Part shown: one piece after another, positions 1 to 64,000 of the stretch | Layout: each line of letters opens with the position of its first letter | Numbering within the stretch: the first letter of the stretch is position 1 | NCBI GenBank assembly: GCA_021927905.1 | Contig: BLLK01000058.1 | Location: forward strand, 310,001-374,000 | Length of the DNA: 64,000 nt | Direction of reading: 5' to 3' | Source: Chaetoceros tenuissimus | Lineage: Eukaryota; Bacillariophyta; Thalassiosirophyceae; Chaetocerotales; Chaetocerotaceae | Program-made: the position numbers and the translations under genes | The notes under the pieces: generated by a model | What the model was told of the DNA's origin: nothing | What the model saw: the letters and a program-made list of their open reading frames with translations, nothing else | Database searches by the model: none

Positions 1-285
1 GAGCATTGCCATGATGGCTGCCTTGAGCGCATGCCTTTTTACCTGATTTGAAAAAGAAAAATATGAGCAAATCATTTTTGTATAATAAAACGTTCTTGGT
101 TGACGAAACTTTCGGATTTTAATTATCAGGACGATAAAATCACAAATATTAGGGAGAAGATATTATGTTCGGATCTTCACATATGAAAACATGAAGCAAA
201 CAGATTTTATGCTCAGTCTGTGCCTCGTGAGATAAATAAGAATTCATAGCTTAATCAAATCAGAAGCATGTATCTTTTCTCTTTT
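1..285. other. Intergenic or intronic AT-rich stretch
   Basis: No convincing open frame or RNA gene is seen here. It may be intron or 3' sequence of the possible partial gene on the minus strand that follows. Confidence 0.4.
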
Positions 286-561
286 TCACAAATCTTTCAA
301 ATAAAATATCCGGTAGAACCCTAACACAATGACTCTTCTTGACCAACTAACCTTTGGGTCGTTATCTTCCAAGTCTTTCCTGATATCAGCCTCGCTTGGA
401 AGCCCACCAGCTGTCATATCACCCGCAAGGGTAAATGTACAATACGACTCATTTGCATTCGTAGGGGTCGACATGGTTTGGACAGAGGTAATAATGTAAT
501 TGTATGTTGCATTTACTACGTATTGTTGTTGGGTGGGCAAGGTTGTGCATCCACAGCATTA
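286..561 (-). CDS. Possible internal exon of an unrecognised gene (partial)
   Basis: A minus-strand open stretch encodes about 60 residues rich in N, T and Y, ending in LEDNDPK, immediately followed by a good intron donor (GTTAGT) at about 352. This is what an exon would look like, with the rest of the gene lying off the left edge of the window. No start codon is certain and no family was recognised. An in-frame stop upstream near 561 limits how far the exon can extend to the right. It could equally be chance coding potential. Confidence 0.22.
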
Positions 562-825
562 GCGAGCAGAGAGCCGATTGTGAAGCTAGCCGAAGCGTAA
601 CGGTTTGGTGCTAACAAACCTATTATTGAAAAAGGTCGGTTGATGAAGTCGGTTGATCGACCTTTCTACATTTTGACATATTTTTTTGTCTTATAATAGT
701 AATTAGTTTTATAAGGTAAATTATTTAGAGGGGTATCTTTCGATTTTTGTACTATCATGATTCATCAATCTATTTCGGAACTTATTTTATTGTATTGCCT
801 TTGATAAATGGAATGCGCTATAAAT
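562..825. other. Intergenic, 3' side of the aldo/keto reductase gene
   Basis: AT-rich sequence with no supported gene. It probably contains the 3' untranslated region of the reductase. Confidence 0.4.
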
Positions 826-2274
826 TTAGCAAATAGAAGTTGGGTCCCAGTCAGGTCCAGTGACATCCTCAGCTGTCCAACCATCTCTTCGTCCCAATTT
901 TCCTGCTTTGTAATCAATGTTCAAACCTTCAATTGTTGACATTTCTTCGTCTGAAAGCACAAATGAGCCACCATTATTAGGATTGACTCCGCCATAGGAG
1001 TTTTCTGCAATAGCTATGCGCTCAATCTTTGATGCTGCAGCAGATCTGGGAACGCAAATGTATCCTTTCTGTAAAGCCCATCGAACCATTACCTGAGCTT
1101 TTGTCATTCCCTTATTTTTTGCAATGTCAGAGATTACTGCCCACTGATCAGCAGGTCCATCTGCTCCGCTTAACTTTGACCATGCTGCACACGAAACAGC
1201 AACTCCATTCTCTTCACACCATGAAATTACATCGGCATGAGTGTTGAATGGGCTCAATTCAAGTTGATTGACACTTGGCAAATCTAAGCCTGAGTCTTTG
1301 ATTTCTTCCAAATGACAAACTCCATAATTACATACACCTACGCTCTTGACAAACCCACCATCTCTAAGTTCCAATAATGATGCATAAGACTCCATTCTTC
1401 TCGATTTGTCTGTCAGTGGTGAATGCATACTGACCATATCGAGATAAGTACATCCTAATTCTGCAATTTGCGCCTTGACTGCTCTCTTGACATCAACTCT
1501 ATGAGATGACTGTTCAGCGTTGGACAATTTATGTGAAATGAATAATGTATCGCGCCTACCCTTGCGTCCAGCAGATCCAGATGGTGGTGGTGATAAACCC
1601 GACATAATACCACTGCTCACGGTTGCTACAGAATGTTCATCACTTGCCTTCTTTGTGTCATCTAAAATCTGCAACAGCTCCGGCTTTTCATCTTTGTAAA
1701 AAGAATCCATTCCCGTCATTCCAATGTCTAGAAATTTCTTCAAAGGGATTGCAATTTGAGAATTAGACCCATAGCTTGATGCAACATCAAAGTGCCTTAC
1801 TCCTGCTCGAAGAGCGAGTGCTGCACATCTTGCTGCTTGATCCGGTGTAGTTTTATAAAAAGAATAGCCAACTCTTGGAATTTTTATTGTAGATTTCCCA
1901 CCGATGCCACCACGAATCGAAAGAAGTGGAGATGGATCTTTGATTGGTATGATTGTCGTTGCTCTTTTACCAGTCGATGATATAATTCCTGGTGCTGAAG
2001 CTGTTTTGGATTGAGCTGCTTTAATGGCTGATAAATCAACTGTTTCTGCAGGCAGCAATTCTGCAGATGCTGAATTTGATGCTCCTACGAGTCCAGCAAT
2101 TGATGCACTACCTTGAATGAGTGCATTTCGTCTACTTATCTTGAGATTTGATTTAGTAGATGAAGAATCTCTCGTCATGCCGAGAGTCAAAGCTTGAATG
2201 GATACATCTAGGTAAAATGTCAAGAAGAGTGCAAATGCCAAGTGCTTCATTTTTGTATAACGCTTTAGCTTCAA
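826..2274 (-). CDS. Aldo/keto reductase with a lumen-type presequence
   Basis: Single-exon 482-residue protein. The aldo/keto reductase barrel begins near residue 130 (IPRVGYSFYKTT). The family tetrad is visible: D163 and Y168 in FDVASSYG, K249 in ISHKL and H284 in SMHSP. NADPH-dependent carbonyl reduction is therefore likely; the substrate is unknown. The N-terminus has three parts: a hydrophobic ER-type signal (about residues 9-29, ending SIQA), a short linker, and a twin-arginine stretch (S-R48-R49-N) followed by a hydrophobic run and an ASA cleavage box at 69-71. This matches a Tat-type thylakoid transfer signal. A Ser/Gly/Pro-rich insert (about 211-240) interrupts the barrel before the catalytic lysine. 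M9 is an alternative start that fits the signal better. The gene is head to head with the dephospho-CoA kinase gene, so the 370-bp gap may be a shared promoter. Confidence 0.88.
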   Translation of the reverse strand: MKLKRYTKMKHLAFALFLTFYLDVSIQALTLGMTRDSSSTKSNLKISRRNALIQGSASIAGLVGASNSASAELLPAETVDLSAIKAAQSKTASAPGIISSTGKRATTIIPIKDPSPLLSIRGGIGGKSTIKIPRVGYSFYKTTPDQAARCAALALRAGVRHFDVASSYGSNSQIAIPLKKFLDIGMTGMDSFYKDEKPELLQILDDTKKASDEHSVATVSSGIMSGLSPPPSGSAGRKGRRDTLFISHKLSNAEQSSHRVDVKRAVKAQIAELGCTYLDMVSMHSPLTDKSRRMESYASLLELRDGGFVKSVGVCNYGVCHLEEIKDSGLDLPSVNQLELSPFNTHADVISWCEENGVAVSCAAWSKLSGADGPADQWAVISDIAKNKGMTKAQVMVRWALQKGYICVPRSAAASKIERIAIAENSYGGVNPNNGGSFVLSDEEMSTIEGLNIDYKAGKLGRRDGWTAEDVTGPDWDPTSIC

Positions 2275-2643
2275 GTGAAATACGCACTGGGATTAACAAG
2301 GATTGCATCATCTGTAACATCGAAACTAATTGCTAGAGTGAATAGTGCAGATCTCTATCGATGATCCGATCTATCTATCATCATCATCGTCATCACAATA
2401 ATTTCTTCATTGAAAAAATCTTGACGCGTGTCTATTGTGGTGTCTGCTTTGGCCGTATAACGTTATTTTTACCATCACAATTCTAAATTTAGGGGTTGAA
2501 AAACTCACACCAGCCCCCCCTCATCCCTCATTCATTGGATCTTTCTTCTCTCTCTCTCTCTCATCCTCAATTACAATCCATAGTGTGTTTTTACATCTCC
2601 AAAACTGAGACTACATAATAGAAACAAAACATACAGAAACAAC
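2275..2643. promoter_or_regulatory. Shared divergent promoter region
   Basis: 369 bp between two diverging start codons. It holds an ATC/GTC-rich run, a short C6 run near 2514 and a TCTC tract near 2553. No specific factor site can be assigned; the promoter role is inferred from position only. Confidence 0.45.
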
Positions 2644-3792
2644 ATGAAAACAGTTTTAGTAACAGTGTCACTCCTACTTTTATCTTTTCCATTAGGCCTC
2701 GTGATTTCTGTCCTCACAGAACGGTTGGCATCTCGAAATGCAATGGCAAAACAACTTCCCCGTGTATGGACCACACTCGTGAAAGGAGCAGTCACTTATC
2801 TCATATGGAAATATATTATATTTTACACATGGTCCGATGGATCGGGTTTCGGTTCTTCTCACTGTCAGACAACCATACTTTCCCGTTGGCTCCAATTTTC
2901 ACAGACCAGTGCAGCCTATTTTGATCTCCCAGAATGTGACAGTCATGATTCCATCAAAACAATCGTCATTCTATTTCTGAGGGGATTTTTGTTTGCTTCA
3001 GGGGCTTCATTTGGTGCTACCCTTCAACCGGTAGGTTTGACAGGTGGGATCGCCTGTGGGAAATCTACAGTTTGCAATTTACTCAAAAGTCCCAGTAAAG
3101 CCACGGATAAAGATGCATTTGCAGTCATTGATGTAGATGGTATTGCTCATGACATTTTAGTTCCTGGAAAAATGGGGGTAGATTGTGGTTATAAACGAGT
3201 TGTAAATGCATTTCATGGAGATGATATATTTGAAAAGGGAAGTAAAGATGAATCTCCACCCATTGATCGAAGAAAATTGGGAGATGTAATTTTCAAAGAT
3301 CCAAAGAAGAGACGAGCATTGAATGGAATCACACATCCTCTGATTTCTAAAATCATGTTGAAGCAGATTGTGAGGGAGGGTCTACATCCTAGTGATGAAA
3401 ATACTTCGATTGTTTCTGTTGATATTCCATTATTGTATGAAGTAGGACTGGTCATGAGACTATTGTTTGGAATCAAGGTTGTAATTGCTTGTGATGAAGA
3501 TGTACAACTCAAGAGGTTGATGGACAGAAACAAAGATTTAACAAAAGAGCAATGCTTGGAAAGAATACAGAGTCAGATTCCTGTGCAAAAGAAAGCAAAA
3601 ATGGCAGATATTGTAATTTGGAACAATGGAAGCAGGGATGAACTTGTCCTAGCTGTAGAGGAAGCCAGAAGTCAAATCATATCAAGATCGCATGCATTGA
3701 TGGGTTTCTCGTTATCCAATGCTATATTTTATTTATCAGCGGTTGTATCAACTTCCTGTCTCTATGATATGATTAAAGTTGCAGCTTTGTAA
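2644..3792 (+). CDS. Membrane-anchored dephospho-CoA kinase
   Basis: 382-residue single-exon protein catalysing the last step of coenzyme A synthesis, ATP-dependent phosphorylation of dephospho-CoA. The CoaE-type domain begins at residue 129 with the P-loop GGIACGKST (134-142), followed by the conserved aspartates of VIDVDGIAHDI, the THPLI segment, VDIPLLYE and the lid region RLMDRNKDLTKEQ. The core is as long as bacterial CoaE, but about 128 residues precede it with two hydrophobic segments (about 2-24 and 105-122), and a further hydrophobic segment lies near the C-terminus (about 358-378). The enzyme is probably membrane-bound, as in eukaryotic stand-alone DPCK proteins that carry one anchor. 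The start was chosen because the upstream region is clearly non-coding and the first residues form the anchor. Confidence 0.9.
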   Translation: MKTVLVTVSLLLLSFPLGLVISVLTERLASRNAMAKQLPRVWTTLVKGAVTYLIWKYIIFYTWSDGSGFGSSHCQTTILSRWLQFSQTSAAYFDLPECDSHDSIKTIVILFLRGFLFASGASFGATLQPVGLTGGIACGKSTVCNLLKSPSKATDKDAFAVIDVDGIAHDILVPGKMGVDCGYKRVVNAFHGDDIFEKGSKDESPPIDRRKLGDVIFKDPKKRRALNGITHPLISKIMLKQIVREGLHPSDENTSIVSVDIPLLYEVGLVMRLLFGIKVVIACDEDVQLKRLMDRNKDLTKEQCLERIQSQIPVQKKAKMADIVIWNNGSRDELVLAVEEARSQIISRSHALMGFSLSNAIFYLSAVVSTSCLYDMIKVAAL

Positions 3793-3833
3793 TTTAATGT
3801 AAGCTCAAGGAAAAGTTTTGTCTTGCATCTACA

Positions 3834-3860
3834 GTACGTACGTACGTACGTACGTACGTA
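3834..3860. repeat. GTAC/CGTA microsatellite
   Basis: About seven uninterrupted copies of the self-complementary tetranucleotide GTAC, between the dephospho-CoA kinase stop and the dynein start. The tract is fully palindromic and could extrude as a hairpin. Confidence 0.95.
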
Positions 3861-3980
3861 ATTTTCGAATTTTTTCACTCACATCTCACATTCGATTGTC
3901 AATTCAAAAAAAAAAGCAAAGCCAGAAACCCTCTTTTCTCTGAAAAAAGCCAATCTGTTCCCTTGCAATCTTTTTGCGAA

Positions 3981-6900
3981 ATGGGCAATGAGGATGACGA
4001 GAACAATATTTGGACAAATCCATGCACTCAGTTTGTATCGAATCGAATTCTTCTGAGCTTTCCAAAGCTATCATCTGGTGCTAAATTTGACAAGGCTTTC
4101 AAAACAGAGTCAAATGGGTAAGTTTTCTTTTCTCTATTTAGCTGTTCTTTTCAATCCTCTTTCTAATCGATTGGTTTGTTAGAGAAATTCTCGGCAAGTT
4201 CTTCACAGAAAAGGAGTTGAGATGTGTTTTGATACCAGACAACCTCAAGATAGTAGAGAGTATGCCTAGTAGACTCCCTCGAAATAAATGCTTAGTGTTG
4301 CTCAAGACTGTGGATGTTCTTGACGGTAGTAATGTTCATCAATCGATTTTATCTACTGAGCTTGGAGGAAGAAATCCATTCGATCAATTGGAGCTTGTAT
4401 CCAAGTCGGTATTACTTCCAATCTTGAGTAATCCCCAGAATGAGCAGAGTTGGGGTGAAGTAACGTACAGAGAGATCAATGAAAGCTTTCATTCATTTCT
4501 TTCTTCAACATCAATCCTATGTGCTCAAGTGAAGGGACAGACAAAATTACCGATGCCTCCAATCGAATCAGTCGATGGTACGGTCATTCAACAGAATCCT
4601 ATCCCTTTGTTGGAGTCTGTAATTTTGACTTGGACGAGACAAATTAAAGGAATTCTCAAGCAGGATCCTGAAGCTATGCTCAAGAGTGGATTGCATCCTT
4701 GTCCAGATGTTGAGATTAAATTCTGGAAAAAGAAGGCCGAAAGTCTCAACGCTGTATTTGACCAACTTCAAGGGAAAGAGATTGGAAGAGTGTTGAGGAC
4801 ATTGGATAAATCCAAATCTACTTATTGTGCGTCTTTTGCAGAACTTTGCAAAGAAGTTTACGAAGCAAGACTTGAAGCAAATAGTAATGTCAAGTTTCTC
4901 AGTACCCTCGAAAAGTTGTTTGAAAAACTCATCAATGGCGATGACATTTTGAAGTTGAAGGAGTTGTTTCGTCCCATCCTCTTCACCATACTCATGATCT
5001 GGAAGAATTCTGAATACTACAACACACCGTCTAGGATTGTGGTTTTGTTCAATCAGATTTGCAATGCACTGATTGAACAATCATGCCGCTACATCTCAGG
5101 GAACAAATCTTCAACTTTATTGAAAACGAGGAAGCTAATGAAGCATTGAAGCATCTCGAGACAATCATGGCTGTGTGTAGTAAATTCAAGGTCGACTATT
5201 TTGACTTTAAGCAAAAGACTGCTGTTGATTGTCCAGCGAATCCGTGGAAAATTCAAAATAATGCTATATTTCTACGTTTAGATACTTTCTTGGAGAGATG
5301 TCACGATATATTTGATTTGACTGAGACCATCATTCAGTTTACAAAGCTCGCCAAGATTGAGATTGGGTCTACAAAAGGAAACCCATTAACAAAGTCTGTG
5401 CATCGTATCCACAATGATTTTGAGATTAGAGTTGAAATCATGAAGAATGTCGACTATGATCTCATGGACGTGACGAAAGAGGAGTTTGATGATTTGTACC
5501 AGGACTTTCGTCATGCGGTCAAGGAACTAGAGAGGAGATTGGGATCACTCATTAGCATCGGTCTTGAAGATTGCTCCACCATTTATGGCAAATTTCAACT
5601 TTTGGACTCATTTGACAAGAAGCTCCTCAACCGCCTCATAATCAAGGATGAGCTAGAGAGCAAACATATAGATCTTCTACAAGCATATCATCAAGATCTC
5701 AAATTGGTGGAACAGCTGTTCATATCCAATCGTAATAATCCACCAATGGAATTGAATAAAAATCTTCCGCCAGTATCAGCGTCACTATCATGGTGTAGAT
5801 CTCTTATTCAAAGAATCAATGTTCCAATGACAAAGCTGACCCAACTGGATCGAAGCATCTTGAATCGAGAAGAGGCTAAAGAAGTTATGAAGATGCAAAA
5901 GTCATTACTGGAACTCTTGGAAGACTACGAAAAACAGCAGTCTTTGGAGTGGAGTTCAAGCATCCACGCAAGTTCAGAGGAAAAACTGAATTTGAACTTG
6001 CTCAGTCGCAACCCAGAGACGAGGCATCTCAAGACCAACTTTGACCCAGAACTTATATGCCTATTGAGAGAAGTCAAGTATTTCCTTTTATTGGGTATTG
6101 ATGTACCCCAGAATGCTCTCAATATTTACCAGTCATCAGAAAAGTTTCGACGTTGGACTGGAACTCTTGATCTGATTGTAAATAAGAACAACACCGTTCT
6201 TCAACAACTACTACCTGTTGAAAAGCCTCTTGTTGCACCCTACCTAGCGAAATTTGATGCCATAATCCAGAAGGGGATTGATACTCTCAATTGGTGTTCT
6301 GAAGGTGTTGATGATTTCATTACCAATGCTATGGAACAAGTAGATATTGTCTATGGCATTCTTAAGACAATGAAAGACAACATGTCCTCGATTGAATCAG
6401 TATTGTCCAAGTGGAATACTCCCATGATAGAACGCAAAGCAAAGCCAGTTGAGAAGGATGAATTTGAGCGCATGACGAGATTGGTCAAAAACAGTAGGTT
6501 TGCTGAGCTGAAGGACTCGAGCAAGATGATTTCAAATTCACTGAAAGAAACTAATAAGGTACTTCGAGTTTCAAATGCATCCAAAGATTGGAAGTCTTAC
6601 CTCAACTTTGTCAGTGGTCACATTATCCATGGCTTGTCAACATCCATCATTACATCCCTACATTTTTTACATGAGCAGATTGATTATGAAAACATTCGTA
6701 AAGAAGGAAAGTTACCACTGATTGAAATCAAGCTCGACCTTTGCGGTAAAGAGAAGGTGCTTGGCTTTACTCCAATGATTGGGACTTCAATTGATGGGAG
6801 AGGATTACGGTCCATGATGGATGAAATGGTCGGGTCATTTTTGCAACAAGGTGTACTTTGTAAGAGAATTGATGGGGATGGCAATTACGTCCGTGAAATG

Positions 6901-9900
6901 CATGCAGATATAGAAATCAGTAACTACATTGCAGCCATTACTTTTGCAATGATGGAAACGGAAGAAAAGTGCATGGATTTGAAACAAATGTTTGAGACCC
7001 ATTCCTTTCTCTGGAACTTGGACTTGACTGAATATTTTGGTAACTTTTGCAAGGAAGCAACCATCACCACTGAAAATGGAAGTGTCTTACTCGATCTTGA
7101 CAAGTTTGATGAAGAGATGAAGAAGTTTACCAAGATTCAAGACGTTGTTTCCAAATACCCTTCACCAGTCGACCTTGGGTGGATCCGGGTGGATGTGAAT
7201 CCAGCAAAGCAAGAGATATCCATGTTTGTCACAAAATGGATTAGCACATTTACTCAGCATATTCTCCAATCTGTCATTACAACCCTTTCTAGTCTCCAAG
7301 ATTTCATGGACAATGTAAGTCAGGGGCTCGATGTGGACGTTATTGTGAACAGTAATGACAATCAAAGTTTGTTGGCGGTAATGGCCGTGATCCGCGATGT
7401 TCGCAGAAAGGTAGACTACTTCAAAGATACCTATGAGCCACAGAATGATTGTCTCAACCTACTAAAGCAATATGGAGTTGAATTTCTTCACGAAAAGATT
7501 CATGGTATAAGTCTACAGGACTTTTTAGAAGAATTGCCAGTTGCGTGGGAAGGAATGGTGAAAAAAACCTTGAAGAAAAAGGAAGAAATTCTCCCGATGC
7601 AAATGGATTCTGTTGATGCCCTCAAGAATGACTTGGATGAATTTTATCTCTCAATCCGAGCTTTTCGTGGTGACTTCCGAGCAAATGCTCCTTTCAAGTT
7701 TGATGGGAAAATATCTGAGGCTTACAGTATCATGGACAATTATGCTCTTCAACTAGATGACTTTGAATCGAAAATTAAAAAATTTCATGAATTTGAAGAC
7801 TTGTTTGAGCTTCAACAGTCCTCTTATCCAGAGATTGGGGAAACTCGAGTTGAAATCAAGCAACTGAAGAACCTTTGGGACTTCAAGGGTATGATCAACA
7901 TGATTTATTCTGACTGGAAAACTACATCTTGGAGTGAAGTTGACACTGATGATTTGGAAGATCAAAACAAGAAGCTCCGAAAGCAATTGAAGGAACGTGG
8001 AAACGTGTTTCAAGCTGTCAAAGGCTGGCAGATTTACCGAGATATTGAAGGAATGATCACAATCATGGGTGTTGCTCTTCCTCTTGTAGCTGACTTGAGA
8101 TCTGATGCAATGCGAAAGCGTCATTGGGCATCACTAGCTCATGTCTGTAATGTCAAGCTTGTTGATCCTAGTGATAAGGGTTTCACTCTCAACCATATGA
8201 TGGCAATTAATTTGCACTTGCAAAAGGACGCTATTGAAGAAATTGTTGAGACTGCAATGAAAGAACTCAAGATTGAAAAGAAGCTGAAGGAGATTGAGCA
8301 GGTCTGGTCTGACATGGAATTGGCTTATGCTCCTCACAAAGATACTGAAATGTATGTGCCAAAGCCATCTGAAGAGGTTGTTGAAGCCATCGAAGGGCAT
8401 CAGATGGAACTACAAGGTATCTTTGGAATGGGCAAATTTATGGAGTACTTCAAAGAGAGGGTGATTCACTGGCAGACCCAACTTAGAATTGTTGATGACA
8501 CACTAAGAATGTGGATGGTTGTTTCGAAGTCTTGGGCTGGACTGGAATCAATCTTTTTAGCTTCTGCTGACATTCGTTCTCAACTTCCCGAGGATACGAA
8601 ACGCTTTGAGGGAATTGACTCTGATTTCAAGGAGCTCATGAAGGATGCTGTAAATGAAAGTAACGTTGTAAATGTTTGCTCCGTGGAAGGTCGTTTTGAA
8701 GCATTGGTCAGTATGCGTACAAGGTTAGAACTGTGCCAAAAGTCTCTCAATGAGTATCTAGATATCAAGAAGAAGATTTTCCCACGTTTCTACTTTGTTT
8801 CATCGGTTGCTTTGCTGGACATGCTTGCAAATGGTACCAATCCTCCAAAGATCATGCCATACCTTGGAGATTGCTATGATGCATTGGCTGATCTTCGTTT
8901 CATCAAGGATGAGCAAGGCAATGAAAGTTGCAAGACTGTCGACCAAATGATTGCAAAGGATGGAGAGCGAGTGCCTTTGAGTGAACCTTTTACCATGGAA
9001 GGAGAGGTTGAGAACTACCTCAATAATCTTACAGAAGCGATGCAGACATCTCTCAAAGTCATTCTAGAAGATGCTGTCGAAAAAGCTGCTGCTTGGGAAA
9101 TAGAAACACCTAGACATGAATGGCTTTTCAATTATCCTGCACAATTATGTATTACTGGAACTCAAATCTACTGGACTGATGAGACACAATTAGCTCTGGA
9201 AGAATTTGAAGGTGGACAAGAAGATGCAGTCAAGAGATACCTTCAGCTGTGTAACAATCGTTTGTCAGCACTGATTGAACTCGTTCTGGGAGAACTCACA
9301 GCAGAGGATAGAACAAAGATCATTTCATTAATCACCATGGATGTTCATTCTCGTGATGTTGTTGATAAATTGATTCAACAAAAGATTGAGGGTCCTTCCG
9401 CGTTTGCATGGCAACAGCAACTCCGGTTTGAATGGGAGCCTACAACAAAAGATGTCAATGTGAAAATTTGCGATTTCGATTGTAAATATTTTTATGAATG
9501 GGTAGGAAACACTGGCAGGCTAGTCATCACACCACTTACAGATCGTTGTTACATTACACTTACAATGGGATTGAAACTATTCCTTGGAGGTGCTCCCGCA
9601 GGACCTGCAGGTACTGGTAAAACTGAAACCACAAAAGATCTAGCCAGAGCACTTGCGATTCCATGTTATGTCTTTAATTGTTCTGATCAAATGAATTTCC
9701 AATCCATGGCGGATATTTTCCGTGGACTTGCGCAAACTGGTGCATGGGGTTGTTTTGATGAATTTAACAGAATTCCAATTGAAGTTTTGTCTGTTGTTGC
9801 AACTCAAGTAAAGACAATTCAAGATGCTATCGTCAAATTCTCGAATCCAGAAAATAGAGAAGAGCCCTACCGCAAGTTCCCAGCTGGTACACCACCAGTA

Positions 9901-12900
9901 AAGGTTGGTGAATTTGACTTTATGGGTGACACTATTTCTCTTATTCCAACTTGCGGATTCTGGATCACAATGAATCCAGGTTATGCTGGGCGTACAGAAT
10001 TACCAGAAAATCTTAAAGCACTCTTTAGATCATGTGCCATGATTCGTCCCGATATGAAGTTGATTCAAGAAAATATGTTAATGGCGGAGGGATTTCAAAC
10101 AGCAAGAGCTCTATCAGTGAAATTCAATACATTGTACGAGTTGTCCTCTGCTCTATTATCAAAGCAACCTCATTATGATTGGGGTCTTCGAGCAGTCAAG
10201 TCTGTTTTGCGTGTGGCAGGTGCAATGAAACGAGCAAACCCAGATTTGGACGAAGCTCAAGTTCTGATGCGTGCATTGCGTGATTTTAATACTCCAAAGA
10301 TTCCAAATCACGATATTCCGATCTTTCTCCGTCTCATCAATGACTTATTCATGGGCTTGAAAGTTGATGCGAAAGTTGACCAAACGCTGAAGGAAAAAAT
10401 TATCCGCGTATCGAAGGAACAGGGATTGCAACATGATGAAATGTTTATTAACAAGACCTGCAACTTTCAAGAGCTATTGGACGTGAGACATTCTGTCATG
10501 TTGTTAGGACCTGCAGGCTGTGCTAAAACAACTATTTGGAAGACTCTTCAAGCTGTCCACAATCTTGATAAATCAAAGCCTGTGTGTGTTTCTGAAACAG
10601 TCAATCCGAAAGCAGTGACAGGGGATGAACTTTATGGTTATATGACTCTTGCCAAAGATTGGAAGGATGGAGTTCTCAGTATAATTATGAGAGGGATGAG
10701 CAAAAATTTTGCAGAACAAGGATTTCATGACTATCAGACTCACAAGTGGGTGGTTTTGGATGGAGATATTGATGCAGTTTGGATTGAATCCATGAACACT
10801 GTGATGGATGACAACAAGGTCTTGACTCTTGTTTCCAATGAACGTGTTCCTCTCTCACCTGCCATGAGAATGGTATTTGAGATCAATTCTCTCAAGAACG
10901 CCACGCCTGCAACGGTATCAAGAGCAGGAATTCTGTACATCAATGAAACTGACATCGGATGGAGACCTTTCGTGGAGACTTGGGTACAAAATCGAACCAG
11001 TGCTACCGAAAAGAACTTTCTTCCTTCCTTGTTTGAGCGTTATATTGATTCTCTCGTGGAGATGACACGTAGAGGATACAAGGAGGTGACTAGCATCCGT
11101 CTCATCAACAAAGTCAGTACTATTATTTATCTCTTGGAGGGTCTGCTACCATTGATTCCTGAAGAGAAGGCAACCTCTGAAATTATTGAAATGACTTTTG
11201 CCTTTTGTGCCATGTGGGCTTTTGGTGGTCCAATGATTATTGATAAATCTGGTGACTATAGAAAAAAGTTCTCGGAGGAGTTTACATCAACATTTGGAAC
11301 CAAATTTCCGAAGGAGGGACTTTGCTTCGATTACTTCTTGGATCCAGTTCAGGGAGAATTTATACATTGGAACACGAAGGTGCCTACCTATTCACCTGTA
11401 CCGATTGGAATCAATCCTGGAGAAACCCCTTTCAACTCGATGTTTGTTGAGACTGTGGAAACAACAAGAATGTCTTACTTACTTGATCGCCTTGTTCGAA
11501 ATGGCAAGTATGCTATGTTTGTCGGTAATGCAGGAACAGGAAAAACTGAAATAATTAAGAACTACCTCAATGGACTTGACAAAGACGTTGACAATATTCT
11601 CAGCAAGAATGTAGTTATGTCATACTATACTTCTTCCTACAGTTTGCAGCAAGAACTTGAGGGTTACATTGACAAACGATCTGGATCATTGTATGGACCA
11701 CCAATGGGAAAGAAAATGGTCTTCTTTATTGATGATATGAATCTTCCTTATGTTGAAACATATGGTACTCAGAACGCGATTGCTCTTTTGACACAACACA
11801 TGCAATATGGATCCATCTTTGATCGGGGTGATTTGGGAATTCGGAAGCACTTGAAGGACATTCAATACGTTGCGGCAATGAATCCAACTGCAGGATCCTT
11901 TGAAATTTGTGATCGATGTCAACGACATTTTGCCACGTTTGCACTTGCAATGCCATCATCTAGTGACTTGAACACCATATTTTCAAGTTTATTCGGAGGG
12001 CATTTGAAGAGCTTCCAACCTGCGTTGCAAGATTTGAGCGGCAAGATTGTAGAGTCAGCAATTCAGATTCATGAGAGTGTCAGTACTCGCTTTTTGCCAT
12101 CAGCAGTCAAATTCATGTATAATTGGAACATGAGAGAATTAACCAACATTTTCCAAGGTTTGTGTCATGCTAAATCCGAGTACTACATTAAACCCGCTAT
12201 GCTTGCGCGTCTGTTTGTTCACGAGGCACAAAGAGTATACTCGGACAGACTAGTCACAGAAGAAGAAATCACAGTCTTTGATGGTCTCTTCAAGGATGTT
12301 TTGAAGAAAAATATTTCCAATATTTCATGTGAAGAACTGTTGGAAGCACCATTGGTATACACTAATTTTGTTTCGAGCACTGACAATAGCTATCTTCCAA
12401 TTCCATCAATGGATAGACTAAAGGTCGTGTTGGAAGGGAAATTGAATGAGTACAACGAGAGCAATGCCATGATGGACTTGGTTCTGTTTGAACAGGCAAT
12501 GCTACATGTGACAAGAATCAACAGGATCATCCAAAACCCTGGTGGTAATGCTATGCTTATTGGAGTTGGAGGATCTGGAAAACAAAGTCTTTGTAGACTA
12601 GCAGCTTTTATTGGTGATTATGAGACCAAGCAACTTGCAATTACTTCCAATTTCAAGGTAGACGACTTGAAGGAAGAATTGAAGGCCATGTATATTGCAA
12701 GTGGTGTCAAGGGAGTCCAAACTGTATTCTTAATAACAGACTCTCAAATTGTTCGTGAAGAGTTCTTAGTTTACATCAACAGTATGCTGACAAGTGGTTG
12801 GATTCCTGACTTATTCCCAAAAGAAGATATGGACAATATTCTGGGATCAATTTCAAATGATGCAAGAGCAGAGGGTATTCCAGACACTCCAGAGGCCCGA

Positions 12901-15900
12901 ACTGCGTACTTTATTTCAAGAGTCAAAAAGAATTTGCATCTCGCATTAGCATTCTCTCCTGTAGGGGATACATTCAGGATCCGAGCAAGAAGATTTCCAG
13001 GACTTGTCAACTGCACAGGGATTGATCAATTCCATCCTTGGCCACGAGATGCCTTGGTCAGCGTTGCGGAACGCTTCATCTCTGACATTGAGCTTCCTGG
13101 TCCTGATGATATTAGATCATCTCTTGCGAACCACATGGCAGAAGAGCATCTTAGTGTAGCAAGAATGTCTCAATACTACCTCGAGACACAGCGCAGATAC
13201 AACTATGTGACTCCAAAATCTTTCTTGGAGCTTATTTCGTTCTTCAAGTATTTGCTGACAGAAAAACGAAGTGATGTGCAGAGGCTAATTGATCGTCTTG
13301 ATGTTGGATTATCAACATTGAAAAAGACCTCTGATGATGTCTCTGAATTGCAAAAGGATATCAAGATTACTATGGAAAAGGTTGAAGAGAAAAAAGTTGC
13401 TACTGATGTTCTCATCAATGAAATGAAGATGCAGCAAGCTGACGCCCAAGTTCAAGACGATGCAGCAAAGATTGAAGCAGAGAAGGCCAACGAAGAGTCT
13501 TCAAAGGCTATGGCGATCGAGAAGGAAGCAGAGCAAGAGTTAAGTGAAGCTGAGCCAGCGATGAAAGCTGCTGCAGCAGCTGTTGACTGTTTAAGTAAAT
13601 CCATGCTTACCGAGTTGAAAGGTCTGTCCAAACCCCCTTCTGGTGTCGATAAAGTCACCAATGCTTGTTTGATTTTGATTGAAAAAGAGTATAGTGCGAA
13701 AAAACAGACTTGGTCAAGAGCAAAGACCATGATGCAAAATGTGGATGCTTTCAAAAACAAGTTATCAGAATTCAAAGGGGAAAGCATCACTGATCAAGAA
13801 ATTGGACTCCTGCAAAAATATGTGGAAGACGCGAACTTTTCTCCTGAGAAGATGATTTCAAAGTCAGCTGCAGCTGCAAATCTTTGTACTTGGGTGGTGA
13901 ATATTTACAATTATAATAGAATCTATGTGAAAGTGAAACCTTTGATGGACTCTCTGACAGCTGCAAGAGAAAGAAAAGAAGCTGCTCTTTCTAGTTTAGC
14001 AGCCGCGGAGAAAAAAGTCGCAGACGTTCAAGCTCATCTAAAGACATTGGAAGAAAAGTACAACGAAGCAATGGCCGAGAAGGAAGAAGTAGAGGAACAG
14101 GCACGAAAACTAATGGAAAGAGCCGATCTAGCTCAGAGACTTGTAGGAGGTTTGGCCAGTGAGAATGTTCGTTGGGGCAAAGAGATTGAAAAGCTACGCG
14201 AAAAGGCGTTATCGCTATCTGGTGATTGTATGCTTGCAGCTGGTTTCGTGTCTTATGTCGGTGCTTTTGACCAAGAACTTCGAGAAGAATTATGGAAGGT
14301 TCAGTGGACTAATGATTTGAAGTCAAGAAATGTTCCAATGACTGAAAACTCTGATCCCCTTGACCTCTTGACTGATGCGAGTAAAACTGCGACAATGATT
14401 ACCGAAGGGCTTCCAAGTGATCGAGTATCTATTGAAAACGGGTCTGTTGTGATGAATTGCAAACGTTGGCCACTTATCATTGACCCCCAAGCACAGGGAA
14501 TCAAATGGCTCAAACAAAAGGAAGAGGGTAATGTAGACATTGTCCAACTAAGTCAGAAAAATTGGATTAAAGTCATTGAGAATGCTATTGTCAATGGACG
14601 ATGCGTAATCATTGAGAACCTTGGGTCTGAAATAGATGCAACCTTGGACCCAGTTTTATCGAGAGCTATTTATAAAAAAGGACGTAGTCTGTACATAAAG
14701 TTTGCTGGAGAAGAAATTGAATACGATCCAGCATTCCAATTATACCTGCAGACGAAGCTAAGTAATCCTCATTACAAACCAGAGATTGCAGCACAATGTA
14801 CAATCATCAACTTTATTGCAACGGAAAGGGGCCTCGAAGATCAACTTCTAGCAAAGGTTGTCGAAATGGAAAGAAGCGACCTAGAAGAAAAGTCTAGAGA
14901 GTTGACTAGTGCAGCAACACAGTACCAGATGCAGCTTGTACAATTGGAAGATGATTTACTGGAAAGATTGGCAAATGCACCCGATGACATTTTGAGCGAT
15001 GTTCCTCTCATCGAAGGACTTGAAGCCACCAAAAAGACCTCCAAAGAAATTGCTGAAGCTGTGGAAAAAGGAGAAATTACAAAGGCAGAAGTGGAAAAAG
15101 CTCGTGAAGCGTACAGACCTCAAGCTGCAGAAGGCGCAATGCTTTATTTCATCCTCACAAAGCTCTGCGCTATTGACCACATGTATCAATATTCTCTTGA
15201 CAGTTTCAATACTTTTTTCGAAAAATCTGTCAATCGTGCATTAAAGGATGAGAATCTCAACACAAGAGTAGAAAATCTTCGAGAGTCTTTGCGAATGACA
15301 ATCTTCACTTGGGTCTCTCGGGGTCTCTTTGAAAGACATAAACTCATGTTCTTGGCTCAAGTAACATTTAGTTTGATGCAACGGGGGATTATTGGTGAGG
15401 GACAATGGATTGAAGAGCAATTCCAATTTCTCACTAGAATCCCAAGTAAGCAGGTGGAAGAAAATAAACTCGATTGGCTTCCTGATAGTGCTTGGGCTGC
15501 AATATGTGCACTCGGTGATCATGACGACTTCAATAAGCTTCCAAGTGATCTCTTAGAGGCTGCACCTCGTTTCCGAGAGTGGTTCAACTCTGTATCTCCT
15601 GAAAACGAGAAACTTCCTTTGGATTGGGCAGGATTAGATAGAACTCCGTTCCAAAAGATGTTGGTTGTTCGAAGTTTGAGACCAGATAGAATGATTTCGG
15701 CTCTGAATGGTTTTATTCGAGAGACTCTTCCAAATGGATCCTCCTATGTTGACTGTGATTCGACTCTAAATAGTCTAGAGATTCTTGAACAATGCTTATT
15801 GGATTCGACTCCAACAACTCCAATATATTTCATTCTGAGTCCAGGTGCCAACGTTGTTGCTGACTTGGATGTAATGGCAACAAAATATGGATTTCAAAAG

Positions 15901-17601
15901 GGAATTTCATATCACAATGTTAGTATGGGACAGGGGCAAGATGTTGTCGCCATGTCATGGTTGGAGACAGCTCATCGCAATGGCCATTGGGTTATCCTCA
16001 ATAATGTTCATCTCATGCCGAAATGGTTAGTTGAATTAGAGAAGAAACTCGATGAGTATGCTGCTGAAGGTAGTCACTCAAAGTTCCGAGTATTTTTGAC
16101 AAGTGATCCATCTACTACCATTCCAATAGGAATATTGAGCCGTTGTATCAAAATAACCAATGAACCACCAACAGGGTTGAAAGCCAACCTAAAGAGAGCC
16201 TGGTGCTTCTTTTCAAAAGACTACATTGAAGAATCAGACTCCAAAACGAAAAGTATTCTGTTTGGTCTGTGTCATTTCCATTCCATAATGATGGAACGTA
16301 AGACCTTTGGACCACTTGGTTTCAATATGAAATACCCTTTTAGCATTGGTGACTTGCGAGATTCTGCAAAATGTCTTCAGAATTACATGGATAACTCGGG
16401 GGGTGGAAAAATTCCTTGGGATGATCTCAAATACATCTTTGGTGAAATTATGTATGGAGGTCACATTGTGAATGACTTTGACCGTCTCCTGGCCAATGAA
16501 TACCTGAACTTTTTCATGAAGGAAGAGTTACTCGACGAGATGGAAATGTACCCATTTGCCGAAGATGAAAAGGGGATTTCTTTTATGAGCCCGACTCCAA
16601 CTACTTTTGAGAAGTACATTGATCACATCGACACAAAGATGGTATCAGACACCCCAATAGCCTTTGGTTTACACCCAAATGCAGAAATAGAGTTTAGAAC
16701 TCAGCAGAGTAATGAAGTCTTTGAAATGTTATTGGAACTTCAGCCAAAAGGCGCAGCTACAAGTGGAGAAGGATCTTCTCCTCTGAATATCGCCGAAAGT
16801 GTGTCTGCAGATCTTTTGGAAAAGCTAGGGGAAAAGGCTTTTGACACTGAGGACATTATCAAAAACCTAGATGAGCAAGGTCCATATCAAAATGTATTTT
16901 TGCAAGAAATGGATGTAATGAACGTCTTGCTCGCTGAAATAAAACGATCAATCAAAGAACTTCAACTTGGCTTTGCAGGTGAACTTACAATGAGTGATGC
17001 GATGGAAAATCTAATGGATTCCTTTGTCATGGATCGAGTACCAGAATCATGGGCCAAGATTGCATGGCCATCCAAGAGGGGTCTTGCATCTTGGGTCCTC
17101 AACTTACAGGAGCGATTAGCACAGCTCGAGGAGTGGTCAAACAATCCTGGAGAGCTGCCAAAGGTTACAGATCTCAGTCTTCTGATCAATCCTAGCAGTT
17201 TCTTAACTGCAATCTGTCAAGTAACTGCTCAACGAAATTCTTGGGAACTTGACAAGTTGGTTACCTTTAGCGAGCCAACAAGAAAGATGCGTCCTGAAGA
17301 AATTGACTCTCACAGTCGTGATGGATGTTACGTTACTGGACTTCATCTGCAAGGAGCAAGGTGGGATACGAATAGTGGCGTACTCGAGCCTTCTCTACCA
17401 AAAGAAATGTTTTGTCCAATGCCGATTATCAATATCAAGGCTGTTTCTACTGAAAAAGCCAACATTGGAGGGATATACAAATGTCCATGTTATAGGACCC
17501 AGGATCGAGGACCAACTTACATTTTTTCTTCCCATCTCAAAACAAAGTCACCCCCTTCACGATGGAGATTAGCTGGTGTTGCTTTGTTATGTGAAGTTTA
17601 A
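3981..17601 (+). CDS. Axonemal dynein heavy chain, outer-arm type
   Basis: About 4,520 residues, normal for an outer-arm heavy chain. Exon 1 is 3981-4117 and a 65-nt intron ends at 4182. The long downstream exon changes reading frame once between about 5083 and 5149. The tail (DHC_N1, N2) is followed by the AAA ring: P1 GPAGTGKT at 9601-9624, P2 GPAGCAKT at 10507-10530, P3 GNAGTGKT at 11524-11547, P4 GVGGSGKQ at 12562-12585. A coiled-coil stalk and microtubule-binding tip span about 13283-14130, then AAA5, AAA6 and the C-terminal domain, which ends WRLAGVALLCEV. The protein is the ATP-driven motor of ciliary beating. The context around P1 (GGAPAGPAGTGKTETTKDL) resembles beta-class outer-arm chains, but the subclass is not certain. 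P2 has alanine where Walker A normally has glycine before lysine. The frame change falls inside conserved tail sequence and has no slippery heptamer, so a one-base assembly error is the simplest explanation. A flagellar motor fits a centric diatom with motile sperm. Confidence 0.93.
4118..4182 (+). other. Intron 1 of the dynein heavy chain
   Basis: GTAAGT donor at 4118 and TTAG acceptor at 4181-4182. Splicing joins AFKTESN, a glycine split across the junction and EILGKFF in one frame. Its 65 nt is typical of other introns in the window. Confidence 0.8.
17563..17601 (+). repeat. Dynein-tail repeat, left copy (functional gene end)
   Basis: 39 bp encoding WRLAGVALLCEV and the stop of the dynein gene. 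A near-identical copy at 20768-20806 (2 mismatches) and a synonymously diverged copy at 22104-22142 encode the same 12 residues. Directly after the stop starts the duplicated element body, so this copy acts as the left boundary of the inserted block. Confidence 0.9.
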
Positions 17602-17693
17602 TTATTTAAAACAAGAAGAAAGAAGAATCTAAGACCAAATAGTTTCATTAGAAGTTAGTTCCCTTTTCTTTGTAATATTTTTCAATACTATAT

Positions 17694-18098
17694 TCAACAC
17701 CAGCCAAAGTCAAGCGGATAGTCCCTTCGCCTTTGATTTTTTTTTTCCAGAAAATAGCGCAATGAGTTCGATGTTGTTTCTTTGTATTCCTTTCCAAAAT
17801 CGCTCTGAAGAACCAGGCTCTGTGGGAGGCCTTCCAATACAATTTGATTAGTATCAATCTTTGTAACTCTAAAGTGATATACTGCTATCGCTTTTCTCAT
17901 AGCAATACGTTCCTCTGGTGTCTTTTTTCTACGACGTTTAGCTGCATTTCTCATGGCAATACGTTCTTCTGATGTCTTTTTTCTACGTTTATGTTTAGCA
18001 AGTCTTTGCTCTAGTGACATCTTACCCCGGCGACTTTTAGCGGCATTACTCATGGCAAGACGAGTCTCTGGCGACTTTTTGCGACTCTCTTCTGACAT
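17694..18098 (-). CDS. Small basic protein with NUMOD3-like repeats
   Basis: 134-residue ORF. Residues about 5-70 are four imperfect, highly basic repeats of the form KKxxEERxAMxxAAKRRR. Spacing and composition resemble NUMOD3, a modular DNA-binding motif found beside homing-nuclease domains; no nuclease domain is seen. The rest (VYHFRVTKID to the end) is unrecognised. Its ATG overlaps the stop of the preceding ORF as TGATG, so it may be translated by termination-reinitiation, or be joined by an unrecognised splice. It is duplicated with no change at 20899-21303. The DNA-binding role is an inference from the repeats only. Confidence 0.5.
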   Translation of the reverse strand: MSEESRKKSPETRLAMSNAAKSRRGKMSLEQRLAKHKRRKKTSEERIAMRNAAKRRRKKTPEERIAMRKAIAVYHFRVTKIDTNQIVLEGLPQSLVLQSDFGKEYKETTSNSLRYFLEKKNQRRRDYPLDFGWC

Positions 18099-20615
18099 CA
18101 GCCTCCAAATCGTCTCTTTTGCCCCACACTAATTCTTCTTCTCACTTCTTCCCTTTGAGCTTCAGTGAAAAGTGTCATTGACAATGCATCAAGGATCATG
18201 TACACGGCTAATCTATAATGCTCCACATCGAAATCTTCTGAACAAAAGTTACGATCCACACAAAGTAGGAACCTCTCGTAGACTATATCTGCTGTGATTC
18301 CATCATCCAACATACCTCCAGCATCCAATAATGCCGCAGCAACCTCGAGAGGCTGCTTCCACTGAATATTTAAACCGCGAGAAAGTTTCATTGCGGTGGC
18401 ATGAGGCATTTTCTTTCTAAGAATATCTTTATCCGCCTCAATTTGGATCATTTCCTCTCTTCCCAGAAGCTCCATGTGTTGTTTGGATCGGTGATCAATG
18501 TCGGCTTTGGAAAATGTGAGTATCAGAAACTTTGTACATGACAAGGAAAAGGAAATGTTCTTACCAATAACGTCAAGACCTAGTTTGTCAATGGTCAATT
18601 GTATCATTTCCATCTGAGTCTCTTCGGCAACTATTGCAAGACGTTTGTGCTTTTCAATTAAATCATCAAGGATTTGCTTATCTTTGTTATTCAACTTTGG
18701 TCGAAACTTTTTGATATTGGTGACACACTTATTCTCTTTATGAATTGGATCCTGATTTCGAATGATTGTGGTGAGCCTTTTCTTGGTATCCGTCATGCGC
18801 AAATTGTGTGGGATATTTGATAATTTCTCCCCATAAAACTCCACCCCCTGCTGAGTAGTCTTGGATTCATGACTCTTGTTTGTGTCTGGAAATGAATATC
18901 CAAGAACGACTGTCTCCTTGGCACCTAACTGGCCGGTGGGTGGAGATGTAATGACTCCATGCTTCATGTATGTTCCAAGGGCTAAAGCAACGGCTCCAGT
19001 AAGTTGCAACATTTCATTTGTGATGGAATTCTTCTCGGCCAAGCCTTCGAAAAGTTCCTTCATATGCTTTGGCACCTTCAGACCGGCCAAGTCCTCAGTA
19101 CATTTATCTTTTCGCTCTTCCGGTGATAAATCAATGTCTTTGTTGGCTTCACTCCTTAAAGAGCCCCGACATTCCTGCAAATAATAGTCAGAAGTTTTTT
19201 CAATGTGGTCATGAGTTCTCTTCTCACCAGTACTAGGTGCTTCTGGCTCGTCTTCAATCAACAAGTTATCAATGACTCCCATGTTTTCGCTATTCTCAAC
19301 CCTTTCGGCCTCGAGCTCTTCACGCAAAGCTTCGATCTCTTCATTAGTAGCATCGAGCTCTTCGTATGCAGCTTTGATCTCTTCATACGCAACATCAAGC
19401 TCTTCATTCGCAACAGCATCGAGCTCTTCGTAAGCAGCTTCGATCTCTTCATACGCAACATCAAGCTCTTCATTCGCAACATCGATCTTTCTGAGAAGTT
19501 TCTTAACTTCTGACTCATGACTACGAGTGACGGATTTCATTTGGTTTTCATGCTCAGTCTCCAGCTCTTTGCGCACTTTGGATTCATAGTTGTCTTTGGT
19601 CCAAAACAATATTTCCTCGAGCTCCTTTATTTCTGATTTGAATTTTTTCTTATTCTCGTCTAGCATAGCTTTGCTCTCCTTTTTGCTATCCTCAAGGGCT
19701 TGGGTCAAATTGCTATTCTCCTAACTTGCTCTGACACAGCATTGGCTTGTTTCAACTTGGTTTCGAGAGAATTGATTTTCTTCTCTTTTATCTCCCTTGT
19801 TTCGTTACTCAAACGAACAAATGTAGACATATCGGAGTTTTTAGCATTGATGGCTTTCTTCAAAGATACTATTTTACTGTGGAACAAAAAGAATTGAGAA
19901 GAAAGATACAGTTGAATCCATGCAAAGCTTTAGGAACTTACAGACAGTCATTTTCATTGATTTGAACTTCAGGTTCTGAAACGGCCTCTTTTTGAATTTT
20001 GTCAAGCGTAGCCTTGTGCTCCTTGCACCTTTTTCTATATTTCTTCAATCTCTTAGCGACATCCATGGAGATAACTAGACTTTCGATTGATTCATCACGG
20101 CTGATGTTGTCGAATTCATCGATTTTGTTCGCAACAGGAAGACGTTGTTTAGACTCTAGCTCTTTTACTCTTTTCTTCAGCTTTTCATTTTCTTCGAGTA
20201 GAGAGTTGTTCGAGTTGGAAGAAGTGCTCGATACAGTTGATGGAGAGGATACATATGGCACCAAATTCGAAGAGCCATGATGCTCTGCAATGTAATCCTT
20301 CAATGCTGAGATTTGAAATCCAATTGGATTATGGATCCGGCCTTGGCAATTCTTTACTCTGTCATGAATGACTAAGGTAGATTTTAGACTTATTGAACAA
20401 AGACATTGGACTTTAAAGGAAAAGTGAAAAGACTTACACTGTAGAGCTTTCAACAATGCTGATGGTATTGATACAATGCATTCGACTCTGTTTCTGAAGT
20501 TAACATGTCGAGAAAGATGAACAAGAAGATTAATGATTTCAAAGTCAGGCGACTGCTGTTCTGTAGTAAGTTGAGCAAGGCACCTGGATAGAAACAAAAG
20601 AACATCACTGTTCAT
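18098..20615 (-). CDS. Spliced coiled-coil protein gene of the element
   Basis: Minus-strand gene of unknown family. Supported introns are about 20372-20437, 19877-19941 and 18505-18564, all with good GTAAG donors; the last is 60 nt, in frame and open. The order is a short helical region (LLVHLSRHVNFRNRVECIV), a Ser-rich linker, then long coiled coils (about 20160 to 19210) containing tandem repeats of AYEELDA/AYEEIEA. A globular C-terminal domain follows, ending with QKRRFGG. The frame changes near 19.7 kb without a clear intron, so the gene may be damaged or misassembled there. The 5' end is uncertain: the first ATG at 20615 sits in a pyrimidine-rich stretch ending CCAG that looks like an acceptor, suggesting a missing upstream exon. 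No enzymatic motif was found. Confidence 0.5.
19310..19490 (-). repeat. Internal coiled-coil tandem repeat
   Basis: Imperfect repeats of about 20 residues (EELDVAYEEIEAAYEELDA type) in the coiled-coil gene, visible in DNA as recurring GAGCTCTTC and GATCTCTTC blocks. They probably lengthen a rod-like segment. Confidence 0.75.
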
Positions 20616-20740
20616 TCTGATTCAACAATAGTGAAACAGTGACTCTTTTCGAAATAGGGCAGCATCTTCTTGAGTGCATTTTTGAAAAATCAAATTTTTG
20701 TAGAAATCTATCGAAAAGTTAAGGAGAAAAAATGGTACAA

Positions 20741-20806
20741 CTGAAAACAAAGGGAAACCCTTCTCGTTGGAGATTAGCAGGTGTTGCTTTGTTATGCGAA
20801 GTTTAA
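20741..20806 (+). repeat. Second dynein-tail fragment between the two units
   Basis: Encodes LKTKGNPSRWRLAGVALLCEV plus stop, matching LKTKSPPSRWRLAGVALLCEV at the end of the neighbouring dynein gene but with several base changes. Homology fades upstream of about 20732 and an in-frame stop lies just before. It is thus a severed end of a dynein gene, either a diverged copy of this one or one from a paralogue. After its stop, the element body resumes without any difference from the first copy for 979 bp. Confidence 0.85.
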
Positions 20807-20898
20807 TTATTTAAAACAAGAAGAAAGAAGAATCTAAGACCAAATAGTTTCATTAGAAGTTAGTTCCCTTTTCTTTGTAATATTTTTCAATACTATAT

Positions 20899-21303
20899 TC
20901 AACACCAGCCAAAGTCAAGCGGATAGTCCCTTCGCCTTTGATTTTTTTTTTCCAGAAAATAGCGCAATGAGTTCGATGTTGTTTCTTTGTATTCCTTTCC
21001 AAAATCGCTCTGAAGAACCAGGCTCTGTGGGAGGCCTTCCAATACAATTTGATTAGTATCAATCTTTGTAACTCTAAAGTGATATACTGCTATCGCTTTT
21101 CTCATAGCAATACGTTCCTCTGGTGTCTTTTTTCTACGACGTTTAGCTGCATTTCTCATGGCAATACGTTCTTCTGATGTCTTTTTTCTACGTTTATGTT
21201 TAGCAAGTCTTTGCTCTAGTGACATCTTACCCCGGCGACTTTTAGCGGCATTACTCATGGCAAGACGAGTCTCTGGCGACTTTTTGCGACTCTCTTCTGA
21301 CAT
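20899..21303 (-). CDS. Second copy of the NUMOD3-like basic ORF
   Basis: Same 134-residue product, base for base, as the ORF at 17694-18098, including the TGATG overlap with the upstream frame. Lack of any change implies a very recent duplication or gene conversion. Its upstream partner gene is truncated, so whether it is still expressed is doubtful. Confidence 0.45.
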   Translation of the reverse strand: MSEESRKKSPETRLAMSNAAKSRRGKMSLEQRLAKHKRRKKTSEERIAMRNAAKRRRKKTPEERIAMRKAIAVYHFRVTKIDTNQIVLEGLPQSLVLQSDFGKEYKETTSNSLRYFLEKKNQRRRDYPLDFGWC

Positions 21304-22103
21304 CAGCCTCCAAATCGTCTCTTTTGCCCCACACTAATTCTTCTTCTCACTTCTTCCCTTTGAGCTTCAGTGAAAAGTGTCATTGACAATGCATCAAGGA
21401 TCATGTACACGGCTAATCTATAATGCTCCACATCGAAATCTTCTGAACAAAAGTTACGATCCACACAAAGTAGGAACCTCTCGTAGACTATATCTGCTGT
21501 GATTCCATCATCCAACATACCTCCAGCATCCAATAATGCCGCAGCAACCTCGAGAGGCTGCTTCCACTGAATATTTAAACCGCGAGAAAGTTTCATTGCG
21601 GTGGCATGAGGCATTTTCTTTCTAAGAATATCTTTATCCGCCTCAATTTGGATCATTTCCTCTCTTCCCAGAAGCTCCATGTGTTGTTTGGATCGGTGAT
21701 CAATGTCGGCTTTGGAAAATGTGAGTATCAGAAACTTTGTACATGACAAGGAAAAGGAAATGTTCTTACCAATAACGTCAAGACCAAGTTTGTCAATGGT
21801 CAAATGTATCATTTCCATCTGAGTCTCTTCAGCAACTACTGCAAGTCGTTTGTGCTTTTCAATTAAATCATCAAGGATTTGCTTATCTTTTTTATTCAAC
21901 TTTGGTCGAAAAATGTTGATATTGGTGACACAATTATGCTCTTTATGAATTGGATCCTGATCTCGAATGATTATGGTAAGCCTTTTCTTGGTATCCGTCA
22001 TGCGCAAATTGTGTGGGATATTTGATAATTTCTCGCCATAAAACTCTACCGCCTGCTGAGTAGTCTTGGACTCATGACTCTCGTTTGTGTCTGGAAATGA
22101 ATA
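21303..22103 (-). pseudogene. Truncated second copy of the coiled-coil gene
   Basis: Corresponds to the last part of the 18098-20615 gene, with the same 60-nt intron at 21710-21769. It ends abruptly at the third dynein tail, so the coiled coil and N-terminal region are missing. From 21786 to 22104 it differs from copy 1 at about 19 of 316 positions, roughly half changing the protein, while everything between 20807 and 21785 is unchanged. Confidence 0.75.
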
Positions 22104-22142
22104 TGGAGATTAGCAGGTGTAGCTCTGCTGTGTGAAGTTTAA
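22104..22142 (+). repeat. Third dynein-tail copy, right boundary
   Basis: Encodes WRLAGVALLCEV plus stop with different synonymous codons from the other two copies. It is followed by sequence that is not shared with the element. It may be the displaced original end of the dynein gene, or a piece of another dynein gene. Confidence 0.85.
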
Positions 22143-22301
22143 AGAGTCACTTATTATACTACACAACTTCAGTAACTATATTATTGGACTCGATTCAAAT
22201 TTGTATTAAGATAGTTCTTCTTTACTAAATTTAAAAGGTATTTACGTTGAAACAAAGTCTATTGTACATGTCATTGCCTGCTTTCAAGGGCAATGCTGAG
22301 T

Positions 22302-22718
22302 TCAAGGAGAAACAAATCTAGCATTTGTTGAAATACTTGTGGAAATAAACCTCTTTTTATTCATACTAGACGTAGACGTTGGGTCATTTCCAGACCCCGA
22401 AGTCTCGTCAGTATATGAAGAACGCTTTCTTTTCGCTTGGAGTCTGAAAGGTAGAACCGCATGTATCCTAGAGGTTGTAAAATCATCAAGACTAGGAAAG
22501 AGCAGATCATTATTACGGGCCAAGTCCTCATCTTCTTCAATAGGTGCAAAAGATGAAGACCCAAGCCATGCTCCTCGCCGTTTTAACTTTGGTGGTGATG
22601 AAGGTTCTCCAAGGCACTGAATGGGAGTGTTTGGGACTACAGCTTGATGACATCCAAGAAACTCGTCGAAAGATGGTGCAGAACTTATTGATGGATAGGA
22701 ATAGCTTTTGACATTCAT
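22302..22718 (-). CDS. Small Ser-rich hypothetical protein
   Basis: 138-residue ORF starting at a normal ATG. It is rich in S, P, R and K, with basic patches (KLKRRG, QAKRKRSS) that could be nuclear-import signals, and no recognised domain. It lies 160 bp from the right boundary of the inserted block, so its expression might be affected. It may be a chance ORF in low-complexity sequence. Confidence 0.4.
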   Translation of the reverse strand: MNVKSYSYPSISSAPSFDEFLGCHQAVVPNTPIQCLGEPSSPPKLKRRGAWLGSSSFAPIEEDEDLARNNDLLFPSLDDFTTSRIHAVLPFRLQAKRKRSSYTDETSGSGNDPTSTSSMNKKRFISTSISTNARFVSP

Positions 22719-23471
22719 GTTGGAAGGTGATGGTCTTTTGGAAAAATACTGCTTTGAAAAATATATGAGCTTCTTTGCAACATCACAGGATCATTGTGGT
22801 GTATTGAGATATACAGGTGAGAAGGCCACAGAGGTGAGAAGGGGTGAGAAGATGTCAGGTGAGAAGGGTTCTCGGGTTCTCCACTTCCATTTTCCTTGAC
22901 CAGTGAGTCTTGTTAATTCCAAGATACAGATTCAATCTACGGGGCCTGTAGAAACTTACACACGAATAGCGTCACTGTTACTTTCTTCACCTTCGCACAA
23001 CAGTTTTGTCATTATTCAATGCCTATGTACTATGTACTACTCGTATTACAGTAATGTTCATCTTTTAGGGCTTCCCACCATTCCCAACCCAACCTCTCAC
23101 CACAAGCAGACTTCGCATCTCACTTTTTTTGTGTAGGAAGCTTCACTAAGTACGATTGCCAATCGTGTGAATTTACCTGAAATATAACTGCCAGATCTGT
23201 TCAACATGTTTGTAAACATGGATGGACGACGAGAAGAAGATATGAAGTTGGAAGTTGAGTATTGAATGTACTCGTACTACATACAATAATGCTTCTTCCT
23301 GAGAGCTTTGTGGTGATAGATGCAAATAATAAAATAGAAAAAGAATAGTGTTGAATGTAATGTACATATCTTATTCTCATTTTTTATACTGGATACATTA
23401 TAAAATCCCTTCCGCTCAAGTCCAGTAAAAGTAAACAAAAAACATAGCATAAAGCAATTTTCTCCACAAAG
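22719..23471. other. Intergenic with short GGTGAGAAG repeats
   Basis: No supported gene. Between about 22816 and 22867 the nonamer GGTGAGAAG occurs four times at irregular spacing. The rest probably holds the promoter of the zinc protein downstream. Confidence 0.5.
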
Positions 23472-24128
23472 ATGAATCAAAACAATGAAGAATCAGTAAT
23501 TGTATCAGATGTTCCACATGATCATTTTGAAATGTCAGACTCAGATGATGAAGGAAACTCTGTCAAGTACAATATACCGGCAAAAGACGAGCTCTACAAT
23601 CCAAATGGCGATGAAGAAGATGAGGCTTATGTATATAAAAATTTGAGAGGTGGAGTCCAGGAAACTGTTCGTGTAAGAAAATTGGAAAATGGTAATGTAG
23701 ACGGTGATGAGAAAAGATTTGATCTAGAGCAAGCAAAATTGATGAAACCTAGGTCAAGTGATGCAATTTTATCGTGTCCTTGTTGCTTTACGATTGTGTG
23801 TATGGACTGTCAAAGACATGAGCGGTATAAAAATCAATTTCGAGCTATGTTCGTAATGAATATCGGTGTTGCATGGGACAAGCATGTCTATCCGGAGAAT
23901 AAAGACGAGAATGACGGAAATGATTTAGAAGAAGAAGAAAGACACGTTTTAAAAAAGGCAAGAAATGAATCGGATAGGATACCCAATCATGACGAAATCA
24001 ACAATAGTGCAAAATCAGAAGAGAATCCATACTATTCTGTCTACTGCAACAGCTGTTTAACTGAAGTTGCGGCACTAGATATGTCAGATGAGGTTTATTA
24101 CTTTTTTGGTTGTCTCGTCTCGGCGTGA
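23472..24128 (+). CDS. EAPP-like (E2F-associated phosphoprotein) zinc protein
   Basis: 218-residue acidic protein. The N-terminal half is rich in D, E and S. The C-terminal half has the family signature: DAILSCPCC (C102, C104, C105), CMDCQRHERYKNQFRAMFV (C110, C113) and YCNSCLTEVAALD (C192, C195) followed by an aromatic-rich end. Together these pairs should bind zinc. In animals EAPP binds E2F-family factors and affects S-phase gene expression; the family is widespread in eukaryotes and its role in algae is unknown. The gene is intronless and has an ATG in good context. A 60-residue acidic insert separates the two halves of the domain. Confidence 0.85.
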   Translation: MNQNNEESVIVSDVPHDHFEMSDSDDEGNSVKYNIPAKDELYNPNGDEEDEAYVYKNLRGGVQETVRVRKLENGNVDGDEKRFDLEQAKLMKPRSSDAILSCPCCFTIVCMDCQRHERYKNQFRAMFVMNIGVAWDKHVYPENKDENDGNDLEEEERHVLKKARNESDRIPNHDEINNSAKSEENPYYSVYCNSCLTEVAALDMSDEVYYFFGCLVSA

Positions 24129-24354
24129 GCGTGAAGTGTTGAAAATTGGTTGTGGTCACAATCCATCAAAAATTCCGTCCTGGGATCGATTGCATTCTTA
24201 AATTACCACGGTACGGTCGCAATCCATCAACATAAATAGACAATAACTTCAAGTTACATTGTATTTCTAGCAAAACTTTGTACTTCATGCATTATTCAGA
24301 ACTCAACTGTTTCGACTTGCAAATCTCCTCCTATTTTACTCGTAAAGCAGACCA
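24129..24354. other. Spacer with a short direct repeat
   Basis: The motif CAATCCATCAA occurs twice (near 24161 and 24218) within similar flanking bases. No gene is seen. Confidence 0.4.
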
Positions 24355-25221
24355 ATGCTATTTATTTATGTTTTAAAGCTGAAAAACAATAATTTCTTTG
24401 TTGGGACAACCAATTCTATGACCCATACAATGCACACACACATGAATGGGACCGCCTCAGCTTGGACAAAACTCCACAAACCACTGCTTCTTGTGAAACA
24501 AGTGGAGTGCATACGTGGCTTGAATCCAACTCTTCAAGAAGATTTGTATGTAAAACAACTCATGCTAGACCATGGCTTTGATAAAGTAAGAGGAGGATCA
24601 TATCTAGGAGTAGAGCTGACTACACTAGAAAAAACCTCTTTATCAAAAGAGATCTGGTTCGCTGATCGTTGCTGCTGCAAGTGTGGTCGTCGCAGCCATG
24701 TAACTGAAAACTGTACTGCGATTGTTGATATTCATGGTAATGAAATTGTTACTACCATACAAAAAACGACAGATGATAGTTGCGAGACTTCTAAAGACAT
24801 TTGGGACGAGTATAATACAGTTGCCAGAGCAATGCTAGAATCCGATCAGGTTGACAAAAGGATCAAGGATTGTATTAACGCGACACAAAATGTAATCGAA
24901 ATATCGCAGAGTAAAGCAACCAAGTTTAAACTTGAAACTGATCAGCACTTTCGTAAACCGAGTATTGTAACCCCAACCGCTACAAATAGTACTTCAATCG
25001 GAGATACAGATACAAGAAGTAGTGATAACGATTCGTCATCTGACATTTCTTCTGTCAGAACTATTGATGCATCCAACGACAATGTTCGAGGAATTTTCCG
25101 TCGCATTGGAGATACAAAGGTAAACAGTCCATGTGCTCGTTGTGGCAGAATAAGCCATCACAGATCCAATTGTTATGAGCGTTTTGATATTCATGGATTT
25201 GACATCAGTGACTGTTTTTGA
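24355..25221 (+). CDS. GIY-YIG-like protein with two CCHC zinc knuckles
   Basis: 288 residues. The N-terminal 90 residues match a GIY-YIG-like fold: IYVLKL, then FFVGT for the second motif, HMNGTASAWTKLHKP, and a C-terminal HGFDKVRGGSY helix-turn. The usual helix arginine before HxxG is not obvious and the second motif tyrosine is F, so nuclease activity is doubtful. Two zinc knuckles of the exact CX2CX4HX4C pattern follow: C107, C110, H115, C120 and C260, C263, H268, C273. Each is followed by a DIHG motif, so the knuckle-DIHG module is duplicated, separated by a charged, Ser/Thr-rich linker. A role in nucleic-acid binding is likely, the target unknown. Similar GIY-YIG domains with a VRGGSY ending occur in large DNA viruses and algae; transfer is possible but unproven. 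Confidence 0.75.
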   Translation: MLFIYVLKLKNNNFFVGTTNSMTHTMHTHMNGTASAWTKLHKPLLLVKQVECIRGLNPTLQEDLYVKQLMLDHGFDKVRGGSYLGVELTTLEKTSLSKEIWFADRCCCKCGRRSHVTENCTAIVDIHGNEIVTTIQKTTDDSCETSKDIWDEYNTVARAMLESDQVDKRIKDCINATQNVIEISQSKATKFKLETDQHFRKPSIVTPTATNSTSIGDTDTRSSDNDSSSDISSVRTIDASNDNVRGIFRRIGDTKVNSPCARCGRISHHRSNCYERFDIHGFDISDCF

Positions 25222-25325
25222 CATATCGATCTTACACCTCAAATCTTTTAGTATGATTGCAAGATAGATGGTACATAAAAGACTGGATACATCATTAGAA
25301 CCTTTAAACTAGAAATAGTGTTGAC

Positions 25326-26186
25326 CTATTTTCTTCTTCTTCTTCGCATTCCTTCAGGGCGAATTAAAAGCGAATCGATAAGCCAACAATCGTCCTCTTC
25401 CATGCCATCAGTACTCAAAAAAAAGTTAACATTTGTAAAGTCGTTACCACCTGGAGATCTCAATCTTGCAGTGTAAAAAGCCTTCTTCCCATCATGACTG
25501 TAGTCTCCCTTCTCAATGATGACTTCGTCATGATTGAAAAGAATCTTGTACTCATATTCCTCTTTCAAGAAAGCTGCATATTCAGCAGGTGTCATCTGCT
25601 CAACATCAATGGCTTGTGAAATCGCCGACCCTGGTGAACTGTATCCAAACAAAATTTCAATTCCATAATCATTAGATGGAACATCATTATTGTTCAAAGC
25701 CTCTAATACAAGGGTAACTACTTCTCCAGCAGTGAGCTCGCTGTCAGGTACAGTCTTTGGTGGCTCATACACCTTTGGTTTTGCTGCCTCTTCCTCTTCA
25801 TCATCGTCCTCACCTGGCTTTCCTAGCAACTCTACAAAACCTCCAGCAGTCTCAAGTACACGTTCATCGAGTTCGCGATATACTTGATCATCAGAGAGAC
25901 TGACATCATCGACGTCTTCTTCATCCAAAAGCTCCTCTTCATCATCTTCATCAAGTTCTTTTAAATCCGCGTCATCAAGCTGGATATTACGCTGCGCAAG
26001 AATCTTTGCAAAGTCTGATGCCAGAGATAGACCCTCTTCATCTCCGGCAGAATCGCCATCGTCTGGAGTTGAGAAAAGAAGAGTGTTGGTGCATCCTTTT
26101 GTGATGGTGTTGGAAGTGGAAGTCATAGGTGCGAATGCATCACACCTCAAGACCTGTGATAGAAATAATAGCATGCAGACTTTCAT
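25326..26186 (-). CDS. Plastid-targeted acidic protein of unknown function
   Basis: 286 residues. An N-terminal hydrophobic signal is followed by CDAFAP (about 15-20), a close match to the diatom ASAFAP plastid-import motif. Residues about 45-130 are very acidic (runs of D and E). The C-terminal 130 residues (from ELTAGEVVTLVLEAL) form a conserved-looking globular part with NDYGIEILFGYSSPGSAI and end in a basic GMRRRRRK tail. The fold may be NTF2/DUF4864-like, which is only a guess. The protein most likely resides in the plastid stroma. Confidence 0.75.
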   Translation of the reverse strand: MKVCMLLFLSQVLRCDAFAPMTSTSNTITKGCTNTLLFSTPDDGDSAGDEEGLSLASDFAKILAQRNIQLDDADLKELDEDDEEELLDEEDVDDVSLSDDQVYRELDERVLETAGGFVELLGKPGEDDDEEEEAAKPKVYEPPKTVPDSELTAGEVVTLVLEALNNNDVPSNDYGIEILFGYSSPGSAISQAIDVEQMTPAEYAAFLKEEYEYKILFNHDEVIIEKGDYSHDGKKAFYTARLRSPGGNDFTNVNFFLSTDGMEEDDCWLIDSLLIRPEGMRRRRRK

Positions 26187-26868
26187 GTTGATAGCTTGTG
26201 TATATATTTTCGATATTTATATACTCTAACAACTTATATGGAAGTATTTATGATGACACCGGTAATTACAAAAAGTTGATGGAGGAGTGTGAAGATCTCT
26301 CCTCTGTAGAAGATCCATCGATCAAACCCGAACCGGACCGAGGCTACGGGAATTCACGTTTCGACGGGGTTTATTGGAAAAATCTCAAAAATACTTCAGA
26401 AAAATGGCATCATCATCATTTTTATTTTTTATTTGTATTACTGTAAGTATTGATTTTAAACCAGTTCAGTCTATTGAATTTTGCAAGGACATTGTTAGTG
26501 AAATATTTTCTTATATATTCCAAGAAAAGGCAAGGTTGAGGTTAGATAGTGCCGTCTAAATTACTATTATAAAAAGGAGTTTTTACGTAGTGAACGCACC
26601 CACTTCTTAATTTGATGGAATAACACAGCTCGTAATAATTGAATCGAAATAATGAATAGACTCGTATATTACTTTACTAAACCTATAAATAAGGTTTTGT
26701 GTTGATTTTATTCGTTATCCTAGCTAAATATATTCCACATACTTTAGTTGTAAACGAACAAAGTTTTCTCGAAATACATCATGCTTGTTTTCATGTCCCA
26801 GCACATTTTCCAACATTCCTATCAATGGAAATTCAATAAGCCATATAATTACTCTCCCAGTTTCACTT
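26187..26868. other. Intergenic, between two minus-strand genes
   Basis: No supported gene. Short plus-strand open stretches here have no domain or codon pattern that argues for coding. Confidence 0.45.
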
Positions 26869-27477
26869 TTAACACTCAAATTCTAAACATTTGTCAAAGT
26901 ATTCCCTTTCTTTTTTCTTTTTATTTGTAAACATATTCCTAAGACCTCTTGTCAGTTTTTCTATCTTTTCATCTTTTTCAAATTTGTACAGTTGAGATGA
27001 AGTTTCTAATCGTTCCCGTTTGCTTTGTTTCACTTTCTTGATGCCCTTAGTTATCTCACTGGCCCCATGAACTTGCTTCAATATCTCGAAACGAGCCTGT
27101 TCAGGTATTCTGCACTCTAAAGAATGACGTATTTGACCTTCCCTCTCCTTTTCGTAGGCATCGATGGGACACGCCGCCACATTATATGGATCCCAATCTA
27201 TGGTCACAGGTGCACCGCTACTAACAGCTGGATTGTCTCCTAAAATCATTTGATGCGATCGAACTTCTACATCACCAAAGGTCAAACGAAAGGCAACTGT
27301 TTTTTCCTTCTTCACAATACCTTCGTTCAGTAGTGATTCCTTTTGAGATTTCACCACGAGGGCACTTTTGCCTTTGCTCGGCGGTAATGAAAATCTTCTA
27401 TTGTCTGCAACTGTCGAAAGTGAAGTTCTATTACTTCTTGCACTCCTCTCTGATGAATCAAATTGCTTTAGACTCAT
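26869..27477 (-). CDS. Conserved diatom-type hypothetical protein
   Basis: 202 residues. A basic, Ser-rich N-terminus leads to VAFRLTFGDVEVRSHQMILGDNPAVSSGAPVTIDW in pieces, with the core HQMILGDNPAVSSGAPV at about residues 75-92. The LGDNP-x-V-x-x-G-x-P pattern followed by a YEKERE helix is one that I recognise as recurring in many uncharacterised diatom proteins. The C-terminal third is charged and helical (KKVKQSKRERLE to KKKKEREYFDKCLEFEC). Function is unknown. Single exon with a normal ATG. Confidence 0.7.
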   Translation of the reverse strand: MSLKQFDSSERSARSNRTSLSTVADNRRFSLPPSKGKSALVVKSQKESLLNEGIVKKEKTVAFRLTFGDVEVRSHQMILGDNPAVSSGAPVTIDWDPYNVAACPIDAYEKEREGQIRHSLECRIPEQARFEILKQVHGASEITKGIKKVKQSKRERLETSSQLYKFEKDEKIEKLTRGLRNMFTNKKKKEREYFDKCLEFEC

Positions 27478-28193
27478 GGTTTATTCAATCTTATCACTTG
27501 TGGTTCTAAGTCAAAATGAGGTGTTACTAAATGCTATTCCCTTGACTAGAATGAATGATGCCAAACAATGCAGTCCTTTATCTGTTTCTTGATCACTATG
27601 GTAGAGTAGTGACAGAATTCTGAATTAATGAGGAATTGAGAATGCAGACAAAATAGGAATGCAGTATTAGTTTTTTTAGAGCGTTGAGAACATCAAACAG
27701 TCGTGGCGTGCATAATGCAATTTTTCTTCCATCAAATCAGCCAATCGGAATTAAGAATTTTAAAATTCATCAGCACTTGTGCGTCACTGTCTACTGACTG
27801 TCACAATATCAGAAAATAGCCTATTTAGTTTGAAAGTTTTCGCATAAAAATAAACGACAGCATAACGGTACACTCAATGCTCATCTTCTTTGATGTTTTG
27901 CCTTTAGAGGACTGTTTTCTACTCCTACCCTAAACTCCGTAAGGTAATAGGAATCTGGGAATATGTATCGCCTATTGTAAAGAAAGAAGCAAGAACTTTC
28001 TGCGCTCTAAAAATTACAGCTACACTACATTGCCATGAAGGAACTAAACTGATTTTTTCAGACAAGGTCTTGACACTGCTGCTTCACGATCTATTTTCAC
28101 TAATCTTTCTATACAAATGCATTCTTATAATTTACAATATAATTATTTTTACAATACACTCATACCCTTCTTTTCATGCAAATAACTAAACTC
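27478..28193. other. Intergenic region of about 0.7 kb
   Basis: No gene or RNA feature was recognised. It contains the promoter side of the 26869-27477 gene and the 3' side of the next minus-strand gene. Confidence 0.45.
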
Positions 28194-29669
28194 TTAGCCA
28201 AGATTAGAATGAGATTGAAGATGCACCTGTTTCGGAATCTTCCATCGACTATTTTGCTGGTTTCCACCAGTAGTAGTGGAAAATGTTGTGAGAGAGCTCA
28301 TACTTCCACTTGTCGCCTGATTATTGGCTAGTGTTAGTGACTTTCTCTTCTGCATCAGCAAATTGTTCATTTCTTTAGCACGCCTTTCACGCTCCAAATG
28401 CAAACTGCCTAGCATACTATTGAAAGGTTTATATGTATCTACAGCATCCATGTCCTCATTATCGTGAACATCCTCATCGCCCATCTGATCAATATCTTCC
28501 TGATGAGTATGGCTTTCCTCAAGCAGCTTTTGTTGTTGCATGATATCTTGCCCGGCATTACGTTCCTCCTCCTCTTGTATATCTGCACGTTCCATTTCTT
28601 CAATACTAACTGTACTGAGACGCTTGAGAGGACGTTGATGGATCATGTCATTATTGATTTCTATACCCACTTTCGGATTCATTGGATTTTGATACAAGCT
28701 CCCAAATTCAACATCGCTACTTCCTACACTGCTGAGACGTGTGTTGGCACTCCCAGCTGTTGCATCAACCGAAAGAAAAGAGCGTGGGCGTTTGCGGAGA
28801 AAGTTTCTCTTTAGTTCATATGATTGTTGAGGTTCCACTCCTTGTCGTTGCTGGATACCCTGTAACGGAATGAATGATGTGCTGTCGGTTGTGGCACAGT
28901 CTGATAGTCCTGTGGTCGAAGATGCAAACTCCGAAGCATAACCTTCAGATTCATCGCCATAGCCTTCAGTTTCAATGTATCCATCTTCTTTTTCTTTAGC
29001 GTAAGCTCCAATCGATAGCTTCATAGGATAGGGCTCCTCCTCTTTATGTTCTACGACGCACTCATCGCTTTTTTGGTCAAATTCATGGTCATAGCCTTCC
29101 TCTTTCTCTTCTCGGATACACAGTCTCTTGATATATTTGCCATTGATGGAAGAATTGAAGGAAGAACAGGTCGCATCAATACTATCTCCTTCAATATTGC
29201 TGAGAGTACGTTTCTGCCCGATTTCCCTCCCTAGTAATGATTTCTGGTATGTCAAGAAGCTCTTATTGGACGGTGCAGTATTGAAGGATGATTCGGAGGT
29301 AGCATAGGACCGATTTCGGTAGAGTTGCTTTGGCTGCATTGTATTGAATGTAAAGGGTTGCGGCTGTTGATATTGAAATAAATGTTGCGGATTGATATGT
29401 TGACCCATGGCGACAGGATGATTATTCATCATGGGACTGTCTGTCATGCTCATGCTATTCATGTTTGGTTCAAAATTCACATGAGCACTGTTCATCATGG
29501 GAACATCTCCAAAAGCTTGTTGCTGTACACCAGCTTGAAATACGGCTTGATTTTGAAAAAACGACGGCGGTTGTTCTTGCTCGTCCTGATCGTCTTGCAT
29601 ATTGTAATCGGGTATTGGGATAGGTGCAGGTCTAGTTTGTGTTGAAAGTGGACCAGTTGTAAAGTTCAT
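28194..29669 (-). CDS. Low-complexity, probably nuclear, disordered protein
   Basis: 491 residues, single exon. The N-terminal 130 residues are rich in M, N, Q and P, then come Ser/Asp-rich segments with scattered basic clusters (LKRNFLRKRPRSF, RPLKRLSTVS) and acidic runs. A short helical segment near the C-terminus (LHLERERRAKEMNNLLMQKRKS) is the most conserved-looking part. No domain was recognised. Composition suggests an intrinsically disordered regulatory protein; RPLKRLSTVS and RKRPRSFLS look like kinase sites. Confidence 0.65.
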   Translation of the reverse strand: MNFTTGPLSTQTRPAPIPIPDYNMQDDQDEQEQPPSFFQNQAVFQAGVQQQAFGDVPMMNSAHVNFEPNMNSMSMTDSPMMNNHPVAMGQHINPQHLFQYQQPQPFTFNTMQPKQLYRNRSYATSESSFNTAPSNKSFLTYQKSLLGREIGQKRTLSNIEGDSIDATCSSFNSSINGKYIKRLCIREEKEEGYDHEFDQKSDECVVEHKEEEPYPMKLSIGAYAKEKEDGYIETEGYGDESEGYASEFASSTTGLSDCATTDSTSFIPLQGIQQRQGVEPQQSYELKRNFLRKRPRSFLSVDATAGSANTRLSSVGSSDVEFGSLYQNPMNPKVGIEINNDMIHQRPLKRLSTVSIEEMERADIQEEEERNAGQDIMQQQKLLEESHTHQEDIDQMGDEDVHDNEDMDAVDTYKPFNSMLGSLHLERERRAKEMNNLLMQKRKSLTLANNQATSGSMSSLTTFSTTTGGNQQNSRWKIPKQVHLQSHSNLG

Positions 29670-30688
29670 AACCGTTCTATTAGAATTCTATGATGAGGGA
29701 TTCACTTAAGAAGCCTTGGATGTATTATTTCTTCTGTCTACTTTTGACGAAATTGTATTGGTAGTACTGTTTGTAGTATGTGTCTCTAGGTCTGGTAACA
29801 GGTAATTCACAAAAAGTGAAGGACTAGTATTTCTTGGAAAAAAGTTGTAAGTAATTTACGCGTTGTCTCTATAGAGAGAAGGGTATGATTTGAATACGCG
29901 TATATAGCTATTCAATTGAATAAAAGAAAAGTTGTAAGATTTGATTGTCAGTAGGTAATGAGATATTGTAATCATGAATCATGTATGTATTACGCAATGA
30001 TTCCTGGTTCTTCCGGACGGTTGAAGCCAAGCTGTTGATCAGACGTAGAAACGAAGCAGAAATCAACATGAATGATTCCTCTTGACGCTCACCTCTCAAT
30101 CCCACTGATTTCGAATGACAGAATGAACTTTCAGAACCTCTCAGAGAAAGGAAGGCTGCTCTAATCACTACCTTTCTCCCTCCCTCCCACAGGTTGGGAA
30201 TTGCTGTCAATTCAAATTGAAGTACTTACACTTTGCGAATCTGATGTGACTTTTGCAGATGCCTTATTTTCGAGTGATCCCTTTGACTTGTCTACTTTTG
30301 CTTTGCTGTTTTATGTATTGAGGGAAAGCAACGTTACATTTATGATGAATGTAATAGACTCAATGATGGTTCTGGTTCATGGTTTTCATCGCTTGTTTTC
30401 ATGATCATCGATGATGTTCCTTTTGCATTCAAATTGACCGTGTCAAAAATGGCCTAAATTGACAGCATCTAATATAGCTTCAGTCTTGAGAAGTTGAGCG
30501 AGCGTTGCAAGGAGGGCCAGCAACAGTCCAAAACACAACAAGCAAGCACAGAGCGCAAAGCAAAGCAACTTTGTAACAAACAACACCAATAACACCAATC
30601 CCTACCATCGTCATAGTCATTCCTTTCTCCATCAAACAGAAGGTAGAATCCAAAGACACACAACCAAAAAAAAATATAGAAATAAAAA
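29670..30688. other. Intergenic region of about 1 kb
   Basis: No convincing gene. Short open stretches on both strands near 29908-30404 lack any domain. The right end (30450-30688) should hold the promoter of the small membrane protein. Confidence 0.45.
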
Positions 30689-30919
30689 ATGAATACTCGC
30701 CAAAAAATCCAAGCGATCCTTATCCTCCTTCTTACATTTATCGCATTCGCAAATTACCACAAGGGAACCGGATCTACCGCATGGATCCAAATCGCGTCCA
30801 TCATCGTCATGATTATGTTTGGACTCCTCTTTGATGTTGCCTTCACTGATAGCTCTAGTTTTATCTTTGATCCTGATGCAGATAACTGGAGACGCAAGAC
30901 TGAAGCTGTTTCATCTTAA
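30689..30919 (+). CDS. Small two-pass membrane protein
   Basis: 76 residues with two hydrophobic segments (about 8-22 and 33-51), a short connecting loop, and a polar C-terminal tail (DPDADNWRRKTEAVSS). The ATG is preceded by an A-rich leader. GC content rises inside the ORF compared with its flanks, which supports real coding. Family not recognised; small proteins of this shape are often subunits of ER or organelle membrane complexes. Confidence 0.6.
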   Translation: MNTRQKIQAILILLLTFIAFANYHKGTGSTAWIQIASIIVMIMFGLLFDVAFTDSSSFIFDPDADNWRRKTEAVSS

Positions 30920-32157
30920 GTATAGACTAGTGCTAGTCTAAAAAGAAAGGACTATTTTGAGGAAATGTTGATAATGGAATGGATTAAGAGCTTAGTAAAT
31001 GCTTGAGGAATTTGTATGGATATAGGAGGATGAAAATGCTGTATAATACAGTATTTATGGATGTTTCCAAAAGTGAGAGCTAGAATGTGGATCATGACTA
31101 CTATGGATTGGATAGTAGGATTCATGTTTTGTTTTCTTTTTGCATAGTTTGGAACGGAACTATTTTTGCATTTTTAATGTTAAATTAACTACAAATCATT
31201 TAAAAACTTTGATCTTTATATATATATATCTTTGACGAAAAGGCGTGAAAGAACGAGGAGTTGACTCGTCTGACTTCCGAGAAGGGTCCATGCCGTAGAT
31301 ATTCTATTGTACTGCGTAAGAATTGCATGCCATCATTACTATTATCTAAAAGAGTAAATCACACGGACTTCATGAGGCTTTAGACATACATAGACAAGTC
31401 GAAATAGGTATAAAATTTGTTCTTTGATTTACTTGAACTTCAGTAGACAGCTTTTGTAAAAGGGTGACGAAGGATATGGCCCTTTTACATTTTTATAAAC
31501 ATCCAATTCAAACAAATATATGGTAATATTTATGCATCCATTTGAAGCGAATCAATAAGATATAATGTATGAATTTTCGGGTTATGGCGCATACAGCAAT
31601 TTTCTTTAGAGAAAAAAATTCTTCCATTGAATAAGGCACCGTGGATTCAGACAAGTCGAAGTTAATCGTTGGGCCAAAGCTTTATTCGCATATTAAAGAA
31701 TCAGTTTGAAAAGTTTGCATGAATTCAATCAATAGGTAGTAGGATTAAATGATGAAACAATGCCCTTGACAATGCCAAGAAAAGATGATGTGAACAATGA
31801 CAGTATATCTAGCTAGCCGATTAATTAATTTCTTTTTGGCTAGGAAATTGCAGGTATTCCCTGTCAAAAAGCCTGTTCCAGGAAAACTGAAATGTGAGCT
31901 GGCAAACCATCATTTTTGAACCTGTTTTTGAAGTGCATCACTTCCACATAACTTCTTTTCATTCATCACAAAAGCTCGGTTGTCCTATTACACTGGATAT
32001 CTATTTGATCTAATAGCATTTTGTTTGGAAGCGGTGCAGAGTTAAGCACAATCCACTTTAATTCCAGACTAGTGCAACAAAAATTCTACTACGACGTAGC
32101 GACGTAGCTGTCATTTCTATCTGATTAAACACATCTACGTATTGAAATATAAAAATC
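30920..32157. other. Gene-poor stretch of 1.2 kb
   Basis: No coding region is supported. A short TA repeat lies at about 31217-31229. A small RNA gene could be present but none was recognised by eye. Confidence 0.4.
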
Positions 32158-35100
32158 ATGATCTTTTCCAAATCAACTTTACTTCTCCTCGTTGGAGGTA
32201 TGGCTTCGTCTCAAGCATTTCAACTGCAAAATACAAGAATGTCGCTTCCATCCTTTAATTCAGCTTCCATCATGAAGCAAACTAGTTTCATTGCAACCTC
32301 TTCTTCCAAGAGTAATAAACTTGATGTAATCTCAAGATCAACTCAGAGAAGCAGGCGATCAAATAAAGCTTCATCTACTTCTCTCTCCATGATTTTTGAA
32401 CGCATGTCCGAAGAATGTATTGGAGCACTTGTCACTGCTCAAAATGAAGCAGCACGCCTAGGTCAACCAACTGTAGGTACTGAAATTATGACCATTGGAA
32501 TTGTAGATAGGCCTGAAAATGCAAGAAGATCTTTGAAGAATGCAGGAATAACTCTACGTAAAACAAAGAGAACAGCAGAAGATATGTTTCAACCAGAAGA
32601 TGGTGAGGATTCCAAAGCATCATTTGGGTCCATGTTCAACATGAATAAGAAAGCTCGCGATGTCGAATTGCCATTTACACCTGCTCTCAAGAGAACTTTG
32701 AATAATGCAGGCAGAATTGCAGATAAGATGGAAGGGTCAAGTGGCAGCATCATTAAGAGTGAGCATGTTCTTTTGTCACTTTTAGAGTGGGAAAATGAAA
32801 ATGTAAATGAGTCTGCATCAAAACTAGACAAAGATGGTTATGCGAAGGGTACCTTGGCTGTTTTCATGCAAATGGATGGTCTAGGTGATTCCTTCTCCGC
32901 AACTGAATTCTGTAGAACACTTGTAAAAGACTTGAAGGAAGCAGCAGATGATGATATGGAACTTGTAAGTGGTGCAAAAAGTAGCGGAAATACTCCAACC
33001 TTGAGTGAATGTGGAGTAGATCTTACCGAAGCTGCCATGAATGGAGAACTTGATGAAGTGTTTGGTAGGGATGAAGAAATTCGTTCATCTCTTCGTACCT
33101 TGGTACGACGCAGAAAAAATAACCGTAAGTAATTGCAGCGTTCATTCCTAACATATGACGCATAAAATGCAGTCGATTTTTTAATTGCTAACTATCTCTT
33201 CACTCACTCTTTCTAACAATCTCTTCACTCACTCCTTCCAGCATGTCTAATGGGCGAGCCGGGAGTAGGCAAAACTGGTGAGTTTATTCATATCCCATAT
33301 TGTATAGATTTGTGAACAGTATTGTGGAAGAATTACTAATACAATTGAATTATAGCGATTGCTGAAGGGATTGCACAGATTCTTGCAGCGCCAAAAATGC
33401 TTGAAAAGGCAGATGAGATATTTGAAAAGAATGAAGATGGCGAATTTTTGGATCCTCAACGTATTAGAAGACTCGAAGTTTTGGCAAAACAATGTCCAGC
33501 TAGATTGAAGGGTTACAGAGTGATTACACTTGAGTTGGCGAATCTTGTTGCTGGAACTAAGTACCGTGGAGAATTTGAAGAGAGACTTCAATCAATTATC
33601 GATGAAGTAACGGATGAAGCTGCACCACCTACAATTCTTTTTATTGATGAGATTCATACTTTAGTTGGGGCGGGAAGTGCCGAGGGAGGAATTGATGCAG
33701 CCAATATTCTTAAGCCTGCACTGGCTCGTGGTAAATTGCAAGTAATCGGAGCAACTACAATCGCAGAATATCGCAAATATATTGAAAAGGATATGGCTCT
33801 AGAAAGACGTCTTCAGCCAGTTATGGTAAAGGAGCCATCCGTTTCGCAGACGGTTGGAATTCTAGAAGCCATTGCATCAAAATATGAAGAACATCACAGT
33901 GTGAAGTATACACCTGCCAGTCTTGAAGCTGCAGCAAAGCTAAGTGAACGCTATGTAACTGATAGATTCCTTCCAGATAAAGCAATTGATTTGCTAGATG
34001 AAGCTGGGGCACTTGTACATATGGATCATGCATTTGATATGCTTACTGTCGAAGCTGGAACTGAACCACTTGTAGACGAACACACAGTTGCAAGAATTAT
34101 TTCAGAATGGTCCAACATTCCTATTGGAAAGCTAGAGTCAGATGAAACTGAGCGTCTCATGGCGCTTGAAAATGAATTAGAAAATCGTGTCAAAGGACAA
34201 GCTCGTGCAGTGAAGGCTGTATCCAGAGCAGTAAGACGCGCAAGATCTGGATTACGAGATACCACTAGACCAGTTGCTAGTTTTATGTTTTGTGGTCCAA
34301 CGGTAAGTAATCATATCCACATTTACACAAGAACTTTGAACCTTTGATCCATGTCTAATGTATTTTGTAGGGTGTAGGTAAAACTGAGCTTTGCAAAACA
34401 CTTGCTGAAACTTATTTTGGAAGTGAGAAGGATATGGTTCGAATCGACATGTCAGAATACATGGAGAAACATAGTGTTAGTAGACTCACTGGTCCGCCTC
34501 CAGGTAAGATACAAAGTTTAAACATTTCTGTCTAGGAACGAGTATGATCTAACTCTATCATTAAATTTTAGGTTACGTTGGATATGAAGAGGGTGGACAA
34601 TTGACCGAAGCAGTTCGAAGAAGCCCTCATTCTGTTGTACTTCTTGACGAGCTTGAAAAGGGACATAGTGATGTTCTCAATATTCTTCTCCAAATTATGG
34701 AAGATGGTATGTTGACTGATGGCAAGGGACGTACTGTCAATTTCAAGAATACCATTCTTGTCATGACTAGTAATGTTGGTAGTAAGCGTATTCTGGAAGT
34801 TGCGAACAATAGAGGAAGTTCACCATCCCCAGCCGCTCCTTCTATCGATCCATTAAAGCCTGATGAAGTCATGACCAGACTGCAAAAGAGCCCAAAGGCG
34901 ATGGCTATGATGATGGAAGCTACAACCGATCCAGAAATCATGAGAGCGATGCAAACTGCTATGGGAGGTTCCCCTGCGGACTTATTACAGTTAGGTCAGG
35001 CGAATCCTCGTGTTGCAGATTTCCTCAGAAGATTATGGACTGTACTGAATGAAACTGAAGGGGATTCTTCTCTTATAGACCAACCAAATGGAAGCGGCAA

Positions 35101-35809
35101 TCCACCAGCATTCCCATCACCAGCACCAAAATCTGGTATCGACGCATTAATGGATAATGATTTCCTCTCTGGAATTTCAAAGCAATTCAAGAATATGATG
35201 GGCGAAAATACTGAAGAAGCTCAATCATCTGTTGAAAATGCCCCAATCCCAACCCCAGCACCAATTCCTAATAATGTCGATGTAGATACATACTCTGAGA
35301 TGGCTGATGTTGTGAAGGAGGAATTAGAGTCAGCTATGAAACCAGAACTTCTCAATCGTATTGATGAAATTGTAATATTTTCTCCTTTGGGAGCTTCTGA
35401 GCTTGCATCTGTGGCTTCACTTCTAATAAATAAGACTAGAGAAAGAGCACAAGAAGAAAGAAAGATTGATATTACTGTTGCTCCAAATCTTCTTGAAAAG
35501 GTAATTGTCGAAGGAGGACTTAATGCTGCACAATTTGGAGCTCGTCCAATGCGTAGAGCTGTCCAGAGATTCTTTGAAGATACTGTTAGTGATGCAATTA
35601 TTAGAGGCTTTGTGAAGGAAGGAGAAAAGGCAATTGTAGCTGTAGAAGGCGATGGTGTGAAAATCACAAGAATGTCAGACAATCAGAGTATCTTACTGGA
35701 GGTAGATGATGGCAGTGGCGGCATTGGAAGCGCTAGATCAACTCCTTCCGAAGTAGTCAATGGAGCATCTGAGCAAAGACCAGCACTTCAAACAGCTGAA
35801 TGGAATTAG
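32158..35809 (+). CDS. Plastid Hsp100/Clp ATPase with an STI1-like insert
   Basis: Five exons: 32158-33124, 33242-33277, 33356-34302, 34371-34503 and 34572-35809, giving about 1,106 residues in one frame. A signal peptide ends in SSQAF, the AF-type plastid motif. A Clp N-domain follows ([21 protein letters not shown]). AAA1 has GEPGVGKT (encoded by the 36-nt exon), [12 protein letters not shown] and Walker [14 protein letters not shown]2 has [31 protein letters not shown] and [11 protein letters not shown]. Two things are odd. The middle domain between the ATPase modules, present in ClpB and in short form in ClpC, is essentially absent. Inside AAA2, between TSNVGS and the ELLNRIDE segment, about 170 residues replace the place where ClpC and ClpA carry their ClpP-docking loop. 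The insert includes an STI1/DP-like helical stretch ([27 protein letters not shown]) and Pro-rich linkers. The protein is an unfoldase of the plastid; its partner protease is uncertain. Confidence 0.9.
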
Positions 35810-36103
35810 AATAATGTCAAAATAAATAGATGCTAGCCTTGATTGCCACTTATAGATAGGCTAAAATACGTTAAGAAGTTCAAATGACTATACAGGCAAA
35901 CTTTAGTTTTAAAAATAACCCTGTGATTGGGGGCGTGCGATTTTCGCAATAGTCGCACAAGCAAATTGATGGAATGAACTTATTCATCCCTATTATTACA
36001 CCACAATGGTCATACGATTGAAGTTTCTCGTATCAACCAATTTTTTGACCTAATCCTTCCAATTCGAATATGTATATATGTTTTATTTGGTTGGACATGT
36101 TGC
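35810..36103. other. Convergent 3' region
   Basis: Shared 3' flank of the Clp gene and the antenna gene. No feature is seen except short TG/TA-rich sequence. Confidence 0.4.
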
Positions 36104-36948
36104 TTAGAACATTGGGTTTCCAGCAAGAGCTGGAACAGATCCTGGAATATTAGCAGCAGCAACGAAAGACATGATAGAAATCATAGCAAGACGTCCGTTG
36201 TTCAATTCACGGCTCTGTTTAACCTTGAGTTGTTCAGGATTTACAGTGGAGAAATCAATTGGTGGGAAAACAATGGTTGGAAGATCTCCTCCCTTGGTGT
36301 AGTGAACTCCCTTACACTCAGTGATGATCTCAGCAAGGAGGATTGTGAAATAAATTTGTTGCTTTCCACCTTCTGGTACTGCATCCCATGCATCAAGTGG
36401 CTTCATAGTGGAAAGGGACTCGAAGGAAACATCTGAAGAAAGCATTCCTGGGAAGTGGATTCCTGCAGCCTGTACAAGGTATCCAGTGGTTGCAAGCATA
36501 GCAACACGGGAGTGCTTAAGCTCTGCAGCACGGAACCAAGCAAGAGTAGACTCAGATCCAAGAGTAGCAAGCTTAAGTGGATCATAAAGTCCGAATGGAG
36601 CAGTTACTCCAGGCATGTCCTCAACCTTTGCGTTGAGAGCAACATTGGTGCGTGCCTACAACAGGAAAGCTTTTGTTAGAAATGAAAATAAGGCAAAGAA
36701 TGATTTCCACCCTATGATTCTTCAATTTAGCCTATGAACTGCACATCATTAACTTGTGAACTTTTCAGAGAAACTCAACCTTCACTTTCTCATTCATCAA
36801 AATGTCTCTTCACACAATTATTTCATATCTCATCTTTTTCTCAATATTTTCGAACGAGAAACACGCAATTCAACACACATACCTGCTGAGCAGGAGCAAA
36901 AGCAGCAGCAGAGCCAGCAAGAGCAAGGAAAAGAGCAGAAACCTTCAT
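36104..36948 (-). CDS. Fucoxanthin-chlorophyll a/c antenna protein
   Basis: Two exons: 36883-36948 and 36104-36655, separated by a 227-nt intron. Exon 1 encodes exactly the 22-residue signal peptide plus AAAFAPAQQ with the plastid motif; the mature protein begins at or near FAP. The total is 205 residues, usual for Lhcf proteins. Light-harvesting helices A and C carry the chlorophyll-binding motifs ELKHSRVAM and ELNNGRLAMI; the middle helix has YFTILLAEIITECK. The product binds fucoxanthin and chlorophylls a and c in the thylakoid and passes energy to the photosystems. Codon use is strongly biased toward frequent codons, as expected of a very highly expressed gene. The subfamily is probably Lhcf, though Lhcr is not excluded. 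Confidence 0.93.
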
Positions 36949-37296
36949 ATTGATATTGTAGTTGTTGAATTTTGCAGTAAAATCAGACTTGGTTTTGTTG
37001 CGTCTTTCGCTTGTACCATAGTAAAGTACGACGGTTACATACGCGTATCTTCAGGTTGCTTGAAGTTCAATCCAAAAGCTGAAGGAAAGTTTGTAGATGA
37101 AAGAGATAAGAAGGGAAGGAAAAGAGAGAAGGTCTAGATCTCTTTTCCTTCCCTTCTCTTCTTTTCTCTGGAGTCAACAGTAGAAGTCAGCATTGGTCAT
37201 TTTTTATGGCATTTTTTTATTACATAAAAAATAAATATATAACTTTATCACAGTAATCAGCACATTTTTGAGTGAAAGATCTTCTATTTTATAGCT
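36949..37296. promoter_or_regulatory. FCP promoter and ArgRS 3' flank
   Basis: 348 bp that must hold the upstream region of the antenna gene and the 3' end of the arginyl-tRNA synthetase transcript. A 19-bp inverted repeat lies inside it (listed separately). No light-responsive element can be named from sequence alone. Confidence 0.5.
37109..37157. repeat. Inverted repeat, purine arm and pyrimidine arm
   Basis: Perfect 19-bp arms at 37109-37127 and 37139-37157 with an 11-nt loop. One arm is all purine (AGAAGGGAAGGAAAAGAGA). It could form a stable hairpin in the ArgRS transcript 3' end, or triplex-type DNA in front of the antenna gene. Its function is not known. Confidence 0.85.
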
Positions 37297-39706
37297 TTAA
37301 AGTCTCTCAACTACCTTGATTCCAAGAAGACCCATTAGCAATCTAATAGTTCCAGCGGTAACAGTACAGAGTGAAAGGCGACTAGCCTTGATCTCCTCAG
37401 TCTCAGCATTGTTCACAGAACAAGCTTCATAGAATTTATTAAACATTTGACTTGTCTCAAATAAATAGTCACATAATCTATTTGGATATAGATCATTTTC
37501 TACTTCACTAAGGACATCTGGAAGCTTCACAAGATTTCTAATAAGTTGAGTTTCTGCTTCATCCGTGATGACAATATCTGCAGGTTCTGGCCATTGAACT
37601 GATTGACCTTCCTCTTGTCCAGTCGCCTTTCTTACGATACCGCAAATTCTAGCATATGCATATAACATATAAGGTGCAGTGTTTCCATTCAGACTAAGCA
37701 TGCGCTCATAGCTAAACTTGTAGTTTGACTCTCTATTCATTGAAAGATCAGCGTATTTCACAGCTCCAATTCCTACAGTCTTCACAACCTCCTTTACATC
37801 ATCTGGAAGCTCCGCTTCAGGATCCTCTCGTCTTGATCTTACATCTTCTCCAGCAATTCTCACTGCTTCATCAAGGAGATCACGAAGCTTTACAGTATCA
37901 CCTGAACGAGTTGCAAATTTCTTTCCATCTTCACCTTGAACAAGTCCAAATGGCACGTGTTCAAGAGAAACAGTCTCCGGTAAGAATCCAGCTTTCTTAG
38001 CAGCCGCGAAAACCATTTCAAAATGCTGCGATTGCCCAGCATCTGTTACATAAAGAACTCTATCTGCTTTCTCTCCATCATCAAATTCTGTGCGATGACG
38101 AATTGCTGCTAAATCTGTGGTTGCATAGTTGAATCCACCATCTGATTTACGAACAAGCATTGGTAGAGGGGAGCCATCACGATTTGTATACCCGTCAAGG
38201 AAGACAGCAGTAGCTCCATCACTTTCCACTGCCAATTCTTGTTTTTCCAAATCATCAATTACTCCATTTAGGAAAGGATTGTAAAAAGACTCTCCACGCT
38301 CTTCAAGTCCCTTAATATTCAATGCATCGTAAATCTACATTTCGAATGTTACCGGAGAGGATTGAGTCACACATATTTCTCACATTTATGCCAATTGGAT
38401 TGCATAGTAATAAATAGCTACTCACCTTTTGATATTCTACACGACTAGCTGCACACAAAGACTCCCATGCTGCCAAAGCTTCTGCATCTCCAGCTTGGAG
38501 CTTCACCACACCTTCACGTGATCTGACCTTGAAATCATCATCCTTATCAAATCTCTGTTTTGCAGCCTTATACAAAGTCACCAAATCACCTAGGTCTACA
38601 TTTTGTGAAGTTTCTTTATTCAATGCAGCTGGGAATTCATCACGAAGATGCTCTACAAGCATACCAAATTGAGTACCCCAATCTCCAACATGATTCAAAC
38701 GTACGACATCATGTCCAGAGAACTCCAAGACATTTGAAAGTGTATCTCCAATGATTGTTGATCTCAAGTGACCAACATGCATTTCCTTTGCAATATTTGG
38801 TGATGAAAAATCCACTACAATCTTTTTCTTGTTTCTATTTTTGGATAAAAGATTAGAAACAATGCACGAAATTGGATGGAAATTCAAAACTAAAAGAACT
38901 CACCCAACAACAGGGACTGAAAGTCTCTCAGGATCCTTAGCCATGCCTTGGACAGATTTCTCAAGATATTCCTTCTTGAAACGAAGATTGATAAAACCAG
39001 GACCAGCAATCTCTGGTTCTTCCATGATATCTCCAATAATAGGACGCAATCCATCTACAATCTTGGTCGCACAATCTCTAGGAGACATTCCTACATTCTT
39101 TGCCAGACCCATTGCAGCATTACATTGATAGTCTCCAAAGTCTAATCTAGTAGCAGGTGTCACCATAGCATCATTGATTCCAAATGGAGTAGCTGCTTCA
39201 GCTGCAGCATCTGCAATTTTATCCTTTTCTTCTTGACTCATTTGTGGTTCCTCATTCTCTTCTACAGGAGCCGCATCTTCTTGCTGCTTCTTCTTTTTCT
39301 TCTTCTTCTTTTTCTTTGGTTCAAGCTTTGCCAAAGCTGCTGCTCTAGCAACTTCCTTTGGATCAAATGAATCATTCAATACCTTGACTACACTTTCCTT
39401 GATAAAATCAATACCAACAAGTGAATCCGATGCAACCTCTGCAGTTGTAGACATGTACAACTTGGAACTTGCATTTACTTTTTGAACAATAGAAGAAGTA
39501 GATCCAGAGATGATATGCGAGAATTGCGGAGATACATTTTGAGTAGTGGTAGATGGCACAAAAGAGGTTGCACGAGTTGCCAAAGTAGCCCGAGCTTGTC
39601 GACGAAGATTTGGTCCAATGAATGCTCTCGCTGCAGATTGGAACATTGTCAACAACAGGATAGATTTTGATACCCTAATCTGCATAGTATGTAAAAAAGA
39701 TTTCAA
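37297..39706 (-). CDS. Arginyl-tRNA synthetase, plastid-type presequence
   Basis: Three exons: 38904-39706, 38426-38834 and 37297-38334, all joined in frame, for about 749 residues. It is a class I synthetase that charges tRNA-Arg. The HIGH-type motif appears as [15 protein letters not shown] in exon 2, with [13 protein letters not shown] after it; the KMSK position is the degenerate [12 protein letters not shown] seen in many ArgRS. The Arg N-domain ([21 protein letters not shown]) lies in exon 1, and the DALR anticodon domain in exon 3 ([11 protein letters not shown]). The N-terminus is a signal peptide ending AARAFIGP, an AF-type plastid motif, probably starting at the second Met (39685). 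A Lys-rich run (about 13 K) after residue 130 is an unusual insert. It is probably plastid-directed, perhaps dual with mitochondria. Confidence 0.92.
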
Positions 39707-40050
39707 GCTGTTATTTCACTATGATACCAATTACTTTCTTTTGTTATCTGATAGAATAGTTTTCTCTTTCATTTTCATTACTTACGTACATATCACATCA
39801 TCACACACTTTTTTCGTGGTTCGTACGAACCACGAAACAATCAATCGACATTGTGCGTCAGTATAGCCATCAAATTTCTAGCTAGCCAACAAATAGAATT
39901 CTTTTTGCTTCTTATTGGTCGTACGTACTTGTGTTTCCTCCGCGAGAATTTTTTGAAGACGAACGAAGAGAGAGAGAGGCACTCTCACTCGACGAGGTTG
40001 ACAACACAAACATTCCATAAGAAGAATAATACAATCATATACAAACTAAA
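39707..40050. promoter_or_regulatory. Divergent promoter region with palindrome
   Basis: 344 bp between the start of ArgRS and the start of the next plus-strand gene. Contains the 26-bp palindrome at 39812-39837. The promoter role is inferred from position. Confidence 0.5.
39812..39837. repeat. Perfect 26-bp palindrome
   Basis: Two 13-bp arms (TTTCGTGGTTCGT and its reverse complement) meet without a spacer. It lies about 105 bp upstream of the ArgRS start and about 215 bp upstream of the opposite gene. A symmetric site for a dimeric DNA-binding protein is the natural reading. Confidence 0.9.
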
Positions 40051-41058
40051 ATGAAACCAAGATCGACACAAAATTCAAACAATCACAATAATAGAATGAT
40101 TTCAGACGACGAGATTGCAGTTGCGAAGAATAGGTTCCAGGCAAACATTAGCAAAAGAATTGCAGTTCTAGTTCTCAAGCATGGCTACAGTCGTGCCCGT
40201 GCTGCCGCTCTTATTCTCGACCAGATCCGCCAAACTGACGCCCCTCCTAGTGACAATGAGGTAAGTCTATGCATATGGAAACTATTCAAGTGAACTTTTC
40301 ATGGCGTAGAAAGGGATTAGTTCCTTTACACAACATGATGATGAAGTAGGAATTCTTCGGAATTTACAAAAATTCTTACCCCTTCCCTTTTCTTTCCCTT
40401 TTGAAATTAGGTTTTTAGAGTAATGCATAATCTTGGCCTTGGTGAACAAGCTGCAACTCAATGTATTACAGTAGCAAATGCATTGAAAAGATTAGAGAAT
40501 GAAAATGGATACACTAGAGCTAAGGCGATCAATTATTTATCGTCATGCCTCACCACTATGAAATTGCTTGGTTCGGTGGAAAGGACAAAATCGGACAATG
40601 CTCTCTTTTCATCCACTATCAATTCTTCTTCTTCTTCAACTAATTCACTACTTACAATGGATTCGCCATCGTCATCATCAATTGTATCATCATCCTCTTC
40701 AAGCACAATCAAATCATCTCTTCCACGTCCAAGAACTGGAAGAAGAAACTCTTCCAAGAATAATCTTAAACATCATAAATCATCGAGACTATTGTCCAAA
40801 CCACCAAAACCACAGAAAAAGAGAAAGGATGAGAATATCATTGCATCAACAAATGACGGTAATCACACAGCACAAAGCACTGTAGAAAAGGCAATTTTCG
40901 AAAAAGAACAAGAAGTAGTACAACAAATAACTAGGAGTAACAACAAAACTCCTTCTCCAAATGTAGCAAGAGGTAAACGTGTGAATGCACACAGAGAGCA
41001 TGATGTCATGGAGGTCAATGCTCAACCTACCAAGAGACAGCGTCTAGACAGTATTTAA
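40051..41058 (+). CDS. Low-complexity hypothetical protein with a helical N-domain
   Basis: Two exons, 40051-40260 and 40411-41058, joined in phase for 285 residues. The N-terminal 120 residues form a helical region with two similar halves: KRIAVLVLKHGYSRARAAALIL in exon 1 and LGEQAATQCITVANALKRLENENGYTRAKAINYL in exon 2. Both contain HGYSRARA/NGYTRAKA, so the domain may be an internal repeat, with the intron between the halves. The rest is a poly-Ser stretch and Lys/Arg-rich segments (RPRTGRRNSSKN, PPKPQKKRKDEN, PTKRQRLDS) that look like nuclear-import signals. No family was recognised; a nuclear regulator is plausible. Confidence 0.7.
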
Positions 41059-41353
41059 ACAGTGCTACTTTCTTTGTATGTGGAGGATGGAAAACTTATA
41101 CCATCAATTCCACAAGAAGTAAGCTCTCATATCTCCTGTAATATGCTTTATGTTTATAAATTACAATAGATAGAACGTAAATGTACTAATGTAACCTACA
41201 AAGATGAAATACTTTACACTAGGAATCATAGCATAGTAAAAGTTTGAAGCAAATGAAAGTTATACAAAAGTATTAAAATGTATATGTAATGTGACCATAA
41301 AATGTACGTAATCAAATGTAATCTACATAATTTGATATTCACAGTCGTGACCC
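41059..41353. other. Convergent 3' region
   Basis: Shared 3' flank of the low-complexity gene and the first ShKT-like gene; AT-rich with no feature seen. Confidence 0.4.
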
Positions 41354-42684
41354 CTAACATCGACCGCATGTTTCTGGACATTTCAATGAAATTCTACGCC
41401 GGCTGCATCTCCTTGTCGTGTTCTTCCTACGTGCCCATGAGCAAGCTCTGACCTTTTTGAGGTTGAACAATTTCAGAAAAGTGTACTTTGAATTGTCCAT
41501 GCAACAAGTAGAAGGAGTTCCACATGTCATTCGACAATTTTCGAGGGCGCCTGGCTTTCCACAGCGAACATCTTTGTTTTTACCGATCCACTCACAATCT
41601 TTGTGCTCTTTATCAAGACGGAATGAAGGATTATCTTTACGAGCACACTTGTTGCAGGTTTGTCTGCAATTCTCAAAAACAAATTTGCCATCTTCTTCTT
41701 GTCTCTTGCAGCGCTTGTCTGGATCTTCTGATACCCACTTAGCGCAAGTTTTCCCATCAAGGCCCATAAACTTGTAGTCTGCAGAATCAGCGCATGAAGA
41801 ATCGTCAGACAATCTTGATTCGATAGCAGCGATATCGATATGTGAGCAAGAGTTTTCCAAGAGGTATTGGCAGTGTTCTTTCTGCTCAGTAGTAAGCGAG
41901 GCTACATCACGGGTTTCAAGTGGACCAACACAGCCCATCGAGGAGTCAAATGAAAAAGTTGCAGAACCCTGTGGATCAAAATACCCAAACGGAGATGAAG
42001 AGCTGTCACAACTCTTACCAGTATCTATCGAAATACTGCCATCAGCAATTTTTTTCTCTTTCTCGATTAGGTCTTGGAGGGAATAGCATGGGCATTTATA
42101 TTCTTTAATCATGTCACATGATTTTGCCAATAAATCCGAGCAAGTTTTAGCTTGTTCCGAATCTATCAAATGTACCATATCTAACTCTTGGCATGTGTAG
42201 TGTGACTGATCATCAGACAAAGAATCAACTTCTTCTGCTGCATACCCTTCGTAATTCCAACCTGGAATCAAATCTCTGAAGTGCTCAGCATCCATTAAAA
42301 TCAGTGAGATTGTTGGTTTATCGAGAGAGCATGACCTATCACGAAGGTAATCTTTTGACTTCCTTTTGATTCGATCCATCATTTTATTTATCGGCTGACA
42401 GGGGCATGATATAGCTGGTGATTGTTCAGTAGTCGAAGCCAATGATGATTCCTGAATAGCATTTAGAGGCACGTCGACAGAACTATCTGTAGCATTTGCA
42501 CCCTGTTCTGGATTCAATTCAGATGCCTTCGGAAAATATTGAGTCGGCACGATTCATGTTAGCAAGTAATAGAACGGACTTTGACTATTCATCAATCCAT
42601 CAAATAGCATACATCACTTACAGCAACTACCCTTAATAGAATGAAATAGTAGAATGTCAGAGGGGATAGAATAAGCTTTAACAT
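41354..42684 (-). CDS. Secreted Cys-rich protein with ShKT-like domains (paralogue 1)
   Basis: Two exons: 42622-42684, encoding only a 21-residue signal peptide, and 41354-42526; about 411 residues. The mature protein has an N-terminal CPC module (SPAISCPCQ), a second one (YKCPCYSLQDLIEKEKK), and a C-terminal half with three ShKT-like cysteine units: CADSADYKFMGLDGKTCAKW to CRQTCNKC, then DCEWIGKNKDVRC to CRMTC, then the STCCMDNSKYTFLK unit ending in CPETCGRC. Architecture, intron position and spacing match the genes at 43407 and 45126 and the plus-strand gene at 62299. ShKT domains occur in secreted toxins, proteases and prolyl hydroxylases; here no enzyme domain is attached. Possible roles are cell-surface, wall-associated or mating proteins, which is speculative. 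Confidence 0.82.
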
Positions 42685-43406
42685 TGTTGTTGTTTTCTAA
42701 TGTTTACGAAGTAATGAGGTCAAGAAGAAGCGTTCTGTGGAAGCTGGGTAATGGGAAACTCAGTCTCTTCATCGATGAGAAGCCACAAAGCCGCCACCCA
42801 TCGTTTATTTTATTAAAGTTGGATTATGAGAACCTCATTTTTTGTCTAAAGAGCCTATTTGGTTATGTGTAAGGCCGGTTGAAGGCAAATTTAGTTCGAA
42901 ACCTGTATGTGACATTGATATTTCTTTACTCCCCAAAATTCAGATTAAACCATGGAAGAATTATTATCAGCAAATTTCTTACATGTTGCTATGGATTTAA
43001 ATTTTTTTCAATATTCACACCTATCTGAGTTTTATGTTTTATTTGCCTTATTAAATAAGAACAAGTTTAACGGTGTAGGTATCTATTTTGGGACTTCTCT
43101 TCCCGAGAAGGCTGGCATGCAACCTGTCTCGTAGAAATTACCTATGAGAATACAAGATCCCGTTCACATTCGTATTTGTGTTAGTTTAGTGTTTTCCAAA
43201 TGGTAAGCAATGGATGCATAATCGTTGCAACATATTTAGACAATTTATTTCAATTTCTACTCGTATTAGCCTGCAGTATTTCCATTCAAGTAGAAATGCC
43301 GAAATAGTTGTAAAATAAGAAGTAGTTTTAACGACAAAGTCACGACGTCACGACCGTTCTCCTATCAAATGAGAATATCAAGATTCATCATGGAATGATA
43401 AAGATT
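42685..43406. other. Intergenic between ShKT-like paralogues
   Basis: About 720 bp with no supported gene; holds the promoter of paralogue 1 and the 3' flank of paralogue 2. Confidence 0.45.
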
Positions 43407-44634
43407 CTAAGTACACAATCCGCAAGTTTCCGGACAATTCATCGCTATTGAAGTAATTTTGCATCTAAAGTTTGTCTTCCTTTTCTTCGCCCACTTGCAT
43501 CCAAATTTCTTCTTTGCACTGGTGGAGGAAGGGAAAAGTTTGAAGTTATTGTTGTCCATACAACATGTCGATGGATTCGCACAAGTATCTCTACATGCTA
43601 CACGGATCGCTTTCTTAGAACATATGTTCCCCTTTGCTCTTGCCCATTTACAATCTTTGAAATCCTTATTGTTGAATCGAAAAAGCTCATCGTCCTTGCA
43701 GGCGCATTTACTACAAGTCAACCGACATTGCTCAAACATTCTCTTTCCAGTTGCACCGTCAATTTGATTGCAGCGCAAGCTGGGATTAGAAGCTACCCAA
43801 GCACAAGTTTCACTTCTATTGACATCATTTGTACAAATACTTGTCGATAGTTTATCAGTGTCAGAAGGAACATTCACTTCTCGACAAAAGTCATCCATGA
43901 GATCTTTGCAATGAGCGCTTTGTTCCTCTGTGATAATACTACTTTTATCTCCATCCATACATCTGTTATTTTCGAGATCAAGAGAAAAGGTGGGAACATT
44001 GCTTTCAAACTTGTAGATACCGTAGATACTTTCAGTAGGGTCAAGGCAGGTCTTGGAGCTGTCAACATTGATGTCGGTGTTTTCAATACTTTTCTCGAGT
44101 TTCATTAAATCACCAAAGGAATAGCATGGGCATATACGCGAATTTACTTTATCGCATGCCTCCAATAGCAAGTTATGACAAGCCTTTGCTTTGGAGCTAG
44201 GTATCATCCAGGCAGCATCGGACTCTCTACATTCATAGTTATCAGTGGTTGTATCGTATATTGCAGAATAATGAGCATATGGTAGATCATCAATATCAGT
44301 GAAACCTGGTCTTACTCCTTGTCTAGTCGACTTGATATCAATGATGTTAAGGCTTGTATAGGGCGTACTTGCACAAGATGAAGTGCGATGAATATCAAAA
44401 CCAGGTTTATCTATCTTTAACATCACTTCTGTTTCCGAGAAACACGGGCATACGGCAACATCTTCGTTATTGATCTAAAACGTGATCGCATTTTAGTGAG
44501 AAGTAGTCGCTCATTAAAGCATTTCTACCGATTCAACATGAATTCGACTCTAGACTTACTTTCGACACAGCATTTACTACGAGTGTATTCAGAAACATCA
44601 TTCCCAAAGAAATGGGATTGAAACGTGCTTTCAT
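43407..44634 (-). CDS. Secreted Cys-rich protein with ShKT-like domains (paralogue 2)
   Basis: Two exons: 44560-44634 (25 residues, signal peptide) and 43407-44474; about 380 residues. It has the same order as its neighbours: VAVCPCFSE near the start, SRICPCYSFGDLMKLEK in the middle, then ShKT-like units (CTNDVNRSETCAWV to CRLTCSKC; DCKWARAKGNICSKK to CRDTC; STCCMDNNNFKLF to CPETCGLCT). The cysteine patterns are kept while the linkers have diverged widely, so the duplication is not recent. Confidence 0.82.
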
Positions 44635-45125
44635 CTTTAGATTTTATGGAAGGATAAAGAAGTGAAAGTTCTCTCCTTTCTAGCTACTATTCGCACTTCT
44701 GTGAAAGCACTTGAAGAGGAATGCAGTCAGCAGCAGTCACCAAGTGTCCCATTTTCAATGACCCATACGGAGAAGAATGAGTTGAGTCTTACATTGTGAC
44801 AGTGTGACCATCTCAGTATGTGCGACTGAAAAACTGCTGTCATTGTTAGAACCACATACAGCCTTTCCTGTCAGCTCATCTCCATACGACTCACTCTTGT
44901 TTCAAGCATATCTGTCCTTCATTTACAAGTTTTTGAACAAAGCTATTTGGAGGGCGAGAGGTGCCGGTGATAATCAATCATCCTTCACTTGATCCTACTA
45001 GCGAAAAAGTGATGAAATCGCTGTAGAAGAATCGAAATAATGTTTCTTCTATATAAAATTATGTCTAATATAAATTCTATTTCTATCTATAGAAATCATA
45101 ATAATTATATCAATAACATGTCCCC
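44635..45125. other. Intergenic between ShKT-like paralogues
   Basis: About 490 bp with no supported gene. Confidence 0.45.
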
Positions 45126-46608
45126 TCAGTCAAAGTTACAATACCCACATGCCTCAGGACAGTTCGACGCAACATTTTCGGATTTGCATCGTTTCCTTGC
45201 TCTTTTACCAAGTTTTTTGTTTCGTCTCTTCCTTCCCACAACTTTTCTGCAGGTACGCATTTTGCCATTCTTGAACTGAAACTTTCCACTTTTATCTTCG
45301 CAACATTGGCTTCCCTCATCCACGTCAGCGCAAGCACAATAACCACAGGTCTTTCTGCAATAATGGAAATTTGGTTTCTTTGACACATTATCGACGACAT
45401 GGCATCGTACATCAGGAACGTCACTGACCCAATCACATGATCTTTCAATAGACCCCTCTTCCACAAAAGTACCTTCATCTTTGCATTTTTCATTCGCATC
45501 TTCGATCGGTCCCACATCAACATCTGGTTCTTCAGAATCGGCATCTGGTTCTTCAGCATCGACAGGTTCTTCTTCAAGGATGGCACATGAGTCTTCCAAA
45601 AGTTCTTGACAATGCATTGTCTGTTCCTGGTTTACGATTTGCAATTCATCAGATCCACTCATACAAAAATTTGGCATATTTGGTACATTGCTCTTAGTGA
45701 CCCCATAGAGTGTCGTGGAGCATTCACTGCTATTATCTTCACAAGGCAAACCATTCAAGTTGGTATCGCTGAATTGGAAAATTCCATATGTAGCAGCATC
45801 ATTCACGCATGTCTTTTCTTTATCCAATTTTAAAGATCCGTCTTTGGCCTTTGTTTCAGCATCCACCAAATTATGAATACCATAGCACGGACAAATCTTT
45901 TCATAAGTGACTGCACATGCTTCTTCGATAAGTTCGAAGCATGCCTTGGCTTCACCCTCGGAAATCATTCTATGCATGTCTTCTTGCGAACATTCGAAAT
46001 CCTGTCTTTCAGGAGTATCAATGAATGTAGCGGTCAGGTGTTTGTATACAACACCATTGATGCTACCATTAAATGCAGGTCTACCGTCTCTTGCCCCGTG
46101 TACATTGACATAAGCCAGTGATATCCTTCCATTCCTAGCTCTACAAGATGTAGGTTTGTGAATATCCACAGTGCTGAATGCTGTTCGAAGATTGAGAAAT
46201 TGAAGTCCGTCAGCTCTATTAAAGCATGGACATTCCTCTTCTCGTACTTCGTGAACAACTTCTTCCGTCAAAAGCTCTTCTTTCTCGTCAACGGAAACTT
46301 CAGCATCACCTGAAGGCGCCTCTTGTGCTCCTACAGGTGCCTCTTGTGCTCCTACAGGTTCACCAGGGTATTCCCAATCCTATGAATGATGAGAAAAATA
46401 TGAAATGTAAGTGTATGGTGTGTGATTCAAAAAAAGACTAGTCAAAGTAGTGCAGAGTCACATCACAAGACTGGAAAAGATTTCTAAGAAATTCAATAGG
46501 AATGGACAGACCATTCTATCATGACTTTCTATTTGACGAAGAACTTACGCGAGCTGCACTGGCAAAAGGAACGACTATCGATAAGATGAGAGGAATACTG
46601 AATTTCAT
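45126..46608 (-). CDS. Secreted Cys-rich protein with ShKT-like domains (paralogue 3)
   Basis: Two exons: 46549-46608, a 20-residue signal peptide ending FASAAR, and 45126-46379; about 437 residues. After the signal comes a short tandem repeat (GAQEAPV twice, also visible in the DNA at 46316-46360), then EEECPCFNRAD, EKICPCYGIHNLVDAETK, a D/E/P-rich linker (VDAEEPDADSEEPDVDVG), and ShKT-like units (CDWVSDVPDVRC to CRKTCGYC; SQCCEDKSGKFQF to CPEACGYC). The middle ShKT unit seen in the other copies is shortened here to a CADVDEGS linker. It is the longest and most acidic of the set. Confidence 0.82.
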
Positions 46609-47223
46609 CGTATGGCTTTATATGAGCTAGTTGAAAACGGATGCAGTGTTCTTTTTGATTTGATTTGATTTGATTTTATGAAGTGATGAAGATAGATGAA
46701 GATGTCGCGGTCTTCAGCCTTCAGCTTCCATTGTGTTCTCAACAGTGACGATGACTGATGCTGATCTGTGGGATCAACGCAGTTTGAATTTAAAACGACT
46801 GAAATCAGAGAATAAAAAGCTCCTCGGTCATTGTACGTTATTATATGCTCATTACTGTTCATCTCTATTCCACATTCAGATTTAAAATAATTTTTATTCG
46901 TTGGGAACAAAAATGAAACTTCTGCCATTGTGAAAACAAATAGTCTATTCAATAGAAGTAACATACGAGTAGTCATTTCAATTTCGTTTATTTTTCAACG
47001 GAATGTCAACAATTGAAATTGTCTTACTAATACAGTTGACTGAGTCATCCATGTTGTTCATAACGTCAACTGACTGCTTAGCTAGATCATGCATGAGCTA
47101 CAATCTACAATACAAGATACAAGAAGCTACTCCTTCATTTCAATACGTAAACTTTCACTTAGACGATACAGCGCCTCGTATGAGAGACTTGCTGAAATCA
47201 TATGATAGTTCAAAATCGCTTTC
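46609..47223. other. Divergent intergenic region
   Basis: About 615 bp between the minus-strand ShKT-like gene and the plus-strand RWD gene. Short open stretches on both strands show no domain. A run of GATTT/TGATT repeats lies at about 46651-46676. Confidence 0.45.
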
Positions 47224-48642
47224 ATGTCATCTGACGAGATAGAAGAGATTGCCGAGAGACAACAAGCTGAACTGGACTTTATTGATGCGGCATACTCATC
47301 AGATGAAGCTTGGATTCAAACGAGCAACTATAATGATACAACAATACATGTCGTTCATAGGCGTCTCAATCTTCCCCTAGGAAACTATGATGACAACAAT
47401 GGAGAATCTTCAGATTCTTTAGAAATAGATTTGATTGCTTCCATGCCACCAAGATATCCCATGGATGAGTCAGCTCCACTCATCATTGATGCATCAATTG
47501 CCAATCATAGAAAAAGAAATGGTTCTGTGCTGGATTCATCGTCCGCACGTAAATTAGGTTTGGATGCATTGCCCAAACTTGTAGAAATTTTACGAGCAGA
47601 GGCTACAGACAACGCAGGGCAAGAATCTTTACTTGTCATTTTCGCAAGAGCGGAGGAATGGATCGAAACAGATTGGAAAGATATTTTAGAAGAAACAATA
47701 ACATGTTCTTCAAAAGCAATTAAAGGTGGTGAAAAGAAGACGGCATCAAATATGGATCCAACTAAACCAATGGTATTGGCGCGGAAACTCATTTATTCTC
47801 ATCATATCATCGCGAAATCGAAGCGTAAAGCCATTGCTGATCTTTCTCGTGATTTTCAACTTGGTGGCTATGCAAAAATTGGATGGCCTGGAATCATAAT
47901 CATAGAAGGAGAAGAAAGCAATTGTGACAAGTTCTATGACACTATACGGCCAATGAAATGGCAACATTTAGTCTTGAGAGGAGAAGAACGCGTACCCATT
48001 GAAAACCATGATATCAATGCTTTGAATGCAAAGAGATGTTTTCCAATCAAAATGGTTGAATTAGCGGAAGATCAAATGTCCCATCTTGCAGAGATTTGTA
48101 GGGAAGCTAATATTGAGGCTTTGTTCAAGACGTCTATGCGTATGTATGAGAAGAAAGAAGACGATAAGCTAACGGGAACAGATGAGGTTGATACAGAAGC
48201 ACAATATGGAGTCATGGTGCACGTAGATCATATGAATGATCGAAAAGGGTACGAGAAATGGATTCAAAAGGCTTGTAAAAGTACTGGCTGCAAAGAGCTT
48301 ATTGTGCGATGCAGAAAACATCAGTCTTCTCATAATACAAGAATGGCAATCGTGGTTTGTATATTTGGTGAAGAGGACAGTGTCAAACAAGTTTTGAAGC
48401 GATGGCGAATCAGTAGAGTCGATGTTGATTCAAAAGGTGTACCGTGTCTAGAAAGAATGATGAAAGTGATTGTGGAAGGAAATATTGTAGAAGAAAGTGA
48501 CATGCATGAAGTTTTAGATGAAGCATCAGCAAAAATCAATCAAAATGGAGTTATCAGTTCGAACGACTTCAACGAATTTTGTTTCTCGATAGGAGCAGCC
48601 ACCTGGAGAGATGCTCAACAGAAATTTCTAAATCTAACGTGA
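47224..48642 (+). CDS. RWDD2-like protein (RWD plus DUF1115)
   Basis: 472 residues, intronless. The N-terminus is an RWD domain: ERQQAELDFIDAAYSSDEAW, DLIASMPPRYPMDESAPLI. The middle (about 190-260) is a DUF1115-type domain: SHHIIAKSKRKAIADLSRDF, GGYAKIGWPGIIIIEGEESNCDKFYDTIRPMKWQHLVLRGEE in pieces. Human RWDD2A/B have the same pair and end there. Here about 190 residues follow, including an acylphosphatase-like or ferredoxin-like segment (YGVMVHVDHMNDRKGYEKWI to VVCIFGEEDSVKQVLKRW). Function of the family is poorly known; RWD domains mediate protein binding. Confidence 0.82.
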   Translation: MSSDEIEEIAERQQAELDFIDAAYSSDEAWIQTSNYNDTTIHVVHRRLNLPLGNYDDNNGESSDSLEIDLIASMPPRYPMDESAPLIIDASIANHRKRNGSVLDSSSARKLGLDALPKLVEILRAEATDNAGQESLLVIFARAEEWIETDWKDILEETITCSSKAIKGGEKKTASNMDPTKPMVLARKLIYSHHIIAKSKRKAIADLSRDFQLGGYAKIGWPGIIIIEGEESNCDKFYDTIRPMKWQHLVLRGEERVPIENHDINALNAKRCFPIKMVELAEDQMSHLAEICREANIEALFKTSMRMYEKKEDDKLTGTDEVDTEAQYGVMVHVDHMNDRKGYEKWIQKACKSTGCKELIVRCRKHQSSHNTRMAIVVCIFGEEDSVKQVLKRWRISRVDVDSKGVPCLERMMKVIVEGNIVEESDMHEVLDEASAKINQNGVISSNDFNEFCFSIGAATWRDAQQKFLNLT

Positions 48643-48818
48643 CTTTTGATTCTTTGATCATGTATGTTATGAAAGATGAGTTGAGTTCGCTTCAGTAATT
48701 CTGCGAGAGTACTACAATGACTGGACAAAATATCCCATATTGATATAAATGATTCTAATAGTGACAATCTATCCCATACACTAAATAATTCCCTCATCGC
48801 CCAAGTTTCTCCCAGCAA

Positions 48819-49616
48819 TTATTCAAGTAACCATGGATACCTTTGAAATGTAAAGTGCAGTACAATCGGAATAAAAACATTATCACAATTGCCAGGTGCA
48901 ATTGCTTCCGCAAAAGTTGCAATCACACCAATGATCCCCAAGTTCTTCATTGCAATATCTCTTAAACCAAACAATCTGTTGAAAAGCAAGAATCCTCCAA
49001 TAGTCCCTAGAAATAACCCAAAGAAACTGCCTTCCACACTTTTTTGTCCACCTAGAGGGAATCTGTACTTGATGTTTCCATAATACCGTCCTATAATTGG
49101 TGCCAAACCATCTCCTATTCCCAAGGCTGAAATTATAATTACACCTTCAACAGTCATGAACATTTGTGTACCGAGATATATCATGACAAGAGTAAATTGC
49201 AATGGCCCATAAAGAAGTTCCGACGGTGAAGATGATCTCGACATAGTTCTTACATCAATGTCATTTGGATCTGCAAGAATTGCTCCCTAGACATGGATCG
49301 GTAAGCAAATGAATGAAAGTACATTCTGCAGAAATTTTAGTTTTGAACATACCTTATAAAAGAGCTTGAGACTCATGACTGCGGGTACCAATATGTTCAA
49401 TCTCCATGACCAATGTGACACATCAAAAAGTGGCCAAAAAATTACCCAGCATGCTGCACCGACATGTACAAATTTCCTACTTTCATAGGCGCATCTCAAC
49501 CTTTCGCGAATACCTGATCCAATTGTAAGTATCACTTTGACATATATCACTGTGAGAAGGGAGCAGAAAATATTATACCATAAAGGTGTTATTTGCAGGG
49601 AATACAATTCTTTCAT
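48819..49616 (-). CDS. Dolichol/phytol kinase-family membrane protein
   Basis: Two exons, 49353-49616 and 48819-49286, with a 66-nt intron; about 243 residues. Several transmembrane helices are seen. The family motif block is GDGLAPIIGRYYGNIKYRFP followed by QKSVEGSFFGLFLGT; the first part holds the conserved GDG and the second the K-S-x-E-G motif. ESRKFVHV in exon 1 matches the conserved RK-x-x-H of the CTP-dependent polyprenol kinases. These enzymes phosphorylate dolichol, phytol or farnesol using CTP. Phytol kinase supplies phytyl for tocopherol and chlorophyll recycling; which alcohol is used here cannot be told. The start at 49616 is the first ATG after a possible acceptor at 49640, so an extra N-terminal exon, for example a targeting signal, is possible. 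Confidence 0.82.
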
Positions 49617-50584
49617 GCTGATGGCAATTATTGGAGCTCCTTTGTAGGAAATCAAAATTTAGTAGCCCTCTACTCAATGCTGCCCAGTAAATTGCGGTGC
49701 CCAATCCTTCAATGTTGTTGTACTCAATAAATACAGTGAGTAGTCAACCAGAGTATTTCTTTCATCAAATGAAAGAAGCAGATAGAGAGAAAGAAAACAA
49801 ACTGTGTAAAAACTGATGGCTGGGTGTGTGAAACGGAATTCTTCAACCAAAAAAGACCCGGAGACTGAGGATAACCAAATGCTGGTACCATAAGTATATA
49901 CGTACGTAGTCAAATTTTTTTGTAAAACCGTCAAAAGGATTGCATCTGGTGACGTACAGACGGTGGTACCACACCTTCATCATCTGTCTCCTCTTGGTCT
50001 TCTCACCATTCCTGCAAAACAACAGGAACACATGACGGCTTCCGCTCTATCATTACTTTACTGATCCATCGTCATCGATTCGCTAGTGGCTGAATTTCAC
50101 ATACAGTCGTCAATAGATATTCAGCTTCGACAAAATCTGCTGGGAAATTGGTGGACTATAATTGATTTTTCGCAGAGGTGAGTTTTCTACAGATGGAAAA
50201 ATTTGTGTTGCTCATTTTTCCCGTTGATGTGCAGAAGGTATTTTAAGATATGTCTACATGGAAGAAGCGTATCTGGATCACATTTTTACCCATGAGTAGA
50301 GGAGATATTTAACACTAGAGCACTATTGGTACTTGCAGTTCTTCATCAACTTTCACAATTTTGCTTTACTCACCATACTCGTGTTCTCATTGTTTCTTTT
50401 TCCTATCTAAAGAAATAAGGAATTTCATATTTTTCTCATCTTTCCTGCACTCTCAATTTCGACAAGGATTGCTTTATAGCTTTGAAATTCTTCCTATCAA
50501 CGCTATAATAAATACGCAAATCTATAATTGGCAACTACGTAGCCGAGAAGAACAAGAACCTGTAGATTTCTTGTCTACGTCAAC
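49617..50584. other. Divergent intergenic region of about 1 kb
   Basis: Holds the promoters of the kinase gene and of the plus-strand membrane gene. It might contain an unrecognised targeting exon of the kinase gene. No repeat or RNA was recognised. Confidence 0.4.
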
Positions 50585-52965
50585 ATGCAAGAAACCGGAA
50601 GTAATACCGACGGCAAGGTCAAATCAAAAACCTTTACTGACTTTGTCGATTCTGCTTTCGCTTCGTTTGAGTCCAGATTTAAAATATTTGGATCATCTAA
50701 GCCTGTACAAACAAATGTATCTGATGAAGAAGATGGCAAAAAGAAAAAGTCTATGGACCAGTACAAATCCGAAAAAGAACTCGACGAAGAAGATGCACAT
50801 ACTACTTTTACATACTTGATCATACTCACTGCAATCTATCTACCATTTTTACTGTTTCTGTGGATGCGTGGCTCTAATTTTGGATCTGAATCCATGGTTC
50901 GTTCCCTGTTTCTGAGTCATATCTTGAGATTTGTAGTTGCTTTTCTGCTTTTGCCAAAGTCAACTATTAAATCGTTTCTACCAAACCGAGTGTGGAATTT
51001 GATTGTAAATACGGGACATCATTTTGAAGAATTTTGGTATGATCGAAGAACACAAGCCGTGATTCCTACTTGGGTTCATGTTGTACTTAGTTTCGTTTTG
51101 GGAGTACAAACAGACAATCAAGCACCGGGCTGTGGAGCTCTAGAAAAAGCGAAAAAGAATGGTCTACCTCTACCTCTGATGTGTTTGGCTAGCTTGACAT
51201 TTTGCGTATTTTTAGTTCACCCTGATGGGATGACATGGATAATGCTTGGACAGCTAAGGTGAGTTTTAGTCTGGACTGGTTGAGGCATATTTTCCATGAA
51301 GTTCTTCGAATAGTATGGAATTTCCTCTAGGTTCCAAACAAATACATTTTCAGTGCAGATTATGTGAAAATTACTCACTTTATTGTTTAAAATCCTTCCA
51401 GGCAAATGATACAATCTTCAATAATGCAAGTCCTGGAATATCTAAAAGGTGTAAGAAATGGTGAAATACGAATTACATTGAGTGATGTATCACCTATTCT
51501 GGCGTCCATCGTAATTATTGCGACAATAGTAAATAGCATAATTTCGAATTTGAACAAAGATAAATCTTCCAGAAATCAAGATCGAATGACAAAAAGTAAA
51601 CATCGAAAAGGTAAAAAGGGGAAAGGTCGGAATTACAATAGAGGGTCGACGCATGGTAGTAAACACAAGGCAAAAGATTCAAAGCATTTGGAAAATGAAA
51701 TTGATAGTGAAGATTCTTTGAAATCAACATCTCAAGCAGAATTTCGACGCATGAGAAGTTTGAGCGATATGGAAACTTCGACCGTCAGCTCAGGGTCTAC
51801 TGTTGATACAACTTTACCTGCAAGTGACCTGTCATCACATAATTCGAAAAAGGCAGAAAAAGAGCGAAAGGATGAATTCACAGTAGAAGATAAGGCAAAT
51901 GAGGAGCCCAACATTATTCAGAGTCAGGAGAAAGAAAAAGTAAGAGAAGTTCAGCATAAGGTAGTCGCATCAGCATCTGATGACGAAAAGTCTTGTTCAT
52001 CGTCAGTTGCTACAGTGCAAACGGAGGGTGGATATAGATCATTACATAGAAGAGGCAAGGGGAAACAAGGTGCTAACAAAGGCGCTATTAATTCTCCATT
52101 TACTCCTCCTTCTACACCAAAGAGATCATTAGAAAAATACCAAAAGCCAACAAATCAGAAGTCTATTTCCCCGCCTAAGGTTTTTCCAGATCGCATTGAT
52201 TCTAAAAAACTTTGTTTTGAGAAGAAGAAACATCCGAAATCTAATCGCACTGTAAATGAGAAGCATCAACACGACACGAGGAATAATGGAACAAAGAAAG
52301 CAAATAAGTTTTCGTCTGAAGGCCCTAGAGGACGATCATTTACTGCACCAGAAATGTCTAGAAAGAAGAATCTATCTCATGGATCTAGTAATAGATTGCA
52401 TGAAAAGAAATTTTCAAAGCGTGGTAACAGTCACAAGAAACCAGAGGAAAAGGCTTCAACTGTTCAAAACAAGCAGTCTATTACTTTAGAACCACTTGTG
52501 CCTTTGCAGCCTACAAAAATGCAAATTAGACAGTCTCCACCAAGACTTGATGTTGACAAAACACTCTTAGTACCAGCTGAAGTGATGAAATGTAGCGATA
52601 ATGGAAAGAAAACTGTTGGATGGGACGAGACAGCGGTGATTAGACCTCCTCCAGGGCTTGAGCTGCCTACACCAGGCCGTACATTGGGCCTGGAACAAAA
52701 GGTTATTGCCACTCATCAGTCAACATCAACAAATCAAACAAATTTGCAAAGCTCAGTAAATGCCTTCTCTCTTCCATTGAATAGACCATTACAGAACGAC
52801 AATCATATGTATTCCTTCAACTCGTGTGATGCTCCAAAGCTTCATCCACTGTCACCGCTACAGCAGTGCGAAGCAGAACCCTCTTCCTTTTCACAGACTC
52901 CTCAGAATGATGATGAAATTGAGGCTGATTTGAGGAAAATGGTATGCAACATCTTGGACTTCTAA
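50585..52965 (+). CDS. Multi-pass membrane protein with a long disordered tail
   Basis: Two exons, 50585-51258 and 51402-52965, in phase; about 745 residues. A charged N-terminus leads to four or five hydrophobic segments (about 80-96, 108-123, 165-175, 198-212 and 254-272 of the joined protein). The remaining 450 residues are hydrophilic, rich in K, S, R and E, with no fold apparent. Near the end is a Pro-rich element, RPPPGLELPTPGRTLG, that looks like a short binding motif. The family was not recognised. Membrane anchoring with a large cytosolic, basic tail suggests a scaffold; that is inference. Confidence 0.65.
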
Positions 52966-53010
52966 AGACCCTGTAATCGCACCAAATATATAACTTTATA
53001 AGTTGAACTT

Positions 53011-54372
53011 TCAAATTCCTACCACATTTCCAGGAGTTCTAGGTCTCATTGGTATTATGTTCGACGGATTATCCTGTTTCTTGACTCTTGGAGAAGGCGC
53101 AGATTTTGGTCTTTTTTTCCTCTCTTTGTGACGTTGACCCGGTTTTATTGTCGGAGCCTTTTTCTTTTGCTCCAAGAGTTTTTGCTGTTTCTTCTTTAGT
53201 TTCAATCTCTCTTGTTTCCTGCGAGCGTTCTCTTCTCTCCACGAACGGCCAACTTTAGCGTTTTTCGATAGTGTGTATGATCCATATGTCTCCCTTGGTA
53301 ATGGATTTGTTGCTTCTTTCAAACCCGATGCCATTCTCACTAATGCTCGCTTACTTCGGATACCAGCATCAACAAAGGCTGCTGCAGCAGTTTCAATACT
53401 ATTCTCAGCCTTCACTCCAGCCTTGAGGACAGTTCTACGTAGTTTATCCCTTTGCTCGTGATTCAACTCCCTTACTTTGTTTACAGCGCTCTTGAATCTA
53501 TCCCTTTTCAATTCAACATTTTGAAGAGAATCTCTACTTGGATCTTCACCTATTTCTTTCATTTTGTATACTTGTAGAATACTGAGATCCTTGTCTGCAC
53601 AAAATTCCATCATCGCCTTGGATCCTCCTTCCTTGAACTTCTTCAAAAGATTTCTTGCATGATGTGGATCAAAGGTCAAGTTCCTTTCCTTGTTGGCACT
53701 TTCCCGAGGTCGGGTACGTTCAAGATTGGACCAATAAGATATACCCAAGACTTTGTTTTGAATTTGCCGTTGTATCTTGAATGCAGGCAGTAATAGTAAT
53801 GAATGATTGGCAGTGTAAATAGTAAATGACGTCAAATTCAATACTCCTCCCCTATCTTCTGCAAAACTGACTACATCTTTCAGTACAGCTTTTCCAATAC
53901 TAGATTCATTTTGTAGATCTTGACCATAAAGCTCATGAACCATTCGTTCAATCTCTGGCAATGAAATCTCCCCACTTCCATTCAAATTGTAAAGCTCAAA
54001 AGTGAAATTCGTCAAGGTATCACACTTCATTGAGCATATATTCCAGACACTAATCACAAATTCTAAAAAGTCAATTGACTCTCCACCCGACACGTCAAAA
54101 TACTCAAAGCATTTCTCAACATAGAGTGATCTATCCAGATCGAAGTAGTTCAGGAACTCATACATTGTCATATTTCCATTCTTTGCTTTATTGACTCGGT
54201 AAAAGATAGACCAGAGTTTCTCAATTGTGATCCGTTTGAAGCCGAGAGCTCGAAATGTAGCCTCCCATTCTATCACCTTTGGTTTGTATATTGGTGTACA
54301 GACATAGTCAACAGCCGAGTCGAGAATGGAATTTCGTTGCCATGAGTTTTGCATAAAAAGATGATGATTCAA
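53011..54372 (-). CDS. EF-hand calcium-binding protein
   Basis: 453 residues, single exon. Two EF-hand-like loops lie in the N-terminal half: FDVSGGESIDFLEFV and YNLNGSGEISLPEIERMV, the second with the usual D/N-x-N-G-S-G-x-I spacing. The layout of four helix-loop-helix units between residues 50 and 200 is like calcineurin B or calcineurin-B-like sensors. The C-terminal half is helical and very basic, ending in a K/R/P-rich tail (RHKERKKRPKSAPSPR). Calcium-dependent regulation is likely; the partner is unknown. The start at 54372 is the first ATG that covers the fold; a short upstream extension is possible. Confidence 0.75.
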   Translation of the reverse strand: MNHHLFMQNSWQRNSILDSAVDYVCTPIYKPKVIEWEATFRALGFKRITIEKLWSIFYRVNKAKNGNMTMYEFLNYFDLDRSLYVEKCFEYFDVSGGESIDFLEFVISVWNICSMKCDTLTNFTFELYNLNGSGEISLPEIERMVHELYGQDLQNESSIGKAVLKDVVSFAEDRGGVLNLTSFTIYTANHSLLLLPAFKIQRQIQNKVLGISYWSNLERTRPRESANKERNLTFDPHHARNLLKKFKEGGSKAMMEFCADKDLSILQVYKMKEIGEDPSRDSLQNVELKRDRFKSAVNKVRELNHEQRDKLRRTVLKAGVKAENSIETAAAAFVDAGIRSKRALVRMASGLKEATNPLPRETYGSYTLSKNAKVGRSWREENARRKQERLKLKKKQQKLLEQKKKAPTIKPGQRHKERKKRPKSAPSPRVKKQDNPSNIIPMRPRTPGNVVGI

Positions 54373-54560
54373 AAAGATATTTCTTTTCCAACCGCACCAA
54401 GGATATTGATCTCACAGGTTTGACATCAACATCAATCTTAATCAAAGGAATACTATGTAGAATTGTCTCCACATGGGAAGTGAATTGACACAAGACTTCA
54501 CTAAACACACTAAACAACAAACCGATAAACCAAGTTCAACACTCCGAAAGTAACTCGATC

Positions 54561-55577
54561 ATGACTCAAGTACTTAGTTTCATCTCTGAATACTTGGACC
54601 CTCAGCAGGCTTGTGTCAAAAAATATGTAATAAAATATTACCCTTCATCGCATGAACTGGAAATGAAGTGCGTAAAGACCAAACGCAAGTTTCTATCACG
54701 TTCAAAGATTCTAGATGAAAATGTATCCACGATAGACTTTAATGTGGGAAATGTACTTGTTCTCTTTTCTAGAGAGCTCAAGCTCGTCGACTATGGAGAT
54801 GAAAAAACCAAGGAACTTTTGTCTCCTCAAAATATGAAAGTAATAGGCATTGTGAGTCTGGACTCTATTTCTTCTCTTGGTAATGTCATTTCTGATAGTA
54901 TCGAGAGTCGGGGCTTGAAGCTAGTGAATTTAAAATTGATTGAAACTGAAGAGAATATGTCAAATGTATCTTCTGGTAGTGATGGTAAAGTTGAAGTTCG
55001 TCTTGGAATTGAAGTGCGAGGAGAACATGTGAAGGATAAGATACAACACGTCTCTTCCGTTGTACTTCTTGAAGAGAAAGAACATGACAATCAATTTAGC
55101 TCCATATTTCCTGGAAAAGTATTGATGGCAAAGTATAAAACGAGTTCTAAAACGACATGCTGCGTAATCAAACCACATATTCTCAAAAACGGAAGAGCAG
55201 GAGAAGTCATTCAGGAAATTCTTGATAGGGGCTTTAAGATTAACGCTGCTCAGATATTTCATCTCGATCGAGATCGTGCTTCAGAGTTTTATGAAGCATA
55301 TGAAAAGCTAAAGGAATACAATTTCATGTTGAACGAGATGATTAGTGGGCCTTGTCTGGCTTTGGAAATTGATGCATCCGTGGAGGAGTTTAGAGCAAGT
55401 GTTGGTCCATTTGAAGTTGACACAGCGAAAAAACTCTACCCCAATTCAATTAGAGCAAAATTTGCAAGAAATAATACTCAAAATGCAGTTCATTGTACAG
55501 ATCTAGAGGGAGAAAGAGTCAATGAATTATCATACTTCTTCGATATTCTTGCCAATGAAAAATATTCATACGATTGA
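54561..55577 (+). CDS. NME7-like nucleoside diphosphate kinase, axonemal
   Basis: 338 residues. The DM10 domain comes first (FISEYLDPQQACVKKYVIKYYP, VGNVLVLFSRELKLVDYGD), then a degenerate NDK-like segment (about 95-180), then a second NDK domain starting TTCCVIKPHILKNG and containing the active-site block NAVHCTD with phosphohistidine H311. This order is that of NME7, a component of the axoneme and microtubule inner proteins, also linked to the gamma-tubulin ring complex. The first kinase unit lacks a recognisable NxxHG/S active site, so only the second may be active. Its presence 37 kb from a dynein heavy chain supports a flagellate life stage. Confidence 0.87.
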   Translation: MTQVLSFISEYLDPQQACVKKYVIKYYPSSHELEMKCVKTKRKFLSRSKILDENVSTIDFNVGNVLVLFSRELKLVDYGDEKTKELLSPQNMKVIGIVSLDSISSLGNVISDSIESRGLKLVNLKLIETEENMSNVSSGSDGKVEVRLGIEVRGEHVKDKIQHVSSVVLLEEKEHDNQFSSIFPGKVLMAKYKTSSKTTCCVIKPHILKNGRAGEVIQEILDRGFKINAAQIFHLDRDRASEFYEAYEKLKEYNFMLNEMISGPCLALEIDASVEEFRASVGPFEVDTAKKLYPNSIRAKFARNNTQNAVHCTDLEGERVNELSYFFDILANEKYSYD

Positions 55578-55900
55578 GCGAAGTGAAAGTAAAAAGTGAC
55601 AGTCTTCATCCTTCATCTAGAAATCACACAATATTATAATGATTATATGTCAAAATTATATGGTAGGTATGCTCGTGATTTTGATCATTTTTCTTCTTGA
55701 TTGATTCGAAATTCAAATAGGTGCTCGTCATCTGTCTAATGACGTAGAACTGTGTCATTAGGATATTTTCGGCAAGAGATGGGATTCAAAATACCAAAAC
55801 ATGTGTTCTCTCGACACAAAGAGAAGAAGATCCAAGCAAAAAGAATTTTTCATCAATGCCATAACTTCAACAACTCACAAACATAGTTTTTCTATCCTCC
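55578..55900. other. Intergenic, upstream of the repeat protein
   Basis: 323 bp with no gene seen; it should contain the promoter of the following gene. Confidence 0.4.
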
Positions 55901-57847
55901 TTGAATATGAAAATTGCAATTGGAGCACTCGCAGCTCTTGTCACTGTCCCAGAGGCAAGCGCTTTCTTGCCTAGCATCAATCTACAAAATGATGTGAAGA
56001 AGATGAGTCCTTTGTACTACATTGATCCGTCATCACCACAAGCGAGTGATGAAAATTGGAATCCAAAAAAGACTCTCGATACAAAAGATAACCAGGGTAA
56101 GATGGAAGAAATTGAGAATTTCAAACAAGCTCTATCTATGATGAATACTGCATCAATCTCATCCATGTTTTCTGGTCCTGATGATGTAGCTTCAGAAGAA
56201 TCTGTCATTGCTGAAGTACTGACAGAACTTGCACAGACTTTGGCTTCTGAAAATAATGAAGCTTCCGACCCTTTGACAATGGATGAAGTAGTCACAGCAT
56301 TGAAGAAGGGGTCCTCTGCTGCAGTAGACCTTGCAATTGACACCGCTGAGCTTGCATACATTGTCGCTTCTTCGCCAGAATTTAAACATGAGGCAGCTGA
56401 TATTCTATCTGGAAATGTCAAGGGCCTTGTAAAAGTTCCTGCACTTTTGCAGATGAAGATGCGCAACTTGGATATTTCGCGGGTAGAAATGATGAAAGGT
56501 GCTGCAAGTTCTATCTGGACTTCCAAAAACAAGGATGCTGGTGAGAGTATTGAGGATCGTTTGGCTTACTTTCAACAAGTCAAGGCTCGAATTGCGAAGC
56601 AAGACAAAGATGCTCTATTAGTGACAAATAATAGCGTCCTATCCGAATCCAAGCCGCAAGGGATCTTGCCTTCAACGTTGAATGAAGAGCTGGAGGAGAA
56701 GGAGCCAAGTGATTCATTTGCTTCAAGTATTGCAAATGCCTACGTCAAGACTGCTACTTACGACGAGCCAACTATGTTGAAGGCTAGAACTGAAGACCAA
56801 TCCGAAGTTGCACCAGGTGCAGAGGCAAATTATGGCAAAACAATCACTCAGACGAAAACATCTGAGGATGTAGTGCTGAAAGCAGAAGATTCATCTCCTA
56901 TCTTGTCAATAGATCATCCAGAGGTGAAGGACGTTGATGGTCCAGAAGGCGCTTATGTGATGGCACAAACTTTTGCAGAGGACATGGCTTTGACTAATGA
57001 TGAAATGCCATCTATGCCTCCTGTCATTGCCAAGGATGTCATTGAAGAAGTGAAGACTGCCATTGAAGAAGTAAAGGCTGTTGTCAGTCTAGAGGATGTT
57101 GCTGTCAAGGATCAGCCTCCTGCAGAAGCTTTGGTTGATACTGTAGATAGTGAAGTTGCGCCCCCTGTGATTGCCAATGATGTCGTTGAAGAAGTAAAGG
57201 CTGTTGTCAGTCTAGAGGATGTTGCTGTCAAGGATCAGCCTCCTGCAGAAGCTTTGGTTGATACTGGAGATAGTGAAGTTGCGCCCCTTGTGATTGCCAA
57301 AGATGTCGTTGAAGAAGTAAAGGCTGTTGTCAGTCTAGAGGATGTTGCTGTCAAGGATCACGATCCGGTTTCTTTGGAGGCTTTTGCTAATGGTGATATG
57401 TCCCCTATGCCTCCTGTCATTGCCAAGGATGTCATTGAGCAAGTGCAGCCTGTCGTTAGTCTAGAGGATGGTGCTGTCATGGATCAGCCTCCTGCAGAAG
57501 CTTTGGTTGATGCTGGAGATAGTGAAGTTGCTGACCCTGTGATTGCCAATGATGTCGTTGAAGAAGAAAAGGCTGTTGTCAGTCTAGAGGATGTTGCTGT
57601 CAAGGATCAGCCTCCTGCAGAAGATCCCATTTCTTTGGAGGCTTCTGCTGCATTTGTAGAAGACCAAGGCTTTATCGAGACTGCCGAAGCCGCAATTATG
57701 AATACTATTGAAGAAGAGGCATTTAATGAAGGTGCGGAAGCTGTAATCATGCAATCCTACAATGAAGGATCGTTTGTTGAAACCACTACACATACTATTT
57801 CAAAGCCATTCTTTGGTGCCAGCACCAACTATCTTGATAATTTGTAA
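55901..57847 (+). CDS. Plastid-targeted protein with 41-residue tandem repeats
   Basis: 648 residues, intronless. An N-terminal signal peptide ends in EASAFLPS, a textbook ASAF plastid motif. Residues about 40-260 are acidic and helical. The C-terminal half holds five tandem copies of a 41-residue unit (AVVSLEDVAVKDQPPAEALVD...VIANDVVEEVK) between about 57010 and 57640. The repeats are very similar in DNA (123-nt period, one unit 126 nt), so they are being homogenised or were recently expanded. No enzyme domain was recognised. An acidic, repeated protein in the plastid or periplastid space is the best description. Confidence 0.75.
   Translation: MNMKIAIGALAALVTVPEASAFLPSINLQNDVKKMSPLYYIDPSSPQASDENWNPKKTLDTKDNQGKMEEIENFKQALSMMNTASISSMFSGPDDVASEESVIAEVLTELAQTLASENNEASDPLTMDEVVTALKKGSSAAVDLAIDTAELAYIVASSPEFKHEAADILSGNVKGLVKVPALLQMKMRNLDISRVEMMKGAASSIWTSKNKDAGESIEDRLAYFQQVKARIAKQDKDALLVTNNSVLSESKPQGILPSTLNEELEEKEPSDSFASSIANAYVKTATYDEPTMLKARTEDQSEVAPGAEANYGKTITQTKTSEDVVLKAEDSSPILSIDHPEVKDVDGPEGAYVMAQTFAEDMALTNDEMPSMPPVIAKDVIEEVKTAIEEVKAVVSLEDVAVKDQPPAEALVDTVDSEVAPPVIANDVVEEVKAVVSLEDVAVKDQPPAEALVDTGDSEVAPLVIAKDVVEEVKAVVSLEDVAVKDHDPVSLEAFANGDMSPMPPVIAKDVIEQVQPVVSLEDGAVMDQPPAEALVDAGDSEVADPVIANDVVEEEKAVVSLEDVAVKDQPPAEDPISLEASAAFVEDQGFIETAEAAIMNTIEEEAFNEGAEAVIMQSYNEGSFVETTTHTISKPFFGASTNYLDNL
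57010..57640 (+). repeat. Coding minisatellite, 123-nt period, five units
   Basis: The shared segment GTTGTCAGTCTAGAGG recurs at about 57080, 57203, 57326, 57452 (diverged) and 57575. Period is 123, 123, 126 and 123 nt, so the frame is kept. Confidence 0.9.
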
Positions 57848-58045
57848 GCCTTGTGAGAATTGAAAAGCCTGGTTCGAATTTAATTGTTTTAAAAATTTGA
57901 TTTAACAAAAAATCTTGTGATTCACATCTTTAGCTCCATCAACGCTAGGTTTATGAAGGAAAAGGGGAAGAGTTGGAAGACTGTTGGAAGGGGTACCAAT
58001 TATACATTACGTACATTTTTATAGTTACAAATGAAAATCTTCTAG

Positions 58046-59256
58046 CTAGAACTTCCCCGTAGTAGAAACACGTCTTGAACGACCGAAAGAAGTCATTGCA
58101 TTGCTTGTGTCCATTTTATCCGCAACAACATGCACCTTCTCAGAATATCCAATGACAGCTTTGGTAGTTTTACTCAAAGTTGCTAAAAATGACAATACAA
58201 GAACATCCTCGTATTGCTTCTCTAACTCTTGTCCTAAATCACTCGTGCCTTGTCTGTACAGCGGATGTCTTCCCATAACTAATGGCAATTGCTTCACCAA
58301 ACTCTTGACTTGTCTCAGGAGTACATGGTCAGTTTGAATTTCTCCATCACGACATTTACGCAAATACTCCAGTAAAATAGCAATCCTAGAATTCATAGCG
58401 TCTACACTCGTCAAAAGAGTCTGGATGTGCATCATGGTCTCAGTATCTTGTGAAGCAGCTGGTTTTTTGTCTTGCTTGATATCCTCTTCAGTATTCATAC
58501 TTGCATCACCCCCAGAACTTTCATTGCTTCTCACCACAGTTGGGCGAGTATTGAACACCTTTTCAACAGCAATACGCTCCGGTCCAAAAGACTCCAATTC
58601 AAAATCTAAATGAATAAATGCTTTTCCAGACGATTCAAACACCGACAATGGCAATTCTTCCTCTTTATCCAATTTCTCTCTAGCAGACTCCCCACTTACT
58701 CCTTGTTCAGTAGAATGTGGTTTTGCATCTGGTTCAGTAGTATCCATAAGGATAAAAAGTGGATCTTTATGGAACTGCTTCATCCATCCGTGATGGATTT
58801 CCAAGTCATTCGGTGTCACTTCTCCCTCGGAGACTTTGTACCAGCCTACAACATCATGATTCGGAAACACTTTTTGATGCAGTTCAATCTTTGTTTTGAT
58901 GTGATTTAGTTGTGATTCCGAGAGGGTAGTTCCACTAGCTTCTACTTCTTCCGCGTCAATGATGGTGATGGTGGACAAAAGTTGCGTTTGATGATTCTGA
59001 CCGAATAAAAGTCCAATGACTGGTGATGAAGCAGGAAGGGCCGATCCACCACATGATACTCTTGTATGATGATCTGATATTCCAATGATTGCAAGCTATG
59101 GAGAGGTACAAAGAATGAGAGTATTAGATTGAGTGAAAACATGTCAAGGACGAAGCAAAGAGAAAAATGAGAGCTTACTGGATGAAGGCGGACGGCCTTT
59201 TCTTGACTGCTACTCTTGTCCATATCTACGTCCATCCTTTCTTCTTCTTCTATCAC
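58046..59256 (-). CDS. COP9 signalosome subunit 6
   Basis: Two exons, 59179-59256 and 58046-59095, with an 83-nt intron; about 375 residues. The joined start reads VRLHPLAIIGISDHHTRV, followed by SPVIGLLFGQN, the MPN domain. It lacks the metal-binding H-x-H...D of the active deneddylase, as expected for CSN6 rather than CSN5. GWYKVSEGEVTP and ILMDTTEP belong to the same fold, and the helical C-terminal part (LLTSVDAMNSRIAILLEYLRK, QLPLVMG) matches the CSN6/eIF3F/Rpn8-type tail. CSN6 is a scaffold subunit of the complex that removes NEDD8 from cullins. A Ser/Asp-rich insert (SGGDASMNTEEDIKQDKK) separates MPN and tail. Confidence 0.9.
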
Positions 59257-59949
59257 TTATGTGTGTGTACTAGATTTAGGGTTATGTCAATGTAATGTTT
59301 CAATTAGCTGTAGGTATCTACTTATTAGATTCTCACAAACAAAAAATAACAAGCAAAAATCTTTCGTCTCTCTGTTCTCTTCTGCTCTGTGCACTTTGCT
59401 CCGCCCTCTCATGTAGGATCCTACCCTATCCATAAAAATGGATCAGTCACGTGGAACGATGTACGTACGGCGATTTGGAGGAGCCAAAACAAAATTACAA
59501 AATGGAAAGTGAAGATGTTAAGATGTTGTTCAAGAACATACTGGAAGCCTCTTCAAGCTTCATCTATTACGTCGACTTTTGGCATAAAGATATCTTCGTC
59601 TCAAAGAGAATATCAGCATTGCCTTTATATAAGATATATAAGTGAGGCAATCTCAGATTTGTGCCTTTTGGATCCATCCATACTCACTTAAATGCGATAA
59701 AGCATTTCCCACGACCTCTCTCATCACTTCATTGAAATTTCATTGGATATTTCAAAAGTCTTTCATTGCCTATCTTTTTGATCAAGGAAAGAATTTTACA
59801 GTAGGCAAATCATTTGCTAATATTTGCTACTATTGCATTCTACATACAAATCTAGAAGGGACATTCTTACTCACCTCTAGCTTTGAAAATCAGCCATCCG
59901 AACCTCATTATTCCTTGAGTTACACACATATCCGAAACTGCACTTAACA
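59257..59949. other. Divergent intergenic region
   Basis: About 690 bp between CSN6 and the palmitoyltransferase gene. Several short overlapping open stretches show no domain and are judged non-coding. Confidence 0.45.
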
Positions 59950-61621
59950 ATGGTGTGTAACATAGGCACATCGCCAACCTCTTCTACCAAATGGCTATCA
60001 CTCGATATTTGTGGCTTGGGATGCTCATTCTTATCCTACTTTTGCCACTTATTCGCATTACACACAATTTACACCTCTCTAATATCCTCTTCGACATCAG
60101 CCACATGGGTGTTTTACATTTTATATGTTCCTTGCTCAATACTAGCCCTTATAAGTTTATTTCAAGCACAACATACTGATCCAGGAGCTGTACCAATCGG
60201 TGCGAGACCTTTGAGAGTTGAAAAAGTTGAAAACGATGATGCAAGTGAAATGTCGGATAAATCTAGTTTACTTCAAAATATGGATGGAATTGATGTTTCA
60301 CAAGCTATCCGAAATGGATTAGATGCTGAAATGGAAGATAAAAATGTCTTGGGATTAGAGGATGGCGAAGAATTGAGTCATGTGTCATTGGCAGATGAGG
60401 AGGGAAGTAAGACTGGTGCTTCTGTAAATAGTAGAATTAGTACTATGAGCAATGGTAATAAAGATGCAAATATCGAAAATGGCTTGGATAGAGTAAGGCG
60501 GCCTATCGTAAGGATGAAAGGGATCAAAGTTTGCAAAGCCTGTAAATTTAATTACAAACCTGTGCGATCGCATCATGATTCAGTAACTGGAAGGTGTATT
60601 TGTAAATTTGATCATTTCTGGTAAGTTACATCTCATTGTCCTTTGATTGATAATTCACCATCAACTTTCGAGAGTCTAACAATTTATCTACAGTCCGGTA
60701 AGTTGCAGATTATTTGTTAATTGGATGTTGAAGAGAAATCACTTTGTTAAGGGTATTTATTCTAACTCAAATTCAATAATATAGTGGGTAGGAAATGCAG
60801 TGGGTGCTTTGAACCACAAGTTCTTCATTCTGTTTATATTCTATACATTTCTGACAAGTGGTATTTCGCTATTCTTAATCGTGGAGCGATTCGTTCGATG
60901 TGGCTACACAATCGAAATGCCAAATGATGAGGTGACAAGAGGTTCAACAGAAAACAGAGATCCTGATATCAGTGATGTCAAAAATGTAATATGGGGAGAT
61001 ACTTTCGAAGAACAATATAAAGGGGATGAGGGAGACCCATCCGGACGTATGCTTGCAGATGACGATGATACCAATCGTACATTTATGTTTGATGGGTGTA
61101 CGGATATTTATTCTATGAAAGTATTGATCCTACTGATTATGTCCTTTTGTTTTTTGATATTTACTTGCTGCATGCTGTTTGAACAGGTGGAGGCTATAGA
61201 AAATAATGTTTCGAAAATTGCGCAGTGGAAATTGAAACAGGGTGCAAATCCTGAAGAATATGCAAAAGTAGGAAAGGGTTATAACGAAATCTTTGGAGTG
61301 GGAATCGGGTCAAAGGGTTCACATATCGGACTCCATTGGTTTCTGCCGTTCTCTGTTCAATTTCCATCTGAAAGAGAAAAGGAACGGGTACTTGGTTTCG
61401 AATACTCGGAGAAATGGGGCAATGTAATTTATGAAGAAGGAATGATAGAGGAAGATGAGTATGATGAAGAGCAAGGTTTCGTCATGCCACCAGATAAATG
61501 CGTTGAGATAGAATTACCTGCAACCAGGAGAGGTTTGCACAGGAATGGTACTATCAGCAAAAGATCTTATAGTAAACTTGAAACAGATGCTTCGGAGAAT
61601 TCATCTCACCACCTAGTTTAG
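59950..61621 (+). CDS. DHHC-family palmitoyltransferase with a DHFC motif
   Basis: Exons 59950-60620, a 4-nt exon 60694-60697 and 60785-61621; about 502 residues. Four transmembrane helices: two before and two after the Cys-rich domain. DPG motif (TDPGAVP) follows helix 2. A Ser/Asp/Asn-rich insert of about 100 residues comes before the Cys-rich domain (VCKACKFNYKPVRSHH, GRCICKFDHFCPWVGNAVG in the spliced form). The family signature Asp-His-His-Cys is Asp-His-Phe-Cys (221-224); the catalytic cysteine remains. The usual TTxE motif after helix 4 is replaced by QVEAIENN. The enzyme attaches palmitate to cysteines of membrane-associated proteins at the ER, Golgi or plasma membrane. Loss of the second His may lower activity; yeast Akr1, with DHYC, shows that variants can work. 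Confidence 0.85.
60694..60697 (+). other. 4-nt micro-exon in the palmitoyltransferase gene
   Basis: TCCG between CTACAG and GTAAGT. The upstream exon ends in TG; TG+T gives the catalytic Cys, CCG gives Pro, and the next exon begins TGG (Trp), forming CPW. Skipping it would give TGT GGG TAG, an immediate stop. Confidence 0.8.
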
Positions 61622-62298
61622 AAACATAATGGATATTTAAAATCGGAAAGAACAGACAACATAATCTACTACCAATATCACCACTTATAATGCGAACACT
61701 AAATTATGCGTGACAAGAAGAGTTTATTTTGTGACACCTCAACTCTGTTCCAGCGGGCGATTCTGTTTTTTCTAATCTTGAAAGACAAGCGTGACCGTTA
61801 CCGATTCAATTTTATGAGTACTACACTGCAGATCGTACTCTCTTCGACATATCATAGTTCAAATGATGTGTTCAATGACTAACCATCACTATGTGTATTG
61901 GCTCTTCATACTTTGTAAGAAAAATCAATCGTATTGCACATCACCATCCACATCGACCAAAAAAGAAGAAGGCCAGTATTAGCACAGCCAATCGCAAAGG
62001 TCACATACAGCTGTATATTGTCACAATTTTGTCCTAAAATAACGCTAAATTCTAAAGAAGTTGAAGTCAAAAATTCAAATTCGTGCATAATTTCTCCATA
62101 TGGATATCTTCCTCATCTTCCCTTCAATAACTCAGTGTTCGCAAATTTAAATCCAGAACACTGGTTGTCAGTTTACATTACCATCGAAGAAAGCCAGACT
62201 GCTCATAAATTATAAACCAACCCGAAATACAAAACATTACACTTCGACACGAATAAGTATCTTCATACAAAAAACATCACCCCAAAGAGCATTGCAAC
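61622..62298. other. Intergenic, upstream of the fourth ShKT-like gene
   Basis: About 680 bp with no supported gene. Confidence 0.45.
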
Positions 62299-63617
62299 AT
62301 GTTTCGTACCTTTAAATCACTTGCGATCATTTCCTTCCTGCTTCTGATGCACATGGTAAATACTTTGTAGTCGTAAAGTTAGTGTTTCATTTCAATTAGA
62401 TCAAAGTTCTCACGATTGATTCAATACTACTTGAAAGTGCGAGGCAAAAAATATTCTAAACCGGCCAACTGTCCTCCCGATGTGGTCAAATATATGCCTC
62501 CAACAAATCTTGACGATGTTGACATTGATCAAGCCACATCCTGCAACAATTACGAAACGGCAGCCACTATTTCTATGGCATGGAATGGCATTGATCAAAT
62601 CAGAGCTGGTAATCCATCGGCGCCTTCTCAGTTGAAATGGAACAAAGTTTCCTGTACCAAGAAAGGAAAATACCAATACCCAAGATTTTCATGCAATGTG
62701 AATGGCCAAATGATCGTAATGGGTAAGAAGCAATTCCAAGACTGTCGCGCCAAGATGATTGCCTCTTGCCAGCAAATGGAACCTAATATGTGTCCTTGTT
62801 ACGATACAAAAACTTTGTTTTCAAACTTTGAGGCTTTGAACCAACATAAAATTGATCCTGGCAAGAGTTGTAAGGTTGACAGCCCTATGGCAATTGCTAT
62901 CAGCCCTAATTTTGGAGGTACGAAAGCTATGTGCTCCTTCAACTCCAGCAATAAATGGTGCATGAATACCTCAGGCCAAACCATGGATATCACCAGTACG
63001 CAGTTGGATAAGTGCGAAAGTGTCATGGAAGAATCTTGCGAGGCATTAGATGTTCCAACTTGTTATGACGAGCGTGATTATAAGTTCGAGGGCAAAACAA
63101 GGAAGAATTGCCAGTGGGCCGCCCTGGAATATGCTGATGGGAAAAAGAGAAGATGCAACAGAATGGACAGACAGGATAAAACCTATGTCTACGAGCATTG
63201 TAGATGGACTTGCAAGTAAGTCTCTTCAATTTTCTAAATGACAAGTTTGATCACCGTGCATAATGAACTAACAAAACCTTTTCTTCAAAAAGTGCATGTG
63301 AATGCCAAGACATGCCTCAATTCTATCTTGGCAATGACAGAACTAAAGATTGTGACTACTTCAACACTTTGAAAAATTCTAATAAAGCAGAGGATAGACA
63401 GCAATTTGAGAAGTACCGTCAAATTCCAGCTGTATCCCGTAGTTGCCCGATCACATGCAAGTCTGGATGCTGCATGGATAATCCAAAATTCAAGTTTACC
63501 ACTTCTAATGGAAAAGTATTTTCTTGTGGCGATGTTGCTTCAGGTTCAAATACAGACCTCTGTGTACAAAGAAACGTTGGAAGACATTGCAAAGCAGCAT
63601 GTGGCAATTGCCAGTAA
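62299..63617 (+). CDS. Secreted Cys-rich protein with ShKT-like domains (paralogue 4)
   Basis: Probable exons: 62299-62355 (19 residues, hydrophobic signal), 62407-63215 and 63293-63617; about 396 residues. Same family as the cluster at 41.4-46.6 kb: an N-terminal Cys unit, EPNMCPCYDTKTLF, then CYDERDYKFEGKTRKNCQW to CRWTCNACEC, DCDYFNTLKN to CPITC, and SGCCMDNPKFKFTT ending CKAACGNCQ. Unlike the others it has an additional intron within the ShKT region and lies on the opposite strand 16 kb away. The first intron would be only 51 nt; its acceptor (TCAAAG) is the only one that keeps the frame, so the exact N-terminus is uncertain. Confidence 0.78.
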
Positions 63618-64000
63618 TTTGCAAAGTATTGTTCCAGACTTGGTCACATCTCTACACCAGATCAGGTTTTGATACGCACCTTCTTTTCTACTACCTTTTT
63701 CTCCATGTCTACATGTTTATGATATATTTGATAAATTTTCACGCAAGTTCCCTCGAGCAGCACTACATATTCATTAACATTCAAGCTTTCTACACTTACG
63801 AGTACAGGATTCTTTTCCTACTACCGTCATCATTTATCTACAACCTATACAATTCACACATAATGCATTGCGACCCAAGTTTGACCAAGTCTCGGTTACA
63901 TGACTGCATATCCTTATCGTCAAATTTAAACATTTTACTTCTTTTGGGCTAAATATACATACTTTCATGCTATTCTCATGCTTTCAAATCTTGTCATGTT
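63618..64000. other. 3' flank at the window edge
   Basis: AT-rich sequence with no supported gene. Confidence 0.4.

What the first reader, a model, noticed from the sequence alone, without database searches (positions are those of the whole stretch)
17563..22142. A tandem element that sits exactly at, and re-supplies, the conserved 3' end of a dynein gene
Three copies of the codons for WRLAGVALLCEV-stop bracket and separate two head-to-tail copies of a 3.2-kb unit. The left copy completes the intact dynein gene; element sequence starts at the base after its stop codon. The middle copy is the last 22 codons of a dynein end (LKTKGNPSRWRLAGVALLCEV, stop included), and the right copy has yet other synonymous codons. 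The simplest reading is an element that enters the most conserved end of dynein heavy-chain genes and carries a replacement tail, so the host gene survives. That logic is known for islands in tRNA genes and for site-specific retroelements; I know of no case at dynein C-termini. The mechanism is inference.
Basis: partly seen in the sequence, partly recalled or inferred. Interest (0 to 1): 0.85.

Follow-up and report, generated by a model that had tools for sequence, protein, structure and literature searches.

The report
Gene-tail-swapping element beside diatom dynein
In the diatom Chaetoceros tenuissimus, an unknown gene sits back to back with the end of a sperm-flagellum motor gene and carries spare copies of that gene's last codons, much like yeast WHO elements that swap in a new gene ending each time they insert; if real, this is that kind of element far outside yeast, and probably of separate origin.

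Summary
The window (Chaetoceros tenuissimus) has three WRLAGVALLCEV-stop copies, at 17563, 20768 and 22104, with synonymous differences only. They separate a full and a 5'-truncated copy of an antisense orphan gene (E); the second unit is 1.3 kb, not 3.2 kb. A fourth dynein tail with a complete E lies on contig C18, with a piece of the window's next gene. E remains lie at an unlinked outer-arm dynein gene (C32), again with a duplicated gene end, and on C27 behind a copy of an armadillo-repeat gene's 3' end. At these host ends E's stop lies 46-50 bp beyond the host's stop (31 on C18), convergent. A 98% identical dynein from elsewhere differs in 5 of the last 23 residues but 74 of 4143 others. 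This is the anatomy of WHO elements, yeast homing elements that replace the 3' end of FBA1. No nuclease domain was recognised in E, so it resembles WHO in anatomy but is not a member by protein; cleavage and mobility are unproven. The assembly was haplotype-merged, so the tandem block needs reads.

The parts
5077..17601 (+). host gene: flagellar outer-arm dynein beta-type heavy chain (open frame to stop; 5' end not determined)
   Evidence: Pfam dynein domains; best PDB sequence matches are outer-arm dynein beta heavy chains
17530..17601 (+). tail L: last 23 codons plus stop, the stretch inferred to have been replaced
   Evidence: 5 of 23 residues differ from homologue P0003 versus 74 of 4143 elsewhere
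17648..20621 (-). E1: antisense orphan gene facing dynein; stop 17648-17650; frame broken relative to the C18 copy
   Evidence: ORFs; 92% DNA match to C18; alignment
17593..18580 (.). 988-bp tract identical in E1 and E2 (second copy 20798-21785)
20738..20806 (+). tail M: displaced dynein end, 22 codons plus stop
20807..22103 (-). E2: 5'-truncated E copy, cut where tail R begins; stop 20853-20855
22104..22142 (+). tail R: displaced dynein end (12 codons plus stop), probably the oldest (inferred)
22263..22318 (.). 56 bp (downstream region and end of the next, convergent ORF) that also closes the E unit on C18
   Evidence: 96% over 56 bp, E 3.7e-20
22302..22790 (-). ORF (gene X), inferred native convergent neighbour of dynein before E insertion
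   Evidence: ORF ends ...RFVSP-stop; a C18 ORF ends ...GFVSP-stop in the matching 56 bp

Best explanation
E is the gene of a WHO-like, gene-end-replacing homing element. The mobile unit is a variant host 3' end followed by an antisense E. A break near codon 4152 of an unoccupied dynein allele would be repaired from an occupied allele, so the incoming tail becomes the gene's new end and the old tail is pushed downstream behind E. Repetition gives dynein-L-E1-M-E2(truncated)-R-neighbour, newest first. Units sometimes land elsewhere with their host fragment (C18, C27). Shown: the anatomy as assembled, extra host-end copies for two unlinked dynein genes and one armadillo gene, coding-type divergence of the tails, and a locally divergent dynein end. 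Inferred: that E (or a partner) makes the break, allele specificity, repair from the homologue, and the order of events.
For: Nested tails and E copies. C18 carries dynein tail, E and the end of gene X. The C27 E lies behind an armadillo-gene 3' end whose full copy is on C34. At gamma-type dynein on C32 the host end is duplicated (score 43, maximum of 300 shuffles 30) beside E remnants. Host stop to E stop is 46 bp (window), 50 (C27), 48 (C32) and 31 (C18). Four tails need at least 9 changes with 1 nonsynonymous, P=2e-4 under neutrality. The armadillo fragment is also synonymous-rich, P=9e-4. L-C18 tail synonymous divergence (4 of about 9 sites) exceeds that of E (26 of 312), P=0.006. The dynein end is divergent from P0003 (Fisher 5.6e-5); among 22 close homologue pairs this pair stands out (tail 19%, upstream 1%). 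Tail copies start 69 (M), 44 (C18) and 39 (R) bases before the end of the stop codon. The three dynein genes found all match outer-arm types best; flagella occur only in male gametes of centric diatoms (PMC5654045, abstract start seen), like the WHO host gene needed for spores (PMC7282813). P values are not corrected for the number of things looked at.
Against: No nuclease, integrase or transposase domain reached significance in E (Pfam; PDB sequences; PHROGs, where the basic repeat region of E1 has one chance-level hit to a family named homing endonuclease, E 0.35). The AlphaFold model is unusable (pLDDT 42). E1 is frameshifted relative to C18; only C18 has an unbroken annotated model (950 aa). 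C54 looks like a disrupted gene and C14's E stop is about 755 bp from the next ORF's stop, so 2 of the 6 loci with an E C-terminus are not docked at a native gene end. The third dynein gene has no E. Tails are short, so statistics are thin. The C32 E end is weak alone (DNA 30 vs maximum 29 of 500 shuffles; protein 36 vs maximum 32 of 100). In one search, 7 other pairs also have a tail slightly above upstream (at most 14% vs 5%). One genome, one close homologue of unnamed source, and a haplotype-merged assembly.
Confidence: 0.58

Rival explanations
1. Ordinary ectopic or segmental duplication: E is a host gene family living next to gene 3' ends, and duplications or unequal exchange between diverged haplotypes copied E with scraps of its neighbours. 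No endonuclease and no tail replacement.
For: C18 looks like one copied intergenic block with ends of both neighbours. E is weakly constrained between C18 and E1 (pN/pS 0.54). Heterozygosity of the strain is estimated at 1.56% (PMC8613185).
Against: E meets three different host gene ends in the same orientation at 46-50 bp. Three fragment ends fall within the last 70 bp of dynein. Tail synonymous divergence exceeds E divergence. Local divergence of the dynein end.
Confidence: 0.22
2. Assembly artefact: the tandem block in the window joins two haplotypes or collapses a repeat.
For: MaSuRCA hybrid assembly followed by HaploMerger2 (PMC8613185); 988 bp of perfect identity between E1 and E2.
Against: Both odd junctions lie outside the perfect repeat and carry no N runs. 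C18, C27 and C32 show tail-E junctions or gene-end copies at other loci.
Confidence: 0.12
3. Site-specific integration by an integrase-type recombinase, as recalled for prophage e14 in E. coli icd, where the element supplies a new gene end and the old end is left on the far side.
For: The same old-end/new-end logic; all four tails share the core TGGAGATTAGC.
Against: No integrase domain in E. M homology extends about 30 bp upstream of that core. Different host ends at C27 and C32.
Confidence: 0.08

Closest known systems
WHO elements of Torulaspora and Lachancea yeasts at FBA1 (Coughlan et al. 2020, PMC7282813)
   Same: Gene beside, not inside, the host gene; host 3' end replaced; tandem clusters with displaced 3' fragments and decayed older copies; some element genes antisense to the host; transposed copies carrying host fragments; host gene needed in the sexual phase.
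   Different: Host is dynein (and apparently an armadillo gene), not aldolase. The protein is an orphan with no recognised LAGLIDADG/intein or other nuclease domain. Tails are 39-72 bp at dynein, far shorter than the FBA1 3' part analysed there (bases 669-1083). No cleavage has been shown here.
Synthetic cleave-and-rescue / home-and-rescue drives (search listings only)
   Same: A recoded copy of the target gene travels with the drive.
   Different: Engineered with CRISPR; here the nuclease is unproven.
Prophage e14 / phage 21 in E. coli icd (recalled, nothing read)
   Same: The insert supplies an alternative 3' end and the old end remains beyond it.
   Different: Integrase-driven prophage; no integrase found here.

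Membership tests
WHO element | element gene immediately downstream of the host gene, not inside it | tested here: met
   E stop 46 bp after dynein stop, antisense; transcription not tested
WHO element | duplicated host 3' fragments between element copies | tested here: met
   tails M and R, as assembled
WHO element | 3' part of the host gene much more divergent than the rest | tested here: met
   5 of 23 vs 74 of 4143 residues, protein level, one homologue; control
WHO element | older copies decayed, newest next to the host gene | tested here: met
   E1 longer than E2, though E1 is itself frameshifted; relative age is inferred
WHO element | transposed copies carry a host-gene fragment | tested here: met
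   C18 and C27 carry one; none recognised at C54 and C48; C14 and C19 not searched for one
WHO element | HO/VDE-like LAGLIDADG endonuclease plus zinc finger | tested here: not met
   no significant hit in E; no Hom_end PF05204 match at E 1 in a six-frame search of the genome
WHO element | host gene FBA1 | tested here: not met
   host is a dynein heavy chain
WHO element | allele-specific cleavage of the host gene; strain polymorphism | not testable with these tools
   needs biochemistry and strain sequences
NUMOD3-type homing endonuclease | NUMOD3 motif or HNH/GIY-YIG domain in E | tested here: not met
   none in E; NUMOD3 occurs in other ORFs, e.g. near the C48 remnant
non-LTR retrotransposition of E | intron-free copies with 3' poly(A) | tested here: not met
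   bases spliced out in gene model P0001 are present in E1, E2 and C18, but model P0002 reads them as coding, so the intron is only predicted; no poly(A)/(T) at the tail junctions
integrase-type element (e14-like) | encodes an integrase | tested here: not met
   no such domain in E

The most novel reading that the evidence does not exclude
A natural cleave-and-rescue drive in a diatom, of origin separate from WHO: an orphan DNA-cutting protein targets the 3' ends of outer-arm dynein genes (needed for sperm flagella, so in the sexual phase) and of other genes, and each unit carries a synonymously recoded, cleavage-resistant end of its host gene.
Probability: 0.4. Interest if true: 0.87.

Novelty: new variant of a known kind. 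Interest (0 to 1): 0.74.

Why it matters
[quoted passage not shown] The same anatomy in a stramenopile with a different protein would show that replacing a gene's end is a general selfish strategy that evolved more than once. It would also supply a candidate new DNA-cutting protein and explain why a conserved motor gene has a fast-changing end. It is directly testable with public reads and strains.

Tried and rejected
Retroposition of E is disfavoured because predicted intron sequence is kept in the copies. A simple tandem duplication is rejected as the whole story: L and M differ by 11 of 69 bases yet the next 979 bp are identical, so a later conversion or mixed origins are needed. E as a known nuclease was not supported by Pfam, PHROGs or PDB sequence searches. 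AlphaFold gave pLDDT 42, so no fold search was run. Protein searches with words from both halves of E found only the two copies of this genome (in one search only the 7994 best candidates were scored). Gene-end duplications were looked for across E at C54, C27, C48 and C18 and not found there; the C27 armadillo fragment came from a later genome search. The end of the C54 ORF is unique in the genome. An e14/icd paper search gave nothing relevant; that precedent is recalled. Plasmid search: no match. The first version of the homologue-pair control crashed after its other results and was rerun. C48 and C19 show no E C-terminus.

The C18 left junction is uncertain: the bases ACAAAG before it also match dynein in register (alignment), so the fragment may start about 63 bases before the end of the stop instead of 44.
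Full report
WHAT IS THERE. The window is G000:C44:310001-374000 of a 41.03-Mb, 68-contig assembly. It is Chaetoceros tenuissimus: the protein of an E copy is named so in public sets, and the assembly size matches the published 41 Mb (PMC8613185, search listing and passages seen). The left gene is an outer-arm dynein beta-type heavy chain, open to its stop at 17601. Right after it come an antisense gene E (stop 17648-17650), tail M (20738-20806), a truncated E (to 22103), tail R (22104-22142), and then a convergent ORF X (22302-22790). The three tail copies are real and not chance. The genome has one other copy of the motif at up to 1 mismatch, on C18.

THE TAILS ARE CODING ENDS. Four tails (L, M, R, C18) need at least 9 changes, of which 1 is nonsynonymous; random mutation would make 73% nonsynonymous (P=2e-4). 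They therefore diverged as working gene ends, not as scraps decaying in place. Synonymous divergence of the L and C18 tails (4 of about 9 sites) is above that of the attached E genes (26 of 312; P=0.006). C18 E against E2 looks neutral (pS 0.062, pN 0.059), and C18 E against E1 mildly constrained (pS 0.083, pN 0.045). In the 318 bp beyond the identical tract, E1 has 7 private differences, E2 12 and C18 5, with 294 positions shared. E1 and E2 thus look like separate older copies made identical over 988 bp; gene conversion is my inference.

THE DYNEIN END IS LOCALLY DIVERGENT. P0003, the closest homologue found (source unnamed, so species or strain unknown), is 98.1% identical over 4166 aligned residues. 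It differs at 5 of the last 23 residues and 74 of 4143 elsewhere (Fisher 5.6e-5); no other 23-residue window holds as many differences. Of 121 dyneins compared (the window's plus the 120 listed of 1375 hits), 118 had a usable tail. They give 22 pairs with at most 10% upstream divergence. The window-P0003 pair has a 21-residue tail at 19% against 1% upstream; 7 of the other 21 pairs have a tail slightly above upstream, the strongest 14% against 5%. The divergence starts at codon 4152-4153, where tail M also starts. The last two or three residues vary across species in general, which tempers this.

THE SAME LAYOUT ELSEWHERE. C18: dynein tail, then E (950 aa in public annotation, P0001), then 56 bp equal to the end of gene X at 96%, placed just after the stop of an ORF that I read by eye as a cyclase (two of its ORFs gave no Pfam hit). 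This reads as a unit copied from an occupied dynein locus. C32: outer-arm gamma-type dynein, whose end is duplicated 123 bp downstream (27 of 29 bases plus one gap; score 43 against a shuffle maximum of 30), with a strong E remnant at L017 4528-4642 (score 136) and a weak E C-terminus before the duplicate. C27: E (173 aa, 5'-truncated) preceded by 160 bp at 85.6% and 63 bp at 79% of the 3' end of an armadillo-repeat gene (best PDB matches Vac8-like and designed armadillo proteins), including its stop. The full gene is on C34, where no E search gave a hit. The armadillo fragment also differs with a synonymous excess (19 synonymous against 17 differences in changed codons; P=9e-4). Distance from host stop to E stop: window 46, C27 50, C32 48, C18 31 bp (coordinates).

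COUNTS, WITH THE MISSES. E relatives were found at 8 places: window, C18, C27, C32, C54, C14, C48 and a weak one on C19; the tool calls such counts lower bounds. Six keep an E C-terminus. Four of these are docked at a native host gene end or a copy of one (window, C18, C27, C32). C54 lies 29 bp after the stop of one long ORF and before another that holds fibronectin-type-III domains, probably a disrupted gene. C14 is about 755 bp from the next ORF's stop. Of the three dynein genes found, all with outer-arm best matches, two have E; the third (C27:50442) has none.

MECHANISM. The nearest known system is the WHO element of yeasts (PMC7282813; abstract, the first tenth of the text, and the sections on clusters, cleavage site, repeated homing, phylogeny and discussion seen). 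There a homing endonuclease gene lies downstream of FBA1; homing is proposed to replace the gene's 3' end with a resistant version; old ends are pushed rightwards as fragments; older genes decay; strays carry FBA1 and other gene fragments; and two alleles are 99% identical upstream and 85% downstream of the cut. Nearly every anatomical point recurs here. The authors suggest FBA1 was chosen because it is needed for spore formation. Flagella in centric diatoms occur only in male gametes (PMC5654045, abstract start and passages seen), so a flagellar dynein fits the same logic. That last step is inference.

WHAT IS MISSING. E has no significant match to a nuclease (the one PHROG hit named homing endonuclease has E 0.35). 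No HO/VDE-type Hom_end domain was found in the genome, and the predicted structure is unusable. The right-hand homology, 69 and 39 bp, is short for homologous repair; end joining on that side is possible. The assembly used MaSuRCA and HaploMerger2, which I recall can misplace haplotype segments, so the tandem block itself needs reads; C18, C27 and C32 do not depend on it. P values are uncorrected for the many comparisons made.

LITERATURE. The search WHO elements/FBA1/homing found 1 paper. The search homing endonuclease/Torulaspora/HO endonuclease/Lachancea since 2020 found 3: the source, its commentary and one on phages. The searches homing genetic element/dynein/diatom (241 papers with at least 2 terms, 10 listed) and homing endonuclease/diatom/nuclear genome (25 papers, 10 listed) listed no case like this. 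Subscription journals are mostly not held, so absence from print is not shown.

VERDICT.

Noticed in passing
C27:466360 onward (L014 5360-9901) and C27:51400 onward (L026 2460-3948): Tandem repeats of about 1190 bp beside the C27 E copy; similar sequence follows the third dynein gene and looks 5S-rDNA-like by eye (not tested).
   Followed up: no
L016 2781-3515 (C48): A 244-aa ORF with NUMOD3 motifs (Pfam 5e-10), about 0.9 kb from the C48 E remnant; NUMOD3 also on C46 and C50.
   Followed up: partly
L016 4040-4390 and L052 3934-4221: Cysteine-rich coding sequence, similar by eye, lies next to the E remnants on both C48 and C14; possible former domain partner of E.
   Followed up: no
window 24346-25221: ORF with gag-like CCHC zinc finger (PF14787, 6.7e-7).
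   Followed up: no
window 19307-19501: A 21-bp-period coding repeat (Glu-rich, coiled-coil-like) inside E1, shorter on C18: length-variable region of E.
   Followed up: no
L013 5423-5944 (C18): The E C-terminal domain is duplicated within the C18 gene (258 bp at 89% DNA identity), single in C27.
   Followed up: partly
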